64,000 nucleotides of DNA from Betaproteobacteria bacterium (GTDB lineage Bacteria > Pseudomonadota > Gammaproteobacteria > Burkholderiales > Burkholderiaceae_C). The translations under genes and the position numbers were made by a program. Where the stretch lies: assembly GCA_025356445.1 (NCBI GenBank), contig JANXSZ010000023.1:1-64000 (forward strand). The letters are read 5' to 3'. Positions 1-64,000 of this stretch are shown one piece after another; the first letter of the stretch is position 1; each line of letters starts with the position of its first letter. The notes under the pieces were generated by a model. The model did no database searches and was not told the origin of the DNA. It saw only the letters and a list, made by a program, of their open reading frames with translations.

Positions 1-1
1 G

Positions 2-856
2 TGCGACTCCAAAGTCGCTGGCGTGGTTGGTCACCTGAATTCCGGCACCACCATCCCTGCATCCAAGGTTTACAACGACTGCGGTATTCCCCACATCACT
101 GGTGCAGCGACCAACCCCAACCTGACCAAGCCTGGCTACAAAACCACCTACCGCATCATCGCCAACGACAACGCTTTGGGTGCTGGACTGGCGTTTTACG
201 CAGCCGATGCCTTGAAGCTCAAGCGTATCGCCGTGATTGACGACCGTACCGCTTACGGCCAAGGTGTGGCTGAAGTGTTCAAACGCATCGCCATCACCAA
301 AGGCATCACGATCGTTGACGAGCAGTTCACCACCGACAAAGCCACCGATTTCATGGCGATTTTGACAGCCGTCAAATCCAAGAATCCTGACGCTGTGTTC
401 TTTGGCGGCATGGACCCCCAAGCTGGCCCCATGTTGCGCCAGATGGAGCAATTGGGGATGACCAATGTCAAGTACTTCGGTGGTGATGGTCTGTGCACCA
501 ACACCGTGATTGAGTTGGCTGCAGGTGCGAAAACGTTGGAAAACGTGGTCTGCGCTGAGGGCGGTGCATCACTCGCCAAAATGCCTGGTGGCGAAGCCTG
601 GAAGAAGCGTTACGACGCGAAGTACCCAGGCCAGTTCCAGATTTACAGCCCTTACACCTATGACGCGACGTTTGTGCTGGTGGACGCTATGAAGCGCGCC
701 AACTCCACGGACCCTAAGGTTTACACCCCCGAGTTGATCAAGACCAACTTCAAAGGCGTGACCACCACCATCGCTTTCGAGCCTAACGGCGAGTTGAAGA
801 ATCCTTCGATGACCTTGTCCGTTTACAAAGCCGGCAAGAAAGTGGCCTTGAACTGA
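2..856 (+). CDS. Branched-chain amino acid ABC transporter substrate-binding protein (5' partial)
   Basis: The open frame runs in from the left edge, so the signal peptide and N-terminal part are missing; 284 codons remain. The sequence has the Leu/Ile/Val-binding protein (periplasmic binding fold type I) pattern: GHLNSGTTIPAS near the edge, YRIIANDN, AVIDDRTAYGQGVAEVFK, and a C-terminal half with YDATFVLVDAMKRA and a final FEPNGELKNP segment. Such proteins capture leucine, isoleucine, valine or related amides in the periplasm for a LivHMGF-type transporter. The transporter genes are not in the window. A Rho-independent terminator follows directly. Exact ligand cannot be told. Confidence 0.9.
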   Translation, partial: CDSKVAGVVGHLNSGTTIPASKVYNDCGIPHITGAATNPNLTKPGYKTTYRIIANDNALGAGLAFYAADALKLKRIAVIDDRTAYGQGVAEVFKRIAITKGITIVDEQFTTDKATDFMAILTAVKSKNPDAVFFGGMDPQAGPMLRQMEQLGMTNVKYFGGDGLCTNTVIELAAGAKTLENVVCAEGGASLAKMPGGEAWKKRYDAKYPGQFQIYSPYTYDATFVLVDAMKRANSTDPKVYTPELIKTNFKGVTTTIAFEPNGELKNPSMTLSVYKAGKKVALN

Positions 857-877
857 TCATTCTTCGCGCTGATCTCC

Positions 878-906
878 AAAAGGCTGCCTTCGGGTGGCCT
901 TTTTTC
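878..906 (+). terminator. Rho-independent terminator of the binding-protein gene
   Basis: AAAAGGCTGCC and GGTGGCCTTTTTT form a short GC stem around TTCGGG, followed by six T. It begins 22 bases after the stop codon of the binding-protein gene. Confidence 0.8.
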
Positions 907-913
907 ATGGGGC

Positions 914-935
914 CGCAGTCAACACGCAGTCAACA
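914..935. repeat. Tandem duplication of an 11-bp unit
   Basis: CGCAGTCAACA occurs twice with no gap (914-924 and 925-935) in the short spacer between two terminators. No function is visible; it looks like a recent slippage duplication. Confidence 0.7.
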
Positions 936-951
936 GACCTCAGCGCCCAAG

Positions 952-989
952 AAAAAAGCCTCAAACCCTTGTAAGGGCTTGAGGCTTTA
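952..989 (-). terminator. Terminator downstream of tRNA-Ser
   Basis: AAGCCTCAA-a-CCCTT and AAGGG-c-TTGAGGCTT form a long stem with one internal mismatch and a two-base loop. Read on the minus strand it ends in a T-run and begins 9 bases after the tRNA 3' end, so it fits termination of the tRNA transcript. Confidence 0.8.
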
Positions 990-998
990 ACTTTTCTT

Positions 999-1088
999 TG
1001 GCGGAACAGGCGGGATTCGAACCCGCGGAGGGTATAACCCCTCGCACGCTTTCCAGGCGTGTGACTTAAACCGCTCATCCACCGTTCC
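999..1088 (-). tRNA. tRNA-Ser(GGA)
   Basis: The minus strand folds as a 90-nt class II tRNA. The acceptor stem is GGAACGG with CTGTTCC (one G-U pair), the discriminator is G as usual for serine, and CCA is encoded. The anticodon stem CACGC/GCGTG carries the loop CTGGAAA with anticodon GGA (complement of 1052-1054), reading UCC. There is a long variable arm and a T arm with GGTTCGAATCC. It is followed by its own terminator. Confidence 0.95.
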
Positions 1089-1127
1089 GTCAGCCTTCTA
1101 TTCTAGCAGCAGTCGCGGAGCACCCTG

Positions 1128-2042
1128 TTAATTGACTTTGTTCGCCTGTGTCAGCTTCATGGCAGAGCCAATCAGACTGGCGATCTGGTTCATGTCGCTG
1201 GGAACGATCAGCGTGGTGGTGGCATCGCTGGCGACGCGGCTGTAGGCGTCCACAGCTTTTTCAGCTACTTTCAACTGCACTGCCTCTGCACCGCCAGGTT
1301 GGCGAATCGCACTGGCAATGCGCTCAATGGCACTGGCCGTGGCGTCGGCCACAGCGGTGATGGACGCTGCCTCGCCCTGTGCTTTGTTGATAACGGCCTG
1401 CTTTTCACCTTCAGAGCGTGCGATGGAGGCCTCACGCTCGCCTGTCGCGATGTTGATTTGCTCTTGGCGGCGACCTTCTGAGGCCGCAATCAGCGCCCGC
1501 TTTTCGCGTTCAGCGGTGATTTGCTGCTGCATCGCGTGCAAAATTTCTTTCGGCGGTGTCAGGTCTTTGATCTCGTAGCGCAGCACCTTCACGCCCCAGT
1601 TCAATGCGGCTTCGTCAATTGCAGTGACCACGGTGTGGTTGATGGTGGCGCGTTCTTCAAAGGTTTTGTCCAGCTCCAGTTTGCCAATCACCGAGCGCAG
1701 TGTGGTTTGTGCCAACTGGGTGATGGCCATGATGTAGTTCGATGAGCCGTAGCTGGCACGCATGGGGTCAGTGACCTGGAAATACAAAATGCCGTCCACT
1801 TGCAACTGCGTGTTGTCGCGGGTGATGCAGACCTGGCTGGGCACGTCCAGCGCGATTTCCTTCAGCGAATGCTTGTAAGCCACGTTATCTACAAACGGCA
1901 CCAGCAGGTTCAGGCCTGGCGTCAGCGTGCTGTGGTACTTGCCCAGCCGCTCGACGACCCAGGCATTTTGTTGCGGCACCACTTTGAGCGAGCGAATGAT
2001 GAAGATTACGGCGACAGCCAGCAGAATCAATGCAAATGTCAT
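1128..2042 (-). CDS. SPFH/band 7 (stomatin-like, QmcA type) membrane protein
   Basis: 304 residues, typical for bacterial stomatins. An N-terminal membrane anchor (about residues 2-19, FALILLAVAVIFIIRSL) is followed by a band 7 domain with VVPQQNAWVVERLGKY and TLTPGLNLLVPFVD, then an Ala/Glu/Lys-rich helical stretch (about 185-240) and a C-terminal tail. These proteins form membrane-associated oligomers; in E. coli QmcA has been linked to membrane quality control. It lies 49 bp downstream of the NfeD gene on the same strand. NfeD and SPFH proteins are regular genomic partners, so the two probably act as a pair. Confidence 0.92.
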   Translation of the reverse strand: MTFALILLAVAVIFIIRSLKVVPQQNAWVVERLGKYHSTLTPGLNLLVPFVDNVAYKHSLKEIALDVPSQVCITRDNTQLQVDGILYFQVTDPMRASYGSSNYIMAITQLAQTTLRSVIGKLELDKTFEERATINHTVVTAIDEAALNWGVKVLRYEIKDLTPPKEILHAMQQQITAEREKRALIAASEGRRQEQINIATGEREASIARSEGEKQAVINKAQGEAASITAVADATASAIERIASAIRQPGGAEAVQLKVAEKAVDAYSRVASDATTTLIVPSDMNQIASLIGSAMKLTQANKVN

Positions 2043-2091
2043 AGCAAACTTTCTATAAGGGAATTGCTCAAAGTATCAAAAATAGTACGCA

Positions 2092-2523
2092 TTATTTTTC
2101 AACCGGAGAAACGATCAAGCGGCTGCCCAGCACTTCCACAATGCGGTGCTTACCGAGGCCCATCACCGCGTCAGGTGCCAGGCTGGCCGCCCAATCAGCA
2201 CCCCGGTAGCGCACGGTGGTTTGCTGCTCGGCATCCCATTGCGCAACGTGCACCGTACCACCAATGTCCAGATTCACGTTCTGGTTGGCTGTTGCACGTA
2301 GTGGTGCGGGGTGGCGCTCACGTTGCCAATGCCACAAAGCCACTGCTCCGCCGCCCACCAAGGCTGCAGCGACGGTTTGCCATGTCATCCCTATACCTGC
2401 ATGGGCGGCCAGTGCACCGGCTCCAGCACCGATGGCGACCATCAGCAAATAAAAGGTGCCTGTCAGCAGCTCTATGCCCACCAAACCCCCTGCCAGCACC
2501 CACCACACCGTAGATTCGCTCAT
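2092..2523 (-). CDS. NfeD family membrane protein
   Basis: 143 residues from the ATG at 2523, which has AAGGAG in front; a longer open frame upstream has no comparable ribosome site. The protein starts with two hydrophobic segments (about 7-30 and 35-60) and ends with an OB-fold-like domain of NfeD type (NLDIGGTVHVAQW, YRGADWAAS, RLIVSPVEK). It is the short NfeD form without a ClpP-like protease domain. It lies upstream of the SPFH gene in the same direction. The role is inferred from the pairing: scaffolding or regulation of the stomatin-like partner at the inner membrane. Confidence 0.9.
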   Translation of the reverse strand: MSESTVWWVLAGGLVGIELLTGTFYLLMVAIGAGAGALAAHAGIGMTWQTVAAALVGGGAVALWHWQRERHPAPLRATANQNVNLDIGGTVHVAQWDAEQQTTVRYRGADWAASLAPDAVMGLGKHRIVEVLGSRLIVSPVEK

Positions 2524-2669
2524 TCGCTGCTCTCCTTTGTCTGTGATGCGCCACATTTTGTGCTCAAACTGCGGGTACGCAAGGTGCATTGGTTTATTTG
2601 ACTTATTAATTCCTTACACTTCGCCCTCTTTCTTCAATTTGGCCTAAGCCTTGCCTCTCGGAGCGCTGC

Positions 2670-4958
2670 ATGAAATTTCGCTTTCCCATCGTCATCATCG
2701 ATGAAGACTTCCGCTCCGAGAACACCTCGGGCCTTGGTATCCGTGCGCTGGCCGATGCGATTGCGAGCGAAGGCTTTGAGGTGTTGGGCGTGACCAGCTA
2801 TGGGGACTTGAGCCAGTTTGCGCAGCAGCAGTCCCGTGCCAGTGCGTTTATCTTGTCGATTGACGATGATGAATTCACCCCCGGCCCTGACCTGGATCCT
2901 GCGGTGCTGAACCTGCGCAATTTCGTCGAAGAAGTGCGCCGCAAGAATCTGGATGTGCCCATCTACGTTTACGGCGAAACCAAGACCTCGCGCCATATCC
3001 CGAACGACATCCTGCGTGAGCTGCATGGCTTCATTCATATGTTTGAGGATACGCCTGAATTCGTAGCTCGCCACATCATCCGTGAGGCAAAAAGTTACCT
3101 GGAAAGCGTGCAGCCACCGTTCTTCAAAGCCCTGCTGGACTACGCTGAAGACGGTTCCTACTCCTGGCATTGCCCTGGCCACTCTGGTGGCGTCGCTTTC
3201 CTGAAAAGCCCTGTCGGCCAGATGTTTCACCAGTTTTTTGGTGAAAACATGTTGCGTGCTGACGTGTGCAATGCGGTGGAAGAGTTGGGCCAGCTGCTCG
3301 ACCATACCGGCCCTATCGCGGCCAGCGAGCGCAATGCCGCACGCATTTTTAATGCTGACCATTGTTTCTTTGTGACCAACGGCACCAGCACCAGCAACAA
3401 AATGGTGTGGCACCACACCGTGGCCCCCGGGGACGTGGTAGTGGTCGATCGCAACTGCCACAAGTCGAATCTGCACGCCATCATCATGACCGGGGCCATC
3501 CCTGTGTTCATGAAGCCCACGCGCAACCATTTCGGCATCATCGGCCCCATCCCTCAGAGCGAGTTTGAGCCCGAAGCCATCAAGGCCAAAATCCGTGCCA
3601 ACCCTTTGCTCAAAGGTGTGGACGCCGATGCCGTCAAGCCGCGCATCATGACGCTGACGCAAAGCACTTACGACGGCGTGATTTACAACACCGAAACCAT
3701 CAAGACCATGCTCGATGGCTACGTGGACACACTGCACTTTGACGAAGCCTGGCTGCCCCACGCCGCGTTTCACCCGTTCTACGGCCCCTACCATGCGATG
3801 GGTAAGAAGCGCGCACGGCCTAAAGAGGCGCTGGTGTTTTCTACCCAATCCACCCACAAACTGCTGGCGGGTATCAGCCAGGCCAGCCATGTGCTGGTGC
3901 AGGATTCGCAAAACCGCAAGCTTGACCGCCACCTGTTCAACGAAGCGTATTTGATGCATACCAGCACCAGCCCGCAGTACGCCATCATCGCCAGTTGCGA
4001 TGTGGCTGCTGCCATGATGGAGCCGCCCGGCGGTACCGCACTGGTCGAAGAAAGCATCATGGAAGCGCTGGATTTCCGCCGCGCCATGCGCAAAGTGGAC
4101 GAGGAATACGGCAAAGACTGGTGGTTCAAAGTCTGGGGGCCGGACAAGCTGGTGGAAGAGGGCATTGGTCGCGCAGATGACTGGATCATCAAGGGCGAAA
4201 AAGCGGGCAAACGCAATGCCAAGCACTTGGCCAGCAACTGGCACGGCTTTGGTGATTTGGCGGATGGCTTCAACATGCTTGACCCGATCAAGTCCACCAT
4301 CGTCACCCCCGGTTTGGATTTGAACGGTAAGTTCGCCAAAACCGGCATCCCTGCCAGCATCGTGACCAAATTCTTGGCCGAACATGGCGTGATCGTGGAG
4401 AAGACAGGTCTTTACAGCTTCTTCATCATGTTCACCATCGGCATCACCAAGGGCCGCTGGAACTCGCTGCTGACCGCGTTGCAGCAGTTCAAAGACGATT
4501 ACGACAAGAATCAGCCCATGTGGCGCATCTTGCCCGAGTTCTGCCAAGCCCACAAACGCTACGAGCGCATGGGTTTGAAAGACCTGTCACAGCATGTGCA
4601 TGAGATGTACGCCAAGTACGATATCGCCCGTTTGACGACCGAGATGTACCTGGGGGACTTGGTGCCTGCGATGAAACCTAGCGACGCTTACGCCTACATT
4701 GCCCACCGCAAAACAGAACGCGTTCCCATTGACCAGCTCGAAGGCCGCATCGCTACCAGCATGATCACGCCGTACCCACCGGGTATCCCCTTGCTGATTC
4801 CTGGCGAAGTGTTCAACAAAAAGATCGTGGACTATTTGAAGTTCGCCCGCGCCTTCAACGCCGAATGTCCAGGGTTTGAAACCGATGTGCATGGCTTGGT
4901 GGAGGAAGAGGGCGCTGACGGCAAGCCGCATTACTTTGCGGATTGCGTGAAGGCGTGA
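2670..4958 (+). CDS. Orn/Lys/Arg decarboxylase (PLP, fold type I, large inducible type)
   Basis: 762 residues, matching the large bacterial decarboxylases. Order of parts: an N-terminal receiver-like wing domain (about 1-130), the PLP domain, and the C-terminal domain ending in GLVEEEGADGKPHYF. The PLP lysine is Lys397 in STHKLLAG; earlier landmarks are WHCPGHSGG and FVTNGTSTSNK. These enzymes convert arginine, lysine or ornithine into agmatine, cadaverine or putrescine in the cytoplasm, for polyamine supply or acid resistance. I cannot fix the substrate by eye. No cognate antiporter gene is adjacent. The gene appears to be a single unit, divergent from nfeD. Confidence 0.93.
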   Translation: MKFRFPIVIIDEDFRSENTSGLGIRALADAIASEGFEVLGVTSYGDLSQFAQQQSRASAFILSIDDDEFTPGPDLDPAVLNLRNFVEEVRRKNLDVPIYVYGETKTSRHIPNDILRELHGFIHMFEDTPEFVARHIIREAKSYLESVQPPFFKALLDYAEDGSYSWHCPGHSGGVAFLKSPVGQMFHQFFGENMLRADVCNAVEELGQLLDHTGPIAASERNAARIFNADHCFFVTNGTSTSNKMVWHHTVAPGDVVVVDRNCHKSNLHAIIMTGAIPVFMKPTRNHFGIIGPIPQSEFEPEAIKAKIRANPLLKGVDADAVKPRIMTLTQSTYDGVIYNTETIKTMLDGYVDTLHFDEAWLPHAAFHPFYGPYHAMGKKRARPKEALVFSTQSTHKLLAGISQASHVLVQDSQNRKLDRHLFNEAYLMHTSTSPQYAIIASCDVAAAMMEPPGGTALVEESIMEALDFRRAMRKVDEEYGKDWWFKVWGPDKLVEEGIGRADDWIIKGEKAGKRNAKHLASNWHGFGDLADGFNMLDPIKSTIVTPGLDLNGKFAKTGIPASIVTKFLAEHGVIVEKTGLYSFFIMFTIGITKGRWNSLLTALQQFKDDYDKNQPMWRILPEFCQAHKRYERMGLKDLSQHVHEMYAKYDIARLTTEMYLGDLVPAMKPSDAYAYIAHRKTERVPIDQLEGRIATSMITPYPPGIPLLIPGEVFNKKIVDYLKFARAFNAECPGFETDVHGLVEEEGADGKPHYFADCVKA

Positions 4959-4978
4959 AGCGGCAAGGGTGTGTAGAT

Positions 4979-5047
4979 ACTGGCAGCTATTGATTTAATA
5001 GCTGCCAGTGCCCATCTGTATTGCTCTAGCGCTTCATTCGCTTCAGT
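4979..5047. repeat. Dispersed palindromic repeat (full intergenic copy)
   Basis: CTGGCAGCTATT-gattt-AATAGCTGCCAG is a perfect 12-bp inverted repeat, followed by a CTCTAGCGCTTC segment. It lies between the convergent decarboxylase and fabI genes and could also act as a bidirectional transcription barrier. It is the clearest copy of a repeat family whose shorter relatives lie inside several genes here. Confidence 0.75.
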
Positions 5048-5839
5048 TTATCCCTCGGCAGGCTCTCCAATGCCTGCTACGATATTGCTGAAGCCGCCGT
5101 CCACGTAGGTGATCTCTGCACTCACGCCTGCTGCCAGATCGCTCAGCAAAAATGCAGCCACATTGCCCACATCGTCCACCGTCACGTTGCGGCGGATAGG
5201 TGCTGCGGCGCTGGCTTTGAGCATTTTTCCGAAATCCTTGATGCCGCTGGCTGCCAAGGTTTTGATGGGGCCAGCGCTGATGCCGTTGACGCGCACGCCT
5301 TGCGAGCCGAGAGATTGCGCCAAATAGCGCACACTGGCTTCCAACGAGGCTTTGGCCAGGCCCATGGTGTTGTAGTTGGGCAAGACGCGCAGTGCGCCGA
5401 GGTAGGTCAGCGTCAGCAGAGCGGCCTTGTCGCTTAAATAGGGGCGGGCGGCTTTGGCCATGGCGGGGAAGCTGTAGGCGCTGATGTCATGGGCGATTTT
5501 GAAGCTTTCGCGGCTCAGGCCTTCCAGGAAATCGCCAGTGATGGCTTCGCGCGGGGCAAAGCCGATGCTGTGGACGAAACCGTCGAACTTGGGCCATGTC
5601 TTGGACAAATCAGCAAACAGCGCGTCGATTTGTTCATCGCTCCCCACGTCGCAGTCAAAAATCAGTTTGGAATCGAAGTCTGCAGCAAACTCGGTGATAC
5701 GGTCTTTGAAGCGCTCACCCACGTAACTGAAGGCCAGTTCAGCGCCTTCGCGGTGGCAGGCTTTGGCGATGCCGTATGCGATAGAGCGGTTGCTGAGCAC
5801 GCCTGTAATCAGCAATTTTTTGCCAGCTAAAAAGCCCAT
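5048..5839 (-). CDS. fabI: Enoyl-[acyl-carrier-protein] reductase (NADH)
   Basis: 263 residues, the normal FabI length, from the ATG at 5839 preceded by GAGGAG; the frame is open further upstream but has no FabI sequence there. It has the short-chain dehydrogenase fold with the FabI-type N terminus [20 protein letters not shown] (NAD binding) and the catalytic Tyr-x6-Lys as YNTMGLAK. It reduces enoyl-ACP in the last step of each fatty acid elongation cycle. It is divergent from yejA and convergent with the decarboxylase gene. Confidence 0.97.
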
Positions 5840-5961
5840 GTGATCTCCTCGAATCTGCGGAATTGGTTGAAATGATGCGGTGTGCCGATGGCGGCTGTTC
5901 CGTTGCACAAATTGTCGCATGCGCCTGATAAGCGCTCGCGCAGGCCTACCCAGGCGAACCC

Positions 5962-5967
5962 TACAAT
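5962..5967 (+). promoter_or_regulatory. Possible -10 box for the yejABEF operon
   Basis: TACAAT lies 22 bases before the chosen yejA start. A -35 box at normal spacing (around 5939) is poor, so this is tentative. It argues against the ATG at 5966, which overlaps the box. Confidence 0.35.
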
Positions 5968-5989
5968 GCGCCAGAAACCCATTGTGCAA

Positions 5990-7867
5990 ATGAACCGTAA
6001 CGTCAAACTCATCACATCCAGACTGCAAGGTGCCGCATGGGCGTTTGCCTCTGCATTGGTTCTTTGGGGGGCGCTGCCTGCATGGGCTGCCCACGCCTAC
6101 GCTCAGTTCGGCGACATCCAATACCCTGCTGGTTTCACCCATTTCAGCTATGTCAACCCGGATGCGCCCAAGGGTGGTGAGATTCGCATGGTGCCGCCAA
6201 CGCGACCGACCAATTTCGACAAGTTCAATCCTTTCACGCTCAAAGGCACTGCCCCTAACGGGATCTCAGGCCTGTTGATGGAAACCTTGTTGACGGGTAA
6301 TTCAGAGGAGCCCACCACTGCCTATGGCCTGCTGGCGGACGATGTGGCAGTGTCAGCGGACAGGCTCTCGGTCACATTCCACCTGCATCCCGCCGCCAAA
6401 TTCCATGACGGCAAGCCCGTGCTGGCTGCTGACGTGGCGCATTCGTATGCCATGCTCATCAGCAAGCAAGCGGCTCCCCAGTACCGGGCGATTTTTGCGG
6501 AAATCAAAGGTGTGACTGTGGTGAACGAGCGCACCGTGCGTTTTGATTTCGCCAGCCCCAACCCCGAGTTACCCTTGATTGTGGGCACCGGCTTGCCTGT
6601 GTTCAGCCGCGACTGGGGCAAAGGCAAAGCCTTTGACGACCTCATCAGCGAGGTGCCCATAGGCTCTGGCCCTTACAAGCTCATCAATGCGCGGCTGGGG
6701 CAGGATGTGACCTACACCCGCGACCCGGCCTACTGGGGTGGCGAGCGAGGTGCGAATTTGTCCACACGCAGGGGGCAGTACAACTTTGACCGTATTACCT
6801 ACAAAATTTACCTGGATGAAACGGCGCGCTTTGAGGGGCTGCGGGCAGGGGAGTTTGATTTCATGCGCGAATTCATCTCCCGCAACTGGGCTCGGCAGTA
6901 CAAGGGCCACCAGTTTGACACGGGCGAGTTGGCCAAGCGGGCGTTTGAAAACCGCAACCCTGGGGATTTTCAAGGCTATATCTTCAACCTGCGTAACCCG
7001 AAATTCCAAGACCTGCGCGTGCGCCGTGCGCTAGGCTTGGCGATGGATTTCGAGTGGCTGAACCGGCAGCTGTTTTATGGCCTGTACAAGCGTGTGGACG
7101 GTTATTACCCTAACAGTGATTTCCACGCCGAGGGTTTGCCCAAAACCGATGAGTTGGCGCTGCTGGAGCCGCTGCGCAAGCAACTCAACCCCGCCGTGTT
7201 CGGCCCGGCTTTTCTGTCACCCACCACGAACCCGCCGTCCAGTCTGCGTGACAACCTGCGCCAAGCGCAGCAGTTGCTGCACGACGCTGGGTGGGATTAC
7301 AAAGACGGCGCACTGCGTAACAGCCAAAGTGCCAAAGGTGAGGCCTTCACCATCGAATTTTTGAGCGACCAGCCCAGCTTGGTGCGCGTGGTGGCGCCGC
7401 TGCAAAAATCGCTGGAAAAACTGGGCATCCAGCTGATTTACCGCGTGGTGGATTTTTCACTGTCCAAGCAAAAAATGGATGCGTTTGATTTTGAAATGAC
7501 CAGCCTGCGCTTGCCAGGCTCTACCGCCCCTGGCAGTGAGCTGATCGAGCAGTTCGGCTCCAAAGCCGCCGCCACACCAGGTTCATCCAACATCTGGGGT
7601 ATTGCCGATCCGGCTGTGGATGCGCTGCTGCAAAACGTGATTACTGCGACCACCCGACCTGCACTTGTCACCGCCATGCGAAGCCTTGATCGGGTGCTGA
7701 CACATGGTCACTATTCCATTCCCCAGTGGTATGGCGATGCGTTTTTTGTCGGCTACCGGCCCGGTCAGTTTGTGTTGCCCAAAGTCATCCCGCCTTACTA
7801 CCAAGCAGAGGGCTGGGCTGCCAGCACATGGTGGGCCTCACCCGCTAACTTAAGGGGTAAACCGTAA
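5990..7867 (+). CDS. yejA: Peptide ABC transporter substrate-binding protein, YejA type
   Basis: 625 residues from the ATG at 5990; another ATG at 5966 and a longer open frame exist, but 5990 gives a clean signal peptide (MNRNVK start, hydrophobic [19 protein letters not shown], cleavage near AWAAHA). The mature part is a family 5 extracellular solute-binding protein: [31 protein letters not shown], and [16 protein letters not shown]. It binds peptides in the periplasm for the YejBEF importer encoded right after it; in enterobacteria the same system takes up microcin C. Confidence 0.93.
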
Positions 7868-7869
7868 CC

Positions 7870-8904
7870 ATGGTCAGCTACATTCTCAAGCGCTTCGCGC
7901 TTATGCTGCCGACCCTGCTGGGTATTTTGCTGCTGACTTTCGCCGTCATCCAATTTGTGCCCGGTGGGCCGGTTGAGCAAATGGTGGCGCAATTGCAAGG
8001 GCGGGACTCGGGGGGTGAGCGTGCTGCGGCGTCGGGCTCAGGCTACCGGGGCCGCCAAGGCGTGGATGACAAGCGTATTGCCGAAATCCGCCAGCTCTAT
8101 GGTTTCGATAAGCCAGCCCACGAGCGCTTCATCCAAATGCTGGGCCAGTTCGCCCGGTTTGACATGGGCAAAAGTTTTTACCAGCACAAAGACGTGTGGG
8201 AGCTGGTCAAAGAAAAAATGCCGGTGTCCATCAGTCTGGGGCTGTGGACGTTCTTCATCAGCTACCTGATAGCCGTGCCGCTGGGCGTTGCCAAAGCCGT
8301 GCGGTCGGGGTCGCGGTTTGACTTGGCGACGACGCTGCTGGTGTTGGTCGGTTATGCCATTCCCGGCTTTGTGCTGGGTGTGGCGCTGCTGGTCATTTTT
8401 GGCGGGCAGTTGCAGTGGTTCCCGTTACGAGGGTTGACTTCCAGCAACTGGGCATCGTTGAGTTGGGGCGCGCGGGTTACTGACTACCTTTGGCATATTG
8501 CCCTGCCCATCACCGCCATGGTGCTGGGCAGTTTTGCCGTGACCACGATGCTGACCAAAAATGCTTTTTTGGAAGAAATCCGCAAACAGTATGTACTGAC
8601 CGCTCGTGCGAAAGGGTTGTCCGAACGGCAGGTGCTGTGGAAGCATGTGATGCGCAACGCGCTGATTCCCATCGTCACCGGCTTTCCGGCGGCGTTCATT
8701 GGTGCATTTTTCACCGGCTCGCTGCTGATCGAGACGCTGTTCTCGCTGGACGGCCTGGGTCTGCTCAGCTACGAAGCTGTCATTCGGCGGGACTACCCTG
8801 TTGTGCTGGGTACGCTGTATTTGTTTACGCTGATCGGCTTGGTCACCAAGCTGGTTTCAGACCTTTGCTATGTGTGGGTGGATCCGCGTGTCAAATTTGA
8901 TTAA
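7870..8904 (+). CDS. yejB: Peptide ABC transporter permease YejB
   Basis: 344 residues, a DppB/OppB-type inner membrane permease. It begins with a hydrophobic helix (MVSYILKRFALMLPTLLGIL) and carries the EAA loop TARAKGLSERQVLWKHVMRN (about residues 244-263) that contacts the ATPase. The loop after the first helix (about 40-65) contains a Gly/Arg-rich insert typical of YejB. It starts 2 bp after yejA and overlaps yejE. Confidence 0.95.
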   Translation: MVSYILKRFALMLPTLLGILLLTFAVIQFVPGGPVEQMVAQLQGRDSGGERAAASGSGYRGRQGVDDKRIAEIRQLYGFDKPAHERFIQMLGQFARFDMGKSFYQHKDVWELVKEKMPVSISLGLWTFFISYLIAVPLGVAKAVRSGSRFDLATTLLVLVGYAIPGFVLGVALLVIFGGQLQWFPLRGLTSSNWASLSWGARVTDYLWHIALPITAMVLGSFAVTTMLTKNAFLEEIRKQYVLTARAKGLSERQVLWKHVMRNALIPIVTGFPAAFIGAFFTGSLLIETLFSLDGLGLLSYEAVIRRDYPVVLGTLYLFTLIGLVTKLVSDLCYVWVDPRVKFD

Positions 8905-9937
8905 CCCTTCGCCAAGCGCCAGTCCCGCCCGCCGTGCGTGGCAGCGCTTCAAACGCAATCGCCTGGGCTACTGGAGTTTGCTGATTTTTTGCACCTTGGT
9001 GGGCTTGAGCTTGCTGGCCGAGGTGCTCTCCAGTGATCGTCCGCTGGTGCTGCGCTATGCAGGGCAAACCTACTTCCCGCTGCTCAAGGACTATTCTGAA
9101 AAGACGTTTGGTGGAGATTTCGAGACACCGACCGATTACCTCGACCCTTTCATTCAGGCGCAACTGGCCAAGCCGGGTAACTGGGTTGTTTACCCGCCCA
9201 ACCCCTACGGCCCCAAGACGATCAACTACTTTGCCAAGTCACCGAACCCGGCGGCACCCTCGCGCGACAACCTGTTCGGCACCGATGACCGGGGGCGTGA
9301 TTTGCTGGCGCAGCTGATTTATGGCTTTCGGGTCAGCGTGTTGTTTGCGCTGGCGTTGACCGTCACGGGTGTGGTGCTGGGTATCGCGACCGGGGCGGTA
9401 CAGGGCTACTTTGGGGGCAAGACGGATTTGGCGTTTCAGCGCTTCATCGAGATTTGGGGTTCCATGCCCGAGTTGTATTTGCTCATCATCTTCAGCGCGG
9501 TGTTCTCTCCCAGCGTGGGTTTGCTGTTGATTTTGCTCAGTTTATTTGGCTGGATGGGGCTCTCTGACTACGTGCGGGCTGAGTTTTTGCGTAACCGGCA
9601 AATGGACTACGTGCGTGCCGCCCGCGCCCTCGGGGTGAGCAACGGGCAGATCATGTGGCGGCACATCCTGCCCAACAGCATGACGCCGGTGGTGACGTTC
9701 TTGCCGTTTCGCATGAGTGCGGCGATCTTGGCGCTGACGTCGCTGGACTTTCTGGGTCTGGGGGTGCCACCGGGCACGCCGTCGCTGGGCGAGCTGCTGA
9801 GCCAGGGCAAGGCCAACATTGACGCGTGGTGGATATCGCTTTCCACGTTCGGTGTGCTGGTGCTGACGTTGCTGCTGCTGACGTTCATGGGCGATGCGTT
9901 GCGGGATGCGCTAGACCCCAGGAAGGCACAGCCATGA
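8888..9937 (+). CDS. yejE: Peptide ABC transporter permease YejE
   Basis: About 349 residues, DppC/OppC-type permease partner of YejB. The start is uncertain: GTG at 8888 (MSNLINPSPS) is preferred, ATG at 8870 is possible; both overlap the end of yejB, which indicates translational coupling. A first membrane helix (YWSLLIFCTLVGLSLLAEVL) is followed by a long periplasmic loop with DNLFGTDDRGRDLLAQ, then five helices with the EAA loop RAARALGVSNGQIMWRHILP. It ends overlapping the start of yejF by four bases (ATGA). Confidence 0.93.
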   Translation: MSNLINPSPSASPARRAWQRFKRNRLGYWSLLIFCTLVGLSLLAEVLSSDRPLVLRYAGQTYFPLLKDYSEKTFGGDFETPTDYLDPFIQAQLAKPGNWVVYPPNPYGPKTINYFAKSPNPAAPSRDNLFGTDDRGRDLLAQLIYGFRVSVLFALALTVTGVVLGIATGAVQGYFGGKTDLAFQRFIEIWGSMPELYLLIIFSAVFSPSVGLLLILLSLFGWMGLSDYVRAEFLRNRQMDYVRAARALGVSNGQIMWRHILPNSMTPVVTFLPFRMSAAILALTSLDFLGLGVPPGTPSLGELLSQGKANIDAWWISLSTFGVLVLTLLLLTFMGDALRDALDPRKAQP

Positions 9938-11514
9938 CTTTGCTGAACGTCCAAGACCTGAGCGTCAAGTTTGGTGACAAAACGGTGGTGAACCGTATCA
10001 GCTTCAGCCTGGAAGCCGGGGAGCGGCTGGCTTTGGTGGGTGAGTCGGGTTCGGGCAAGACGATCACCGCGCTCAGCCTGCTGGGGCTGGTACAAAATGC
10101 TCAAACCAGCGGCCAGTGCATGTTCAATGGGCGTGACCTGCTATCACTTTCGGAGCGTGACCTGCGTGCTGTGCGGGGGCAAGACATCGCGATGATTTTT
10201 CAGGAGCCCATGACGGCACTGAACCCGCTGTTCACGATTGGCGATCAAATTGCTGAGGTTTTGCAGCTCAAACAGGCGCTGTCGCCCAAGCAGTCGGCGT
10301 TAGCAGCTATCGAGTTAATAGCAAGCACCGGTATCCCCGAGCCTGCACGCCGTGCGCAGAGCTACCCGCATCAGCTGAGCGGTGGTCAGCGCCAGCGCGC
10401 CATGATTGCGATGGCGCTGGCCTGCAAACCCAAACTGTTGTTGGCCGATGAGCCGACAACCGCCTTGGACGTGAGTTTGCGGCGGGGCATTCTGGCGCTG
10501 TTGGCTGATGTGCAGCGCCAGCACAACATGGCGGTGCTCATCATCACGCATGATTTGAATTTGGTGCGCTATTTTGCGCAGCGCGTGGCGGTCATGGAGC
10601 AAGGCCATATCGTCGAACAAGGGGCTGTGGCGTCGGTGTTTTCTGACCCGCAGCACCCGTACACCCACAAGCTGCTGGACAGCCGTCCGCAGCGTGATGT
10701 GGTGGCGGTGAGCCAGCAGGTTGCTGTGCCGGTACTGAGCGCCGACATGCTGCGCGTGGGTTATCCCGTACCGCTGGCTGGCCTGAAGGGGTGGTTCAAA
10801 AAAGGCGAGTTTGTGGCGCTGAAGGGGGCGTCTTTCCAGTTACCTGCAGGCCAGACTTTGGGGGTGATCGGTGAATCGGGTTCAGGCAAATCTACGCTGG
10901 CTTTAGCTGCGCTGGGGTTGGTGCCGTTCAGGGGAGGGCTTTCTGTCAATGGTCAGCCCTGGGGGCGGGATGCTGCGGCCAACAAGGCTTTGCGTCGGCA
11001 ATTGCAAGTCGTGTTTCAAGACCCGTTTTCATCGCTTTCGCCGCGCATGACGGTGGAAGACATCGTGGGCGAGGGTTTACGTGTGCATGAACCCGCCAGT
11101 ACGGCCGCAACACGGCAAGCTTTAGTGGTGCAAGCTTTGGCCGATGTGGGCATGGACGTGAACAGTTACCCCGGTCTGCTGCAACGCTATCCGCATGAGT
11201 TCTCTGGCGGGCAGCGTCAGCGCTTGGCGATTGCACGGGCACTGATTATTCAGCCTCAAACGCTGGTGCTGGACGAGCCCACCAGCGCGTTGGACGTGAC
11301 CATTCAGCACCAGGTTTTGCAATTGCTTCAGCGTTTGCAGCGTGAGCGGGGTTTGAGTTATCTGTTGATTACCCACGATGTGGATGTGATCCGTGCCATG
11401 GCGCACCATGTCATCGTGATGCAGAACGGTGAGATTGTGGAATCTGGCCCGGTTGCTGCACTTTTTGCTGCGCCGCAGCATCCGTACACGCAAAGCCTGC
11501 TGCAAGCCGCTTGA
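9934..11514 (+). CDS. yejF: Peptide ABC transporter ATPase YejF (two fused ABC domains)
   Basis: 526 residues with two complete ABC cassettes. The first has Walker A GESGSGKT, signature LSGGQRQR and Walker B LLLADEPT; the second has GESGSGKS, FSGGQRQR and LVLDEPT. It energises YejB/YejE. The start at ATG 9934 overlaps the yejE stop (ATGA); a frame extension upstream lies inside yejE and is not needed. A short segment at 10302-10326 (protein AAIELIAS) matches the dispersed repeat family. Confidence 0.95.
   Translation: MTLLNVQDLSVKFGDKTVVNRISFSLEAGERLALVGESGSGKTITALSLLGLVQNAQTSGQCMFNGRDLLSLSERDLRAVRGQDIAMIFQEPMTALNPLFTIGDQIAEVLQLKQALSPKQSALAAIELIASTGIPEPARRAQSYPHQLSGGQRQRAMIAMALACKPKLLLADEPTTALDVSLRRGILALLADVQRQHNMAVLIITHDLNLVRYFAQRVAVMEQGHIVEQGAVASVFSDPQHPYTHKLLDSRPQRDVVAVSQQVAVPVLSADMLRVGYPVPLAGLKGWFKKGEFVALKGASFQLPAGQTLGVIGESGSGKSTLALAALGLVPFRGGLSVNGQPWGRDAAANKALRRQLQVVFQDPFSSLSPRMTVEDIVGEGLRVHEPASTAATRQALVVQALADVGMDVNSYPGLLQRYPHEFSGGQRQRLAIARALIIQPQTLVLDEPTSALDVTIQHQVLQLLQRLQRERGLSYLLITHDVDVIRAMAHHVIVMQNGEIVESGPVAALFAAPQHPYTQSLLQAA
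10302..10326. repeat. Repeat-family copy inside yejF
   Basis: AGCTATCGAGTTAATAGC resembles the core of the intergenic copy at 4979 (AGCTATTGATTTAATAGC, 2 differences). It sits in frame in the linker after the first ABC domain's Q-loop region. Low-frequency codons and an unusual AT content set it off from the flanking gene. Confidence 0.5.
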
Positions 11515-11528
11515 ATCGTTGTTGCAAG

Positions 11529-11557
11529 TTGATTTCAGGGGTTCACCCTGCTACAAT
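11529..11557 (+). promoter_or_regulatory. Sigma-70 type promoter of the rimP-nusA-infB operon
   Basis: TTGATT (11529-11534) and TACAAT (11552-11557) are separated by exactly 17 bp. The promoter lies just after yejF and before a terminator-like leader, 114 bp upstream of rimP. Confidence 0.7.
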
Positions 11558-11585
11558 CGAAAGTTCACGACCAAATTGTCGAAAG

Positions 11586-11615
11586 ACGGGCGGGTAATTA
11601 CCGCTCGTTTTTTTT
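11586..11615 (+). terminator. Terminator-like leader (putative attenuator) before rimP
   Basis: CGGGCGG (11587-11593) pairs with CCGCTCG (11601-11607) with one G-U pair, loop of 7, followed by eight T. It lies about 20-25 bases after the expected transcription start of the promoter at 11529 and ahead of rimP, so it would cut short transcripts before the operon rather than end the previous gene. Premature terminators upstream of rimP have been predicted in other proteobacteria, and NusA itself acts on hairpin termination, so feedback control is a plausible inference. Confidence 0.65.
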
Positions 11616-11670
11616 GGGCCATCGTTTTTGAATGCTGGCCTTTTTGCTTTTTTAAATACCCTTTAAACAC

Positions 11671-12276
11671 GTGGCGTTGCAACAAATTGTTGAAGTTACC
11701 GTAGCTGGTTTAGGCTATGACCTCGTTGAGATTGAACGCTCGGCGGGTGGTTTGCTGCGCATCACGATTGATTTGCTGCCCGAGGCTGCCGCTGCCGCTG
11801 AGGCTTTGACCGGTTCGCCGTTCATTACGGTAGAAGACTGCGAAAAAGTGAACCGTCAGCTGCTGTTTGCGCTTGAAGTGGATGGCATTGACTACAAGCG
11901 CATGGAGGTGTCATCGCCGGGCATTGACCGGCCTTTGCGGCACGCCAAGGATTTTGAGCGGTTTGTGGGTTCCATCATTGATGTGACACTGAAGGCGCCC
12001 ATTGGCTCCATCGGGCAAGACCCTGCCGTCCATGCGAACCGCAAGAAATTTCGCGGCACACTGGAAAAAGCAGCCGCAGAAAACACAGCTGCAGTGTGGC
12101 AAATTGTTTGGCGCGATGAGCCCAAGACCAAGCCGGGTCAGAAAATAAGTAAAAAGCGTGTGCCTTTGCCCTTGCAGGCGCTGGGCTTTACGTTGGATGA
12201 GGTGCGCGAAGCGCGGCTTGCCCCGATTGTTGATTTCAAAGGCAGAGGCGCTAACGCCTTGCCACAAGCAGAGTAG
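11671..12276 (+). CDS. rimP: Ribosome maturation factor RimP
   Basis: 201 residues from a GTG start; the N terminus MALQQIVEVTVAGLGYDLVE is the usual RimP start. Key parts are LRITIDLL, ITVEDCEKVNRQL and VSSPGIDRPL in the N-terminal domain, then a C-terminal SH3-like domain with an inserted KPGQKISKKRVP segment. It assists 30S subunit assembly. First gene of the rimP-nusA-infB-rbfA-truB cluster. Confidence 0.96.
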   Translation: MALQQIVEVTVAGLGYDLVEIERSAGGLLRITIDLLPEAAAAAEALTGSPFITVEDCEKVNRQLLFALEVDGIDYKRMEVSSPGIDRPLRHAKDFERFVGSIIDVTLKAPIGSIGQDPAVHANRKKFRGTLEKAAAENTAAVWQIVWRDEPKTKPGQKISKKRVPLPLQALGFTLDEVREARLAPIVDFKGRGANALPQAE

Positions 12277-12288
12277 GAGAGTGGTGGC

Positions 12289-13797
12289 ATGAATCGAGAG
12301 ATGTTAATGTTGGTGGAAGCCATCTCGCGTGAGAAAAACGTCGAGCGTGATGTGGTGTTTGGTGCGGTGGAAGCTGCGCTGGCCCAGGCAACCAAAAAAC
12401 TGTTCGGCAGCGCTGAGGTGGATATTCGCGTCGTCGTAGACCGCGACAGCGGTAACTACGAGACCTTCCGCCGTTGGCACGTGGTGCCCGATGAAGCTGG
12501 TTTGCAGTTGCCCGACCAAGAAATTTTGCTGTTTGAAGCCAAAGAGCAAATTCCTGACATCGAAGTCGATGAGTACATCGAAGAAGCGGTGGAATCGGTG
12601 CCGATTGGCCGTATCGGTGCGATGGCCGCCAAGCAAGTGATTCTTCAAAAAATCCGTGATGCTGAGCGCGAGATGCTGTTGAATGACTTCATGTCACGCG
12701 GTGACAAGATTTTTGTCGGCACCGTCAAGCGCATGGACAAGGGTGATCTGATCGTGGAAAGTGGTCGTGTCGAAGGCCGTTTGCGCCGTGGGGACATGAT
12801 TCCGAAAGAAAACTTCCGTACTGGCGACCGTGTGCGCGCCATGATCATGGAAGTGGACTTGACTTTGCGTGGTGCGCCCATCATCCTCTCGCGCAATGCG
12901 CCCGAGTTCATGATTGAGCTGTTCCGTCAGGAAGTCCCTGAGATCGAGCAAGGTCTGCTGGAAATCAAAACCTGCGCCCGTGACGCCGGGTCGCGCGCCA
13001 AGATCGCTGTGTTGTCGCATGACAAGCGCGTTGACCCTATTGGCACCTGTGTCGGTGTGCGGGGTACCCGTGTCAACGGCGTGACCAATGAATTGGCGGG
13101 TGAGCGTGTCGATATTGTGCTGTGGAGCGAAGACCCAGCCCAGTTCGTGATCGGTGCTTTGGCTCCAGCCAATGTGTCTTCTATCGTTGTAGACGAAGAA
13201 AAGCACATCATGGACGTGGTCGTGGACGAAGAAAACCTCGCCATGGCGATTGGTCGCGGTGGTCAGAATGTGCGCTTGGCGTCCGATTTGACGGGCTGGA
13301 AGATCAATATCATGGATGCTGCTGAATCGGAAGCTAAAAAATCCGGCGAAAGCGAAGCTATCCGCAAGCTGTTCATGGAAAAGCTCGATGTCGATCAAGA
13401 AATTGCCGACATTCTGTTTGCTGAAGGCTTCACCAGCCTCGAAGAAGTGGCCTACGTGCCGCTGCAAGAAATGCTGGAGATTGAAAGCTTTGACGAAGAT
13501 ACCGTGAACGAGCTGCGTGCTCGTGCCAAGGATGTCTTGTTGACGATGGACATCGCCCGCGAAGAAGGTGCTGAGCCGGCTGAACCCGTCTCCCAAGATT
13601 TGCGCGATTTGGAAGGCTTGACGCCTGAAATGATTGTGAGCTTGGCCGATGGCGGCGTACACACCCTAGACGACCTGGCCGATTTGGCCGTGGACGAACT
13701 TACAGATATCACTGGCCAGTCTGCGGACGAAGCCAAAACGCTAATCATGAAGGCTCGCGCGCACTGGTTCACCAGTGACACGGCCTCTCAAGCGTAA
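12289..13797 (+). CDS. nusA: Transcription termination/antitermination factor NusA
   Basis: 502 residues, full length. Order: N-terminal RNA polymerase-binding domain ([20 protein letters not shown]), S1 domain (about 135-200), two KH domains ([14 protein letters not shown] and [18 protein letters not shown]), and C-terminal helix-hairpin-helix repeats (about 360-490) of the gamma/beta-proteobacterial type. It binds elongating RNA polymerase and modulates pausing and termination. Good ribosome site (AGGAGAG) before ATG. Cotranscribed with rimP (12-bp gap). Confidence 0.97.
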
Positions 13798-13821
13798 CGG
13801 TCATGAAAGGTTACACAACAC

Positions 13822-16800
13822 ATGTCCAATACGACAGTTGCCGAGTTTGCAAACGAACTCAAAAAATCAACCGACACCCTGCTTGACCAGCTCAAGCACG
13901 CCGGACTCGCCAAATCTTCGGCCAGCGATACGCTGAGCGAAGCTGATAAACAAAAGCTGTTGAGCTTTTTGCAAACCAGCCATGGCACAGCCTCGGCTGC
14001 GCGCACAAAGATCACCTTGGTGAAGAAATCCACCACGGAAATCAAGCAGGCTGACGGTACGGGTCGTGCCCGTACCATCCAGGTGGAAGTGCGTAAAACA
14101 CGTACCTTCATCAAGCGCGATGACGCGCATGATGCCCCTGCTGAATCGTCTGATGCGATTGAAGCTGAGCAACACGCTGCTGAGCAAGCGGCTGCCGCGC
14201 TCAATGACGCTGATTTGGTGCGCCGCGAAGAAGAAGCCCGCAGCCAAGCTGAGCTGATTCGACGTCAAGAAGAAGATTTGGCCGAAAAGCGCCGTCTGCG
14301 TGATGCCCAAGACCAGCAGGAAGAGCGCGAGCGCTTGGCTGCTGAGCAAGCCGCGCAAGTCCGTGCTGCGGAATTGGCCAAGCAGGCAGCAGCAGAAGCT
14401 GCGTTGTCGGTTGCTGCACCTGTCGTTGCTGTACCTGCTGTTGCACCCGTTTCCGCGCCAAACCGGCCGCCAGGTGCTGCCGTCAACGGTACCGCCGTGT
14501 TGCCAGTCCGTACCCCCGTTGTTGCCAAGGAGGCTGCAGTGATGAGCCCAGCTCACGATCAGGTTGCGTCCCCTGTTGCCGCTACGCCAGCGCCTGCTGT
14601 GCTTTCGCCGCAAGAAGTTGCACGCTTGGCTGCTGTTGCTGCCGACGAAGCCCGTGCCGCAGCTGCGGCGGCTAAAGCGGCCGAAGTCAAAGCCCGTGCC
14701 GATGAAGATGCCGCCCGTGCCAAAGATTTGCACGAACGCCGCTCCAAGGCTTTGGCTGAAGCGGAAGCCATCCGTGCCATGATGAACGCACCCAAGCGTG
14801 TTTTGGTTGCGAAAAAGCCAGACGAACCTAAGCCGGTTGTTAAGGTTGATCCGAAGGCACCGATTAAAGGCACGCTGCACAAGCCTGCCAATGGCACGCC
14901 TGCTGTCGCTAAGCCCGCTGTAGGTGCGACGCCCGCCAAGCCTGGTGCGCCAGGTACCGAGGTCAAATCTGCCAAGCTGTCCTCCAGTTGGGCAGGAGAT
15001 CCGGCCAAGAAGAAAGAACTCAAGACCCGTGGCGACTCCGCCGGGGGCGTCGGGCGCAACAACAACTGGCGTGGTGGGCCGCGTGGTCGCCGTGGGTCTA
15101 ACGACCGGGGTCGTGATGAAAATTACACCCCCGCACCAGCGGTCGAAGCACGTGTGCTTGAAGTTCACGTGCCTGAAACCATCACGGTGGCCGAATTGGC
15201 GCACAAGATGGCTGTCAAGGCGTCTGAAGTCATCAAGATTTTGATGAAATTAGGCCAGATGGTCACGATCAACCAGCCACTGGACCAAGATACCGCCATG
15301 ATTTTGGTGGAAGAACTGGGCCACAAGGCTGTGGTCGCCGCACTGGACGATCCCGAGGCGTTTACCGACGAAGAAGTGTTGCAGCAAGAGTCCGAGTCCT
15401 TGCCGCGCGCCCCTGTGGTGACGGTCATGGGTCACGTTGACCACGGAAAAACGTCGCTGATCGATTACATTCGTCGCGCCAAAGTGGCATCAGGCGAAGC
15501 TGGTGGTATTACTCAGCACATCGGTGCTTACCACGTGGAAACTCCACGTGGCATGGTGTCCTTCCTCGACACCCCAGGCCACGAAGCGTTTACTGCGATG
15601 CGTGCCCGTGGTGCCAAGGCAACTGACATTGTGATTCTGGTTGTTGCAGCGGACGACGGTGTGATGCCGCAAACCCGTGAAGCTATCAAGCATGCGAAAG
15701 CGGCTGGTGTGCCTATCGTTGTTGCTATCAATAAGATAGACAAGCCCGATGCCAACCCTGACCGCGTTAAAAACGAGTTGGTGGTGGAAGATGTGATTCC
15801 CGAAGATTTCGGTGGTAGTTCGCCTTTCGTCTCCGTCTCCGCTAAAACTGGCGTAGGTATCGACGATTTGCTGGAGCAAGTGCTCTTGCAGGCTGAGGTG
15901 CTGGAACTCCGTGCGCCTGTTGACGCCATGGCCAAGGGTCTGGTGATTGAAGCCCGTTTGGACAAGGGCCGTGGCCCTGTGGCAACGGTATTGATTCAGT
16001 CCGGTACGTTGAAGGCCGGTGATGTTGTGCTCGCGGGCCAAACCTATGGCCGTGTGCGTGCCATGTTGGACGAAAACGGCAAAGCGATCAAAACCGCTGG
16101 CCCGTCCATCCCAGTTGAAATCCAAGGCTTGACCGAAGTGCCGCAAGCAGGCGATGAATTCATGGTGATGGCGGATGAACGCCGTGCCCGCGAAATCGCG
16201 ACCTTCCGTGCTGGCAAGTTCCGCAATACCAAGCTGTCCAAACAGCAGGCGTCCAAGCTGGAGAACATGTTCTCCGACATTGGTGCGGGCGAAGTCAAGA
16301 TGCTGCCCATCATTATCAAGTCCGACGTGCAGGGTTCGCAAGAAGCGTTGTCACAGTCCTTGCTCAAGCTTTCGACCGACGAGGTTAAGGTGCAGTTGGT
16401 GTACGCGGCGGTCGGTGGTATCAGCGAATCCGATGTGAATTTGGCTATCGCGTCCAAGGCTTTCATCATTGGTTTCAACACCCGTGCCGATGCCGGTGCG
16501 CGCAAGCTGGCCGAAAACAACGGTGTCGATATCCGCTACTACAGCATCTTGTATGAAGCTGTTGACGAGTTGAAGGTTGCTATGTCTGGCATGTTGACGC
16601 CCGACAAGAAGGAAGAAGTTATCGGCACCGCCGAGATTCGCCAGATCTTCCGTGTTAGCAAAATCGGCTCTATCGCTGGTTGTATGGTCACAGGCGGTAT
16701 CGTGCGTCGCAGTGCCAAATTGCGTTTGCTGCGGGATAACCGGGTCATCTTCACGGGTGAACTGGAGTCTCTCAAGCGTTTCAAGGACGATGCCAAGGAA

Positions 16801-16932
16801 GTGCGCGAAGGCTTCGATTGCGGTTTGAACATCAAGGGTTACAACGACATCGTTGAAGGCGATACCTTGGAGTTCTTTGAAATCCGTGAAATCGCACGTA
16901 CTTTGGAATCTCCAGCCCGTGTCGCTGCTTAA
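13822..16932 (+). CDS. infB: Translation initiation factor IF-2
   Basis: 1036 residues, at the long end for IF-2. The N terminus has an IF2_N domain ([18 protein letters not shown]), then a long Ala/Glu/Arg/Pro-rich linker (about 100-420), a second IF2_N domain ([20 protein letters not shown]), the G domain with G1 GHVDHGKT (537-544), DTPGHEAF and NKIDKP, and C-terminal beta-barrel and fMet-tRNA-binding domains. It delivers initiator tRNA to the 30S subunit. An in-frame internal ribosome site at 14527 may produce a shorter form. Confidence 0.97.
14527..14544 (+). promoter_or_regulatory. Internal Shine-Dalgarno and in-frame ATG within infB
   Basis: AAGGAGG (14527-14533) is followed after 8 bases by ATG (14542-14544), which is in frame at codon 241 (Met-Ser-Pro-Ala-His). 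Translation from here would give a 796-residue IF-2 lacking the N-terminal region. In E. coli, shorter IF-2 isoforms are known to start inside infB. Confidence 0.55.
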
Positions 16933-16972
16933 TCGCTCACCTAATTACCCACTGTTAGGCAGTTTTTAAGCA

Positions 16973-17344
16973 ATGGCAAAGAAAAAAAGCGCAACCCCCA
17001 ACCGTGGGCTGAAGGTTGCCGACCAGATCCAACGTGATCTGACGGAGCTGATAGCCCGCGAGTTGAAGGACTACCGTGTGCGCATGGTCACTATTCAGGC
17101 GGTGGAAGTCACGCCTGACTACGCCCATGCCAAGGTGTACTTCAGCGTGTTGGTAGGCGATCCCGAGGAAACCCAAGCAGCGCTGAACCAAGCTGCGGGT
17201 TTTCTACGCAATGGCTTGTTCAAACGCCTGCACATTCACACCGTGCCTACCCTGCACTTTTTGTTTGACCGCACGAGTGAGAGGGCTGCCGACATGAATG
17301 CTCTTATCGCGCAAGCCGTTGCTTCTCGCTCGAAAGAAGAATAG
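16973..17344 (+). CDS. rbfA: 30S ribosome-binding factor RbfA
   Basis: 123 residues, standard length, with the KH-like RbfA pattern: [10 protein letters not shown]-type helix, [20 protein letters not shown] and the C-terminal [20 protein letters not shown]. It aids late 16S rRNA processing and 30S maturation, especially in the cold. It sits between infB (40-bp gap) and truB (2-bp gap), the usual order. Confidence 0.96.
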
Positions 17345-17346
17345 CC

Positions 17347-18360
17347 ATGAACGCGCCACGCACCAGGGTGCAACGGCGCCCTGTGCATGGGGTGTTGTTG
17401 CTCGATAAACCACTAGGCTTCAGCAGCAACGATGCGCTGCAAAAAGCCAAGTGGCTTTTGCGTGCCGAAAAAGCAGGCCATACCGGTACGCTAGACCCTT
17501 TGGCGACGGGTGTACTGCCTTTGTGCTTTGGGGCTGCCACCAAATTCAGCCAACTCCAGCTTGACGCTGACAAATGCTACGAAGCCATCGCGCACTTGGG
17601 TGTGCAAACCAGCACAGCTGACGCAGAAGGCGAGATCATTGCCACCCGTGAGGTCCCTGAGATCACCCAGGCGATGTTGGATGACGTGGCCAAGCGGTTC
17701 ATTGGCCCCATCAGCCAGGTGCCGCCCATGCACAGCGCACTTAAAAAAGATGGCCGTGCTTTGTACGACTATGCCCGCGCTGGCATTACCGTTGAGCGTG
17801 AAGCCCGTGCGGTGACAATTTTTGAATTGAAACTGTCGCTGATGCAAGATCAGCGGGCATATGTAGCTATCAAAATTGAAGTGAAATGCAGCAAAGGTAC
17901 TTACATCCGTACGTTGGGTGAAGACATAGGCGCTGCGCTCGGTTGCGGCGCCCACCTGTCCGCGTTGCGCCGTACACAAACTGGTGGCTTTATGGAAAGT
18001 CAAACCATCACACTGGCTGCGCTGGAAGCCTTGAGCGAATCCGAGCGCCATGCTTTGTTGTTGCCTGCCGAATCTCTGCTGCCCGACCACACGGTTGTCA
18101 TGTTGGATGTAGAAAATGCAGGTCGCTTCCTGAGTGGTGTGCGCCGCCGTGGCCATTGGCCGGATGACGATCAGGTTGCCGTTTACGGTGATTCACCGCG
18201 TGCGCTCTTGGGCACGGCGCATACCCAAGCCGGTGAACTGATTCCAGGACGCCTGCTCAGTCCTATTGAAATTGAACAAATTCTGTTGTCGAACGTGCCC
18301 GTGCCGGAACCGCCACCCGCAGCAGAGTCCCTTCCCACCGAATCCCAAGCATTGAATTGA
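17347..18360 (+). CDS. truB: tRNA pseudouridine(55) synthase TruB
   Basis: 337 residues. Catalytic Asp lies in [12 protein letters not shown]; other landmarks are [38 protein letters not shown] and [15 protein letters not shown]. It makes the universal pseudouridine 55 in tRNA. The short segment AYVAIKIEV just before CSKGTY is encoded by a repeat-like sequence (17863-17883). Last gene of the rimP cluster before typA. Confidence 0.96.
17863..17883. repeat. Repeat-family copy inside truB
   Basis: GTAGCTATCAAAATTGAAGTG matches the GCTATCAAAATAGGAGC type core. It is translated in frame as VAIKIEV in the strand before the conserved CSKGTY motif. Confidence 0.45.
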
Positions 18361-18383
18361 AAAGTTGAAAAGGTAAAGTCATC

Positions 18384-20210
18384 ATGAGCAGTACGAAGCA
18401 AATCCGCAATATCGCCATCATCGCCCACGTTGACCATGGCAAAACCACCATGGTTGACCAACTGTTGCGCCAGTCCGGCACCTTTGCCGAACACGAAAAA
18501 GTGGTTGACACCGTGATGGACAACAACGCCATCGAAAAAGAGCGTGGCATCACGATTTTGGCCAAGAACTGTGCCGTGACTTGGGAAGGTACACACATCA
18601 ACATCGTGGATACCCCCGGTCACGCGGACTTCGGTGGTGAAGTCGAACGCGCTTTGTCCATGGTTGACGGCGTGGTGCTGTTGATTGATGCGCAAGAAGG
18701 TCCCATGCCCCAGACGCGTTTCGTGACCAAGAAGGCCCTGGCCTTGGGTCTGAAGCCGATTCTGGTGGTGAACAAGGTGGACAAGCCTGGTGCACGCCCT
18801 GACTTCGTGGTCAATGCCGCATTCGATTTGTTCGACAAGCTCGGTGCCACCGATGAGCAACTGGATTTCCCAGTGGTCTACGCTTCCGGTATCAACGGCT
18901 GGTCGTCGCTGGTCGAAGGCGAGCAGGGTGAGCAGTGGGGTCCCGATATGTCGGCCCTGTTCAATACCGTGTTGAAGCATGTGCCCGCGCAAACTGGCGA
19001 CGCTACTGCTCCGCTGCAACTGCAAATTTCGGCACTCGACTTCTCCACGTTTGTGGGGCGCATTGGCGTTGGCCGTATCAGCCAAGGCACGATCAAGCCC
19101 ATGATGGATGTGGTCGTCATGGAAGGCCCGGACGGTAAGCCCGTCAAAGGCCGTATCAACCAAGTGCTGACTTTCCAAGGTCTGGAACGCGTCCAGGCCA
19201 CGGAGGCTGGCCCTGGCGAAATCGTGCTCATCAACGGTTTGACCGACATCGGTATTGGCGTGACTATCACCGACCCGATCACGCCCGCACCGCTGCCCAT
19301 GCTGAAGGTGGACGAGCCCACGCTGACCATGAATTTCTGCGTTAACACCAGCCCTCTGGCCGGTCGTGAAGGCAAGTACGTCACCAGCCGTCAAATTTGG
19401 GACCGTCTGCAAAAAGAACTGCAACACAACGTGGCGTTGCGCGTCAAAGAAACTGACGAAGAAGGTATCTTTGAAGTCATGGGTCGTGGCGAGTTGCACC
19501 TGACCATCCTGTTGGAAAACATGCGCCGTGAAGGCTACGAGTTGGCCGTCTCCAAGCCCCGCGTGGTAATGAAAGACGTGAACGGTGAAAAGCACGAACC
19601 TATCGAAATGGTGACGGCCGATATCGAAGACCAGCACCAAGGTGGTGTGATGCAGGCTTTGGGTGAGCGTAAAGGCGAGCTTGTCAACATGGAGCCGGAC
19701 GGTCGTGGCCGTGTGCGCTTGGAATACCGCATCCCTGCCCGTGGTTTGATTGGTTTCACCAACGAATTCTTGAATTTGACGCGCGGCTCTGGCTTGATCG
19801 CCAACATTTTCGACTGCTACGAAGCCCACCGTGGCGACATCGGTGGCCGTAAAAATGGCGTGCTGATTTCCATGGATGCTGGTGAGATTTTCACCTACGC
19901 GCTGGGCAAGCTCGATGACCGTGGCCGTATGTTCGTGCGTGCCAATGACCCTGTGTATGAAGGCATGATCGTCGGTATCCACAGCCGTGAAAACGACCTG
20001 GTGGTCAACGCGACCCGTACCAAACAGCTGACCAACTTCCGCGTGTCCGGCAAGGAAGATGCCATCAAGATCACGCCACCGATTGATGCAACGCTGGAAT
20101 ATGCAGTGGAATTCATTGAAGACGACGAATTGGTTGAAATCACACCTAAGTCGATTCGGATTCGCAAGCGCCACCTGACCGAAAGCGAGCGCAAGCGCGC
20201 TGGACGTTAA
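18384..20210 (+). CDS. typA: Translational GTPase TypA/BipA
   Basis: 608 residues, full length. G1 AHVDHGKTT near the N terminus, [16 protein letters not shown] (G3) and [12 protein letters not shown] (G4); domains II, III and V as in EF-G, then the TypA-specific C-terminal domain ([20 protein letters not shown]). A ribosome-associated GTPase involved in large subunit assembly and stress or cold growth. It follows truB by 23 bp with its own ribosome site (AAAAGGTAAAG). Confidence 0.97.
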
Positions 20211-20252
20211 GCACAAGCTACCCGAGTAAGCTGTTATGGGACGCAGATTCTT

Positions 20253-21173
20253 ATGCTGAATATGCGTACCCCATTAAGCCACTCCCGCGCTGTCTTATTG
20301 ATGGTGTGCGTCACCCTGATGTGGTCCATCGCCGGTGTCGTCACCCGTCACTTGGAGCAAGCCCGCAGTTTCGAAATCACCTTCTGGCGCAGCTTCTTCA
20401 CGGTGCTGTCGCTGGTGGTGATTTTGCCGTTATGGCGCGGTGCTCATGTGTTTAAAACCTTGCCTTGGCGCAGTAGCGTGTTCTGGCTCTCCGGTCTGTG
20501 CTGGAGTGTGATGTTCACGGCCTTCATGCTGGCACTGGCGCTTACCAGTGTGGCCAACGTGCTGGTCACGATGTCAGTTGGGCCGCTGCTGACAGCTTTG
20601 TTTTCCCGCATTTTTATTGGCCATCGCCTTGCACCACGCACCTGGGTGGCGATTGGCGTAGCGGGGTTTGGCATTGCGTATATGCAAGCTGCCAATCTGA
20701 ATTTAGCGAATACGCAGGCTGCTGAAGGGGCATGGGTGGGCTTCCTGGTGGCGGCTTGTGTACCGATTGCTGGGGCTTTGCAATGGACGTTGATGCAACA
20801 CAGTCAAAAATCTGGCCAGCAGGCGGTCAAGCTGGATTTAGTGCCTTGTGTGTTGGTGGGCGCTGTCTTTTCTACCTTAGTTACGCTGCCTTTGGCATTT
20901 CCTTTTCAGGCCACTGCCCATGATGTGGGTCTGTTGGCCTTGCTGGGTTTGGTTCAATTGGCTGTGCCCTGTGTGCTGTCGGTGCTGTGTGCTACTGTGC
21001 TGAAAGCGCCTGAGTTGTCTTTGCTGCAATTGCTGGAAGTGATTTTCGGTATTTTGCTGGTGTGGATCGGTGCTGGGGAAGCTCCTGGTGCTACGGTGTT
21101 GACAGGTGGCGCGCTGGTCATTGGTGCCTTGGTGACAAATGAAGTTTTGGCTTGGAGACTTAAAAATGGCTGA
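20253..21173 (+). CDS. DMT superfamily transporter (EamA domains)
   Basis: 306 residues with about ten hydrophobic segments in two EamA repeats: the first from AVLLMVCVTLMWSIAGVVTR to GVAGFGIAYMQAA, the second from GAWVGFLVAACVPIAGALQW to the C terminus. EamA proteins are inner membrane exporters of amino acids, nucleotides or other small metabolites; the substrate cannot be predicted here. Its last codons overlap the start of the next gene by 8 bases, so the two are probably translated together. Confidence 0.9.
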   Translation: MLNMRTPLSHSRAVLLMVCVTLMWSIAGVVTRHLEQARSFEITFWRSFFTVLSLVVILPLWRGAHVFKTLPWRSSVFWLSGLCWSVMFTAFMLALALTSVANVLVTMSVGPLLTALFSRIFIGHRLAPRTWVAIGVAGFGIAYMQAANLNLANTQAAEGAWVGFLVAACVPIAGALQWTLMQHSQKSGQQAVKLDLVPCVLVGAVFSTLVTLPLAFPFQATAHDVGLLALLGLVQLAVPCVLSVLCATVLKAPELSLLQLLEVIFGILLVWIGAGEAPGATVLTGGALVIGALVTNEVLAWRLKNG

Positions 21174-22320
21174 TGCCCTGAATACGGTAATGATGGAAGT
21201 CCAAGGGCGTATGGGCTTGGTGACGCTGAACCGACCTAAAGCCCTGAACGCTTTGAGTCTGGACATGGTGCGTCAGCTGACTGCCGGTTTGCTGGCGTGG
21301 CGGGATGATCCCCAAGTTCTTGCCGTTGCTGTTCGTGGCATGGGCAAAGGTGGTGATAGCGATCCTGCGGGGCAGCCTTTCGATGCATTTTGTGCCGGGG
21401 GTGATATCCGCTTTTTTCACCAGGCAGCGCTTGCAGGCGATCCGGCACTGGAGGATTTCTTCACTGAGGAATACACCCTCAACCACCTGATTCATACCTA
21501 CCCCAAGCCGTTCATGGCAGTGATGGATGGCATTGTGATGGGCGGAGGCATGGGCATTGCGCAAGGGGCTAGCTTGCGCATCGTGACCGAGCGCACCAAG
21601 ATGGCGATGCCTGAGACGAACATTGGTTTGTTCCCTGATGTGGGGGGCGGCTATTTTCTAAGCCGTGCGCCCGGCCGAATTGGCGAGTACCTGGGTCTTA
21701 CAGGCAGCGTTATTACGGGGCGCCAGGCGGTGGCCTGGGGCTTGGCCGATGGCTACGTCGAATCTCAGCAGTTGGCCAATATCTGGGCCAAGATCGCCAG
21801 TTCACCGTTTGAAACGGGTGACGCCGCCGAGCACTGGTTTGCTACACAATTCATAGCTGATCATGCCCGCAAGCCAAGCGCAAGAGGGCAAATTGATGCT
21901 GTTTTTGGGCTGGACACCGTTTCAGCGATGCTGCAAGCGCTGGACGCGATAGCCGCGCAAACTGACGAGGGCTTGGCCACCAGCTGCACCGGCCCAACTT
22001 GGGCATGTGCGACGGCCAGCGTGCTGCGCCAACGCAGTCCGTTGATGCTGCATGTGGTGCTGGAGCATATCCGTCGTGCCCGCCACATGGGTTTGGCTGA
22101 TGATTTGCGCATGGAGCGTGGCATCGTGCGCCACTGCTTTCACCATCGTCCCGGCGTAGCCAGTGAGACGGTGGAGGGCATCCGTGCACTTGCGGTGGAC
22201 AAAGACCACACGCCCAAGTGGAATCCAGCGCAGATCGAGGCGGTAACACCCGAGATGGTGGCCCCGTTTTTTAACAGCCCTTGGCCTGCGCACGCACACC
22301 CGTTGCGCCATCTGGGCTAA
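21166..22320 (+). CDS. Enoyl-CoA hydratase/isomerase family protein, 3-hydroxyisobutyryl-CoA hydrolase-like
   Basis: 384 residues from ATG 21166, preceded by GGAGAC. The crotonase fold is clear: FDAFCAGGDIRFFHQ (first oxyanion loop), MDGIVMGGGMGIAQGAS (second) and PETNIGLFPDVGGGYFLSR. Length and the long C-terminal half fit the HIBCH branch, which hydrolyses 3-hydroxyisobutyryl-CoA in valine breakdown; other crotonase activities are not excluded. The stretch ATQFIADHARKPSARGQIDA is encoded by a 60-bp repeat-like sequence (21841-21900), which may be an insertion. A strong terminator follows. Confidence 0.88.
   Translation: MADALNTVMMEVQGRMGLVTLNRPKALNALSLDMVRQLTAGLLAWRDDPQVLAVAVRGMGKGGDSDPAGQPFDAFCAGGDIRFFHQAALAGDPALEDFFTEEYTLNHLIHTYPKPFMAVMDGIVMGGGMGIAQGASLRIVTERTKMAMPETNIGLFPDVGGGYFLSRAPGRIGEYLGLTGSVITGRQAVAWGLADGYVESQQLANIWAKIASSPFETGDAAEHWFATQFIADHARKPSARGQIDAVFGLDTVSAMLQALDAIAAQTDEGLATSCTGPTWACATASVLRQRSPLMLHVVLEHIRRARHMGLADDLRMERGIVRHCFHHRPGVASETVEGIRALAVDKDHTPKWNPAQIEAVTPEMVAPFFNSPWPAHAHPLRHLG
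21841..21900. repeat. Repeat-family copy inside the hydratase gene
   Basis: GCTACACAATTCATAGCTG, then AAGCCAAGCGCAAGAGG and CAAATTGATGCT, follow the layout of the longer family copies: AT-rich core, GCGC-containing middle, AT-rich end. It is read through in frame for 20 codons. Confidence 0.5.
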
Positions 22321-22356
22321 GTACAAACGTCCTCAGTTCAACGTCAAAGAAACGTG

Positions 22357-22393
22357 AAAAAGCGAGCGATGGATGGTCATCGCTCGCTTTTTT
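22357..22393 (+). terminator. Strong Rho-independent terminator
   Basis: AAAGCGAGCGATG and CATCGCTCGCTTT form a perfect 13-bp stem with a 6-base loop and six T. It closes the DMT/hydratase transcript 37 bp after the stop codon. Because the stem is symmetric with A-rich and T-rich flanks it may also stop transcription from the minus-strand side. Confidence 0.9.
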
Positions 22394-22395
22394 CG

Positions 22396-22435
22396 CTTAT
22401 GCCTCCCGTCAAGAGGGCTTGGCAGGTGGCATAAG
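22396..22435. repeat. Second inverted repeat before the BON gene stop
   Basis: CTTATGCC (22396-22403) pairs with GGCATAAG (22428-22435) around a 24-base loop that holds a CCTC/GAGG inner stem. It lies 11 bp beyond the end of the minus-strand BON gene. It may be part of that gene's 3' end; it has no T-run. Confidence 0.4.
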
Positions 22436-22446
22436 GCAGCTTGAGG

Positions 22447-22761
22447 TTAAGGACGAACGACGATGTCGTTCTTCACCATCTTCACGTTTTTCACGTTACG
22501 GGCGATGTTTTCAGCTTGGTTTTTCTCTGCCATGGATTTGGCAAAACCCGACAGTTGGACGGTGCCATTGAGTGTTTCAACGCTGATGGACGATGCTGAA
22601 ACGGTCTTGTCTTCAATGAATTTGGCTTTCACGGTGGTGGTGATGCCGGTGTCATCGACGTAAGCGCCCGTGGTTTCCTGGCCACGGCCAACAGCGCAAC
22701 CGCTGGCGATGAGGGTGATACTAACCAGAGCGGCGATGGAGAGTGAGCGGGCAAATTTCAT
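22447..22761 (-). CDS. BON domain lipoprotein
   Basis: 104 residues from the ATG at 22761 with AAAGGAAA before it. A lipoprotein signal peptide (MKFARSLSIAALVSITLIAS then Gly-Cys) is followed by one BON domain (GITTTVKAKFIEDKTVSASS, LNGTVQLSGFA, ARNVKNVKMVKNDIVVRP). BON proteins such as OsmY and DolP bind phospholipid at the envelope and are often stress-induced. First member (3'-most) of a group of small envelope genes on this strand. Confidence 0.9.
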   Translation of the reverse strand: MKFARSLSIAALVSITLIASGCAVGRGQETTGAYVDDTGITTTVKAKFIEDKTVSASSISVETLNGTVQLSGFAKSMAEKNQAENIARNVKNVKMVKNDIVVRP

Positions 22762-22902
22762 AGTTTTTCCTTTGGGGTGAATCAAAAATGGTGCAAATTG
22801 TCAAAAAAGGGCGAACGGCGGCACCACGCCGAACATCCTTCGGGGATTTTTAAAAATCAGGGGAGAAAAACGGAAAGCAGTGAGAGAAAACTGCCTGTCA
22901 GA

Positions 22903-23370
22903 TCACGGCGGTCGGCGGGTGTCCGGGTCCGTGCTGTTGAAGTCGTTGTCTATGTTGGGGGACAGCATGGACAAGAAAAAATTGGGCAACTGAGGCGATT
23001 TCAAAGTCGCGGCCACTACGCTGCCCACTGACACCAGTCGCCAGGGCCGTAAGAGCACCGTCGCCACACCTACGCCAGCCGCAATGCCCACCAGCTTCAT
23101 GGGATGTTCTCGTGCGTACTGGCCCAGCACGGGGCGGGCAATGTCCAAGGCCACGTTCACCGGGTGGTGGTGCCACCAGGTACGCATCGCGTGCTTGACG
23201 ACGCGCCACGTGCCGTCTGCGGCGCTGTGGTGCCGTGCCGCGTCTTCAACGTCGTGAGCCTCTTCGGCATAGGCGTCTTGCGCTGCACGTTTGTCGCGCG
23301 TCATATGCCTGACCATGGCTTTGCGGCTGATGGCCAAGCGCTCTTGCGGTGTAGGCATAGGGGTGGCCAT
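22903..23370 (-). CDS. Small basic membrane-associated protein of unknown function
   Basis: 155 residues; I do not recognise a named domain. The N-terminal half is charged (EERLAISRKAMVRHM-like, with a DAARHH stretch and WWHHHP), the middle has a hydrophobic segment MKLVGIAAGVGVATVLL (about residues 91-107), and the tail is polar. The gene ends the set holin-like, YqjD-like, DUF1328 and starts 3 bp after the holin-like gene, so it is probably cotranscribed and possibly the YqjK-like partner by position. Confidence 0.75.
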   Translation of the reverse strand: MATPMPTPQERLAISRKAMVRHMTRDKRAAQDAYAEEAHDVEDAARHHSAADGTWRVVKHAMRTWWHHHPVNVALDIARPVLGQYAREHPMKLVGIAAGVGVATVLLRPWRLVSVGSVVAATLKSPQLPNFFLSMLSPNIDNDFNSTDPDTRRPP

Positions 23371-23373
23371 GGC

Positions 23374-23739
23374 TTAACGCACCATGCGCAGTGCGCGGGT
23401 GTCGCTGTCGATCTGGGCGTTCAGTTCAGGGAAGCGCTCACGGCTCAAAGGCTTGCGGGCTGCCATGAATGCCATCAGCGTCAGCAGCAGTGCAAAACCA
23501 GGCACTGCTACCAGCACCCAATGGAACTGGTTGTGCATCACGCCGAACATCAGTGCGGTACCTGCCAACCCTAAAAACACCCCGCCTGCCAGCAGCGTTA
23601 GCAGCCAGGCGACGGTACGTGTCAGCAGTTCAGCACCCGCGCTGGACGCTTCTTGTCGGAACAACGCGGCATAGGCCGAGAGGTGGTCAACGACCAGATC
23701 AGGGCGTTGAATCAGCGTTGAAAAAAGAGGGTGCAGCAT
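23374..23739 (-). CDS. Phage holin family / YqjE-like membrane protein
   Basis: 121 residues with two hydrophobic helices (TVAWLLTLLAGGVFLGLAGT and WVLVAVPGFALLLTLMAFMA) between a helical N terminus (DHLSAYAALFRQEASSAG) and a charged tail. This is the pattern of YqjE/holin-X family proteins, which in spite of the name are chromosomal membrane proteins. In E. coli yqjE is next to yqjD; here the YqjD-like gene is just upstream. Confidence 0.82.
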   Translation of the reverse strand: MLHPLFSTLIQRPDLVVDHLSAYAALFRQEASSAGAELLTRTVAWLLTLLAGGVFLGLAGTALMFGVMHNQFHWVLVAVPGFALLLTLMAFMAARKPLSRERFPELNAQIDSDTRALRMVR

Positions 23740-23796
23740 GGGGCTTGAGTAGTTGGTGGCGTCAGAGCGGTGTTTATCTTTGCTGTGGCCGTGCTT

Positions 23797-24198
23797 TTAA
23801 TAGCGATTACGGTTGCGGTTGCGTGACGCAGAAACTGCCAATGCGACCGCTGCGCCGACAGCAGCTGCTATCAAAATAGAACGCACTGGCTGCTCGGAGA
23901 CATAACGGGTGGTGACGCCAGCGGCACGGGTCAGCGATTGTTGGGCACGGTCTTTGGCTTCAGACGCCAGATCCAAACTTTGGCGGGCCAGGTGCTGGGC
24001 CTTTTCTGCCAGCATTTCTACCATGGGGTCCACGCGACCACGCAGGTTACGCACGTTCAGCTCGGCTTTGTCGAGGGCGTCATTGGCGTGGTCACGGGTT
24101 GCGGCTACGGCGCTGCTGGCGGAGTCAAATGCACCGTCAGCGGCATTGTGGATAGCGTTGGCGGTGTCACGCACGGTGTTGGTGGCAAATGAATTCAT
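23797..24198 (-). CDS. ElaB/YqjD/DUF883 family membrane-anchored protein
   Basis: 133 residues from ATG 24198. A long amphipathic Ala-rich helix (about 5-95) is followed by a C-terminal hydrophobic anchor SILIAAAVGAAVALAVSA and a short basic tail RNRNRNRY. YqjD-type proteins are stationary-phase inner membrane proteins that bind ribosomes in E. coli. The codons for RSILIAAA coincide with a repeat-family sequence (23861-23886). Confidence 0.88.
   Translation of the reverse strand: MNSFATNTVRDTANAIHNAADGAFDSASSAVAATRDHANDALDKAELNVRNLRGRVDPMVEMLAEKAQHLARQSLDLASEAKDRAQQSLTRAAGVTTRYVSEQPVRSILIAAAVGAAVALAVSASRNRNRNRY
23861..23886. repeat. Repeat-family copy inside the YqjD-like gene
   Basis: GCTGCTATCAAAATAGAACGC matches the GCTATCAAAATAGGAGC core with one or two differences. 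On the coding strand it encodes the start of the C-terminal membrane anchor, so it may be a chance use of Ile/Leu codons or a domesticated copy. Confidence 0.45.
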
Positions 24199-24271
24199 GG
24201 TGTTCCCTTGGGTTGATGGAGTTGGGTAATCGACTATCGGCAATCAGTGACGGGTAAGCTTCGCGTCAATG

Positions 24272-24436
24272 TTATTTTCTCTTAAGCATTCCTACGAGAA
24301 AGCCAACTATGGCCATGGCTGCAAAAATCATGAAAAGAATTTTGGCAATGTCTGCCGCACCTGCCGCGATACCACCAAAACCGAATACGGCGGCGATCAA
24401 CGCGATCACCATAAAAACCACAGAATAATGCAGCAT
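24272..24436 (-). CDS. DUF1328 (YtjA-like) small membrane protein
   Basis: 54 residues. Two ATGs are adjacent (24439 and 24436); the second has better spacing (6 bases) from AAGGAG. The protein is almost entirely two hydrophobic helices: [20 protein letters not shown] and [17 protein letters not shown]. This family is common next to other stress-related membrane genes. The function is unknown. Confidence 0.88.
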
Positions 24437-24657
24437 CATCGACTCCTTGTTCATGTGTTAACTGAGGGCACCGCGTTTGCAGCGCCTAGAGTCAAGGTTA
24501 AGCGGGGAGCCCACTTTGGCGCATCGGTCAGTGGCGTGAGGCGGTGTCAGCAGGTACAGCAAGGCGGTGTAGGAGGGGTCTGACATGGCTGGTTTTCAGG
24601 GTTTCAACGCTAACTTTGGCTCTGGCGTTGACACCGCTTGCAGGCGGGCCACGGTAC

Positions 24658-26010
24658 TCAATTCATGTTCAACCCGTTTTTGGGCAGTACCGCATGAATT
24701 TGCGTGCCATTTCCCAAGCTGCTGGTCACCGTTAGCCGCCCGCCTGCGGCCTCTACCCGGTGGCGCATGCCCCGCAGGCCATGGCTGGTGGTACCGATGC
24801 TGTCGGTTTTGAAGCCACGCCCATCATCTTTCACCTCAATGGAGACGGTGCTGTCAAAGTTGTGCAGGCTGATGACGGCCTGGCGGGCTTCTGCGTATTT
24901 GCCCATGTTGGTGAGTGACTCTTGCACCAGCCGGTATACCGTCAGCTGTGCTGACCCGCCCAGTTCCACGCTTTCCAGGTCGGTGTGGATGGTGAGGCCC
25001 GAGCGCTCCTCAAACTCTCGCGCCAAAATTTCCAGCGACGCTACCAGCCCGAGGTGTGACAGCGACGAGGGCCGCAGATCTTCCACAATGCGGCGCTTGA
25101 GTGCGATGCCGCTGTTCAGTGTGGTGGTCATGTGCTCCAGCCGCTCCGTGACTTCGGGCGAGCTGCCCGCCAAACGGGCTTTGATGCGTGCTACATCCAG
25201 CTTGGCAGCTGTCAGTAAGGCACCCAGTTCATCGTGCAGCTCACGCGCCAGATGGCCGCGTTCGTCTTCACGTACGTTTTGCAAGTGGGTGGCCAAATCA
25301 GCCAGGGTAGCGGTGCGCTCACGCACCTGGGTTTCCAGCAAATCGCGTTCGCGTTGCAGCGACTCTTGTTCACGTTTGCCCGATGCCAGAAGTGCCTTGG
25401 TTTGCAGCAGGTACATATAAAACGCCAGCAAACCTGCCAGTGCCATCAGCCCCACACCGATGCGCGAGAGTTGCAGTGTTTTTTCGATTTGGTGTTGCCC
25501 CAGCGCCATTTTTTCAACACTGATGGCGGCCAGCTTGGCCGCTTGCTCTCGGATGGCATCCATGTGCTCTTTGCCCACATTGGTGGTCAGCACAAACTTC
25601 CAGGCGTCCTCTTTGCCGTCCTTGCGCATGCGCACCGTCAATGCCAACTCCGCCAGTTTGCTGGCCGCATGTTGGGCCAGCAGACTGAAGGGGATGAGCT
25701 GGTCCGGGTAAGGCGCATAGAGCTGGCGCATCCGGCCAAAATCTTGCGGAATGCTTTGGGTGGCGTTAATGTACGGGTCAAGGTACTGTGCATCGCCCGT
25801 CAGCAGGTAGCCACGTTGGCCCGTTTCAGCGTCCAGCATGTGCTGCAGCAGTGTATTGATGGCCCCACGCGACTGCTGACCCTCTTCAATTTTGGTTGCA
25901 GCGGTGGTTGAATCGCGGTAGCTGGCTTCGTTGATAAACATCAAAATGACGGTCGCAAGCACAGCCAACGGCATACTTATGGCAATGGTTGGGATAGATA
26001 GTTTTTTCAA
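24658..26010 (-). CDS. CHASE3-domain sensor histidine kinase (NarL-system type)
   Basis: 450 residues. Membrane helix 1 (about 8-27), a periplasmic CHASE3 sensor domain (GAINTLLQHMLDAETGQRGYLLTGDAQYLDP), helix 2 (GVGLMALAGLLAFYMYLL), coiled coil, then a HisKA_3 dimerisation domain with phosphoacceptor His259 in ARELHDELGALL, and an HATPase_c domain with DDGRGF and GLRGMRHRVEAAGG. It should phosphorylate a LuxR-type regulator; the gene at 26111, divergent and 100 bp away, is the obvious partner. The signal is unknown. Confidence 0.92.
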   Translation of the reverse strand: MKKLSIPTIAISMPLAVLATVILMFINEASYRDSTTAATKIEEGQQSRGAINTLLQHMLDAETGQRGYLLTGDAQYLDPYINATQSIPQDFGRMRQLYAPYPDQLIPFSLLAQHAASKLAELALTVRMRKDGKEDAWKFVLTTNVGKEHMDAIREQAAKLAAISVEKMALGQHQIEKTLQLSRIGVGLMALAGLLAFYMYLLQTKALLASGKREQESLQRERDLLETQVRERTATLADLATHLQNVREDERGHLARELHDELGALLTAAKLDVARIKARLAGSSPEVTERLEHMTTTLNSGIALKRRIVEDLRPSSLSHLGLVASLEILAREFEERSGLTIHTDLESVELGGSAQLTVYRLVQESLTNMGKYAEARQAVISLHNFDSTVSIEVKDDGRGFKTDSIGTTSHGLRGMRHRVEAAGGRLTVTSSLGNGTQIHAVLPKNGLNMN

Positions 26011-26110
26011 GGCACGCTGCCCTCGTTAGTTCGGTGAATAATCCGCCCATCAGGGACGGTGTGTTTTAACGGCTTGTCAAAAAGCACGCTGACCCAAGAG
26101 GAAGACTGCA

Positions 26111-26743
26111 TTGATAAACATTGGAATTGTGGACGACCATGCCATCGTGCGTTCAGGGCTTAAACAGTTCTTTTCGGACTTCGTCGATTTGCGCGTGATG
26201 GGCGAGGCCGCCAGCGGCCGCGAGGCGATTGACCTGGTACGTACCGTTGAGCTTGATGTGCTGGTGATGGACTTGTCCATGCCCGGCCAAAGTGGTATTG
26301 ACGCTCTGGCCATGATCCGTGCCAAAGCGCCTGATGTGGGCATTCTCATTTTGAGTGGCTATCCTGAAGCGCATTACGCCGTTAATTTGATTCGCCAAGG
26401 GGCCAGCGGTTACCTTAACAAAGCCTGTGAACCCACCGAAATCGTCGAAGCCATTCGCGTGATCGCTCTCGGCAAGCACTATATTTCCCCCGCTGTGGCC
26501 GAGCTTTTGGCTCAGCAGCTGAACCGCCCGCAAGATGTGGCTCCGCACCAGCAACTGTCAGAGCGTGAATTCCAAGTGTTTCTGAAACTGGCCAAGGGTG
26601 AAGCTGCAGGCGATATTGCCACGGCTTTATCACTTAGCGTCAAAACCGTCAGCACCTACCGCACCCGCGTGATGGAAAAAATGAATTTGGCGTCAAACAG
26701 CGATTTGACTTACTACGCACTTAAAAATCAGCTGATTGACTGA
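26111..26743 (+). CDS. LuxR/NarL-family response regulator
   Basis: 210 residues from a TTG start (GAGGAAG upstream). Receiver domain with phosphoacceptor Asp54 in VLVMDLSMPG and Lys in GYLNKACEP, then a LuxR helix-turn-helix (LSEREFQVFLKLAKGEAAGD, SVKTVSTYRTRVMEKM). A DNA-binding regulator, presumably controlled by the divergent CHASE3 kinase. The neighbouring small envelope genes are candidate targets by position only. Confidence 0.92.
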   Translation: MINIGIVDDHAIVRSGLKQFFSDFVDLRVMGEAASGREAIDLVRTVELDVLVMDLSMPGQSGIDALAMIRAKAPDVGILILSGYPEAHYAVNLIRQGASGYLNKACEPTEIVEAIRVIALGKHYISPAVAELLAQQLNRPQDVAPHQQLSEREFQVFLKLAKGEAAGDIATALSLSVKTVSTYRTRVMEKMNLASNSDLTYYALKNQLID

Positions 26744-26745
26744 AC

Positions 26746-27144
26746 TCAGGGCACAGGGGGCGCAGCGTTCAGTGTGGTGCAGTGCTGCAAGCAAAATGCC
26801 ACCAGCGCATCAATCTCATTGGACTTGTCATACACCGCGTCCACACCCAGCTTGGTACAGCGCGCGCGCACGTCGGCTGTGGCGTAATTGGTCAACACCA
26901 CCACCTTTTGCAGTGGGTTACGGTCTTTGCAAGCCGCCACCACGCCCAAGCCACTGCCTTGTTTCAAAAACAAATCCACAATGGCCAAATCCCAGATCGA
27001 GGTTGGGTTGGTCAGCCAGGCTTTGCCGTCGATTTCGGTTTCTGAGGTGCCGATGGCCTCGATACCGACGAGTTCTTCCAGCGTCGCAATCAGATTTTCC
27101 CGAATGGTCGCGTTGTCTTCAACGATGTAAGTTTTAAGTTTCAC
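26746..27144 (-). CDS. Single-domain response regulator (receiver only)
   Basis: 132 residues from a GTG start at 27144; the ribosome site is weak. The protein is one receiver domain: YIVEDNATIRENL, phosphoacceptor Asp57 in LAIVDLFLKQGSG, VVVLTNYAT and the conserved Lys in AVYDKSNE. No output domain follows. It is convergent with the LuxR regulator (2-bp gap), so kinase, LuxR regulator and this receiver form a three-gene group. It could act as a phosphate sink or a protein-binding output. Confidence 0.85.
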   Translation of the reverse strand: MKLKTYIVEDNATIRENLIATLEELVGIEAIGTSETEIDGKAWLTNPTSIWDLAIVDLFLKQGSGLGVVAACKDRNPLQKVVVLTNYATADVRARCTKLGVDAVYDKSNEIDALVAFCLQHCTTLNAAPPVP

Positions 27145-27304
27145 TGCAAGCGTCCCAGCGGCGTGCAGTTGAAGGGTTGGAGTGTCACTTGGTGCCTGTT
27201 CAGCGAGGATAAAACCCTGCCCTTTGAATGTACTTTGACTTTTGCTCCGCGCTGGCAGGATGCCGTGGTCAATCTGTGTCGGACTAGGCCTACACAAGGT
27301 GGTT

Positions 27305-28015
27305 TCAAACTCGCTCGAACACCACATCCCACACGCCGTGCCCGAGCTTGATGCCCCGATTTTCAAACTTGGTCAAAGGCCGGTAGGCCGGTTGCGCGGC
27401 ATAGCCATCCGCGCTGGTGGCGGTATTGCGCAGCAAGGGCTCAGCGCTCAGCACCTCCAGCATTTGCTCCGCATAGGGCTGCCAGTCGGTAGCGCAGTGC
27501 AGGTAGCCACCGGGCTTCAGGCGGGCCGCCAGTTTGGCGACGAGGGGCGGCTGCACCAAGCGGCGTTTGTTGTGGCGGGCTTTGTGCCACGGGTCGGGGA
27601 AGAAAATATGCACACCGTCAATGCTTTGCAGCGGCAGCATGTGGTCGATCACCTCCACCGCATCGTGTTGCAGGATGCGAATGTTGCCCAAACCCTGCTC
27701 GTCAATGCGCTTGAGCAAGGCACCCACACCAGGGGGATGAACCTCGCAGCACAAGAAGTTTTTTTCAGGCATCAGCGTTGCGATATGCGCGGTGGCTTCA
27801 CCCATTCCGAAGCCAATTTCAAGCACAGTGCTTGCCTGGCGGGCATAAGTTGCTGCCAAATCAATAGCAGATTCGGTATAAGACAGGATGAAGCGTGGGC
27901 CCAAATCGGCAAGCGCCTTGGTTTGGCCGGTGGTGGTGCGCCCGGTGCGCAGCACGTAGCTGCGTTGGGGGCGACGAATCGGCTCTGGAGTGGGGGCTGG
28001 GGTGGGGGTGTTCAC
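27305..28015 (-). CDS. trmB: tRNA (guanosine(46)-N7)-methyltransferase TrmB
   Basis: 236 residues from the GTG at 28015; a longer open frame upstream overlaps htpX and is unlikely. SAM-binding motif [12 protein letters not shown], then [15 protein letters not shown], the family signature [16 protein letters not shown], and a C-terminal TKFENRG motif. It methylates G46 of tRNAs. The segment ESAIDLAAT is encoded by a repeat-like sequence (27852-27870). Confidence 0.94.
27852..27870. repeat. Repeat-family copy inside trmB
   Basis: On the coding strand CTGCTATTGATTTGGCAGC matches CAGCTATTGATTTAATAGC of the intergenic copy at 4979 in 15 of 19 positions. It is read in frame as SAIDLAA. Confidence 0.45.
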
Positions 28016-28067
28016 GGAGCGAGATTGTAGGTGTTGCCCCAAAGACCTCTGCCTGCGTCTTTCTTGC

Positions 28068-28943
28068 CTACACGCTGCTGGCTTGCAGCGCCGCAATCCG
28101 CGCTTCAATCGGGGGATGCGTGCTGAAAAGTTTGCCCATTCCGCCAGCAATGCCCATGGCTGCTACGCTTTGGGGCAGGGCACCGGTGTGCAGTCCACCC
28201 AAACGGGCCAAGGCGTTCACCATCGGTTGCTTGCGGCCCATGAGCTGCGCAGCACCCGCGTCAGCCCGAAACTCGCGGTGGCGGCTGAACCAGGCCACCA
28301 CCATGTGCGCTGCAAAGCCCAGCACGATATCAAGCACCAAGGTCGTCACCATGTAACCGATGCCAGGGCCGCTGCTGTTTTCATCGCTCTTGCGCAAAAA
28401 GCTGTCCACGGCGTAGCCGATCACCCGGCTCAGAAACACCACAAAGGTGTTCATCACGCCCTGAATCAGCGTCATGGTGACCATGTCACCGTTGGCAATG
28501 TGGGCCACCTCATGGCCGAGCACAGCTTCGATTTCTTCGCGCGTCATGCCTTGCAGCAAGCCCGTGGAGACGGCCACCAGCGCCGAGTTTTTGAACGCAC
28601 CGGTGGCGAAGGCGTTGGGTTCGCCGTCAAAAATACCGACTTCGGGCATCCCAATACCGGCTTTTTCGGACAGGTGGCGCACCGTGTCCACGATCCAAGC
28701 CTCATCGGCATTGCCGGGCTGCGCAATCACCCGCACCCCGGAAGTCCATTTGGCCATAGGTTTGCTAATGAGCAGCGAGATCAGGGCACCGCCAAAACCC
28801 ATTACAAGCGCAAAGCCCAGCAAAGCGCCCAAATTGAGGCCACTGCTGGTCAGGTAGCGGTTGACGCCCAGCAGGCTGGCGACAAGACCCAGCACGGCGA
28901 CCACCGCGACGTTGGTCAAGACGAATAACAGGATGCGTTTCAT
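28068..28943 (-). CDS. htpX: Membrane zinc protease HtpX
   Basis: 291 residues. Two N-terminal helices ([20 protein letters not shown] and [20 protein letters not shown]), the M48 zinc motif HEVAH (His144 to His148) in [13 protein letters not shown], two further helices, and the conserved tail [14 protein letters not shown]. HtpX degrades misfolded inner membrane proteins together with FtsH. It is divergent from nhaR, with a perfect inverted repeat between them. Confidence 0.96.
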
Positions 28944-29042
28944 ACGGGGCTTTCAAAAAGTAAAGCAAGAACTGAAGGGTTAAGCCGCGTGACAATAGCA
29001 CCCTTAATGCCTTTTTAAAAGCAGATAATTGTTGTTGATTAC

Positions 29043-29057
29043 TTCTGTAAAACAGAA
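29043..29057. promoter_or_regulatory. Perfect inverted repeat between htpX and nhaR (putative LysR-type operator)
   Basis: TTCTGT-AAA-ACAGAA is a perfect 6-bp inverted repeat and fits the T-N11-A form of LysR-family sites. It lies 24 bp before the nhaR start codon in the divergent spacer, a usual place for autoregulation. Confidence 0.5.
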
Positions 29058-29081
29058 AAATAAGTGAGCTGTTAGCGCCCC

Positions 29082-29966
29082 ATGAGTACTGCCTTCAACT
29101 ACCGCCATCTCTATTACTTCTGGGTCGTCGCCAAAGAAGGCGGCATGGCCCGGGCCGCAGACCGCTTGGGTATGGCGGTACAAACCATCAGCACCCAAGT
29201 GCGTGAACTGGAACGCGACTTGGGTTGTGCCTTGCTCAAGCCGCAAGGGCGCGGCGTGGTGCTGACCGAAGCCGGCGCAGCAGCCCTGCATCAGGCTGAC
29301 CAGATCTTCCAACTCGGTGAGTTGCTGCCTGCTGTGGTGCGTGATGCCATTGGCGCCCCCTCGGTACGCTTGGCAGTGGGCATTTCAGACGGGGTGCCTA
29401 AGCTGGTCGTGCGCCGCCTGCTGCAACCGGTCATGGACGAGCCGAATTTACGGCTGCTCGCGCATGAAGACGAGTTTGCAGGCTTGCTCGCCGATTTGGC
29501 CTTGCACCGCTTGGATGTGGTGCTGTCAGACCGCCCTGCGCCAGTGAACCCCAATCTCAAGGTCTACAGCCATGCGCTGGGCGTGTCCCCTGTGCATTGG
29601 TACGCGCCTGCTGCGTTGGTAGTGGCTGCCATGCAGCTTTTCCCGCAGAGCTTGGCCCACGTGCCTGTGCTTTTACCGACCCGTCATTCCGCCATGCGGG
29701 CGCGGTTGGACGCTTGGTTCGAGCGCCTGGGTATCCAGCCCCGTGTGGTGGGCGAGTTTGAAGACAGCGCTTTACTGGCGACGTTCGGTGCCGGGGGCAT
29801 GGGTGTCTTCCCCGCTGCCCAATGGATTGAAGATGAACTGACCGAGCGCTACAGCCTGGCGTGCATCGGCGAATGCACCGGCGTGGACGAGCACTTTTTT
29901 GCTATTGGCACCGAGAAAAAAGTGCTGCACCCGCTGGTGCAACGGTTGTTGCCCACGCAGGTTTGA
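29082..29966 (+). CDS. nhaR: LysR-family transcriptional activator NhaR
   Basis: 294 residues. The N terminus NYRHLYYFWVVAKEGGMARA and helix-turn-helix MAVQTISTQVRELERDLGCA are the NhaR signature, followed by a LysR substrate-binding domain with SDRPAPVNPNLKVYSHALG. In E. coli NhaR activates the sodium/proton antiporter gene nhaA in response to sodium. No antiporter gene is nearby; htpX is divergent. Confidence 0.9.
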   Translation: MSTAFNYRHLYYFWVVAKEGGMARAADRLGMAVQTISTQVRELERDLGCALLKPQGRGVVLTEAGAAALHQADQIFQLGELLPAVVRDAIGAPSVRLAVGISDGVPKLVVRRLLQPVMDEPNLRLLAHEDEFAGLLADLALHRLDVVLSDRPAPVNPNLKVYSHALGVSPVHWYAPAALVVAAMQLFPQSLAHVPVLLPTRHSAMRARLDAWFERLGIQPRVVGEFEDSALLATFGAGGMGVFPAAQWIEDELTERYSLACIGECTGVDEHFFAIGTEKKVLHPLVQRLLPTQV

Positions 29967-29972
29967 TTGGGC

Positions 29973-30000
29973 TTTAAGCGGCTTTTAAGCCGGTCTTAAG
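29973..30000 (+). promoter_or_regulatory. Three TTAAG direct repeats at 11-bp spacing before the QseB-like regulator
   Basis: TTTAAG, TTTAAG and CTTAAG place TTAAG at 29974, 29985 and 29996, exactly one helical turn (11 bp) apart. This is the form of OmpR-family boxes of PmrA/QseB type (TTAAG-N6-TTAAG). It lies 80-107 bp before the regulator gene, so autoregulation is likely. A two-repeat copy precedes the protease gene. Confidence 0.65.
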
Positions 30001-30041
30001 CGAACTGACTTAGGCTGTGGCAAACGCCTCCCGTTTTTTAA

Positions 30042-30079
30042 CTTCCTTCTCTTCCTCTTCTTCCTCCTTTTCATCCTCT
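30042..30079 (+). other. Polypyrimidine tract at the regulator start codon
   Basis: A 38-base run of C and T with a single A (30073) leads directly into the ATG at 30080. There is no purine-rich ribosome site. If translation began at GTG 30017 instead, this run would encode a Ser/Phe-rich extension. Confidence 0.8.
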
Positions 30080-30748
30080 ATGCGCCTCCTGTTGGTAGAA
30101 GACGACCCCATGATCGGCGAGACCGTGCTTGACCTGCTGCGCGCCGAGGCTTACGCGGTGGACTGGGTCAAAACAGGCCCCATGGCCGATACCGCCATGC
30201 TGACGCAGCCCCATGGTCAGCAGTACGACCTGGTGCTGCTCGACTTGGGTCTGCCAGGCCGTGATGGTCTGGATTTGCTGCGTACCTGGCGCGCCCGTCA
30301 TGCCCTGCTGCCGGTGCTGATCGCCACCGCCCGCGACAGCGTGGCTGACCGTATCGCCGGGCTGGACGCCGGAGCTGATGACTATGTCCTCAAGCCCTAT
30401 GACATGGACGAGCTGCTGGCCCGCATCCGTGCCCTGCTGCGCCGCAGTGCCGGGCGAGCTGAGCCGCTTTACACGCACCAGCATGTCAGTATCAACCCCG
30501 CCACCCGCGAGGTGACGAGCCACGGCGTGCCTGTGCAGCTTTCCGCCCGCGAATGGGCTGTGCTGGAGCCGCTGCTGGCCCGTCCTGGTGTGATTTTGTC
30601 GCGCGCCCAGCTGGAAGAAAAACTCTACAGCTGGAAGGACGACATCAGCAGCAACGCGGTCGAGGTCTACGTCCACGGCCTGCGCAAAAAACTGGGAGCA
30701 GCGCTGATTCAAACCGTGCGCGGCTTGGGTTACCTCGTTCCTAAATAA
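30080..30748 (+). CDS. OmpR-family response regulator, QseB/PmrA-like
   Basis: 222 residues from ATG 30080: receiver domain (MRLLLVEDDPMIGETVLDLL, phosphoacceptor Asp55 in LVLLDLGLPGRDG, Lys in YVLKPYDMDELLAR) and a winged helix (REWAVLEPLLARPGVILSRA, SNAVEVYVHGLRKKLG, VRGLGYL). An alternative GTG at 30017 would add 21 Ser-rich residues. It pairs with the kinase 22 bp downstream. TTAAG repeats of the matching class lie upstream of this gene and of the protease gene. Confidence 0.93.
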   Translation: MRLLLVEDDPMIGETVLDLLRAEAYAVDWVKTGPMADTAMLTQPHGQQYDLVLLDLGLPGRDGLDLLRTWRARHALLPVLIATARDSVADRIAGLDAGADDYVLKPYDMDELLARIRALLRRSAGRAEPLYTHQHVSINPATREVTSHGVPVQLSAREWAVLEPLLARPGVILSRAQLEEKLYSWKDDISSNAVEVYVHGLRKKLGAALIQTVRGLGYLVPK

Positions 30749-30766
30749 AGCCGGAAAAATTGATGA

Positions 30767-30794
30767 TGCTATGAAAAACGGAGCTACTCACGCC
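30767..30794. repeat. Repeat-family copy at the start codon of the sensor kinase gene
   Basis: GCTATGAAAAACGGAGC, followed by TACTCACGCC, closely follows the family core GCTATCAAAATAGGAGC. The kinase ATG (30771) lies within this core. Confidence 0.55.
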
Positions 30795-32201
30795 CACTCA
30801 CTGCGCACAAGACTGCTGTTGCTCTTGTTTTCTGCGGTCGCGCTGTTTGCGCTGGCGCAAGGCATCAGCGCCTACAGCAGCGCTTTGCGTCAAGCCGATG
30901 ATTTGTTTGACCTGCACTTGCAGCAAATGGCCCAGGCGATGCGCGGGCGGCACGCGCCGACCCTCAGCACCGCGCCCAGCTTGGGGGTGGACGTGGACGG
31001 CGATGCCCAGCCCGATGTGCTCGTGCAGATTTGGGGGGCCGACGGTGCCACCGTGTTCCAGTCGCCCAACGCCGCGCTTGCACTGCTGCCCCAAACCGCT
31101 ATTTTGGGGTTCTCGGACGTGCGGGTCGAGGGCCGCAGCTACCGTGTTTACGCCGTACAAACGCCCTTGCAAACCATCCAGATCGCGCAGGATATGAGCG
31201 CCCGCAGTGCCCGCGCTAGCGCCCTGGCTTGGCAGGGCGCACTGCCCACCATGCTGCTGGCACCCCTGCTGATGCTTGCTGTCTGGGCGGTGGTCAGCCA
31301 GTCGCTGGCCTCACTGGAGCGTGCTCGCCGCCAGATTGCCGAGCGCACGGTGGACGATTTGTCGCCGCTGGACGACCAGGGCTTGCCCCGTGAAGTGCAG
31401 CCCCTGGTGCAAGAGCTGAACGTCCTGTTTGGTCGTGTCCACCAAGCCTTTGCCGTGCAAAAAAGCTTTGTTGCCGATGCCGCCCACGAATTGCGCAGCC
31501 CGCTGGCGGCACTCAAGCTGCAAGCGCAGGCCGTCAGCCGAGCCTCTGGCACGCACGGCTACCCAGGCACAGACACTGCTCTGCTGCGGCTGAACCAAGG
31601 CATAGACCGCGCCATCCAGCTGGTCGAGCAGCTGCTGGCCTTGGCGCGTGCTGAAGCCGGGCCCGACACTGGTGCGGCAAGAGAGGGCGCGTCCGAAGAC
31701 AAACCCGTGGATCTGCGCACCGTCATCCGCCTCGCCGTAGCCGATGTGCTGCCACAGGCGCAAGCCGCCGGTATCGACCTGGGCTTGCAGCCTGCCGAGG
31801 ACGGTGCTCACGAGGCTGCTGCGCTGGTGCAGGGCGACGCCGAGGCGTTGCGCACGCTCCTGCGCAACCTGCTCGACAACGCCCTCAAATACACCCCCAG
31901 CACCCCTGATAACCCTGGCCGTGTGGATGTGGCCCTGCACGCTGGTCATGGTCATGGTCATACCGGTCAGCTGGATTTGACTGTGGACGACAACGGCCCA
32001 GGCATCCCCGATGCCGAGCGCGAGCGCGTGTTTGACCGCTTCTACCGCGCTGACAGCACCCGCCAGAGTCAGCCTGGCAACGGCCTTGGCCTGGCCATCG
32101 TGCGGGCCATTGCAGAGCGCCATGGGGCGACGGTGGCGTTGTCGTCATCGCCCACATTGCAGGGCTTGCGCGTACAGATAAGCTTTTTAAGACTGGCTTA
32201 A
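30771..32201 (+). CDS. Sensor histidine kinase, QseC-like
   Basis: 476 residues. Helix 1 (LLLLLFSAVALFALAQGISA), a periplasmic domain (about 35-150), helix 2 (TMLLAPLLMLAVWAVVSQSL), a HAMP-like linker, HisKA domain with phosphoacceptor His239 in DAAHELRSPLAALKLQ, and HATPase with NLLDNALKYTP, DNGPGIP and GNGLGLAIV. It should phosphorylate the regulator encoded just upstream. The first codons lie in a repeat-family sequence and no other in-frame start is close. Confidence 0.93.
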   Translation: MKNGATHAHSLRTRLLLLLFSAVALFALAQGISAYSSALRQADDLFDLHLQQMAQAMRGRHAPTLSTAPSLGVDVDGDAQPDVLVQIWGADGATVFQSPNAALALLPQTAILGFSDVRVEGRSYRVYAVQTPLQTIQIAQDMSARSARASALAWQGALPTMLLAPLLMLAVWAVVSQSLASLERARRQIAERTVDDLSPLDDQGLPREVQPLVQELNVLFGRVHQAFAVQKSFVADAAHELRSPLAALKLQAQAVSRASGTHGYPGTDTALLRLNQGIDRAIQLVEQLLALARAEAGPDTGAAREGASEDKPVDLRTVIRLAVADVLPQAQAAGIDLGLQPAEDGAHEAAALVQGDAEALRTLLRNLLDNALKYTPSTPDNPGRVDVALHAGHGHGHTGQLDLTVDDNGPGIPDAERERVFDRFYRADSTRQSQPGNGLGLAIVRAIAERHGATVALSSSPTLQGLRVQISFLRLA

Positions 32202-32202
32202 G
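32185..32202 (+). promoter_or_regulatory. Two TTAAG direct repeats at 11-bp spacing before the protease gene
   Basis: TTAAG at 32187 and 32198, in TTTTTAAGACTGGCTTAAG, has the same 11-bp phase as the triple repeat at 29973. It overlaps the end of the kinase gene and lies 50 bp before the DegP/MucD-like start, so the two-component system may also drive the protease separately. Confidence 0.6.
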
Positions 32203-32251
32203 CCTGACGCCTGACAGTTGCGTTGTTCACAGTGCAACTTCAGGAGTTTTT

Positions 32252-33880
32252 ATGCAAACCGTCTCTCTCGTCACCCTTAAGACCTCACGTTTGGTGTTGG
32301 CCCTGGTGGCCTCCGGTGTCATTGGCGGGGCTGGTGCCTCGTTCGTGCAAACGCACATGGCCCATGCAGCGACCCGTACCGAAGTGGCTACCAGTGCCAG
32401 CCCGGTGCTCAATGCTGGCCCTGCCAATGCACCCCTTGCAGCGCCCATGACTTCCCTCATTACCGCCCCTGATTTCTCTCAAATCACCGCTCGCTACGGT
32501 GCAGCGGTGGTCAACATCAGCGTCACTGGTTCTGCCAAACGGGGCGCCAATGCTGCGAATGAGGACGATGAGGAAACCGCCGAAGCCGCCCCGGGCCAGC
32601 GTGCCGACCCCCGTGGCGATCCTTTCGGCAATGACCCGTTCTTTGAATTTTTCCGCCGCTTCCAGCAAGGCCAAAATGGCCAAAACGGCCAAGCCATGCC
32701 CGGACAACGGGGTCAGCGGAGTCCCCAGGCGGGCAACGTACCCACCCACGGCCAAGGCTCCGGCTTCATCGTCAGCGCCGACGGCATCATCCTGACCAAC
32801 GCCCATGTGGTGCGTGATGCCAAAGAGGTGATCGTCAAGCTCACCGACCGTCGCGAATTCCGCGCCAAGGTGCTTGGCTCCGACCCTAAAACTGACGTGG
32901 CGGTGCTCAAAATCGCCGCCACCGACTTGCCTACCGTGGTCATTGGCAATGACCGTGACCTGCGCGTCGGTGAATGGGTGCTGGCGATTGGCTCGCCTTA
33001 TGGTTTTGAAAACAGCGTGACGGCCGGCGTTGTCAGCGCCAAGGGCCGCTCGCTGCCGAATGACAACTTTGTGCCTTTCATCCAGACCGATGTGGCGGTG
33101 AACCCCGGTAACTCGGGCGGCCCGCTGTTCAATGCACGGGGTGAAGTGATTGGCATCAATTCGCAAATCTACAGCCGCAGCGGGGGCTACCAGGGTTTGT
33201 CTTTCGCGATTCCGATGAACGTAGCGATCCGCATCAAGGACCAAATCGTTGCCACTGGCAGCGCGCAGCATGCCAAGTTGGGCGTGCAAATCCAGAGCGT
33301 AGACCAGACATTGGCCGATTCCTTCAAGCTCGACAAACCCCAGGGCGCGCTGATTGCCAGCGTGCAAAAGGGCAGCCCGGGTGAGCAGGCTGGCCTGCTG
33401 CCGGGCGACATCGTGGCGCAAGTGAACGGTCAGCCGGTGATTGCCGCCAACGATTTGTCCAACCTGATCGGGATGCAGGCACCGGGCCAAAAGGTGACGT
33501 TGCAAGTCTGGCGCGAAGGCCGTATGCAGACCCTGCAAGCCACGTTAGGCAACGCCAATGAGAAGGTCGCCAAAGCCGATGCTGGCGCAGCGGAGTCGGG
33601 CAAAGGCAAGCTGGGCCTCGCTTTGCGGCCCTTGGAGCCGCAAGAGCGTCGCCAAGTGGGTGGCGCCGTGGCCGCAGGGGGAGGGCTGGTGATTGAAGAC
33701 GCCACCGGCCCCGCCGCGAATGCAGGGGTGCAGGCCGGGGATGTGCTGATTTCGATCAACGGCACGGCAGTCAAAAACGTGGAGCAGGTGCGCGCCCTGG
33801 TGGCAGGGTCAGCCAAATCGGTGGCCCTGCTGATTCAGCGCGGGGAGGACAAGATTTTTATCCCTGTGCGCTTGGGGTAA
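32252..33880 (+). CDS. Periplasmic serine protease, DegP/MucD (Do) family
   Basis: 542 residues. An N-terminal signal or anchor (LVLALVASGVIGGAGASFV), a long Gln/Gly-rich linker (about 95-160), the trypsin-like domain with His185 in TNAHVV, Asp215 in KTDVAVLKI and Ser288 in GNSGGPLFN, then two PDZ domains (about 345-430 and 460-540). It degrades or refolds damaged periplasmic proteins. Good ribosome site (CAGGAG). Next to a QseBC-like system with a shared box upstream, in line with envelope stress control. Confidence 0.94.
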   Translation: MQTVSLVTLKTSRLVLALVASGVIGGAGASFVQTHMAHAATRTEVATSASPVLNAGPANAPLAAPMTSLITAPDFSQITARYGAAVVNISVTGSAKRGANAANEDDEETAEAAPGQRADPRGDPFGNDPFFEFFRRFQQGQNGQNGQAMPGQRGQRSPQAGNVPTHGQGSGFIVSADGIILTNAHVVRDAKEVIVKLTDRREFRAKVLGSDPKTDVAVLKIAATDLPTVVIGNDRDLRVGEWVLAIGSPYGFENSVTAGVVSAKGRSLPNDNFVPFIQTDVAVNPGNSGGPLFNARGEVIGINSQIYSRSGGYQGLSFAIPMNVAIRIKDQIVATGSAQHAKLGVQIQSVDQTLADSFKLDKPQGALIASVQKGSPGEQAGLLPGDIVAQVNGQPVIAANDLSNLIGMQAPGQKVTLQVWREGRMQTLQATLGNANEKVAKADAGAAESGKGKLGLALRPLEPQERRQVGGAVAAGGGLVIEDATGPAANAGVQAGDVLISINGTAVKNVEQVRALVAGSAKSVALLIQRGEDKIFIPVRLG

Positions 33881-34026
33881 CGGTGCAGGTGCGCGTTCTG
33901 TTGATGCAGGCTGCGCATGTCACCAGGGCGACTTGTGGCCCGCCCCTTTGAGGGTGTTCACTCTGTAGGCGTATTGCACTTGCCTCCACCATGGAGCCTC
34001 TTATTTTTTAAGGTGACAGGTACGCC

Positions 34027-35343
34027 ATGGCTACAAAATTTACCCTTCAATCGAATGCCGCCGCTGCCAAATTGGCCGTGGCGGCGTTGTGCTGCGCTGG
34101 TCTTCAGGCTGTAGCGCAAACGCCCGCATTGCCCGCCCCCGAGACGGTGGCTCTCGACAAGCTGGGCTACATGAGCACTTTTCCCCCCACGCCAGCACAG
34201 CGGGTTGACCTGAGCAATTCGTACAAATATCCGCAGCTGCGCTGGACGATGCAGCACCTGCGTGAGCTGGTGCCTACCTACAATATCCGCCATGGCAACG
34301 CTCCTGTGTCGGTATTGCCGACGGCGCTCAAGCCACTGGGTGCCGTGGTATTTGAGGATGACAAGGGTAAAAATATCACCGTGGACGATTGGCTCAAGGC
34401 GACATACACCGACGCCATCGTGGTGCTGCACAAAGGCCGCGTGGTGTTCGAGCGCTATGACAACCAAATGCAACCCAGCTCGCCGCACCTGCTGTTTTCT
34501 GTCACCAAATCGTTCACGGGTTTGATGGCGGCCCAGCTGGCCCACGACGGCAAGCTTGACCCTGAGGCGCTGGTCACCCAATACATCCCCGAGTTAGCTG
34601 ACAGCGCCTGGGGTGACATGAAGGTGCGCGAGGTGATGGACATGACTGGGGCCGTGCGCTTTCGTGAGGTTTACACCGACCCTACCACCGAGATTTTTGG
34701 TTACAGCTGGGCCAGCGGTCTGCTGCCCCGTCCCCCGGGCTACCAGGGCAGCACCAACGTGTACGATTTTCTGAAAACGCTGAAAAAAGAAGGCGAGCAC
34801 GGTGCGGGCTTTGTCTACCGCACGGTGCATTCCGAGGTGCTGGGCTGGCTGGTGTCGCGCGCCACAGGCAAGCATTGGGCCGAACTGATGAGCCAGGACA
34901 TCTGGCAAAAACTGGGCATGGAAGAAGACGCTTACGTCATGGTCGATTCAACCGGCACCCCGTTGCAAGGTGCAGGGCTGAACGCCACGGCACGGGATTT
35001 GGCCCGGTTTGGCGAGATGCTGCGCCTGGATGGCCGCTTCAATGGCCGGAGAGTTTTTGACAAAGCCGTGCTGGACGATTTGCGCAAAGGCGGCGACCGC
35101 GAGAAGTTCAAATCCCCCTTGACCGCCTTCCGCCCCGGCTACAGCTACCGTAACCAGTGGTGGGTGCTGCACAACGCGGACGGTGCGTTTGAAGCGTCAG
35201 GCATCCATGGCCAGATGGTGCATATCAACCCTGCGGCAGAGATGGTGGTCATCAAGCTCTCGTCTCACCCTGTGGCCGGTGCCGGGTTCACCCACCCGCT
35301 GACCCTGCGGGCTTGGGACGCGTTGGCCAAGGCGGTGCGCTAG
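34027..35343 (+). CDS. Secreted serine hydrolase, class C beta-lactamase family
   Basis: 438 residues. A signal peptide (KLAVAALCCAGLQAVAQ) is followed by a beta-lactamase/penicillin-binding fold with the SxxK motif at Ser158-Val-Thr-Lys161 (FSVTKSFTG), EYSW-like YSWASGLLPRPPGY and a C-terminal HGQMVHI motif in place of the KTG box. Overall it resembles 6-aminohexanoate-dimer hydrolases and esterase EstB-like proteins rather than true beta-lactamases. The substrate is unknown. It stands alone between the protease and gluQ, with which it is convergent. Confidence 0.87.
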   Translation: MATKFTLQSNAAAAKLAVAALCCAGLQAVAQTPALPAPETVALDKLGYMSTFPPTPAQRVDLSNSYKYPQLRWTMQHLRELVPTYNIRHGNAPVSVLPTALKPLGAVVFEDDKGKNITVDDWLKATYTDAIVVLHKGRVVFERYDNQMQPSSPHLLFSVTKSFTGLMAAQLAHDGKLDPEALVTQYIPELADSAWGDMKVREVMDMTGAVRFREVYTDPTTEIFGYSWASGLLPRPPGYQGSTNVYDFLKTLKKEGEHGAGFVYRTVHSEVLGWLVSRATGKHWAELMSQDIWQKLGMEEDAYVMVDSTGTPLQGAGLNATARDLARFGEMLRLDGRFNGRRVFDKAVLDDLRKGGDREKFKSPLTAFRPGYSYRNQWWVLHNADGAFEASGIHGQMVHINPAAEMVVIKLSSHPVAGAGFTHPLTLRAWDALAKAVR

Positions 35344-35366
35344 GGAGCGTGTTGGTGGTGTGCTGG

Positions 35367-36347
35367 TCAGGGTGAGGTGTGGCTGCCATGGGCATCGCCA
35401 TAGCGTTCGCGCCATGCGGCAACGCCCCAGGCCAGCTGGTCGCTGACGGTATGGTTGGCTTCTGGCTCTTGCCCCAGGCCCAGGGTGTGCAGCGCAGCTG
35501 ACAGTGCTCGCTCAGGGGTGTGCACCTCTACCGCAGCAGCCCCGTTTTGCTTGGACAGTTTTTCGCCATTCGTCCCCAGCACCAGCGGTGTGTGGAGGTA
35601 CAGCGGGGTGGGTAAGCCCAGTGCGCGTTGCAGCAGGATTTGGCGGGCGGTGTTGTCGGCCAAATCTTCGCCACGCACGATGTGGGTGATGTGCTGGTCA
35701 GCATCGTCCACCACCACGGCGAGTTGGTAAGCCCACAGGCCATCAGCTCTTTGGAGCACGAAGTCGCCTGCATCGCTCGCTACGTCTTGGCTTTGAGGCC
35801 CGAGGCGGCGGTCATGCCAGTGCAGTATTGCTACAGTTTCAAGAGCTTCTAAAGCGCATCCAGATTGCACTGGAGGCCTATTTTCTTCAAAATTAACCAC
35901 TTTAAAACGCCAAGCCCGTGCGGGGCGACCTTGCAGGCCGTGGCGGCAGGTGCCGGGGTAAATCAGCTCAGCGTGGCGCTGGTGTGCAATGCCCTGCGCC
36001 GCCAACGCGTTGGCAATGTCTTTGCGCGAGCAGGCGCAGCCATAGGTCTGGTGGGTGGCAATGAGATGGTCCAGCGCAGCCTGGTAATGCTGGCCGCGTT
36101 GTGACTGGCCGACCGGGGTTTCATCGGGCACCAAGCCGCATGCCGCCAGCTGATGAAGGACAGTTTGCGCCGCACCGGGGATGCAGCGTGGCGTGTCCAC
36201 ATCTTCGATGCGCACCAGCCAGCGCCCGCCGTGCGCACGGGCATCCAACCAGCTGGCCAAGGCTGCCACCAGTGAGCCCGCATGCAGCGGGCCGGTGGGG
36301 GAGGGCGCAAAGCGGCCTGTGTAAGCTGTATAAGCCGTGCGAGCGAT
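35367..36347 (-). CDS. gluQ: Glutamyl-Q tRNA(Asp) synthetase, with unusual start and insertion
   Basis: The conserved N terminus [18 protein letters not shown] (HIGH-like HAG) is encoded upstream of the first canonical start (GTG 36269), and the only codons between it and the stop at 36353 are non-canonical; ATC at 36347, 1 bp beyond the upstream gene's TAA, is the best guess, giving 326 residues. Zinc ligands are in GCACSRKD and YPGTCRHG, and the KMSKS-like motif is KLSKQNG. About 20 extra residues ([19 protein letters not shown]) replace the usual short link before HWHDRRLG and are encoded by a repeat copy. The enzyme attaches glutamate to queuosine in tRNA-Asp. Confidence 0.82.
35828..35893. 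repeat. Repeat-family copy inside gluQ (66 bp, in frame)
   Basis: On the coding strand the order is AATTTTGAAGAAAATAGGCC, TCCAGTGCAATCTGG, ATGCGC, then TTAGAAGCTCTTGAAACTG and TAGCAA. It has the AT-rich ends and central GCGC arms of the longer family copies. It supplies about 20 codons that GluQ proteins normally lack. Confidence 0.6.
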
Positions 36348-36348
36348 G

Positions 36349-37419
36349 TTATTTCACCACCGCCAGCGCCAGTTCCAGCCCCGACACAAAGGCGTCTTCC
36401 ACCCGGTGCCCGATGCACCAGTCGCCCGCAATACCGATGCCTGAGCGGGCGTCCCACAAATGGGTTTTGCCCAGGGGTTTGAAGGTTTTGGCGTAGCGCC
36501 AGCGGTGGACGGTGGCAAAGCTGGGTTCGGCGCGAATCCCGGTGACTTCGCCAAAGGCTTTGAGCAGCTTGGCCTGTATGCGGGGGGCGTCGTCTTCCAG
36601 GTGTTCTTGTGACCAGGCGGGGCTGGCCTGTACTGTCCAGCGTTCGATCGACGAGCGGCCGGGTTTGGACGATTCGCGGGCCACCCAGGCGATGCGGTGG
36701 TGGGTGCTGAGTGCGGCGTTCCATTGCGGCCCCAGGTGGGCCATATTGGGTTGGGTGGCGTTGGGGAAGGCCAGCATCAGCGTCCAGCATGGAGCGACTT
36801 CAACGGTTTCAATCTGCTTGGACAACGCCGCCGCCAGCTTGGAGGTCTTCAGCAGGCTGTGCACTTGCACGCTGGGGATGGCGAGAATCACCGCGTCAAA
36901 ACCCGAGTACACATGGCTGCTGTCAGCCGCACCGGTGGTGCGCAGCTGCCAGCGTTTGGTGTTCAGTGGATCGCGTTCGATTTTGGCGACCGTGGTTTCC
37001 AGCACCACCGCTTCGGCATGCCCGGGCTGCTGGGCCAAAGGGGCGGCCCAGGCTTTGACCAGACCATTCATACCGGGTGTGGCGACCCAGTGTTGCTGGG
37101 GCGTGGGCAGCGCGGCTTCGGCCACTCGGCCTAACGCGTCCAGCACGCGGATGGCGTTGGCGCTCCAGGGCTTGCAGATCTTGGGGGTGGTCTTCAGCGC
37201 TGTGGCAAAGCGGTCATCGCGCACCGTGAAGTACTGGGTGCCATGGTCAAACGAGCCGAATGACGTGCTGCGGGTGGACATGCGCCCGCCTACGCCACGG
37301 CTTTTCTCAAAGACGGTCACTTGGTGCCCCGCTTGAACCAGTGTGCGGGCACAGGTGATGCCGGCCATACCGGCACCGATGATGGCAATGTGTTGGCCAA
37401 TGTGCGGGCTTTTGGGCAT
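36349..37419 (-). CDS. FAD-dependent amine oxidase-like (renalase-like) oxidoreductase
   Basis: 356 residues. N-terminal dinucleotide-binding motif [17 protein letters not shown] and the FAD motif [13 protein letters not shown], then a HGTQYF segment, and a C-terminal [14 protein letters not shown] ending in [19 protein letters not shown]. This is the bacterial renalase-like NAD(P)/FAD family; the substrate is unknown. Its stop codon is 1 bp away from the presumed start of gluQ, so the two are probably coupled. Confidence 0.9.
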
Positions 37420-37553
37420 GAGGATGTTCCTTGTGGTGTGTTGTAAATACAGCGAATCAGTGACGGCTTCGTGACTGTCGCCTTAAGTGGCACTGTACAC
37501 GGCAAGTCAGGGGGGCGATCTCAACACAAACCCCGCCTATGCAGCTCAGGCCG

Positions 37554-38487
37554 TTATGCCTGCAAAGGACTGAGCCAAGTCACCAGCTGATCGTCCTCAA
37601 TCCAATACGCGCCACGCTGGGATTTCCACAAAAAGCTTTTCTCACGCAGGCTGTCCAACGCATTTTGAACAGAAGACGCATCGACCTGGACGTTACCGTC
37701 CCCCAAGCCCTCGGTATCAATCCGTACTTTGAGCCGCGCCATCATCGCCAGTGAAAAAATGCCAATACGTTCGTCTTTTGACGGCAGCTGCGAGGTCTGG
37801 GCAAGCTCTCGCAGCAGCGCGGCTTGCAAGGGCGGCAGATTGGCGAAGGTGTTCAAAAAATCTGCCTTGGCGGCTGTAAGGCCTGCGCGCACGGCTTGTG
37901 CGAAGGCCTCGTCTAACGATGCCATCTCCGCCGGAGGGCTGAGGCGGAGTTTGCGAATGGCGGGTAACACCATCTCAGGGCGCGAACCTGTTTCTGTGAA
38001 GACCTCAAATGTCTTGATGGGGTTCAGTTGGAGCTTTGATCTGTCGCACACCCACTGTATGTAGTCGGGCCCCAGCTTGGGGAAGTCCACCATCGTCGCC
38101 CCAAAAAACGGCTGTTCACGGCCATTGACCAGCAAGGCCAGCTTGTCCCGGTTAGAGCCTGTGGCCATCACTTGCAAGCCTTTTCCCGCCAGGTTGAGGG
38201 CGTCGCGCGCGGCTTTCAGTGCGAAGAGTGCGTTGATACCCTCGGTGCTGGTGAGGGCGTGTTGTGCTTCGTCAATGACCAGCACGATCATCTTGTCATG
38301 GGCTTTGGAGAGCGCACCGAGCGCATCGGCCAGCGCGCACAAACGTGGACTTGCCCGTGCGTCGGGGGGCCGCCAAAAACAAACCTCCGCTGCGCCCAAG
38401 GCTGGTGTCCAGTGCTTCATCGGCATAGGACTGCGCCAGCGCTGTACGGTGGAAGAACTCGGGGTTCAGACGGTCTGTTGCAGCCAT
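37554..38487 (-). pseudogene. ATP-binding (AAA/STAND-like) protein, broken by deletion and frameshift
   Basis: Two overlapping frames carry one gene. The first (from ATG 38487, MAATDRLNPEFFHRT) has Walker A APRRTGKSTF and runs out at 38296 after a nonsense tail. The second, to 37554, starts again at LADALGALSKAHDKM with Walker B IVLVIDEAQHAL and continues to the C terminus (AYWIEDDQLVTWLSPLQA) with no stop. The normal stretch of perhaps 70-80 residues between Walker A and B is missing, and the frame changes at about 38340. So this is an internal deletion with frameshift. Its function in life is unknown; such proteins are predicted NTPases. Confidence 0.85.
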
Positions 38488-38510
38488 GGTTGCCACCTTT
38501 ACAGTTGATT

Positions 38511-38544
38511 ATTTTAAATTATCTTAAATTATCTTAAATTATCT
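38511..38544. repeat. 10-bp tandem repeat before the broken ATPase gene
   Basis: The unit ATCTTAAATT repeats about 3.4 times (first copy ATTTTAAATT). It is very AT-rich against its surroundings and lies 24 bp before the ATPase start. Copy number change by slippage could affect promoter spacing. Confidence 0.8.
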
Positions 38545-38564
38545 GGGTTTGTTTGGCACGATTT

Positions 38565-39515
38565 TTATCCCTCCCGCTGCCCCAACAATGCTGCCCGTGT
38601 TTTTACACTGCCCAACTGCTGCAACCACCATTGCAAGGCCTTGCCTTGTGTGGTGCTGGGGTGGTCTAGCCAGGCGTAGCTGGCGCTGCCTTCTATGGCG
38701 CTGCGGTTGACGCGTTTGGCGACCAGACGCCCGGCGTCGATGTACGGTTGCGCCAGGTAATCGGGCACGGAGCCACCACCCAGACCACGCAGTTGGGCTT
38801 CGAGTTTGGCGGACATGGTGGCCACGGTGAACACGTCTTGTCCACCCAACAAGCCAATCGTTACGCCATTGCCGCGTTGCACGGAGTCGGCCACGGCTAC
38901 GCCACGGTGCTGGCGGATCAGCGTGTCGTCCAGTGGCTCAGGCGCATTCGCCAACGGGTGGTGAGGGGCGACGACGTAGATGAACTTGATGCGGCCCAGC
39001 GGCTGGCTGCGTATGCCCACCATCGGGCCGGGTTCCAGCACCACGCCAATGGCCAAATCGGCCTGGCCGGAGGTCAGCGCCTCTAAGGTGCCCGAGAGCG
39101 TTTCTTCGCGTAGCTTGATGCGTGTGGGCGGGTTGAGCGCAAAGAAGGCTTCACACAGCTCCATCATGGGGGTGCGCGAGATGGCGCCGTCTACTGCGAT
39201 CGTCAACTGGGGTTCCCAGCCCGTGGCGACGCGCTTGACGCGGTTGGCCACGGCATCTATATCGCCCAACAGCCGTGCGCCTTCGCGCAGCAGTTCGGCT
39301 CCGGCCACGGTCAGACGGGCTTGGCGTGAACTGCGGTCAAACAGCAGCACGTCCAACGCGTCTTCCATTTGGCGAATGCGGTAAGTGAGGGCACTGGGCA
39401 CCTGTCCCAGGCTGCGGGCGGCAGCGGCAAAGCTGCTTGTTTTGGCAATGACTTGCAGCATGGCCAGGGCTTCCGGCGTCAAAACATCGCGAGGTGTGGG
39501 TGTGGCGCTGCTCAT
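38565..39515 (-). CDS. LysR-family transcriptional regulator
   Basis: 316 residues. Helix-turn-helix at the N terminus (LQVIAKTSSFAAAARSLGQV, SALTYRIRQMEDALDVLLF) and a LysR effector domain. It is divergent from the pirin gene with a perfect inverted repeat 21 bp from its own start, so it probably controls itself and the pirin/flavodoxin genes. The inducer is unknown; electrophiles or quinones are a guess from the neighbours. Confidence 0.93.
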   Translation of the reverse strand: MSSATPTPRDVLTPEALAMLQVIAKTSSFAAAARSLGQVPSALTYRIRQMEDALDVLLFDRSSRQARLTVAGAELLREGARLLGDIDAVANRVKRVATGWEPQLTIAVDGAISRTPMMELCEAFFALNPPTRIKLREETLSGTLEALTSGQADLAIGVVLEPGPMVGIRSQPLGRIKFIYVVAPHHPLANAPEPLDDTLIRQHRGVAVADSVQRGNGVTIGLLGGQDVFTVATMSAKLEAQLRGLGGGSVPDYLAQPYIDAGRLVAKRVNRSAIEGSASYAWLDHPSTTQGKALQWWLQQLGSVKTRAALLGQREG

Positions 39516-39536
39516 AAGGGATAAGGGGTTCTATTC

Positions 39537-39551
39537 TTCAAATAATTTGAA
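39537..39551. promoter_or_regulatory. Perfect inverted repeat between LysR and pirin genes (putative operator)
   Basis: TTCAAAT-A-ATTTGAA is a perfect 7-bp inverted repeat of T-N11-A form, typical for LysR binding sites. A second inverted repeat, GGGCTT-TG-AAGCCC, lies at 39583-39596. Confidence 0.6.
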
Positions 39552-39659
39552 TGATGCCATCAAATGGTCTGCCCCGCTGTTGGGGCTTTGAAGCCCAAAA
39601 TTCAAGTCATGCACTGCTAACGCAAGCCAGTGAATAACTTGAAGTAAAGGAAGACCACC

Positions 39660-40358
39660 ATGTTGACATTACGCAAATCCCAAGACCGTGGCCATGCTGA
39701 CCACGGCTGGCTCAAAAGCCACCACTCGTTCTCGTTTGCGGGCTACCACGATCCTGCCCACATGGGTTGGGGCAACCTGCGGGTGATCAACGAAGACCGC
39801 ATTGCCCCCGGCACGGGCTTTGGCCAGCATGGGCACCGCGACATGGAAATCATCAGCTACGTGCTGTCGGGCAATCTGGCGCACAAGGACACGCTGGGCA
39901 ACGTCAAGGGCATTCCACCTGGTGACGTGCAGCGCATGAGTGCAGGCACAGGTGTGCAGCACAGCGAGTTCAACCACGCCAAAGACGAGACCACACATTT
40001 TCTGCAAATCTGGATTGAACCTAACGTGACGGGCATCCCTGCCAGCTACGAGCAAAAGTCCTTTGCTGATGCTGAAAAGCGTGGTGCCTTGCGCTTGGTG
40101 GCGTCTCCAGACGGTGCCCAGGGTTCGGTCAAGATCCATGCCGATGCCTTGCTGTATGCCGGTTTGTTTGACGGTGCGGAAGCAGCCACCCTGGCACTCA
40201 ATCCCGAGCGCAAAAGCTATGTGCACCTGGTGCGTGGCGAGTTGGACGTGAACGGCCACAAGCTGGTTGCGGGCGACGCTGCCTTACTTGATGGCGAAAG
40301 CAGCCTGTCACTCCGTGGTGGGGTGGATGCCGAAGTGCTGGTGTTTGAGCTGCACTGA
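39660..40358 (+). CDS. Pirin family protein (YhhW/YhaK type)
   Basis: 232 residues, two cupin domains. Metal-binding motifs in the first are GFGQHGHRDMEIISYVLSG and GTGVQHSEFNHA; the second (about 145-230) lacks them. Pirins of this type include quercetin dioxygenases and redox-linked regulators. It is the first gene downstream of the LysR operator; the next gene is a flavodoxin-like quinone reductase. Confidence 0.93.
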   Translation: MLTLRKSQDRGHADHGWLKSHHSFSFAGYHDPAHMGWGNLRVINEDRIAPGTGFGQHGHRDMEIISYVLSGNLAHKDTLGNVKGIPPGDVQRMSAGTGVQHSEFNHAKDETTHFLQIWIEPNVTGIPASYEQKSFADAEKRGALRLVASPDGAQGSVKIHADALLYAGLFDGAEAATLALNPERKSYVHLVRGELDVNGHKLVAGDAALLDGESSLSLRGGVDAEVLVFELH

Positions 40359-40453
40359 GTCCCCCATATGTTTTTTCGAGTTATCTGATTAACTGAATTT
40401 TTTTCTCCCGCTCCCGTTAACTTAACCTTTTTAACCCTTCCAAGGAATTTGTC

Positions 40454-41008
40454 ATGTCTAAAGTCGCTGTTGTTTTTCATTCTGGTTATGGTCACACCCT
40501 GCGCGTTGCTCAAGCGTTGGCTGAAGGTGCTGGCGCACAACTCGTCGCTATTGATGCCGAAGGCAATTTGCCTGAAGGCGGTTGGGACACGCTGAACGCT
40601 GCTGACGCTATCGTCTTTGGCAGCCCCACCTACATGGGCAGTGTCAGCTGGCAGTTCAAGAAATTTGCCGATGCGTCGTCCAAAGCCTGGTTCACCCACG
40701 CCTGGAAGGACAAAGTGTTTGCCGGTTTCACCAACAGCGCCAGCTTGAATGGTGACAAGGGTTCCACCTTGAGCTATTTCGTGACGCTGGCTTCGCAGCA
40801 CGGGGGCTTGTGGGTCAGCTTGGGCTTGATGCCCAGCAACACCAAAGCCGCGCAGCGCAATGACGTGAACAACCTGGGTGGCTCTATTGGCCTGCTGGCG
40901 CAGTCGCCATCGGATTCCAGCCCCGCAGAAATGCTGAGCGGTGATTTTGAGACCGCTAAACTCTACGGCCAGCGCATTGCAGCGGTCGCGACCAAGTGGC
41001 GCGCTTGA
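40454..41008 (+). CDS. Flavodoxin/WrbA-like NAD(P)H:quinone oxidoreductase
   Basis: 184 residues. FMN phosphate loop SGYGHTLRVA, then FGSPTYMGSVSWQFKKFAD and GFTNSASLNGDKGSTLSYF, as in WrbA and related flavoproteins. It reduces quinones by two electrons, limiting redox cycling. Ribosome site AAGGAA. It follows a pirin gene and precedes another. Confidence 0.9.
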   Translation: MSKVAVVFHSGYGHTLRVAQALAEGAGAQLVAIDAEGNLPEGGWDTLNAADAIVFGSPTYMGSVSWQFKKFADASSKAWFTHAWKDKVFAGFTNSASLNGDKGSTLSYFVTLASQHGGLWVSLGLMPSNTKAAQRNDVNNLGGSIGLLAQSPSDSSPAEMLSGDFETAKLYGQRIAAVATKWRA

Positions 41009-41045
41009 TGACGTTGCAAGCGTGACATAAGCCTGTAACCCGCTC

Positions 41046-41083
41046 ACCGATACCCCCTCCGGCAGGAGGCCTGCGGTATCGGT
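41046..41083 (+). other. Strong hairpin between the flavodoxin and second pirin genes
   Basis: ACCGATACC and GGTATCGGT form a perfect 9-bp stem; inside, CCTCC pairs with GGAGG. There is no T-run, so it is not a clear terminator. It may stabilise the upstream mRNA end or control translation of the pirin gene, whose start is 4-40 bp away. Confidence 0.6.
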
Positions 41084-41122
41084 GCGATGATCATTGCAGC
41101 TGACTACAACGGGGAGACTGTG

Positions 41123-42079
41123 ATGGGGTTATTGCTTCAATTGACGGGTCAACCCAAAGATTTGGGTGGCGGCTTTACCGTACGGCGGTTACTGCCATCG
41201 GCCCAACGCCAAGGGGTGGGGCCATTTATCTTTATGGACCATTTCGGCCCTGTGACCGTGGAGCCGGGTGTGGTGCACGATGTGCGCCCCCACCCGCATA
41301 TTGGTCTGGCTACGGTGACCTACCTGCTTGAAGGCGCAATGATGCACCGCGACAGCCTGGGTTTTACCCAGCGCATCGAACCTGGTGCCATCAACTGGAT
41401 GACGGCAGGCCATGGCATCGTGCATTCTGAGCGCGCACCAGAAGACCTGCGCGGTACCCGCTACGTCAACCATGGCCTGCAGCTGTGGGCGGCCTTGCCC
41501 CGCGAACACGAAGAAACTGCGCCTGATTTCAAACATACCCCTGCTGTGGACCTGCCCGAAGTGCAGGTGGGCGATGCCCTGGTGCGGGTGCTGATTGGCA
41601 CCGCGTTCGGCGCCACATCACCCGTGGCTACGTTCAGCCCTACGGTTTACCTGGATGTGCAACTGCCCGCTGGTGGCTCGCTGGTATTGCCCGCTTTGGC
41701 ACAGGAGCTGGCGATTTACGTCCTGGGCGAATCTGAGGCGCTGGAGCCCGGTGTGGCGGTGGAGGGGGAACCTGTTGCTGTTCACAGCTTGGCTTTGCTC
41801 ACCACCGATCCTGCCACGAACCGCAACGCCATCAGCCGCGTGACCACCGTCCACGCCTGCCGTCTGATGGTGCTCGGTGGCGATGCCCTGGATGCGCCGC
41901 GCTTCATGTGGTGGAACTTTGTCTCCAGCCGCAAAGACCGTATTGCCCAAGCGGCGCAAGACTGGTCAGGTCATGTGTTTGGCTATGTGGTAGGTGAAAC
42001 CGAGATGATTGCCTTGCCTGAGCGGCGGGCCAAGAAAGAGCGCCGCGTCAAGCCCCGGCCGGCTGATCGGCGGGATTAA
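41123..42079 (+). CDS. Pirin family protein
   Basis: About 318 residues from ATG 41123, which has GGGGAG 6-8 bases before it; ATG 41087 (330 residues) is also possible but has no ribosome site. Pirin motifs: VGPFIFMDHFGPV, RPHPHIGLATVTYLLEG and WMTAGHGIVHSER supply the metal site; a C-terminal basic tail (ERRAKKERRVKPRPADRRD) is unusual. Second pirin within 2 kb, but not closely similar to the one at 39660. Confidence 0.92.
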   Translation: MGLLLQLTGQPKDLGGGFTVRRLLPSAQRQGVGPFIFMDHFGPVTVEPGVVHDVRPHPHIGLATVTYLLEGAMMHRDSLGFTQRIEPGAINWMTAGHGIVHSERAPEDLRGTRYVNHGLQLWAALPREHEETAPDFKHTPAVDLPEVQVGDALVRVLIGTAFGATSPVATFSPTVYLDVQLPAGGSLVLPALAQELAIYVLGESEALEPGVAVEGEPVAVHSLALLTTDPATNRNAISRVTTVHACRLMVLGGDALDAPRFMWWNFVSSRKDRIAQAAQDWSGHVFGYVVGETEMIALPERRAKKERRVKPRPADRRD

Positions 42080-42151
42080 CACAGGTTGAAAAACCCGGTC
42101 TTAACGGCCCGGGTGCTGCAAAGCGATGCCAATTGCAATTACGATTGGCCT

Positions 42152-42847
42152 ATGCAAGTTCTCACCCTACTTCCCTGGCTAGACTGGTTTGCCGTTGTTG
42201 TTTTTTTTGGCAGTTGGACAGGCTATGCCTGGTTCAGCAGCCACGGCAGCGCCAGCCGTACGTCCATTTTGGCCACCACCAACCGCTACCGTCGGCAATG
42301 GATGCTGGAAACCACGGCCCGTGATCCGCGCATGATTGACGGCCTGGTCACGCAGAGTTTGGCCAATATGCCTTCGTTTTTTTCGTCGACCACCATCATC
42401 ATTATTGGTGGCTTGTTTGCGCTCTTGGGCTCCACCCAGCAAGCCACCGAGGTGGTGCGTGAGATCCCGTTTGCAGTACGTACCTCCGTGCTGATTTTCG
42501 ATCTGAAAATACTGCTGTTGATTGGCTGCTTTGTGTATGCTTTTTTCCGCTTCACCTGGGCGATGCGGCTCAACACGTTTGTGGCACTGGCCGTTGCGTC
42601 CATGCCGCCAGCCAAAGAGTTTGAAGCCGGCTTGCATGACCGCGAGCTGTACGCTACCCGAGGCGGCAAGCTGCTGGGCTTTGCGGCGGAGACGTTCAAC
42701 GATGGCCTGCGTGGCTATTACTTTGCCTTTGCGCTGATGGCTTGGTTCTTTTCGCCGGTGGCGTTGATCGCGTCCACCGTGTTTGTTGTGCTGGTGCTGT
42801 ACAGCCGTGAATTTCGTTCTGACGTGCTGGGTGTGTTGAACGACTGA
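42152..42847 (+). CDS. DUF599 family membrane protein
   Basis: 231 residues from ATG 42152; a TTG at 42086 would add 22 residues but the shorter form fits the family. Four hydrophobic segments: WLDWFAVVVFFGSWTGYAWF, SSTTIIIIGGLFALLG, TSVLIFDLKILLLIGCFVYA and FAFALMAWFFSPVALIASTV, with the conserved MLETTARDPRMIDG and MRLNTFVALAVASMP. The function is unknown. Confidence 0.88.
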   Translation: MQVLTLLPWLDWFAVVVFFGSWTGYAWFSSHGSASRTSILATTNRYRRQWMLETTARDPRMIDGLVTQSLANMPSFFSSTTIIIIGGLFALLGSTQQATEVVREIPFAVRTSVLIFDLKILLLIGCFVYAFFRFTWAMRLNTFVALAVASMPPAKEFEAGLHDRELYATRGGKLLGFAAETFNDGLRGYYFAFALMAWFFSPVALIASTVFVVLVLYSREFRSDVLGVLND

Positions 42848-42870
42848 TGTTGATTATTTCTCGATTTTTA

Positions 42871-42920
42871 ACCGCTTGCGCAACACCTGTGGGCATTAGC
42901 GGCTATCAATTTTGATTAAT
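42871..42920. repeat. Repeat-family copy between DUF599 and trhO
   Basis: ACCGCTTGCGCAACACC, GGGCATTAGCGGCTATC and AATTTTGATTAAT follow the family layout. The stop codon of trhO (complement of 42916-42918) lies in its last bases, so the convergent gene ends inside the repeat. Confidence 0.5.
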
Positions 42921-43677
42921 CTGGAACGGCTTGACTGGCTACGGACAAGTCTGCCGCCAGCGTACGGCGCTCGTCAAACACAAAGCAGTCTCCCCGGTAG
43001 TGCGCACCGTCGGTCGTCTCAAAGTACTTGAGAATGCCGCCTTCGAGCTGGTAGACGTTGTCTATTCCCGCTTCACGCATCAGGATGGCTGCTTTTTCGC
43101 AGCGGATACCCCCCGTACAAAAACTCACCACGGTTTTGCCTTCCAGCGCCTCTTTGTGGTCAGCCAGTGCCTGCGGGAACTCGGTGAATTTGGTGATGCG
43201 CCAGTCGATCGCACCCTCGAACGTGCCGTGGTCAACCTCAAAGGCGTTTCGGGTGTCCAGCGTTACCACAGGGCGGCCTGTATCGTCATGCCCTGCGTCC
43301 AGCCAGCGCTTGAGGGTATGGGCATCAACGGCAGGGGCGCGGCCATCGTCGCGAGAAAAATCAGGCTGGATGGTGGGATGGTCCATGCGGATGATCTCGC
43401 GCTTTACCTTCACCAGCAGTTTTTTGAAGGGTTGGCTGTCTGACCAGCTTTCTTTGGGTTGCACATCGGCAAAACGCAAGTCTTGCTGCAACTGTGCAAA
43501 AAACTGCCGTACCGCTGTGGCGTCCCCTGCCAAAAACAGGTTGATACCTTCTTCGGCAATCAGCACAGTGCCTTTCAGGTTCAAGGCCTGTGCTTGGGCC
43601 AACACACGCTCACGCAATGCCGAGGTGTCGTGCAGCGGTACGAATTTGTAGGCAGAGGTGTTCAGGACGGTAGGCAT
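42916..43677 (-). CDS. trhO: tRNA uridine(34) hydroxylase TrhO (rhodanese-type, YceA)
   Basis: 253 residues. N-terminal ferredoxin-like domain ([16 protein letters not shown]), central KVKREIIRM, then a rhodanese domain with catalytic Cys in [15 protein letters not shown] and the C-terminal [12 protein letters not shown]. It makes 5-hydroxyuridine at position 34 of several tRNAs. Divergent from dnaE. Confidence 0.93.
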
Positions 43678-43743
43678 GGCATCAAAGCAGTGGGCAAGGG
43701 AGGGCAGCTGGCAATTTTACGGGGGCAGGGGGGGCATTGCTTT

Positions 43744-43749
43744 CTACAA
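43744..43749 (+). promoter_or_regulatory. -10 box for dnaE
   Basis: TACAAT lies 9 bases before the dnaE ATG. The -35 region is G-rich and poor. If it is used, the leader is very short. Confidence 0.35.
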
Positions 43750-43757
43750 TCAGCGCC

Positions 43758-46700
43758 ATGACATTCCCTGCTTTCGTCCACCTGCGCCTTCACACTGAAT
43801 TTTCCGTCGTAGACGGCACCAACCGCATTGATGATGCGGTAGCCCTGGCGGCCCAGGATGGCCAGCCTGCGCTGGCCATCACCGACCTGAACAACCTGTT
43901 TGGGGCTATCAAGTTTTACAAAGCCGCGCGAAGTGCAGGCGTGAAACCCCTGATTGGCGCCGAAATTTTCGTGGACGGCCTCTCCGGTGCTGCCCCGGGC
44001 GTGGCGGTGGCTTTGGGCGCCAAAGAAACCTTGGCCCGCTTGATCGTGCTGGTGCAAAACAAACAGGGTTATCTGAACTTGTGCGAGCTGCTGGCCCGCA
44101 CCTGGACGCAAAACCCTGGCAAAGTGCAAAGCGCTTGCCGTCTTGCGTGGCTGACCGAATTGAACGAAGGTCTGATCGTGCTCTCTGGTGCGCAGATGGG
44201 GCCGTTTGGCCCGGCATTGCTGCAAGGGGACACCGAGCGCGCCGATGCCATGGCCAGCACCCTGGCTGCCATCTTTCCTGGGCGTTTTTACATCGAGCTG
44301 CAACGCGCTGGCCGCTCGGATGACGAAACCCATGTGGTCGCTGCTGTGCAGCTGGCTGCGCGATTGCAACTGCCCGTGGTGGCCACCCACCCGGTGCAGT
44401 TTGCCGCCGCAGACGACTACGAGGCGCATGAGGCACGCGTGTGCATCTCGGATGGTGAAATTTTGAGCAATCCCAAGCGTATTCGCCGCTTCACGCGTGA
44501 CCAGTACCATAAGAATGCTCAGGAAATGATAGCGCTCTTCGCTGATCTGCCAAGCGCTGTTGCCAATACCCTTGAAATCGCCAAGCGCTGCAACCTGACG
44601 CTGGTGCTGGGCAAGTCCATGCTGCCGGAGTTTCCCACGCCACTGGTGAATGGTGAAAAACTGGGCATTGATGCCTACTTTCGCCACGCTTCGCACGAGG
44701 GTTTGAAGCAGCGCCTGATCCACCTGTACCCCAAAGAGGTTGAGCGCGAAAAGCAGCGCCCGGTGTACGAGACGCGGCTGGAGTTCGAGATCAACGTGAT
44801 CTTGAAGATGGATTTCCCGGGTTACTTTTTGATCGTGTCCGACTTCATTCACTGGGCCAAAAATAACGGTTGCCCAGTGGGGCCAGGACGAGGCTCTGGG
44901 GCTGGTTCGTTGGTGGCCTATTCGTTGTCCATCACCGATTTGGATCCCTTGCAGTACAACCTGCTGTTCGAGCGGTTTTTGAACCCTGAACGCGTTTCCA
45001 TGCCCGACTTTGACATCGACTTTTGCCAGGGCAACCGCGACCGGGTGATCGACTACGTGAAGGACAAGTACGGCCGCAATGCCGTCAGCCAGATCGCCAC
45101 CTTCGGTACGATGGCCGCACGCGCTGCCATCCGCGACGTGGGCCGCGTGTTGGACATGAGCTATACCTTTTGCGATGGCATCAGCAAGCTTATCCCTAAC
45201 AAGCCGGGCATGAGCGTCACCTTGCAATACCCACCTGCCACACCCAAAGAAGGCGACAAAAACAACTACGCCATTGCCATGGAGCCGGTATTGGCCGAGC
45301 GCATTGAAAAAGAAGAAGACGTTAAAACACTGATCGAGTTGGCTCAAAAGCTGGAGGGTATGACACGCAACATCGGTATGCACGCGGGCGGTGTGCTGAT
45401 CGCACCAGGCAAATTGACCGATTTTTGCCCGCTTTACCAGCAGCCCGGCAGCGATTCGGCGGTGAGCCAGTACGACAAAGACGATGTGGAATCCATTGGC
45501 TTGGTCAAGTTCGACTTTTTGGGCCTTGCCACGCTGACGATTTTGGAGATCGCCAAAGACTTCATCCGTGCCCGCCACAAAGGCCAGGAGAACTTTGCGT
45601 TTGAGAATATTCCGCTCGACGACACACCCACCTACAGGTTGTTTTCAGACGGTAAAACCGAAGCCGTATTCCAGTTTGAAAGCCGGGGCATGCAGGGCAT
45701 GTTGAAAGACGCTCGGCCTACCCGACTCGAAGACCTGATTGCGTTGAACGCCCTGTACCGTCCTGGCCCCATGGATCTGATCCCCAGTTTCGTGGCCCGC
45801 AAGCATGGGCGCGAGGAGGTGCTTTATCCGCATCCTTTGGTGGCCGAGATGCTGAGCGAGACCTACGGCATCATGGTTTACCAAGAGCAGGTGATGCAAA
45901 CGGCGCAGATTCTGGGCGGTTACTCGCTGGGCGGTGCGGACATGCTGCGCCGGGCCATGGGCAAGAAAAAGGCCGAGGAAATGGCCGAGCACCGGAGCAT
46001 CTTCCGTCTGGGGGCTGCCAAGAACGATATCGACGAGGCCAAGGCCGACGAGATTTTCGATTTGATGGAAAAGTTCGCGGGCTACGGCTTTAACAAGTCG
46101 CACGCGGCTGCATACTCGCTGTTGGCGTACCACACCGGCTGGCTCAAGGTGCATTACACCGCTGAGTTCTTTTGCGCCAACATGACGGTGGAAATGGACG
46201 ATACCGACAAACTGCGGATTTTGTTTGAAGATGCCGAGAAAAAGTTCGGCATGACCTTCGAGCCACCCAACATCAACACCGGTCGCTACCGGTTTGAGCC
46301 GATTTCGAACAAAGAAATCCGCTATGGCCTGGGCGCTGTCAAAGGCACCGGCCAGCAGGCTGTGGAGGCCATCGTTGCGGCCCGTGAGGGCAAGGGTGTG
46401 GGTGAGCGTGGCGGTGAGGCAGGCCCGTTCAAAAGCCTGTTCGATTTTTGCGTGCGTGTAGACCGCAGCAAGTTCAACAAACGTGCGGTTGAAGCCTTGA
46501 TTAAAGCGGGCGCGTTTGATTGCATTGAGCCGAACCGCGCCATGCTGATCGCCTCGGTAGACCGTGCTTTTGAGTTTGCTGCCGCGCAGCAGGCCAACGT
46601 CAACCAGGGGGGCTTGTTTGACATGATGGGGGGTGACGATGACCACGGTTCCAGCACGCAAGAGCCGGACATGGTGGCCACCGACCCCTGGGGTGTGAAA

Positions 46701-47345
46701 GAACAGTTGACGCTGGAAAAAACCGCGCTGGGCTTCTATTTATCAGGTCATTTGTTTGACGAAGTGGTCAAAGAAATCAGCAACTTCATACGACGTCGCC
46801 TGGAAGACGTGGGTGACAGCAAAGACCAGCAGCTGCTGGCGGGTATCGTCACTGATTTTCGTGTCATCAATGGCCAGCGCGGCAAGCAGGGGCTGTTCAA
46901 GTTGGACGACGGCACCAACGTGCTGGAGGCCAGCGCCAATGAGGCCCTTATCAATGCGAACCGCAATCTGCTGAAAGACGATGAACTGGTCATCATCCAG
47001 GGCAAGGTGCAAAACGACCGCTTCTCGGGTGGTCTGCGCTTGCAAGTCACCCAGGTGTGGGATTTGGCCAGCGCCCGTTGCCGTTTTGGCAAGTACCTGC
47101 GTGTAGCGGTAAACGGCAAGGCCCCGGACATTCACGCGTTGGTACGGGACTTCCCTGCGCAGCGGGAAATCAGTGACGAGGGCGAACTGGTGCGTGGCTT
47201 GCCAGTGCGTTTGAACGTCCTGCGCGATACCGTGACGGTGGAGCTGAGTCTGGATGAGCGTGCCAAGTTTTTCCCAACGGATGCCGCGCTCAGCAGCTGG
47301 GTGGCACAAGCCCATGAGGGGCGTGCCGTGGTGGTTTATGAGTGA
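43758..47345 (+). CDS. dnaE: DNA polymerase III alpha subunit
   Basis: 1195 residues, slightly longer than E. coli DnaE. N-terminal PHP domain (FVHLRLHTEFSVVDGTNR), polymerase core with GPGRGSGAGSLVAYSL and the catalytic aspartates in MPDFDIDFCQGNRDRV, tRNA-like fingers, then an OB domain and C terminus. Start ATG 43758 places the PHP motif at once; earlier codons overlap the promoter. The replicative polymerase. A slip in the reading of insert residues 915-940 (GKGVGERGGEAGP) is a typical low-complexity loop. Confidence 0.97.
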   Translation: MTFPAFVHLRLHTEFSVVDGTNRIDDAVALAAQDGQPALAITDLNNLFGAIKFYKAARSAGVKPLIGAEIFVDGLSGAAPGVAVALGAKETLARLIVLVQNKQGYLNLCELLARTWTQNPGKVQSACRLAWLTELNEGLIVLSGAQMGPFGPALLQGDTERADAMASTLAAIFPGRFYIELQRAGRSDDETHVVAAVQLAARLQLPVVATHPVQFAAADDYEAHEARVCISDGEILSNPKRIRRFTRDQYHKNAQEMIALFADLPSAVANTLEIAKRCNLTLVLGKSMLPEFPTPLVNGEKLGIDAYFRHASHEGLKQRLIHLYPKEVEREKQRPVYETRLEFEINVILKMDFPGYFLIVSDFIHWAKNNGCPVGPGRGSGAGSLVAYSLSITDLDPLQYNLLFERFLNPERVSMPDFDIDFCQGNRDRVIDYVKDKYGRNAVSQIATFGTMAARAAIRDVGRVLDMSYTFCDGISKLIPNKPGMSVTLQYPPATPKEGDKNNYAIAMEPVLAERIEKEEDVKTLIELAQKLEGMTRNIGMHAGGVLIAPGKLTDFCPLYQQPGSDSAVSQYDKDDVESIGLVKFDFLGLATLTILEIAKDFIRARHKGQENFAFENIPLDDTPTYRLFSDGKTEAVFQFESRGMQGMLKDARPTRLEDLIALNALYRPGPMDLIPSFVARKHGREEVLYPHPLVAEMLSETYGIMVYQEQVMQTAQILGGYSLGGADMLRRAMGKKKAEEMAEHRSIFRLGAAKNDIDEAKADEIFDLMEKFAGYGFNKSHAAAYSLLAYHTGWLKVHYTAEFFCANMTVEMDDTDKLRILFEDAEKKFGMTFEPPNINTGRYRFEPISNKEIRYGLGAVKGTGQQAVEAIVAAREGKGVGERGGEAGPFKSLFDFCVRVDRSKFNKRAVEALIKAGAFDCIEPNRAMLIASVDRAFEFAAAQQANVNQGGLFDMMGGDDDHGSSTQEPDMVATDPWGVKEQLTLEKTALGFYLSGHLFDEVVKEISNFIRRRLEDVGDSKDQQLLAGIVTDFRVINGQRGKQGLFKLDDGTNVLEASANEALINANRNLLKDDELVIIQGKVQNDRFSGGLRLQVTQVWDLASARCRFGKYLRVAVNGKAPDIHALVRDFPAQREISDEGELVRGLPVRLNVLRDTVTVELSLDERAKFFPTDAALSSWVAQAHEGRAVVVYE

Positions 47346-47428
47346 GTCCGTGAACTACTCCTCGCGCATGGCTCTGTGCAAGCGGCAAACCCAAGTCTTG
47401 CAAGCTGTCAGAACGTAAACTCATCTGC

Positions 47429-47965
47429 ATGAACAGCCCTACCCCTTTCCAAGCGTCAGCCTACAGCGTGTCCACCCAGTGGCGGTTACAGGGTGCTTTG
47501 CAGCACAGGCGGCAGCTGTTGGCCACGTTGGTGGTTGGTGGGCTGTTTTCTTTGTTGTTCAAACCGTCCTTTGCCCAAACCACGCTTGGCCCTGTTGGCA
47601 TGGTGAAAACAGTGGCAGGCCAAGCGTTTTTGGAACTGAACGGCCAGCGTGTACCGGCGGTATTGGGTTCGCTGGTGTACCTGGGAAGCCGGTTGGTGAC
47701 CGCTTCTGGCAGTACGCTGGGTATCACGTTCAAGGACGAGACGGTGATGTCGATCGGACCCGACACGCAGTTGGTGATTGACCAGTATCTGTTCGCTCCG
47801 CGCGAAGGCAAACTCAGTTTGATCGCTTCGTTGACGCGGGGCACCTTGAACTACGTGTCGGGGCAAATCGCTAAGCTGCGCCCCGATGGTGTGAACGTCA
47901 ATACCCCCACCGGCATGATCGGTGTGCGGGGAACCCAGTTTGTGGTAAGGGTAGACCCTCAATGA
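47429..47965 (+). CDS. FecR-domain periplasmic protein
   Basis: 178 residues. Signal or anchor segment (LLATLVVGGLFSLLFKPSFA) followed by a FecR domain (GMVKTVAGQAFLELNGQR, GSRLVTASGSTLGITFKDET, NTPTGMIGVRGTQFVV) and almost nothing after it. Such short FecR proteins are usually found with OmpA-like lipoproteins, as here (four-base overlap with the next gene), and often a CHASE2 adenylate cyclase, which is absent here. Its role is unknown. Confidence 0.88.
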   Translation: MNSPTPFQASAYSVSTQWRLQGALQHRRQLLATLVVGGLFSLLFKPSFAQTTLGPVGMVKTVAGQAFLELNGQRVPAVLGSLVYLGSRLVTASGSTLGITFKDETVMSIGPDTQLVIDQYLFAPREGKLSLIASLTRGTLNYVSGQIAKLRPDGVNVNTPTGMIGVRGTQFVVRVDPQ

Positions 47966-48681
47966 AGTCGAATGTATCGCGCGCCTGCAAGCCCTTGTGC
48001 CCTTGCGTGGCATGGGTTTTGGGTTTGTTGGTTTTGGGGGGCATCAGTGGTTGTGCTGAACGTTTACAGCCCCCGCCGCCGCTGTTGTCGTGGAGCACGC
48101 CACAGCCCATCTATTACCCCCAGCCGAAACCTGTTGTCGCCCCCGATGTGCCCCCTTCGTACCTGGTGCTGCTGCCCAATGCCGATGGCACTACGGGGCG
48201 AGTCTTTGTACAAAACCAGCGCGGAGGACGCCAGACCTTGAACCGTCCCAAGCAAGGCGGTGGTTTGGACGGTGCTGTGCCGCCATTTCCGGTGACTGAC
48301 CAGCAGATTCAGCGTGATTTTGGTGCGGTGATGGCCGCCAGACCGCCGCTGCCTGAGCATTACCGCATTTACTTTGTCACAGGGAGCAGCGGTCTGACAG
48401 CGGAGTCAGCGGCAGTGCTCAAAACCATTGTCCAGCGTTCGCGGTCTTTTTCCGCGCTGGAAGTGACGGTAGTTGGCCATACCGACACCCGAGGCGATGC
48501 GGATGCCAACTACGCTCTGGGCTTGCGACGTGCCCGTGCGTTCGCTGAAATACTGGTGACCCAGGGGTTGAATGCCGTGAGTCTGGAAATTGGCTCAGAT
48601 GGCGAAGACCTGCCTCTGGTGCCCACGGGTGACAACACCAATGAACCCAGAAACCGCCGGATTGAGGTGACGCTGCGCTGA
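47962..48681 (+). CDS. OmpA-family lipoprotein
   Basis: 239 residues. Lipoprotein signal (LGLLVLGGISG then Cys-Ala-Glu), a Pro-rich spacer (about 35-60), and an OmpA/MotB peptidoglycan-binding domain (VTGSSGLTAESAAVLKTIV, VTVVGHTDTRGDADANYALG, ALGLRRARAFAEIL, PRNRRIEV). It anchors the outer membrane to the cell wall. Start overlaps the FecR gene stop (ATGA). It is convergent with tolA (13-bp gap) but is longer than a typical Pal. Confidence 0.92.
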   Translation: MKSNVSRACKPLCPCVAWVLGLLVLGGISGCAERLQPPPPLLSWSTPQPIYYPQPKPVVAPDVPPSYLVLLPNADGTTGRVFVQNQRGGRQTLNRPKQGGGLDGAVPPFPVTDQQIQRDFGAVMAARPPLPEHYRIYFVTGSSGLTAESAAVLKTIVQRSRSFSALEVTVVGHTDTRGDADANYALGLRRARAFAEILVTQGLNAVSLEIGSDGEDLPLVPTGDNTNEPRNRRIEVTLR

Positions 48682-48694
48682 GCGGTCGTTGTGT

Positions 48695-49786
48695 TTATTT
48701 CAGACCCAAGTCTTTGGGTCTGAAACCCATGGAAAAAACCGGTGGAATACGCCCGTCTACATCGCGTGGCAGTGTTTCCGTTTTGATGATGGCGTTCACT
48801 ACCGCCTCATCCCAGGCTTTGATGCCGCTGGATTTCACGATACGCGGTGTGCCGACGATGCTGCCATCCGGCGACGTGCGAAATTCAATATCCGCCATGG
48901 GGTTACCCGGAATGTCGTCGGGGAAGACGATATTGCCTTTGATCTTGGCTGCAACGCGCCCGCCATAGCTGGCGGATGGGCCAGACGATTTTTGAGCTGT
49001 GCCGGTGGCGTTAGCGTCGCCGCTTCCAGCGGCACTCTTATCCGCGTTCGCCAACAATTGTTTGACACGTTCTGCGTGTCGCGCATCGTCAGCTGTTTTC
49101 TCCGCCTTGGTCGCTTTCGCCGCCTTATCTGCTTTGTCGGTTTTCAAGGCTTGCTCATCGGCCAAGCGCTGTTCAGCTTCGCGCTTTTTAGCTTTCTCTT
49201 TCTCGGCGAGCTTTTTGTCTTGCGCTTCTTGTTCTTGTGCCAGTTTTTTCTTCGCCAACTTTTCTTTTTCTAATTTCTCCAGGGCCTCGGCCTTGGCGAG
49301 TGCTTGTTTTTCTTCTTCGCGTTTTTTAATTTTGTCCAAGCGCTTTTGCTCGGTTGCGCGTTCGGCCTGTTGCTCCAGTGCTAGTGCTTCGGCTTTGCGT
49401 TTTTCGCGTTTCTTTTCACGTTCCAGCGCAATTTGGGCGTCTTTCACCTCGGCCACTGGGGTGGGCGGAGGTGGCGGTGGGGCCAGTCGTTTCTGAACAA
49501 GAGGTTCAGGGAGAGGAGGGGCTTGCGGCACGGGCTCAGGTAGCGGCTGTTCTAGAGGCTTGGGGGCGGCCAGCACGGGCACAGAAGACCATAACTCTGC
49601 GTCGATCACCGGGCTTTCAACTTGCTGTTTCCACTGCACGCCCCAGGTGAGTGCCCCCAGTAGCGCCAAATGTGCCAACACGGCCAGCAGCGCAGAGGGC
49701 AATATGCCACGCGTCTTGGGTGGCGCGAATTCCAGGCGTTGCGCCAGCGTTCGTGCTGTTGCTGTTGCGGTGGAGGTGGCCGTCAT
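48695..49786 (-). CDS. tolA: Cell envelope integrity protein TolA
   Basis: 363 residues. Cytoplasmic N terminus, single membrane helix (ILPSALLAVLAHLALLGALT, about 28-47), a Pro-rich part, a long Lys/Glu/Ala helical region (about 115-240), and a TonB/TolA C-terminal domain with YGGRVAAKIKGNIVFPDD and RTSPDGSIVGTPRIVKSSG. Links the inner membrane TolQR motor to TolB/Pal at the outer membrane. Downstream of tolR by 23 bp. No tolB or pal follows. Confidence 0.94.
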   Translation of the reverse strand: MTATSTATATARTLAQRLEFAPPKTRGILPSALLAVLAHLALLGALTWGVQWKQQVESPVIDAELWSSVPVLAAPKPLEQPLPEPVPQAPPLPEPLVQKRLAPPPPPPTPVAEVKDAQIALEREKKREKRKAEALALEQQAERATEQKRLDKIKKREEEKQALAKAEALEKLEKEKLAKKKLAQEQEAQDKKLAEKEKAKKREAEQRLADEQALKTDKADKAAKATKAEKTADDARHAERVKQLLANADKSAAGSGDANATGTAQKSSGPSASYGGRVAAKIKGNIVFPDDIPGNPMADIEFRTSPDGSIVGTPRIVKSSGIKAWDEAVVNAIIKTETLPRDVDGRIPPVFSMGFRPKDLGLK

Positions 49787-49809
49787 GGCAATAAGGTTCG
49801 CCGCAAAAA

Positions 49810-50253
49810 TCAGTTGACCAATTGCACAGACAAACCCACACGCTGTATGCCTGCACGTTGCAGTGTGTCCATCACTTTGACGACCTGTTCGTACTTGACG
49901 CTGCGGTCAGCGCTGATGACCACGGCGGTGGAGATGCCAACGTCGGTGTCGGGATTGGCATTTTTAGCTTGGGCTTGTTTTACCAAATTGGCCACGTTCG
50001 CCAGCGTTACGGGTTTGCTGCCGTCTTTGCCTTTCAGCTCCAGTCGCTCGTTTTTGCCGATGATGATTTGCAGCACCTGATCGGGCTGGCGACCTGCTTT
50101 GCCAATGCTGGGCAGGTCAATCATGCTGGGCGTGATGAGGGGTGCAGTCACCATGAAGATGATGAGCAGCACCAGCATCACGTCGATGAAGGGCACCATG
50201 TTGATCTCGTTGATGGTGCGGCGACCCCGGCCCCGCGAGACGGTGGATGCCAT
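49810..50253 (-). CDS. tolR: TolR (ExbD/TolR family)
   Basis: 147 residues. N-terminal helix INMVPFIDVMLVLLIIFMVT with the conserved Asp that takes part in proton use, followed by a periplasmic domain with DRSVKYEQVVKVMDTLQRAG. Two bases downstream of tolQ. Confidence 0.96.
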   Translation of the reverse strand: MASTVSRGRGRRTINEINMVPFIDVMLVLLIIFMVTAPLITPSMIDLPSIGKAGRQPDQVLQIIIGKNERLELKGKDGSKPVTLANVANLVKQAQAKNANPDTDVGISTAVVISADRSVKYEQVVKVMDTLQRAGIQRVGLSVQLVN

Positions 50254-50255
50254 GG

Positions 50256-50948
50256 TTAGCCTCCTGCGGGGGTGTTGCCGCCCAGGTTGCGCTGCAAGAT
50301 ATTGGAGAACTCTTCAATGAAGGTCTCTAAATGAATGCTGATGCGGTCAATGTCGCGCGCAAACCGGTTGTAAGCAACCACTGCGGGGATGGCGGAGAAC
50401 AGGCCTATGGCAGTTGCCACCAGCGCTTCTGCAATACCTGGTGCCACTGTGGCCAGCGTAACGGTTTGCAAGCCTGCCAAGCCGGTAAAGGCGTGCATGA
50501 TGCCCCATACCGTGCCAAACAAACCGACATAGGGCGACACCGAGCCTACCGACGCGAGAAAGGACAACTGCGACTCGATCGTGTCCATCTCGCGCTGAAA
50601 ACTCGCCCGCATGGCACGCCTTGCGCCGTCCATCAGGGTTCCCACATCGTTGATACGGCGCTCACGCAGTTTTTGAAACTCCCGCATGCCACTGGCAAAA
50701 ATCCGCTCCATGGGGCCAGCTAATTTGGCGTTTTGTGCGGCGGAAGCGAACAAATCATTCAAATTGGTGCCTGACCAAAAATCACGCTCAAACTGGTCAT
50801 TGAGCTTTTTGATGCGGCCCAGCGAAAACAGCTTGCGAAAGATTGCTGCCCAGCTGGCGATGGACACGCCCATCAGCAAAGCCATCACGGCCTGCACCAC
50901 CCAACTGGCGTGGAGCACCATGGTCAAAATGGACATGTCTTGGTTCAT
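50256..50948 (-). CDS. tolQ: TolQ (MotA/TolQ/ExbB proton channel)
   Basis: 230 residues with three membrane helices: WVVQAVMALLMGVSIASWAA, then FLASVGSVSPYVGLFGTVWG, and TLATVAPGIAEALVATAIGL, the last two lining the proton channel. Energises TolA movement with TolR for outer membrane constriction at division. It is 72 bp downstream of ybgC. Confidence 0.96.
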   Translation of the reverse strand: MNQDMSILTMVLHASWVVQAVMALLMGVSIASWAAIFRKLFSLGRIKKLNDQFERDFWSGTNLNDLFASAAQNAKLAGPMERIFASGMREFQKLRERRINDVGTLMDGARRAMRASFQREMDTIESQLSFLASVGSVSPYVGLFGTVWGIMHAFTGLAGLQTVTLATVAPGIAEALVATAIGLFSAIPAVVAYNRFARDIDRISIHLETFIEEFSNILQRNLGGNTPAGG

Positions 50949-51020
50949 GCGGTGTTCTTTGGTTTACGGTTAACGGGTGTCAAAGTGGTGAAACAGCACG
51001 GTCATGCTGCTTAACGTGCT

Positions 51021-51452
51021 TTAGTGCGGGCTTGTTGACTGAAGCGCGGCCAAGACTGTGGCTGGAATTCTCGCAGGCTTGAGGCTGGCGGCATCAACCC
51101 AGCCGATGCGGATACTGCCTGTGCACAGTTGCTCCTGATTAAGGAGCACGCTTTGCTTAACAAGCATGCTAACACGGCCTATTTCTTGCACCGTAGCAGT
51201 CACATGCAACAGATCATCCAGCCGGGCAGGGCGATGGTATTTGAGATGGGTTTCACTCACCACAAACATGCCACCGGTGTCTTCGCGCAAGCGCTGTTGA
51301 CCAATGCCTAAGCTGCGCAGCCACTCGGTGCGGGCACGCTCAAAAAACTTCAGGTAGTTGGCGTAGAAGACGATGCCACCAGCGTCGGTGTCTTCCCAGT
51401 AGATGCGCACAGGGAAAGTGAAGTCAGCGTTCGCTGCGCTTGTCGGACTCAT
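51021..51452 (-). CDS. ybgC: Tol-Pal system-associated acyl-CoA thioesterase YbgC
   Basis: 143 residues, hot-dog fold. Active site region VRIYWEDTDAGGIVFYANYL with the catalytic Asp, then FFERARTEWLRSLG. Hydrolyses short acyl-CoA; regularly precedes tolQ. Overlaps the end of the aminotransferase gene by four bases. Confidence 0.95.
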   Translation of the reverse strand: MSPTSAANADFTFPVRIYWEDTDAGGIVFYANYLKFFERARTEWLRSLGIGQQRLREDTGGMFVVSETHLKYHRPARLDDLLHVTATVQEIGRVSMLVKQSVLLNQEQLCTGSIRIGWVDAASLKPARIPATVLAALQSTSPH

Positions 51453-52636
51453 GCCAGCAGCATTCCTCGCAAGCGGCGTACCGATTCTTGCAGCTGCGCC
51501 ATGCTGTTAGCCGTGGAGAACCGTACAAAATTTTCCATACCCGCTATGCCAAAATCCCGCCCAGGTGTCAGCGCCACATGGGTACGGTGCATCACTTCAA
51601 AGGCAAAATCCCAGCTGTCCTTGATACCTAATTTGCTACAAACTTCAGAGCAATCAGCCCAGGCATAGAAAGCACCATCGGGCATAACGGGCACGTTCAA
51701 GCCCATGGCTTGCAGTGCGGGGATGAAGTAATCTCGCCGGGCTTTGAATTCAGCACGGCGGCGTTCGTATTCGGCCAGGCTCTCGGCTTCAAAGCAGGCC
51801 AATGCAGCATGCTGTGCAATGGTGCTGGGGCAGATGAACAGATTTTGCGCGATGCGCTCAATCACTGGCACCAGTGCTTCAGGTACCACCAGCCAGCCCA
51901 AACGCCAACCCGTCATGTTGAAGTATTTGGAGAAGCTGTTGATGCTGATGATGTTGTCGTCAATGCCTAAGGCGCTCTGGCCAAAGGCGTCATCGTGACT
52001 CAGCCCGAGGTAAATCTCGTCAATCAGCGTGATGCCGCCTCGGTGCGTCACCACCTCATGGATACGGCGAAGCTCGTCAGGGTGAATGGATGTACCTGTG
52101 GGGTTGCTGGGGGAGGCCAGCAAAACACCACGGGTGTGCGGCGTCCAGGCGGCCTCTACTTTGTCAGCACTCAGCTGGTAGCGCTCGGCTGCGGTAGTAG
52201 GGACTAACACTGCACGGCCTTCTGCGGCGCTGACAAAATGCCGATTGCAAGGGTAGCTGGGGTCAGGCATCAGCACCTCGTCGCCCGCCTCAATCAACGC
52301 CAGACAGGCCAGTTGAAGGGCTGCTGATGCGCCGGCGGTAACGACGATACGGCTGGCTGGCACAGCCAAGCCAAAGCGGCTGGCGTACCAGCCGCTGATA
52401 CGTTCGCGCAAAGCTTCCAAGCCTGTGGCCTGCGTGTACTGGGTATGGCCGTGGTGGATGGCTTTGGCAGCGGCCTCCTGCACCAGCGGTGGTGCGGTGA
52501 AGTCAGGCTCGCCAATGTTCAGGTAGATCATTGGCTCTGCCGTGTCGCGCACCGTGTGGCCCAAGCGTTGTGCAGCCTTGGCAACTTCCATCACATAAAA
52601 CGGCTCAATGCGCTGGGCGCGGGCAGCTATTCTCAA
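51449..52636 (-). CDS. Class I/II PLP aminotransferase
   Basis: 395 residues from TTG 52636, preceded by GGCTGAGG and fitting the family N terminus (RAQRIEPFYVMEVAKAAQ). Landmarks: NIGEPDFTAPP, ASPSNPTGTSIH, PLP lysine in SINSFSKYFNMTGWRLGW, and a final Arg in FVRFSTANS. Substrate could be aspartate, an aromatic amino acid or a diaminopimelate precursor. The segment CSEVCSKLGIK near residue 333 coincides with a repeat-like sequence. Confidence 0.92.
   Translation of the reverse strand: MRIAARAQRIEPFYVMEVAKAAQRLGHTVRDTAEPMIYLNIGEPDFTAPPLVQEAAAKAIHHGHTQYTQATGLEALRERISGWYASRFGLAVPASRIVVTAGASAALQLACLALIEAGDEVLMPDPSYPCNRHFVSAAEGRAVLVPTTAAERYQLSADKVEAAWTPHTRGVLLASPSNPTGTSIHPDELRRIHEVVTHRGGITLIDEIYLGLSHDDAFGQSALGIDDNIISINSFSKYFNMTGWRLGWLVVPEALVPVIERIAQNLFICPSTIAQHAALACFEAESLAEYERRRAEFKARRDYFIPALQAMGLNVPVMPDGAFYAWADCSEVCSKLGIKDSWDFAFEVMHRTHVALTPGRDFGIAGMENFVRFSTANSMAQLQESVRRLRGMLLA
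51632..51653. repeat. Possible repeat-family copy inside the aminotransferase gene
   Basis: On the coding strand GCTCTGAAGTTTGTAGCAAA resembles the family core GCTCCTATTTTGATAGC. It is translated as SEVCSK. Weaker than the other copies. Confidence 0.35.
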
Positions 52637-52646
52637 AATATGAACC

Positions 52647-53312
52647 TCAGCCTTCGGAGGGTTTGGCGTAGGTGACGGTGGGTGTCACTGAGGTGGATGT
52701 GATCGTTTTGTTGGCCGTGGACGCTGGGCGGGGTTTGGCTTTGCCATTGCCTTTGTCTGCTGCGACTTCTTGCGCACGCAAGGTGGGAGCGAGGCCGTTG
52801 AGCACTGCGTTTACATACTTGTGCCCATCGGTGCCGCCAAATTCTTTGGCCAGTTCGATGTACTCGTTAAGTACCACGCGCCAAGGCACATCCAGGCAGT
52901 GCTGGAACTCATACGCGCCCAGCCACATCACGCTGTGCTCAATGGGCGAGATCTCCGCCATTTTGCGGTCCAGCAGGGGCAAGATCATCGCGTCCAAGGC
53001 TTCGGCACCGTCAATGCAGCCGTGCAGCAAGGCGTTGTAATGGGCCGCATCGGCTTTGTGAAAGCCGGCCAAGTCACGGGTGAAATGGTCAATCGCCTTG
53101 GCTTCGTTCTTGCCGACCATGTGCTGGTACAGCGCCTGCAAAGCGAATTCACGGGCGCGGGTGCGGTTCGATTTGGAAGCGGCCTTGCGTGCACCGGTGC
53201 TGGTCACGCCGGTACGCGATGCCTTGGCGGGCGTACCTGCGACTTCTTTGACCTGTGACATATCCGGAAAGTTGTCTGCACCCATCGCAGAGGTACTGGC
53301 GATGGTGCTCAT
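52647..53312 (-). CDS. nusB: Transcription antitermination factor NusB
   Basis: 221 residues, longer than the usual 140-160. The core is [19 protein letters not shown] to [29 protein letters not shown]; about 45 N-terminal and 45 C-terminal residues (Ser/Thr/Ala-rich) are extra. Acts with NusE in rRNA antitermination. Starts four bases inside the ribH end, as is common. Confidence 0.95.
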
Positions 53313-53785
53313 GACAACGATTCCAGCAAATTTGCCATTTCCACGGCCACACGGGCGGCGTCAGCGCCTTTTTCAGTTTGACGGGCCAGAGCCTGCCCCA
53401 CGGTGTCGGTGGTCAGCACAGCGTTCGCAATAGGCAGCTGGAAATCCAGGCCCACGCGGGTGATGCCAGCAGCGGATTCGTTTGCTACCAGTTCAAAGTG
53501 GTAGGTTTCACCCCGGATGATGCAACCCAGTGCGATCAATGCATCAAACTTGTCACTTTCGGCCATGGCTTGCAACGCCACGGGGATTTCTAAAGCACCG
53601 GGTACCTGCACCAAATGGATATGCTTTTCCAGCACGCCCAAAGCGATCAACTCAGCCTTGCAGGCATGGGCCAGCGCATCGGTGATGCTGTCGTTGAAGC
53701 GGGCTTGCACGATACCGATGTAGAGCTTGTGGCCGTCGAGTTTTTTGTCTTCGGAACTGAGTGTTCCTTTGTCTGCGCCGAACAT
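53309..53785 (-). CDS. ribH: 6,7-dimethyl-8-ribityllumazine synthase
   Basis: 158 residues. [34 protein letters not shown] and [17 protein letters not shown] are typical, with the catalytic His in RGETYHFE. It condenses the butanone phosphate with the ribityl pyrimidine in riboflavin synthesis. A C/T-rich stretch precedes the ribosome site (AGAGG). Confidence 0.96.
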
Positions 53786-53797
53786 AGTGGTATGCCT

Positions 53798-53850
53798 CTG
53801 AAAAGGGGTGAAAAAGGGGTGAAGAGGGGATGAAAAGAGGCAGGAAAGGG
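53798..53850 (-). other. Pyrimidine-rich leader before ribH
   Basis: Between ribBX and ribH the minus strand is almost all C and T with CACCCCTTTTT and CACCCCTTTTC in tandem. No riboswitch fold is visible in it. Confidence 0.6.
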
Positions 53851-53857
53851 TGTGTTG

Positions 53858-54994
53858 TTACACCGCAGACTTGGGCAGGTAACCCACAATTTCCAGGCCG
53901 TAGCCCGTCATGCTGGGCATACGGCGCGGGTTGCCCATGAGGGTCATTTTATGCACGCCGCATTCGCGCAAGATTTGTGCGCCAATGCCGTAGGTGCGTA
54001 AATCCACACGGCCCCGCTCTGGCGCCTGGGCGGCACGGGCTTTACCTTCAAACTGGGCCAGCAACTGCTCTGCGCTTTCGCCACAGTTGAGGAACACCGC
54101 TACGCCCTTGCCGTCCAAAGCAATGCGTGCCAGGCTCTCGCCCAAACCCCAAGAATGCATGGCGCGCCCCACTTCCAGTGTGTCAAGTATCGACAGCGGC
54201 TCATGGACGCGGGCCAGCACAGGTTCATCGGGCTGCCAAGTGCCCTTGACCAGTGCCAAATGCACACCCTGGCTGGGTTGGTCGCGGAACGCGTGGGCTG
54301 TGAATTCGCCATGCGCGGTGCGCAGCACCCGCTCGCCGATTTTGGCTATCAGCGAATCATGGCGGCTGCGGTGCGCAATCAGGTCGGCGATGGTGCCAAT
54401 TTTCAAACCATGCTCAGCAGCAAAAAGTTGCAGATCAGGCAACCGTGCCATCGTGCCGTCGTCGTTCATGATTTCGCAAATGACGGCGCTGGGCGAGCAA
54501 CCGGCCATTGCTGCCAAGTCACAACCCGCTTCGGTATGGCCTGCCCTCATCAACACGCCACCGTCCACGGCCTGCAGGGGAAAGATATGGCCTGGTTGCA
54601 CCAAATCGTCCGCCTGGGCGTTGGCCGCCACAGCGGCTTGCACAGTACGGGCACGGTCGGCCGCAGAAATGCCGGTGGTGACACCCTCGGCAGCTTCAAT
54701 CGACACGGTGAATGCGGTGGAATGCTTGGTACCGTTGCGCGTGGCCATAGGTGGCAAGCGCAGGGTTTCACAGCGTTCTCGGGTGAGGGTGAGGCAAATC
54801 AGTCCTCGGCCATAGCGGGCCATGAAGTTGATGCCGTCAGCGGTGATGTGGTCAGCAGCCATCACCAAATCGCCTTCGTTTTCGCGGTCTTCCTCATCTA
54901 CTAAAATGACCATACGGCCTGCTCGCATATCGGCAACGATGTCTTCAACAGGGGAGATGGGGACCAATTTAGCTTGGTTTTCAGAAGCACTCAT
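53858..54994 (-). CDS. ribB: 3,4-dihydroxy-2-butanone-4-phosphate synthase with degenerate GTP cyclohydrolase II domain (RibBX type)
   Basis: 378 residues. The N-terminal DHBP synthase domain is complete ([38 protein letters not shown]). The C-terminal domain (about 220-378) keeps some RibA landmarks ([25 protein letters not shown]) but lacks the Cys-x10-Cys-x-Cys zinc site, so GTP cyclohydrolase II activity is unlikely. RibBX-type proteins of this kind are known. A separate RibA must exist elsewhere. Four-base overlap with ribE. Confidence 0.92.
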
Positions 54995-55683
54995 GGGGTT
55001 TCTTTCAGCAATAGGGGGTTGGCGCTCAGCATGCGCTCGACATACCGCGCGATCAAATCAATTTCCAAGTTCACATAAGCACCTTGCACCAACACCCGTA
55101 GCGCGGTGTTTTGTACCGTATGGGGGATCAGGTTGATGCTGATTTCACAGCCAGTCAGTCCCGCTGATTGGCCGGCACCTGCTTCTATCAGGGCACCATC
55201 TTTAACCTCATTCACCGTGAGGCTCACGCCGTTGACCGTGACCGAGCCTTTATAAGCCAGGTACTTGGCGAGGCCAGCAGGGGCCAGAATACGCAATTCC
55301 CAACTTTCACCCACCTGTGAAAAGTAGCTGACCTGACCCATGCCATCCACATGGCCTGAAACAATGTGGCCGCCCAGGCGATCATGCGCGCGCAGGGCTT
55401 TTTCCAGGTTGACAGGTGTTGGGTTTTCGGGTACAGAGTCAGCCAGCCCGGTGGTTTTGTCCAGCGACTCGGCGGATATGTCGATGGTGAAATGCGACTT
55501 GACCACATCCAGGCTGGTGACGGTCATGCAGGCACCATTGATGGCAATGCTGTCGCCTAAGCCAACATCGGCAAGGTAGTCTGGCGGCGTTTCCACTGTA
55601 AGTCGCTTGCCATGGTGCACGGAATTCCCCAAGGGGTGTGCGGCGGTGATGTGCCCAACGGCAGTGATTATTCCTGTAAACAT
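54991..55683 (-). CDS. ribE: Riboflavin synthase alpha subunit
   Basis: 230 residues. Two lumazine-binding repeats: [12 protein letters not shown]-type start with [10 protein letters not shown], and [20 protein letters not shown] with [11 protein letters not shown]. The N-terminal MFTGII is diagnostic. It makes riboflavin from two lumazine molecules. Overlaps ribBX start. No FMN riboswitch is visible upstream (55684-55756). Confidence 0.96.
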
Positions 55684-55756
55684 CCCTGTATTTTCGCAGG
55701 GATTGCAGGCTGTGGCTGTCGTGGCGGTGAAAGGCGTGCGCGCCTTCCTTTTTCAC

Positions 55757-56860
55757 TCAAAACTTATCGCGTCCAGCTACCCGTGCCAGCACGCGTAAAT
55801 CGGCGCCGCAAGGCTCTGCCGATTTGAACTCCAATGCCAACGCATCGGACAGCTGGGCCAGCGGGCCAAAAGCGGCCATACCCAAGCCTTGTCCCATGAA
55901 CTTGGGCGCAAGGTAGACCAGGAATTCATCAACCAAACCTTCACGCAGCAAAGAGCCATTGAGCTTTTCTCCGGCTTCGACATGCAGTTCATTGACCTCA
56001 CGCTGCGCTAAATCACGCAGCATGGCGGACAAATCGACTTTGGGCTGTACATCGGGATGGCTCACGGCACCTGGCAGATAAACCACGGTGGCCCCCTGGG
56101 CTTCCAGCGCTGCTTTTTTAGCCTCATTATGGACGGCTCCGTAGATCAGCAGCGTGCGACCAGCTATGAAAAGAGGAGCGTCAAGCGGTGTTTCCAATCG
56201 ACTGTCTACGATCACCAAATGCGGTTGGCGTGGGGTATCTACCAGTCGGATATCAAGTCGAGGTCGGTCTTGCAGCACGGTGCCTATACCTGTCAGCACA
56301 GCGCAAGCACGGGCACGCCACGCATGGCCATCAGTACGGGCAGCCACACCGGTGATCCACTGACTGCGGCCATCGGGCAGGGCTGTTTTGCCATCCAGCG
56401 TCGCCGCGATCTTCATCCTGACCCAGGGTGTTTTGCGCACCATGCGGCTGAAGAAGCCGATGTTGAGTTCGCGGGATTCTGCGGCGCCGGCGCCGATTTC
56501 TACTTCAATCCCTGCAGTGCGCAAGCGAGCAAAGCCCTGGCCTGCAACCAAGGGGTTGGGATCAGCGATGGCCGCGACTACTTTGTGGATACCTGCGGCG
56601 ATAAGCGCATCGCAACAGGGGCCCGTGCGACCCTGGTGGGCGCAGGGTTCCAGGGTGACATAGGCTGTCGCGCCTTCAACAGCGTTGCCTTTGGCTGCTG
56701 CATCACGCAGTGCCATAACCTCTGCGTGGGGGCCACCTGCGCGCTGAGTGTGGCCAAGGCCCAGGATTTGACCTGTTGGTGTGGTCAGTACGCAGCCTAC
56801 ATGCGGGTTAGGGGCTGTAAGGCGCAGAGATCTTTCTGCCCAATCCAGCGCTGTACGCAT
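55757..56860 (-). CDS. ribD: Bifunctional riboflavin biosynthesis deaminase/reductase RibD
   Basis: 367 residues from ATG 56860 (a TTG at 56899 overlapping pilE would add 13). Deaminase domain with zinc motifs HAEVMAL and PCAHQGRTGPC, then a reductase domain (VRMKIAATLDGKTALPDG). Catalyses steps two and three of the riboflavin pathway. The stretch LDAPLFIAGRTL in the reductase domain coincides with a repeat-family copy (56162-56188). Confidence 0.95.
   Translation of the reverse strand: MRTALDWAERSLRLTAPNPHVGCVLTTPTGQILGLGHTQRAGGPHAEVMALRDAAAKGNAVEGATAYVTLEPCAHQGRTGPCCDALIAAGIHKVVAAIADPNPLVAGQGFARLRTAGIEVEIGAGAAESRELNIGFFSRMVRKTPWVRMKIAATLDGKTALPDGRSQWITGVAARTDGHAWRARACAVLTGIGTVLQDRPRLDIRLVDTPRQPHLVIVDSRLETPLDAPLFIAGRTLLIYGAVHNEAKKAALEAQGATVVYLPGAVSHPDVQPKVDLSAMLRDLAQREVNELHVEAGEKLNGSLLREGLVDEFLVYLAPKFMGQGLGMAAFGPLAQLSDALALEFKSAEPCGADLRVLARVAGRDKF
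56162..56188. repeat. Repeat-family copy inside ribD
   Basis: GCTATGAAAAGAGGAGC then GTCAAGCGG. The core has the same length and arrangement as the copy at 30767 (GCTATGAAAAACGGAGC, 3 differences). In frame in the reductase domain. Confidence 0.55.
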
Positions 56861-56886
56861 GCCACTGCTTGGGAGTGCGGCCGTAT

Positions 56887-57393
56887 TCAATTCCAACAAG
56901 CAGTGATGGCATCTGTAACGCTTGGATACTGGGTGCTGTAGGTTCCTGCCGCAATGCTCTTACGTCCCATACTGTCAATAGTAAAGTCTCCGCATTTATC
57001 TGTAGCCACGCCAGAGCCTGTTTGGCGTGTGGCTTTAACGGTATAGGTATCGCGTGCCAGCGGCGTTACGATTTCTATCTTGTACATCGGTGAGCCTTCA
57101 CCACTCGGTGGTGAATAGTTGAAGCGAGCACCAAATTGCGAACTGTCATCAATAGCCGTATCGGCTGTATTTTTATCGTAGCGGTAGTTTTCAGAATAAA
57201 AGCGCTCGATCCATTGTTGTGCAGCCAGCAGAGTGGATTTGGCTTGCGCACGTCGGCCTTTGGCGATTTGTTCTTGGTAACTGGGAAGTGCTATCGACGC
57301 AAGGATGCCAATGATGGCAACCACAATCATTACTTCAATCAAAGTAAATCCGTGGTGTCTGCGATTTTTGGGCTGTAGCGTCGTTGTTTTCAT
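56887..57393 (-). CDS. pilE: Type IV pilus minor pilin PilE
   Basis: 168 residues from ATG 57393. Prepilin cleavage site Gly15 then [20 protein letters not shown] with Glu at mature position 5, then the [19 protein letters not shown] helix and a C-terminal globular part with Cys at CGDFTID and the end ACWN (disulfide loop). Processed by PilD; joins the pilus tip complex. Overlaps the pilY1 stop by four bases; ribD follows 26 bp downstream on the same strand. Confidence 0.94.
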
Positions 57394-60300
57394 CGGTCCG
57401 TCCTGAGTCCTGGAATTTCGCGCCACTGTTGGCGAGGCGATGTATTGAAACATAAAGACTTATCGGTGGTTTCACCCACAATGCGAGGCGATTTCTGACC
57501 GTTGGTGCAAGTCGATGCAACCGATTTTGTGCACTTGGTGCCTACACATGTACATCCCGCAGTTCCTGCAACGCAAGAGACTGTGGTCTTGAATGAGCGG
57601 GATGTGGCATCGTTCGTCACTCTGATTTTCTGATCTTGTATGCCTGTACCCACGGAAGCTGTGACTGTCGTTCCAGACGTGGTGGAGCCTAGTACACGGC
57701 GTTTTGCTGTGCCCGATAGAGGGTCTATTGCAAATAAGGACACATCAGGACGGGTGGTACAAGTTGCTGTTGTGCTTGGTGGTCGTATGGTCGTGAACAC
57801 CAGCACCCGAGCACGCAAATCAGGGTCACTCACCAGCATCTCTGAGTCTCCAGGGAGGGTGACATACCAGCCGTCTTGGGATGTCCAATCCACATCTGCT
57901 GCGGTACCAGTTATCTTGACATTACCATCACTGTCTCGCGTGTAAGTACGTGCCGCAAGCGTGCTCAAGTCTGAGGGAAGGGTACGGCTACCTGTTGTGT
58001 AAGAAAAGGCAGGACGATCCCAAATCCCATAAATACGCTGATTAACACTGGTGTTCGGGTAATCCAGTGCTTCAAAGGCATTCCCGGTACCAAACAAAAT
58101 AACGGGGCCATCAAAGGGGCCATAGGCATATTCTGGTGCAGTAGTAATCGGCAATCCTGCGCCTGTTCCAGTGGCTCCTGATTTGGCTGTGAACAGAGGT
58201 TGGTTCGTTACACCTGATTTATAGGCAACTTTCCACGACAACGGAGATGTTGCGCTCAGGTCAAACTTCCACATATTGCCTTTCAGATCGCCTGCGTAGA
58301 CGGCATCTGCAGTGCCGTTACTGTCTACGTCTAACCAGGTGACTTGCGACAAACCATTACCCGAACCTGCTTCTGCTTCAAGTTTGATGTAGTCCGTCCC
58401 ACTTATCCATGCGCCTAAAGCGCCGCTTGGACCGTCTACAAACAGGATGTAAAGGACAGCCTTTCCGTTTGCAGATTTGTTGCCATTGCCAATCAGGTAG
58501 GCAAATTTGCCGTTGTTCAGTTTGGCGATTGGCATGGGCTGACGGGTCGAGTTGTTCATCGAGAATTCGTTCACGAGGTAGCCCATATCAATATCGTCAT
58601 CCATGGTGAATTGCCATTTGAAGATACTTGCGGCATTGCCCTCGCCGGATTCGAGGAATGCATAGTTGGTTGTATCCAATGCAAATACGCCACGTCCCCC
58701 GCGGCCTAAGCTGCTAAACAGGTAGGTACGCCAATCAGATGCGCTGTTGCTATTGGATTCTGCACCCAAGCGCACATCGCCTGTAAAGGGACTGCCATCG
58801 ACATACGACCAAATATAGTCATCAGGCCGGGATTCTGTGCCCGTGACAAAAGGGGCCCCATTCAATGTGGTGAGTGCACTTGAGCGCTGCAGCGGGATCT
58901 CTGCAAGGCGATTGGCCAACATGCCTGGGATATAGGCAAATACTTCCTTACCGGCGTTTGAGTCCTTGTCTGATGAGGTGCCGGTGTCTGTACCTGAGCC
59001 TGGGTTAAAGGCGTGCAGCATACCGTCATTGGCGCCTGCCCAGAGCAGTTTTTTACGGTCTTTATTGTTGGTGGCAAAGTCTGTGTAGCCTTTGTAGGCC
59101 GAGCCAAAGTAATTGGCTGATGGTACGGGTTGAATCCACGGTGTTGAGCTGACAATTGGCCCGAGCGGATTGGTGCCCCGCTGGCGCAACTGGTTGGTCA
59201 ATTCTTTGCTTTGATCCCCACGTATGTAATCCAAGGCAGCTTGGGCATTGGTGGTAGTCAGTACATTGTTACTGGCCGTTGTCATCTGTGTTTTGTAGGC
59301 GACAGGCAATGAAGCCCAGCGAAATTTAACCCCTGCACTGGCACCGTTGCCGCTGTTCGTAATGATGGATCGCGTATTGCCTGCATCGGCGGTAATGCCG
59401 GTACAGGGGCCGTTGGTTCTACACCCCAGAAGCTGGCCTGCACGGAATGTAGGGCTGGTGTAAAAATCACCATCCTGGTTGACTGCATAAGCTTCAATAT
59501 TGCCGTCAAAAGTGTTTGGGTCAAAACTGACTACATATTTGTAGCCACCAGACACCAACCGCGTTGATGACGTTGCTGGCGATGCATTTGATTTACCTGT
59601 GACGTCGTTCAAGGCTCTTCGAAGTTGAGCCTCAAGAAGATCAGGGCGACGTGCTAAAAAATAACCGTCAGGAATACCATCACTGCCTGAAGTTCCGTCT
59701 GCGTTCACGCTGTCCCAAGTGTTTTGATCCACATTGGGTAAAGGTACTTCTGTGTATGTTCCATCTGAGTTCTTGGTGCTGGATTTGAAGTAACCGTATT
59801 TGGCTGCATACCATAAGGGGTCTCTAATTAATGCACTCGTCTCACCTACCATGTTGAACGACATGGAGACAGGGTATGCGTAGGGTTTGACGGTGCAATA
59901 GGCTGGCAAATTTGGAATACCTGGATCTTTTGTTGTACCGTCACCTGTAACGTTGCACACAGTCGTTGCGTAAGTTTCGCTTGTCGATGGGGTAGGTGAT
60001 ATTGGGGTATTGGAGGCTACGGTCGCCGGAGAAAGTGGCGTTGTGGGATAGGTCATTATATTGGCGCGGTAAGTGTCATCCCCACAAAGATATTCGGATG
60101 TGGGTGGCATACCAGTTAACTTTCCACTGTTGTAGTGTTGATGGGTTAAATAGCGACCATTGGCACTGACCCCTGCTTTTTGCACACCAATAACGCTGAA
60201 TCCATGAGTGCCCGCAGCACCGCCACACACACCAGGAATATCGGAAGTAATTTTGATGTCATAACCACTGGGACTGGCTGTATTGATGACAATGTCATAC

Positions 60301-62489
60301 CGCAGGAATCCGGTAATGTCCATGTCGTAGTCGCCACCCATCAAAATGTCATTCCATGTCACGATGAAAGAACCATAGCCCTCAAAAGTTACAGGGTTTT
60401 GATAGGAGTTAATAGAGGCAAACGTTAGAGGTGCACTGACGCCACCTCCGTTAATAACGCTTTCAGGAGTGATGTAGACGTATTTCTGAGGATTTGTGTT
60501 CGGTACGGGGACATCAATTCGTGGAGATCCACCGGTCAGAGAGGCTGCCAGTGTTTTGACTTTCAGTGCATCTTTTACTGTGATCAAATCACTGGGTGGG
60601 GTTGCTATGGTGCGAATTTTTGAGGTATTGCCATAAAGTGCTGCACCTGCTGCTTGGTATGTTCCTCCCATCGCAGGCGCTTCTGGGCAAATGCCATTGA
60701 CGTTATACAGTCCTCCCAATGTTTTGGCCGAACATGAGTTTTTATCGTCTGCAGTTGTCAGACCTTGACCAGATACGGAGCCGATAGATCGAAGTGTGCC
60801 CGCCAAGCCTTCTTCAGTGCCCACAAGATTGGTATACACATCCAGCGTCCCGTTGGCACGGTTATTCAATGTAGTGAAGGGGGTTGCCGCTTGCCCGTCA
60901 AAACTCAGTGCACTGCTTGACAGCGCAAGCGTATGCATGGGGCGACAAATTGCATTGCCGTAAAGCGCTGTGCGTGTGGCATTGCTGTTGGACAGCGGGT
61001 CCTTCCAACTTATGACTGGTAAACCTGCGGCACTGTCATTGGATGTTGATGTTGGGTTAGTGGACGGGTGGGCCGTTGTTCCGTCAAAAGCGTAGTACTG
61101 CAATGCCTGCACCAACATTTCCCCAACAGGGTTTCCCCATGCGGGTAAGTTGCCTTCACCCGATGAGCTGGGTGCATTGCCACCTCCATAAGTATTTGGA
61201 CTTCGCCCGTAAAGCGTAAAGGCATCAATCGACTTAATGGCACCGTTACCTGTTGTTCGACTGTCCGGTGCAGCTAGCGTGGTTGCACAACCCGATGAAG
61301 CGCTGTGGCAAAAAACGCCTGTAGTTGGATTGATTTCATCGGCAAAATCGCCCATGTTTTTCCGCAATGCACCTGCTGTGTGGTTCAGGTCGTAGCTGCC
61401 TGAAATTACGCCAAATTCTGCTCGTGCTGCACCGCCTGTACCCGAGAATCCAAACTCTTGAAATAAACCGTAAGGCTTGAAATTGGTCGTTGAACTGGGG
61501 GGGAAAGCTTGGCAATGCTCTTCCCCTAGTAAAGTGGCATCACATACTTTGACGCGCATGGTCAGTTCTGGACCAATAAGACCTGCGTTATAAGTTGCAC
61601 CATCTGTAGCCTTACTTGGGATGGTGACTTCATGGGCTATACCGCCATTCCCTTTATCGGCATCTTTATAGTAAGTAGCCAGTTTGGGACCAAATGTGCC
61701 AGAGGAATAGGTTTCACGCCATTGACACAGCTGAATTTCTACCGTGGACCAAAAGCGAACATTGCCTTTAACCATACGCATAACAGGTGTACTGTTACTT
61801 GCGTCTGTAGCTCCCATGTTGCATATGGTTAAGCCAGCATACACATTGGCATTACTGCCTGTCGTTTTTATTAAATCTGTTGTTGCGAAAGGTGTGTAAT
61901 CGCGTATGTCAAGCCCTTTATAGTATTTTGTAAATGAATGGGCATCCCAATTCAATTTGGCGCGCTCTAGTACAGTTGCTGTAGAAGTATCTGTACTTCG
62001 AGTACCACCATAAAGCATTTTTCGAACAATATCTAAGCGTGTCATGGATGCCCAGTTAAGGAAATTGCCACTCCACTGGCTAACACCCAGTAAACAAGTA
62101 TATCTATCTACGTTTTGTGCTCCTACGAGAGTGCTTACAATTGTTGCGAAAGTAATTGGATTGAATTGGCTGCTTGTAACGTTATATTCGTAGCATTTAG
62201 TTGGGTCAAAATAACCATAGTATTTGAATGTTGGTTTGAATGTGGTGTCAATAATTCCGTCACCATCTAAATCTTCAAAATCAGTATAGATGGGGCCAAA
62301 CAAACTGTGATCTTTCGTCGTGGCCAGCATCATCATGGGACGATTAGAGGTGGTCACAACATTGGGTGGAATGGCTGTGCGTGGTTTTGAGACATCAACA
62401 GGTGTCGCTGTGCCAAGCGAAGGCTGAAGTAAGCCTAGAATGGTAATGAATGCCGCAACAAAACGGTGGATTGAGGTCAGGGGTTTCAT
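57390..62489 (-). CDS. pilY1: Type IV pilus tip adhesin/biogenesis factor PilY1
   Basis: 1699 residues from ATG 62489 (GGAGAAATT upstream; a longer open frame is not needed). Signal peptide ([19 protein letters not shown]). N-terminal region has a calcium-like loop at 73-81 (DLDGDGIID). No von Willebrand A motif (Asp-x-Ser-x-Ser) is seen. The C-terminal beta-propeller has [11 protein letters not shown] and the PilY1 calcium site [15 protein letters not shown] (about residue 1385). Required for pilus extension and adhesion in relatives. Base composition is lower in GC than the rest of the window. Confidence 0.93.
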
Positions 62490-62520
62490 AATTTCTCCAG
62501 TAGCGCAGTAAAGCGTATGC

Positions 62521-63198
62521 TTATTCTTCGCTAACAAAAACTGTTTGCAAAACGACTTGTGTGCGACGTGTGTAACCAAAGCCCCGAGCTGTGATTCGGT
62601 AAGCATCAGCTTCTTGTCCACCGCTTACTTTTTTCTGAAAATATTCAATCAAATATTCTGGTTGAATTACCACACCACGGATTGCTGCTGCCCCGGTGAA
62701 GGTTCCTAGCGGTACGCCGCCGGTGAAGGTGCAATTGGCAGAATCTTTGGGTGTACGTGCAGGTTTTGTTGTGTAAACACTGTTCCAAAGTCCGCCTTTA
62801 CTTGCTGGCCACCAAGGTTCACTGTTGGCGGTACTCCCAGCGGTAGCCGTTGTCCAATTCGAACTAGCGTATAAGCCGCTTGAATCTAAGCGACATAAGC
62901 CCATCGGGCAGGTCGAATCAAAACTCCACACTGCAGGCCGTGTGCAAGATATGTTGGTCGCATCCAGCACCACACTGGATAAATCACGCTCAGCATCACG
63001 CAATGCAGATTCAGCAGCCTGCCGTGCAGCTTCCATTTCAAGTTCATTGCGAGCAGAACCTTCACCAAGAATTGCTTTGCGTGCTGATAGCACAGCGATA
63101 CTGGTGATGCAAATTAAAAAAAGCAACACCACAATCAGCGATAAACCTTGCTGTGTATACGCTTTGCGGACTGTTGCTGAACTGTGGGGTGTACGCAT
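62521..63198 (-). CDS. pilX: Type IV pilus assembly protein PilX
   Basis: 225 residues. N terminus has a prepilin-like site Gln-Gly then LSLIVVLLFLICITSIAVLS, without Glu5, as usual in PilX; then AARQAAESALRDAERDL and a C-terminal YLIEYFQKK, GFGYTRRTQVVLQT. Minor pilin working with PilW and PilY1. Lies 5 bp after pilW. Confidence 0.88.
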   Translation of the reverse strand: MRTPHSSATVRKAYTQQGLSLIVVLLFLICITSIAVLSARKAILGEGSARNELEMEAARQAAESALRDAERDLSSVVLDATNISCTRPAVWSFDSTCPMGLCRLDSSGLYASSNWTTATAGSTANSEPWWPASKGGLWNSVYTTKPARTPKDSANCTFTGGVPLGTFTGAAAIRGVVIQPEYLIEYFQKKVSGGQEADAYRITARGFGYTRRTQVVLQTVFVSEE

Positions 63199-63203
63199 AA
63201 AGT

Positions 63204-64000
63204 TCAGTACGACTGGGTTAAGCGGTTACGCACTGCAAAAACCTGCACATGCCGTTTGCGTATTGATCCATCCGAGCTGCTGTAACTCTGTGCTACATCG
63301 TCTGTGCAATCTTGATATTTGCGTGCCACACCACTGGCATCATTGATTCTTGCGCTACTGCCTAGCGTACGGGTCATCATGCAAACCCTAACAGCTGTGA
63401 CACGGTCCCATGGTTTATAAGTTTTATCTTCAAAAGTTTGATCGATCAAGGCATTTACACCTGTGGCGGTGAAGAAGCTTACCGGTGCAAGTGACAGTGA
63501 AACCGTATTGTTGGGAATATCAAAAACACCGTATGTTATTTGCAAATCCTCTACCCCCAGCAGAATTGGTTGGTAGACACTCGCCAGATCATTGGTTTTG
63601 CTGCCACTGGCACCATTGCCACTGCACGCCAAGCTCATGGTTGTCACAATAAATTTCTCTATTTCAGTTGTGGTGTCCGCAAGTGCATACCGATTTGATA
63701 CAAATAAAGGTAGCTGTGGGGGTAAATCTTTATTTTCAGTCGTAGGTACTGGCGGTGTTTTTGTTAAGTCTGGTGTGCTGTTAAGTTTTCTGGTTTTATT
63801 GATTACGTCATTTCCTACATCTGAGCCAGTACAATCGTTGCGATTACCTATATTTGCATTATCAGATTCACTGGTAAAATAATTTAGTACAATCGAATCT
63901 GGTGCAGACCTGTTTGGTGCAACGATAGCGGTTGCATCACAAGCTGCAGTTTTTGAATTGAATTTGCCACCCTCGCAACCAAAAATTCCCGAGAGATAAA
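63204..64000 (-). CDS. pilW: Type IV pilus assembly protein PilW (5' partial)
   Basis: The frame is open from 63204 to the window edge, so the prepilin N terminus is missing (265 codons present). Visible landmarks are IFGCEGG near the edge, LPLFVSNRYALAD, EKFIVTTMSLAC, GVEDLQITYGV and the C-terminal VTAVRVCMMTRT. These fit PilW. An internal GTG at 63647 is not the true start. Confidence 0.88.
   Translation of the reverse strand, partial: YLSGIFGCEGGKFNSKTAACDATAIVAPNRSAPDSIVLNYFTSESDNANIGNRNDCTGSDVGNDVINKTRKLNSTPDLTKTPPVPTTENKDLPPQLPLFVSNRYALADTTTEIEKFIVTTMSLACSGNGASGSKTNDLASVYQPILLGVEDLQITYGVFDIPNNTVSLSLAPVSFFTATGVNALIDQTFEDKTYKPWDRVTAVRVCMMTRTLGSSARINDASGVARKYQDCTDDVAQSYSSSDGSIRKRHVQVFAVRNRLTQSY

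Follow-up and report, generated by a model that had tools for sequence, protein, structure and literature searches.

The gluQ locus and its insert

The window, that is, the whole 64,000-nucleotide stretch analysed here from contig JANXSZ010000023.1 of a betaproteobacterium, carries on its minus strand a gene for glutamyl-Q tRNA(Asp) synthetase whose reading frame runs through a copy of a short dispersed repeat (Table 1). NCBIfam model NF004313 calls this ORF GluQRS (405 bits vs. a cut-off of 380), and TIGR03838 also scores above its cut-off. The AlphaFold2 model of the protein (mean pLDDT 86.8) resembles E. coli GluQRS and glutamyl-tRNA synthetases in fold. Its TM-score against 4a91 is 0.86 by target length, this entry being second by E-value in the structure comparison, behind a glutamyl-tRNA synthetase. 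The likeliest start, judging from the reading frame, is an ATC at 36347-36345, located just beyond the stop of an upstream FAD-oxidoreductase-like ORF. Between the upstream in-frame TGA and a 12-residue motif of gluQ there is no ATG, GTG, or TTG, and the GTG at 36269 falls downstream of that motif. A search of Rfam around gluQ reports nothing close to a gathering score, and a known RNA family at this gene was set aside on that ground.

Table 1. Features of the gluQ locus and the basis of their assignment
Feature	Position	Strand	Basis
gluQ, glutamyl-Q tRNA(Asp) synthetase	35367..36347	-	NCBIfam NF004313 and TIGR03838; PDB relatives 1nzj/4a91
Copy of the dispersed repeat	35828..35894	+ (model orientation, antisense to gluQ)	Model R1, positions 2-68 of 69; blastn
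22 gluQ codons from the repeat	35829..35894	-	Comparison with insert-free GluQ; residues 152-173 (ATC at 36347 = 1)

The first-pass annotation of this DNA had proposed a repeat-derived insertion of about 20 residues at 35828-35893, where GluQ proteins usually have a short link. Alignment of GluQ sequences bears this out: the linker between AWRF and HWHDRR counts 37 residues in the window protein, clearly longer than in most insert-free relatives, in the majority of which the equivalent segment ([AST]-x-R to W.DR) spans 17-27 residues. Longer insert-free linkers exist (33 residues in L113 and about 37 in L097), neither of which resembles the repeat. In 38 of 60 insert-bearing relatives the linker counts 39 residues; the net gain is ~20-22 residues, 22 codons being the standard case. 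The 19 extra residues originally listed are thus real but slightly too few, while the proposed coordinates agree to within one base with the blastn relatives and the model match. As for the described AT-rich ends and GCGC arms, the ends hold, but the arms read GCGC vs. GCAC on the plus strand by eye, and arm sequences of the repeat vary between genera. In the AlphaFold2 model the insert forms a loop in which residues 155-161 and 165-171 have pLDDT values below 50, and this loop is predicted to be disordered.

A dispersed repeat in hundreds of copies

Sixty-two aligned linkers of 36-47 residues were collected, from which L139 and L140, no longer repeat-like, were left out; of the remaining 60 inserts, 56, each from a different species of the family and including that of the window, form alignment A1, from which the sequence-only model R1 was built. 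The genome of the window holds at least 150 R1 matches, 149 of those listed having E≤0.0035, and the copy in gluQ (35.8 bits) ranks seventh among the 150 matches listed. Blastn of positions 35820-35900 within the same genome reports a best relative of 84% identity over 45 nt (E 1.5e-7), a second of 78% over 54 nt (E 1.2e-5), and weaker ones besides. At E≤0.01, 400-kb samples contain 62 (G189), 32 (G163), and 90 (G310) matches, and 464 kb of the window genome contain 46. Scaled from these four samples, there would be roughly 350-1,100 copies per genome, which are upper-side figures, with some loci entering once per strand and weak matches taken in.

The repeat is ~66 bp long with sharp ends, TTTGCTAT and CTTGAAA. 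The wording of its genomic copies differs between genera, and we refer to these variants as dialects. Seven dialect consensuses contain 0 to 4 open frames each, which rules out a repeat with just two open frames, and the predicted folds of the repeat also differ between dialects. No strongly conserved bases were found beside the copies in seven genomes (32-90 copies per genome), and a target motif was therefore rejected as an insertion signature. Fourteen plasmid records match one copy from genome G140; a phage origin was discarded, as none of 50,697 phage records matched this same copy.

R1 matches at E≤0.001 occur in 17 of the 399 genomes of the order that were searched. Nine of these belong to the family of the window, two having no more than 3 and 4 matches, and eight lie outside it, with 1-2 matches each. 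By these searches the repeat appears largely restricted to the family. Within a single genus code, G176 has no detectable matches and G377 has at least 150, a contrast more in line with lineage-specific bursts than with a single ancestral repeat population.

The window holds further R1 matches (E≤0.01) at 4986-5045, 10102-10156, 10259-10324, and 21838-21897, the second and the fourth being weak. Three of the four sit in open frames: by eye, the copies at 10102 and 10259 fall in an ABC-transporter ATPase gene and the one at 21838 in an enoyl-CoA hydratase-like gene. In four genomes (L332 6543, L345 6535, L324 6532, and L308 6514), gluQ is followed ~3.1 kb downstream by another copy, perhaps a further orthologous site.

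Insert state follows repeat content

From the 399 genomes of the order, 59 members of the family were selected according to their linker state and searched with R1 (E≤0.01, stricter search filters). All 29 insert-bearing genomes have at least 82 matches. Among the 30 insert-lacking ones, 20 have none, six have one, and the others have 6 (G288), 8 (G394), 77 (G129), and at least 86 (G161), so that 28 of the 30 hold 0-8 matches. Chance is a poor explanation, because 20 of the 30 insert-lacking genomes are without any match. The repeat origin put forward in the first-pass annotation is upheld here: insert-bearing GluQ was seen exclusively in repeat-rich genomes (29/29 searched), and the same residues did not turn up in distant genera devoid of the repeat. 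That first reading was real but understated, the insert recurring in many Comamonadaceae, the family to which the window genome probably belongs, judging from its nearest named relatives.

Eighty named loci give a similar picture, several of their species having also trained R1, so that this set is not fully independent: R1 matches 54 of 57 long linkers and none of 20 short ones, three being unparsed (77 usable GluQ, of which 65 were taken into the structure alignment). Long linkers (≥37 residues) are found in Acidovorax (11/11), Polaromonas (18/19), Rhodoferax (5/6), Extensimonas (3/3), and Curvibacter (2/2), and short ones in Ramlibacter (7/8), Caenimonas (2/2), and Hydrogenophaga (2/3). As far as sequence comparison can tell, the insert is the usual state among the repeat-bearing relatives examined, at a single position and phase.

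The insert-lacking genome G129, a Comamonadaceae MAG, holds an unrelated dispersed repeat in the same GluQ linker, which reads HPEPVEG (L352 3361-3444, L092); elsewhere in that genome this second repeat gives 28 matches, about 19-41 nt long. On a GluQ tree computed by a quick method without the linker, with insert states assigned by eye, 15 changes of state are counted when unclear rows are left aside and 17 when they are taken as lacking; the tree omits 9 of 110 GluQ whose linker could not be delimited, and a further four rows are unclear in state. Well-supported branches force 4-5 changes, gain being indistinguishable from loss.

One coding site with little apparent protein constraint

The repeat is read antisense in gluQ in every case seen. 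The 60 inserts start at an identical nucleotide offset from the AWR codon in 56 cases and share their phase in all 60; among the named loci, orientation and phase are common to 54 of 54, and the offset to 43 of 54. For the 14 closest pairs, codon positions 1/2/3 of the insert diverge by 0.156/0.091/0.149 and those of the flanks by 0.034/0.025/0.150; for 55 pairs, the values are 0.345/0.311/0.369 and 0.093/0.088/0.263, respectively. While the flanks display the usual excess at position three, the insert shows roughly equal divergence at all three, which suggests that selection on the encoded protein is weak or absent. A weak constraint may exist, since position 2 lies below positions 1 and 3 in the closest bin. 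Near-equal divergence and predicted disorder together make the residues look tolerated rather than used, and a protein function for the loop is disfavoured on the same grounds.

The nucleotide sequence of the insert is nevertheless distinctive. Its GC3 is 0.34 vs. 0.85 for the rest of the gene and is the lower of the two in 60 of 60 genes; one of its alanine codons is GCT in 60 of 60, GCT representing 5% of alanine codons elsewhere; and AGC columns are conserved in all 60 rows. Were the insert neutral and of the same age as the family, such a composition would not be expected, unless renewal or nucleotide-level constraint had maintained it.

Covariation of hairpin pairs, looked for as a trace of an RNA role, does not exceed shuffles in the GluQ inserts and is not clearly above shuffles within genomes G310, G261, and G377. 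The nearest signal is that of G310, in which 39 of 500 shuffles reach the observed count of two-sided changes. An RNA function of single copies was therefore rejected, and the repeat is read as selfish or passive instead of as a regulatory RNA.

The insert mostly fits the dialect of its genome

Dialect profiles were made from genomic copies of seven genomes, GluQ copies excluded. Four profiles come from all matches of a sample and three from the loci of the 30 best matches; matches shorter than 50 letters or near-identical to the GluQ insert were dropped, and L040 is without a score. In 7/7 cases the GluQ insert scores best under the profile of its own genome as compared with the other six, and this preference persists (7/7) when composition is corrected for and when only the variable centre is scored. 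Twelve further congeneric inserts fit their own dialect best in eight cases, L047, L070, L051, and L046 fitting that of another genus better. The mean identity of an insert to paralogous copies of its own genome is 0.57-0.69, vs. 0.49-0.56 when it is compared with the inserts in GluQ of the six remaining genomes. Ranked by fit to their own dialect, GluQ copies come 1st of 37, 2nd of 33, and 6th of 81 in three score-blind samples and 26th of 44 in the fourth; in the three top-match samples they rank 33-36 of 35-39.

Such a fit to the own dialect is what concerted evolution or renewed insertion would leave behind. Since the GluQ insert shifts in sequence with the dialect of the genome that carries it, a single simple insertion event does not seem to account for it. 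With an identity of only 0.57-0.69, insert and paralogues would offer ordinary gene conversion a poor substrate.

Copies in other genes

In the four samples, 17/60, 17/31, 25/87, and 17/45 copies lie in frames that stay open over 150 nt to either side, GC3 being ≥0.6 in both flanks; these counts come without a shuffled control and surely include some spurious ORFs and one locus twice, and the 17/45 comprises the GluQ copy. In-frame copies occur in the genes of GluQ, DXR, AroA, and the CCA-adding enzyme. In DXR of G310 (L244 6467-6530) the copy, whose GC3 is as low (0.3) as is typical of the repeat, aligns gap-free to E. coli DXR. This length neutrality suggests a replacement; an insertion followed by a deletion would look identical. 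The copy in AroA of the same genome adds 7 residues relative to a solved structure, and that in the CCA-adding enzyme of the window genome coincides with gaps of 3 and 5 residues in the nearest structure.

Pfam family DUF1010 (PF06231) names a translated ORF and is no description of the present repeat. Two partial repeat copies lie in two DUF1010-annotated ORFs of an E. coli plasmid, beside integron cassettes (L470 295-342 and 1498-1539), and in family genomes R1 matches overlap with three DUF1010 hits. The GluQ of the window scores below the family threshold and its genome is without a DUF1010 match. DUF1010 may be partly a translated repeat.

Comparison with known repeat families

No account of the repeat was found among open-licence PMC papers. 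PMC2229807 describes the Rickettsia palindromic elements (RPE) as elements of 105-146 bp with terminal inverted repeats, present between genes and, apparently tolerated, in frame in unrelated conserved proteins. Compared with that description, the present repeat is likewise short, dispersed, and in frame in several unrelated conserved proteins. In contrast to the RPE as portrayed there, it measures ~66 bp, is devoid of a terminal inverted repeat (in four consensuses, the ends agree at 4-6 of 20 positions), occurs in hundreds of copies in Comamonadaceae, and occupies one orthologous coding site at which it follows the dialect of each genome.

Some REPs lie within genes according to PMC3733652, and the present repeat resembles them in being small, abundant, and partly in genes. 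It differs from the REP elements that bear GTAG/CGTC tags and are linked to RAYT transposases in having no terminal GTAG or CGTC in seven genomes. A RAYT-like gene is present in 58 of 59 genomes (23 above cut-off), in both the repeat-bearing and the repeat-free groups, and with such a gene near-universal, its presence was dropped as a discriminator. With MITE-like repeats (Correia/NEMIS, ERIC), the present one shares a non-autonomous nature and some open frames fused to host ORFs; unlike them, it displays neither a terminal inverted repeat nor a target-site duplication, the latter being not above shuffled pairings among 196 near-full copies (lengths 3-9, floating boundary).

Origin of the insert

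The reading that we favour, with a probability of roughly 0.6, is that a selfish coding repeat is tolerated at an old site in gluQ, where copies from elsewhere in the genome rewrite or refill it. A non-autonomous repeat of ~66 bp would have entered gluQ a single time, early in the history of the family; alternatively, this site would be unusually receptive. The encoded surface loop, probably disordered and without a catalytic role, would be tolerated, and the insert would have been lost several times since. Between genus-level splits, the gluQ copy would have been overwritten or refilled from genomic copies, which amounts to concerted evolution. More tentatively, and with the odds against it, an active element might overwrite resident copies, those in genes included, with its current dialect; the GluQ loop would then be rewritten periodically and copies of the DXR type would be length-neutral.

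The own-dialect match could also arise if the repeat had re-entered a preferred or uniquely permissive gluQ site in each lineage, in the dialect of the time. The interleaving of presence and absence on the GluQ tree, the patchy repeat content inside one genus code, and the unrelated dispersed repeat in the same linker of G129 point the same way. However, such independent insertions would have had to hit the exact offset in 56 of 60 cases and the same phase and orientation in 60 of 60, though several dialects open other frames, and the absence of conserved target bases in the seven genomes with 32-90 copies each offers them no guide; we regard them as unlikely. One position, phase, and orientation, together with conserved nucleotide columns such as the AGC in 60/60 rows, would instead be expected from a single ancient insertion that descended vertically and was kept for a useful loop or RNA. 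This history sits badly with codon positions that diverge about equally, a loop predicted to be disordered, interleaved absence on the tree, and hairpin pairs of GluQ copies without covariation beyond shuffles, and dialect tracking is unexpected under independent descent, which leaves it improbable. Finally, insert-free linkers, mostly of 17-27 residues, do reach about 37, as they would if the extra residues were chance or ordinary length variation without any repeat origin; yet a model made from GluQ inserts returns at least 82 matches in 29/29 insert-bearing genomes and none in 20/30 insert-lacking ones, and this explanation is hardly credible.

Implications

Coding repeats in conserved proteins are best known from Rickettsia. 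Here such a repeat reaches hundreds of copies in betaproteobacterial genomes, and one orthologous coding site allows comparison among many genera, some having it and others not. With this comparable coding site, both the spread of a repeat without visible transposon hallmarks and the renewal of in-gene copies from a genomic pool become testable by comparison. The repeat is also a warning for annotation, as some domains, DUF1010 for example, may partly be translated repeat.
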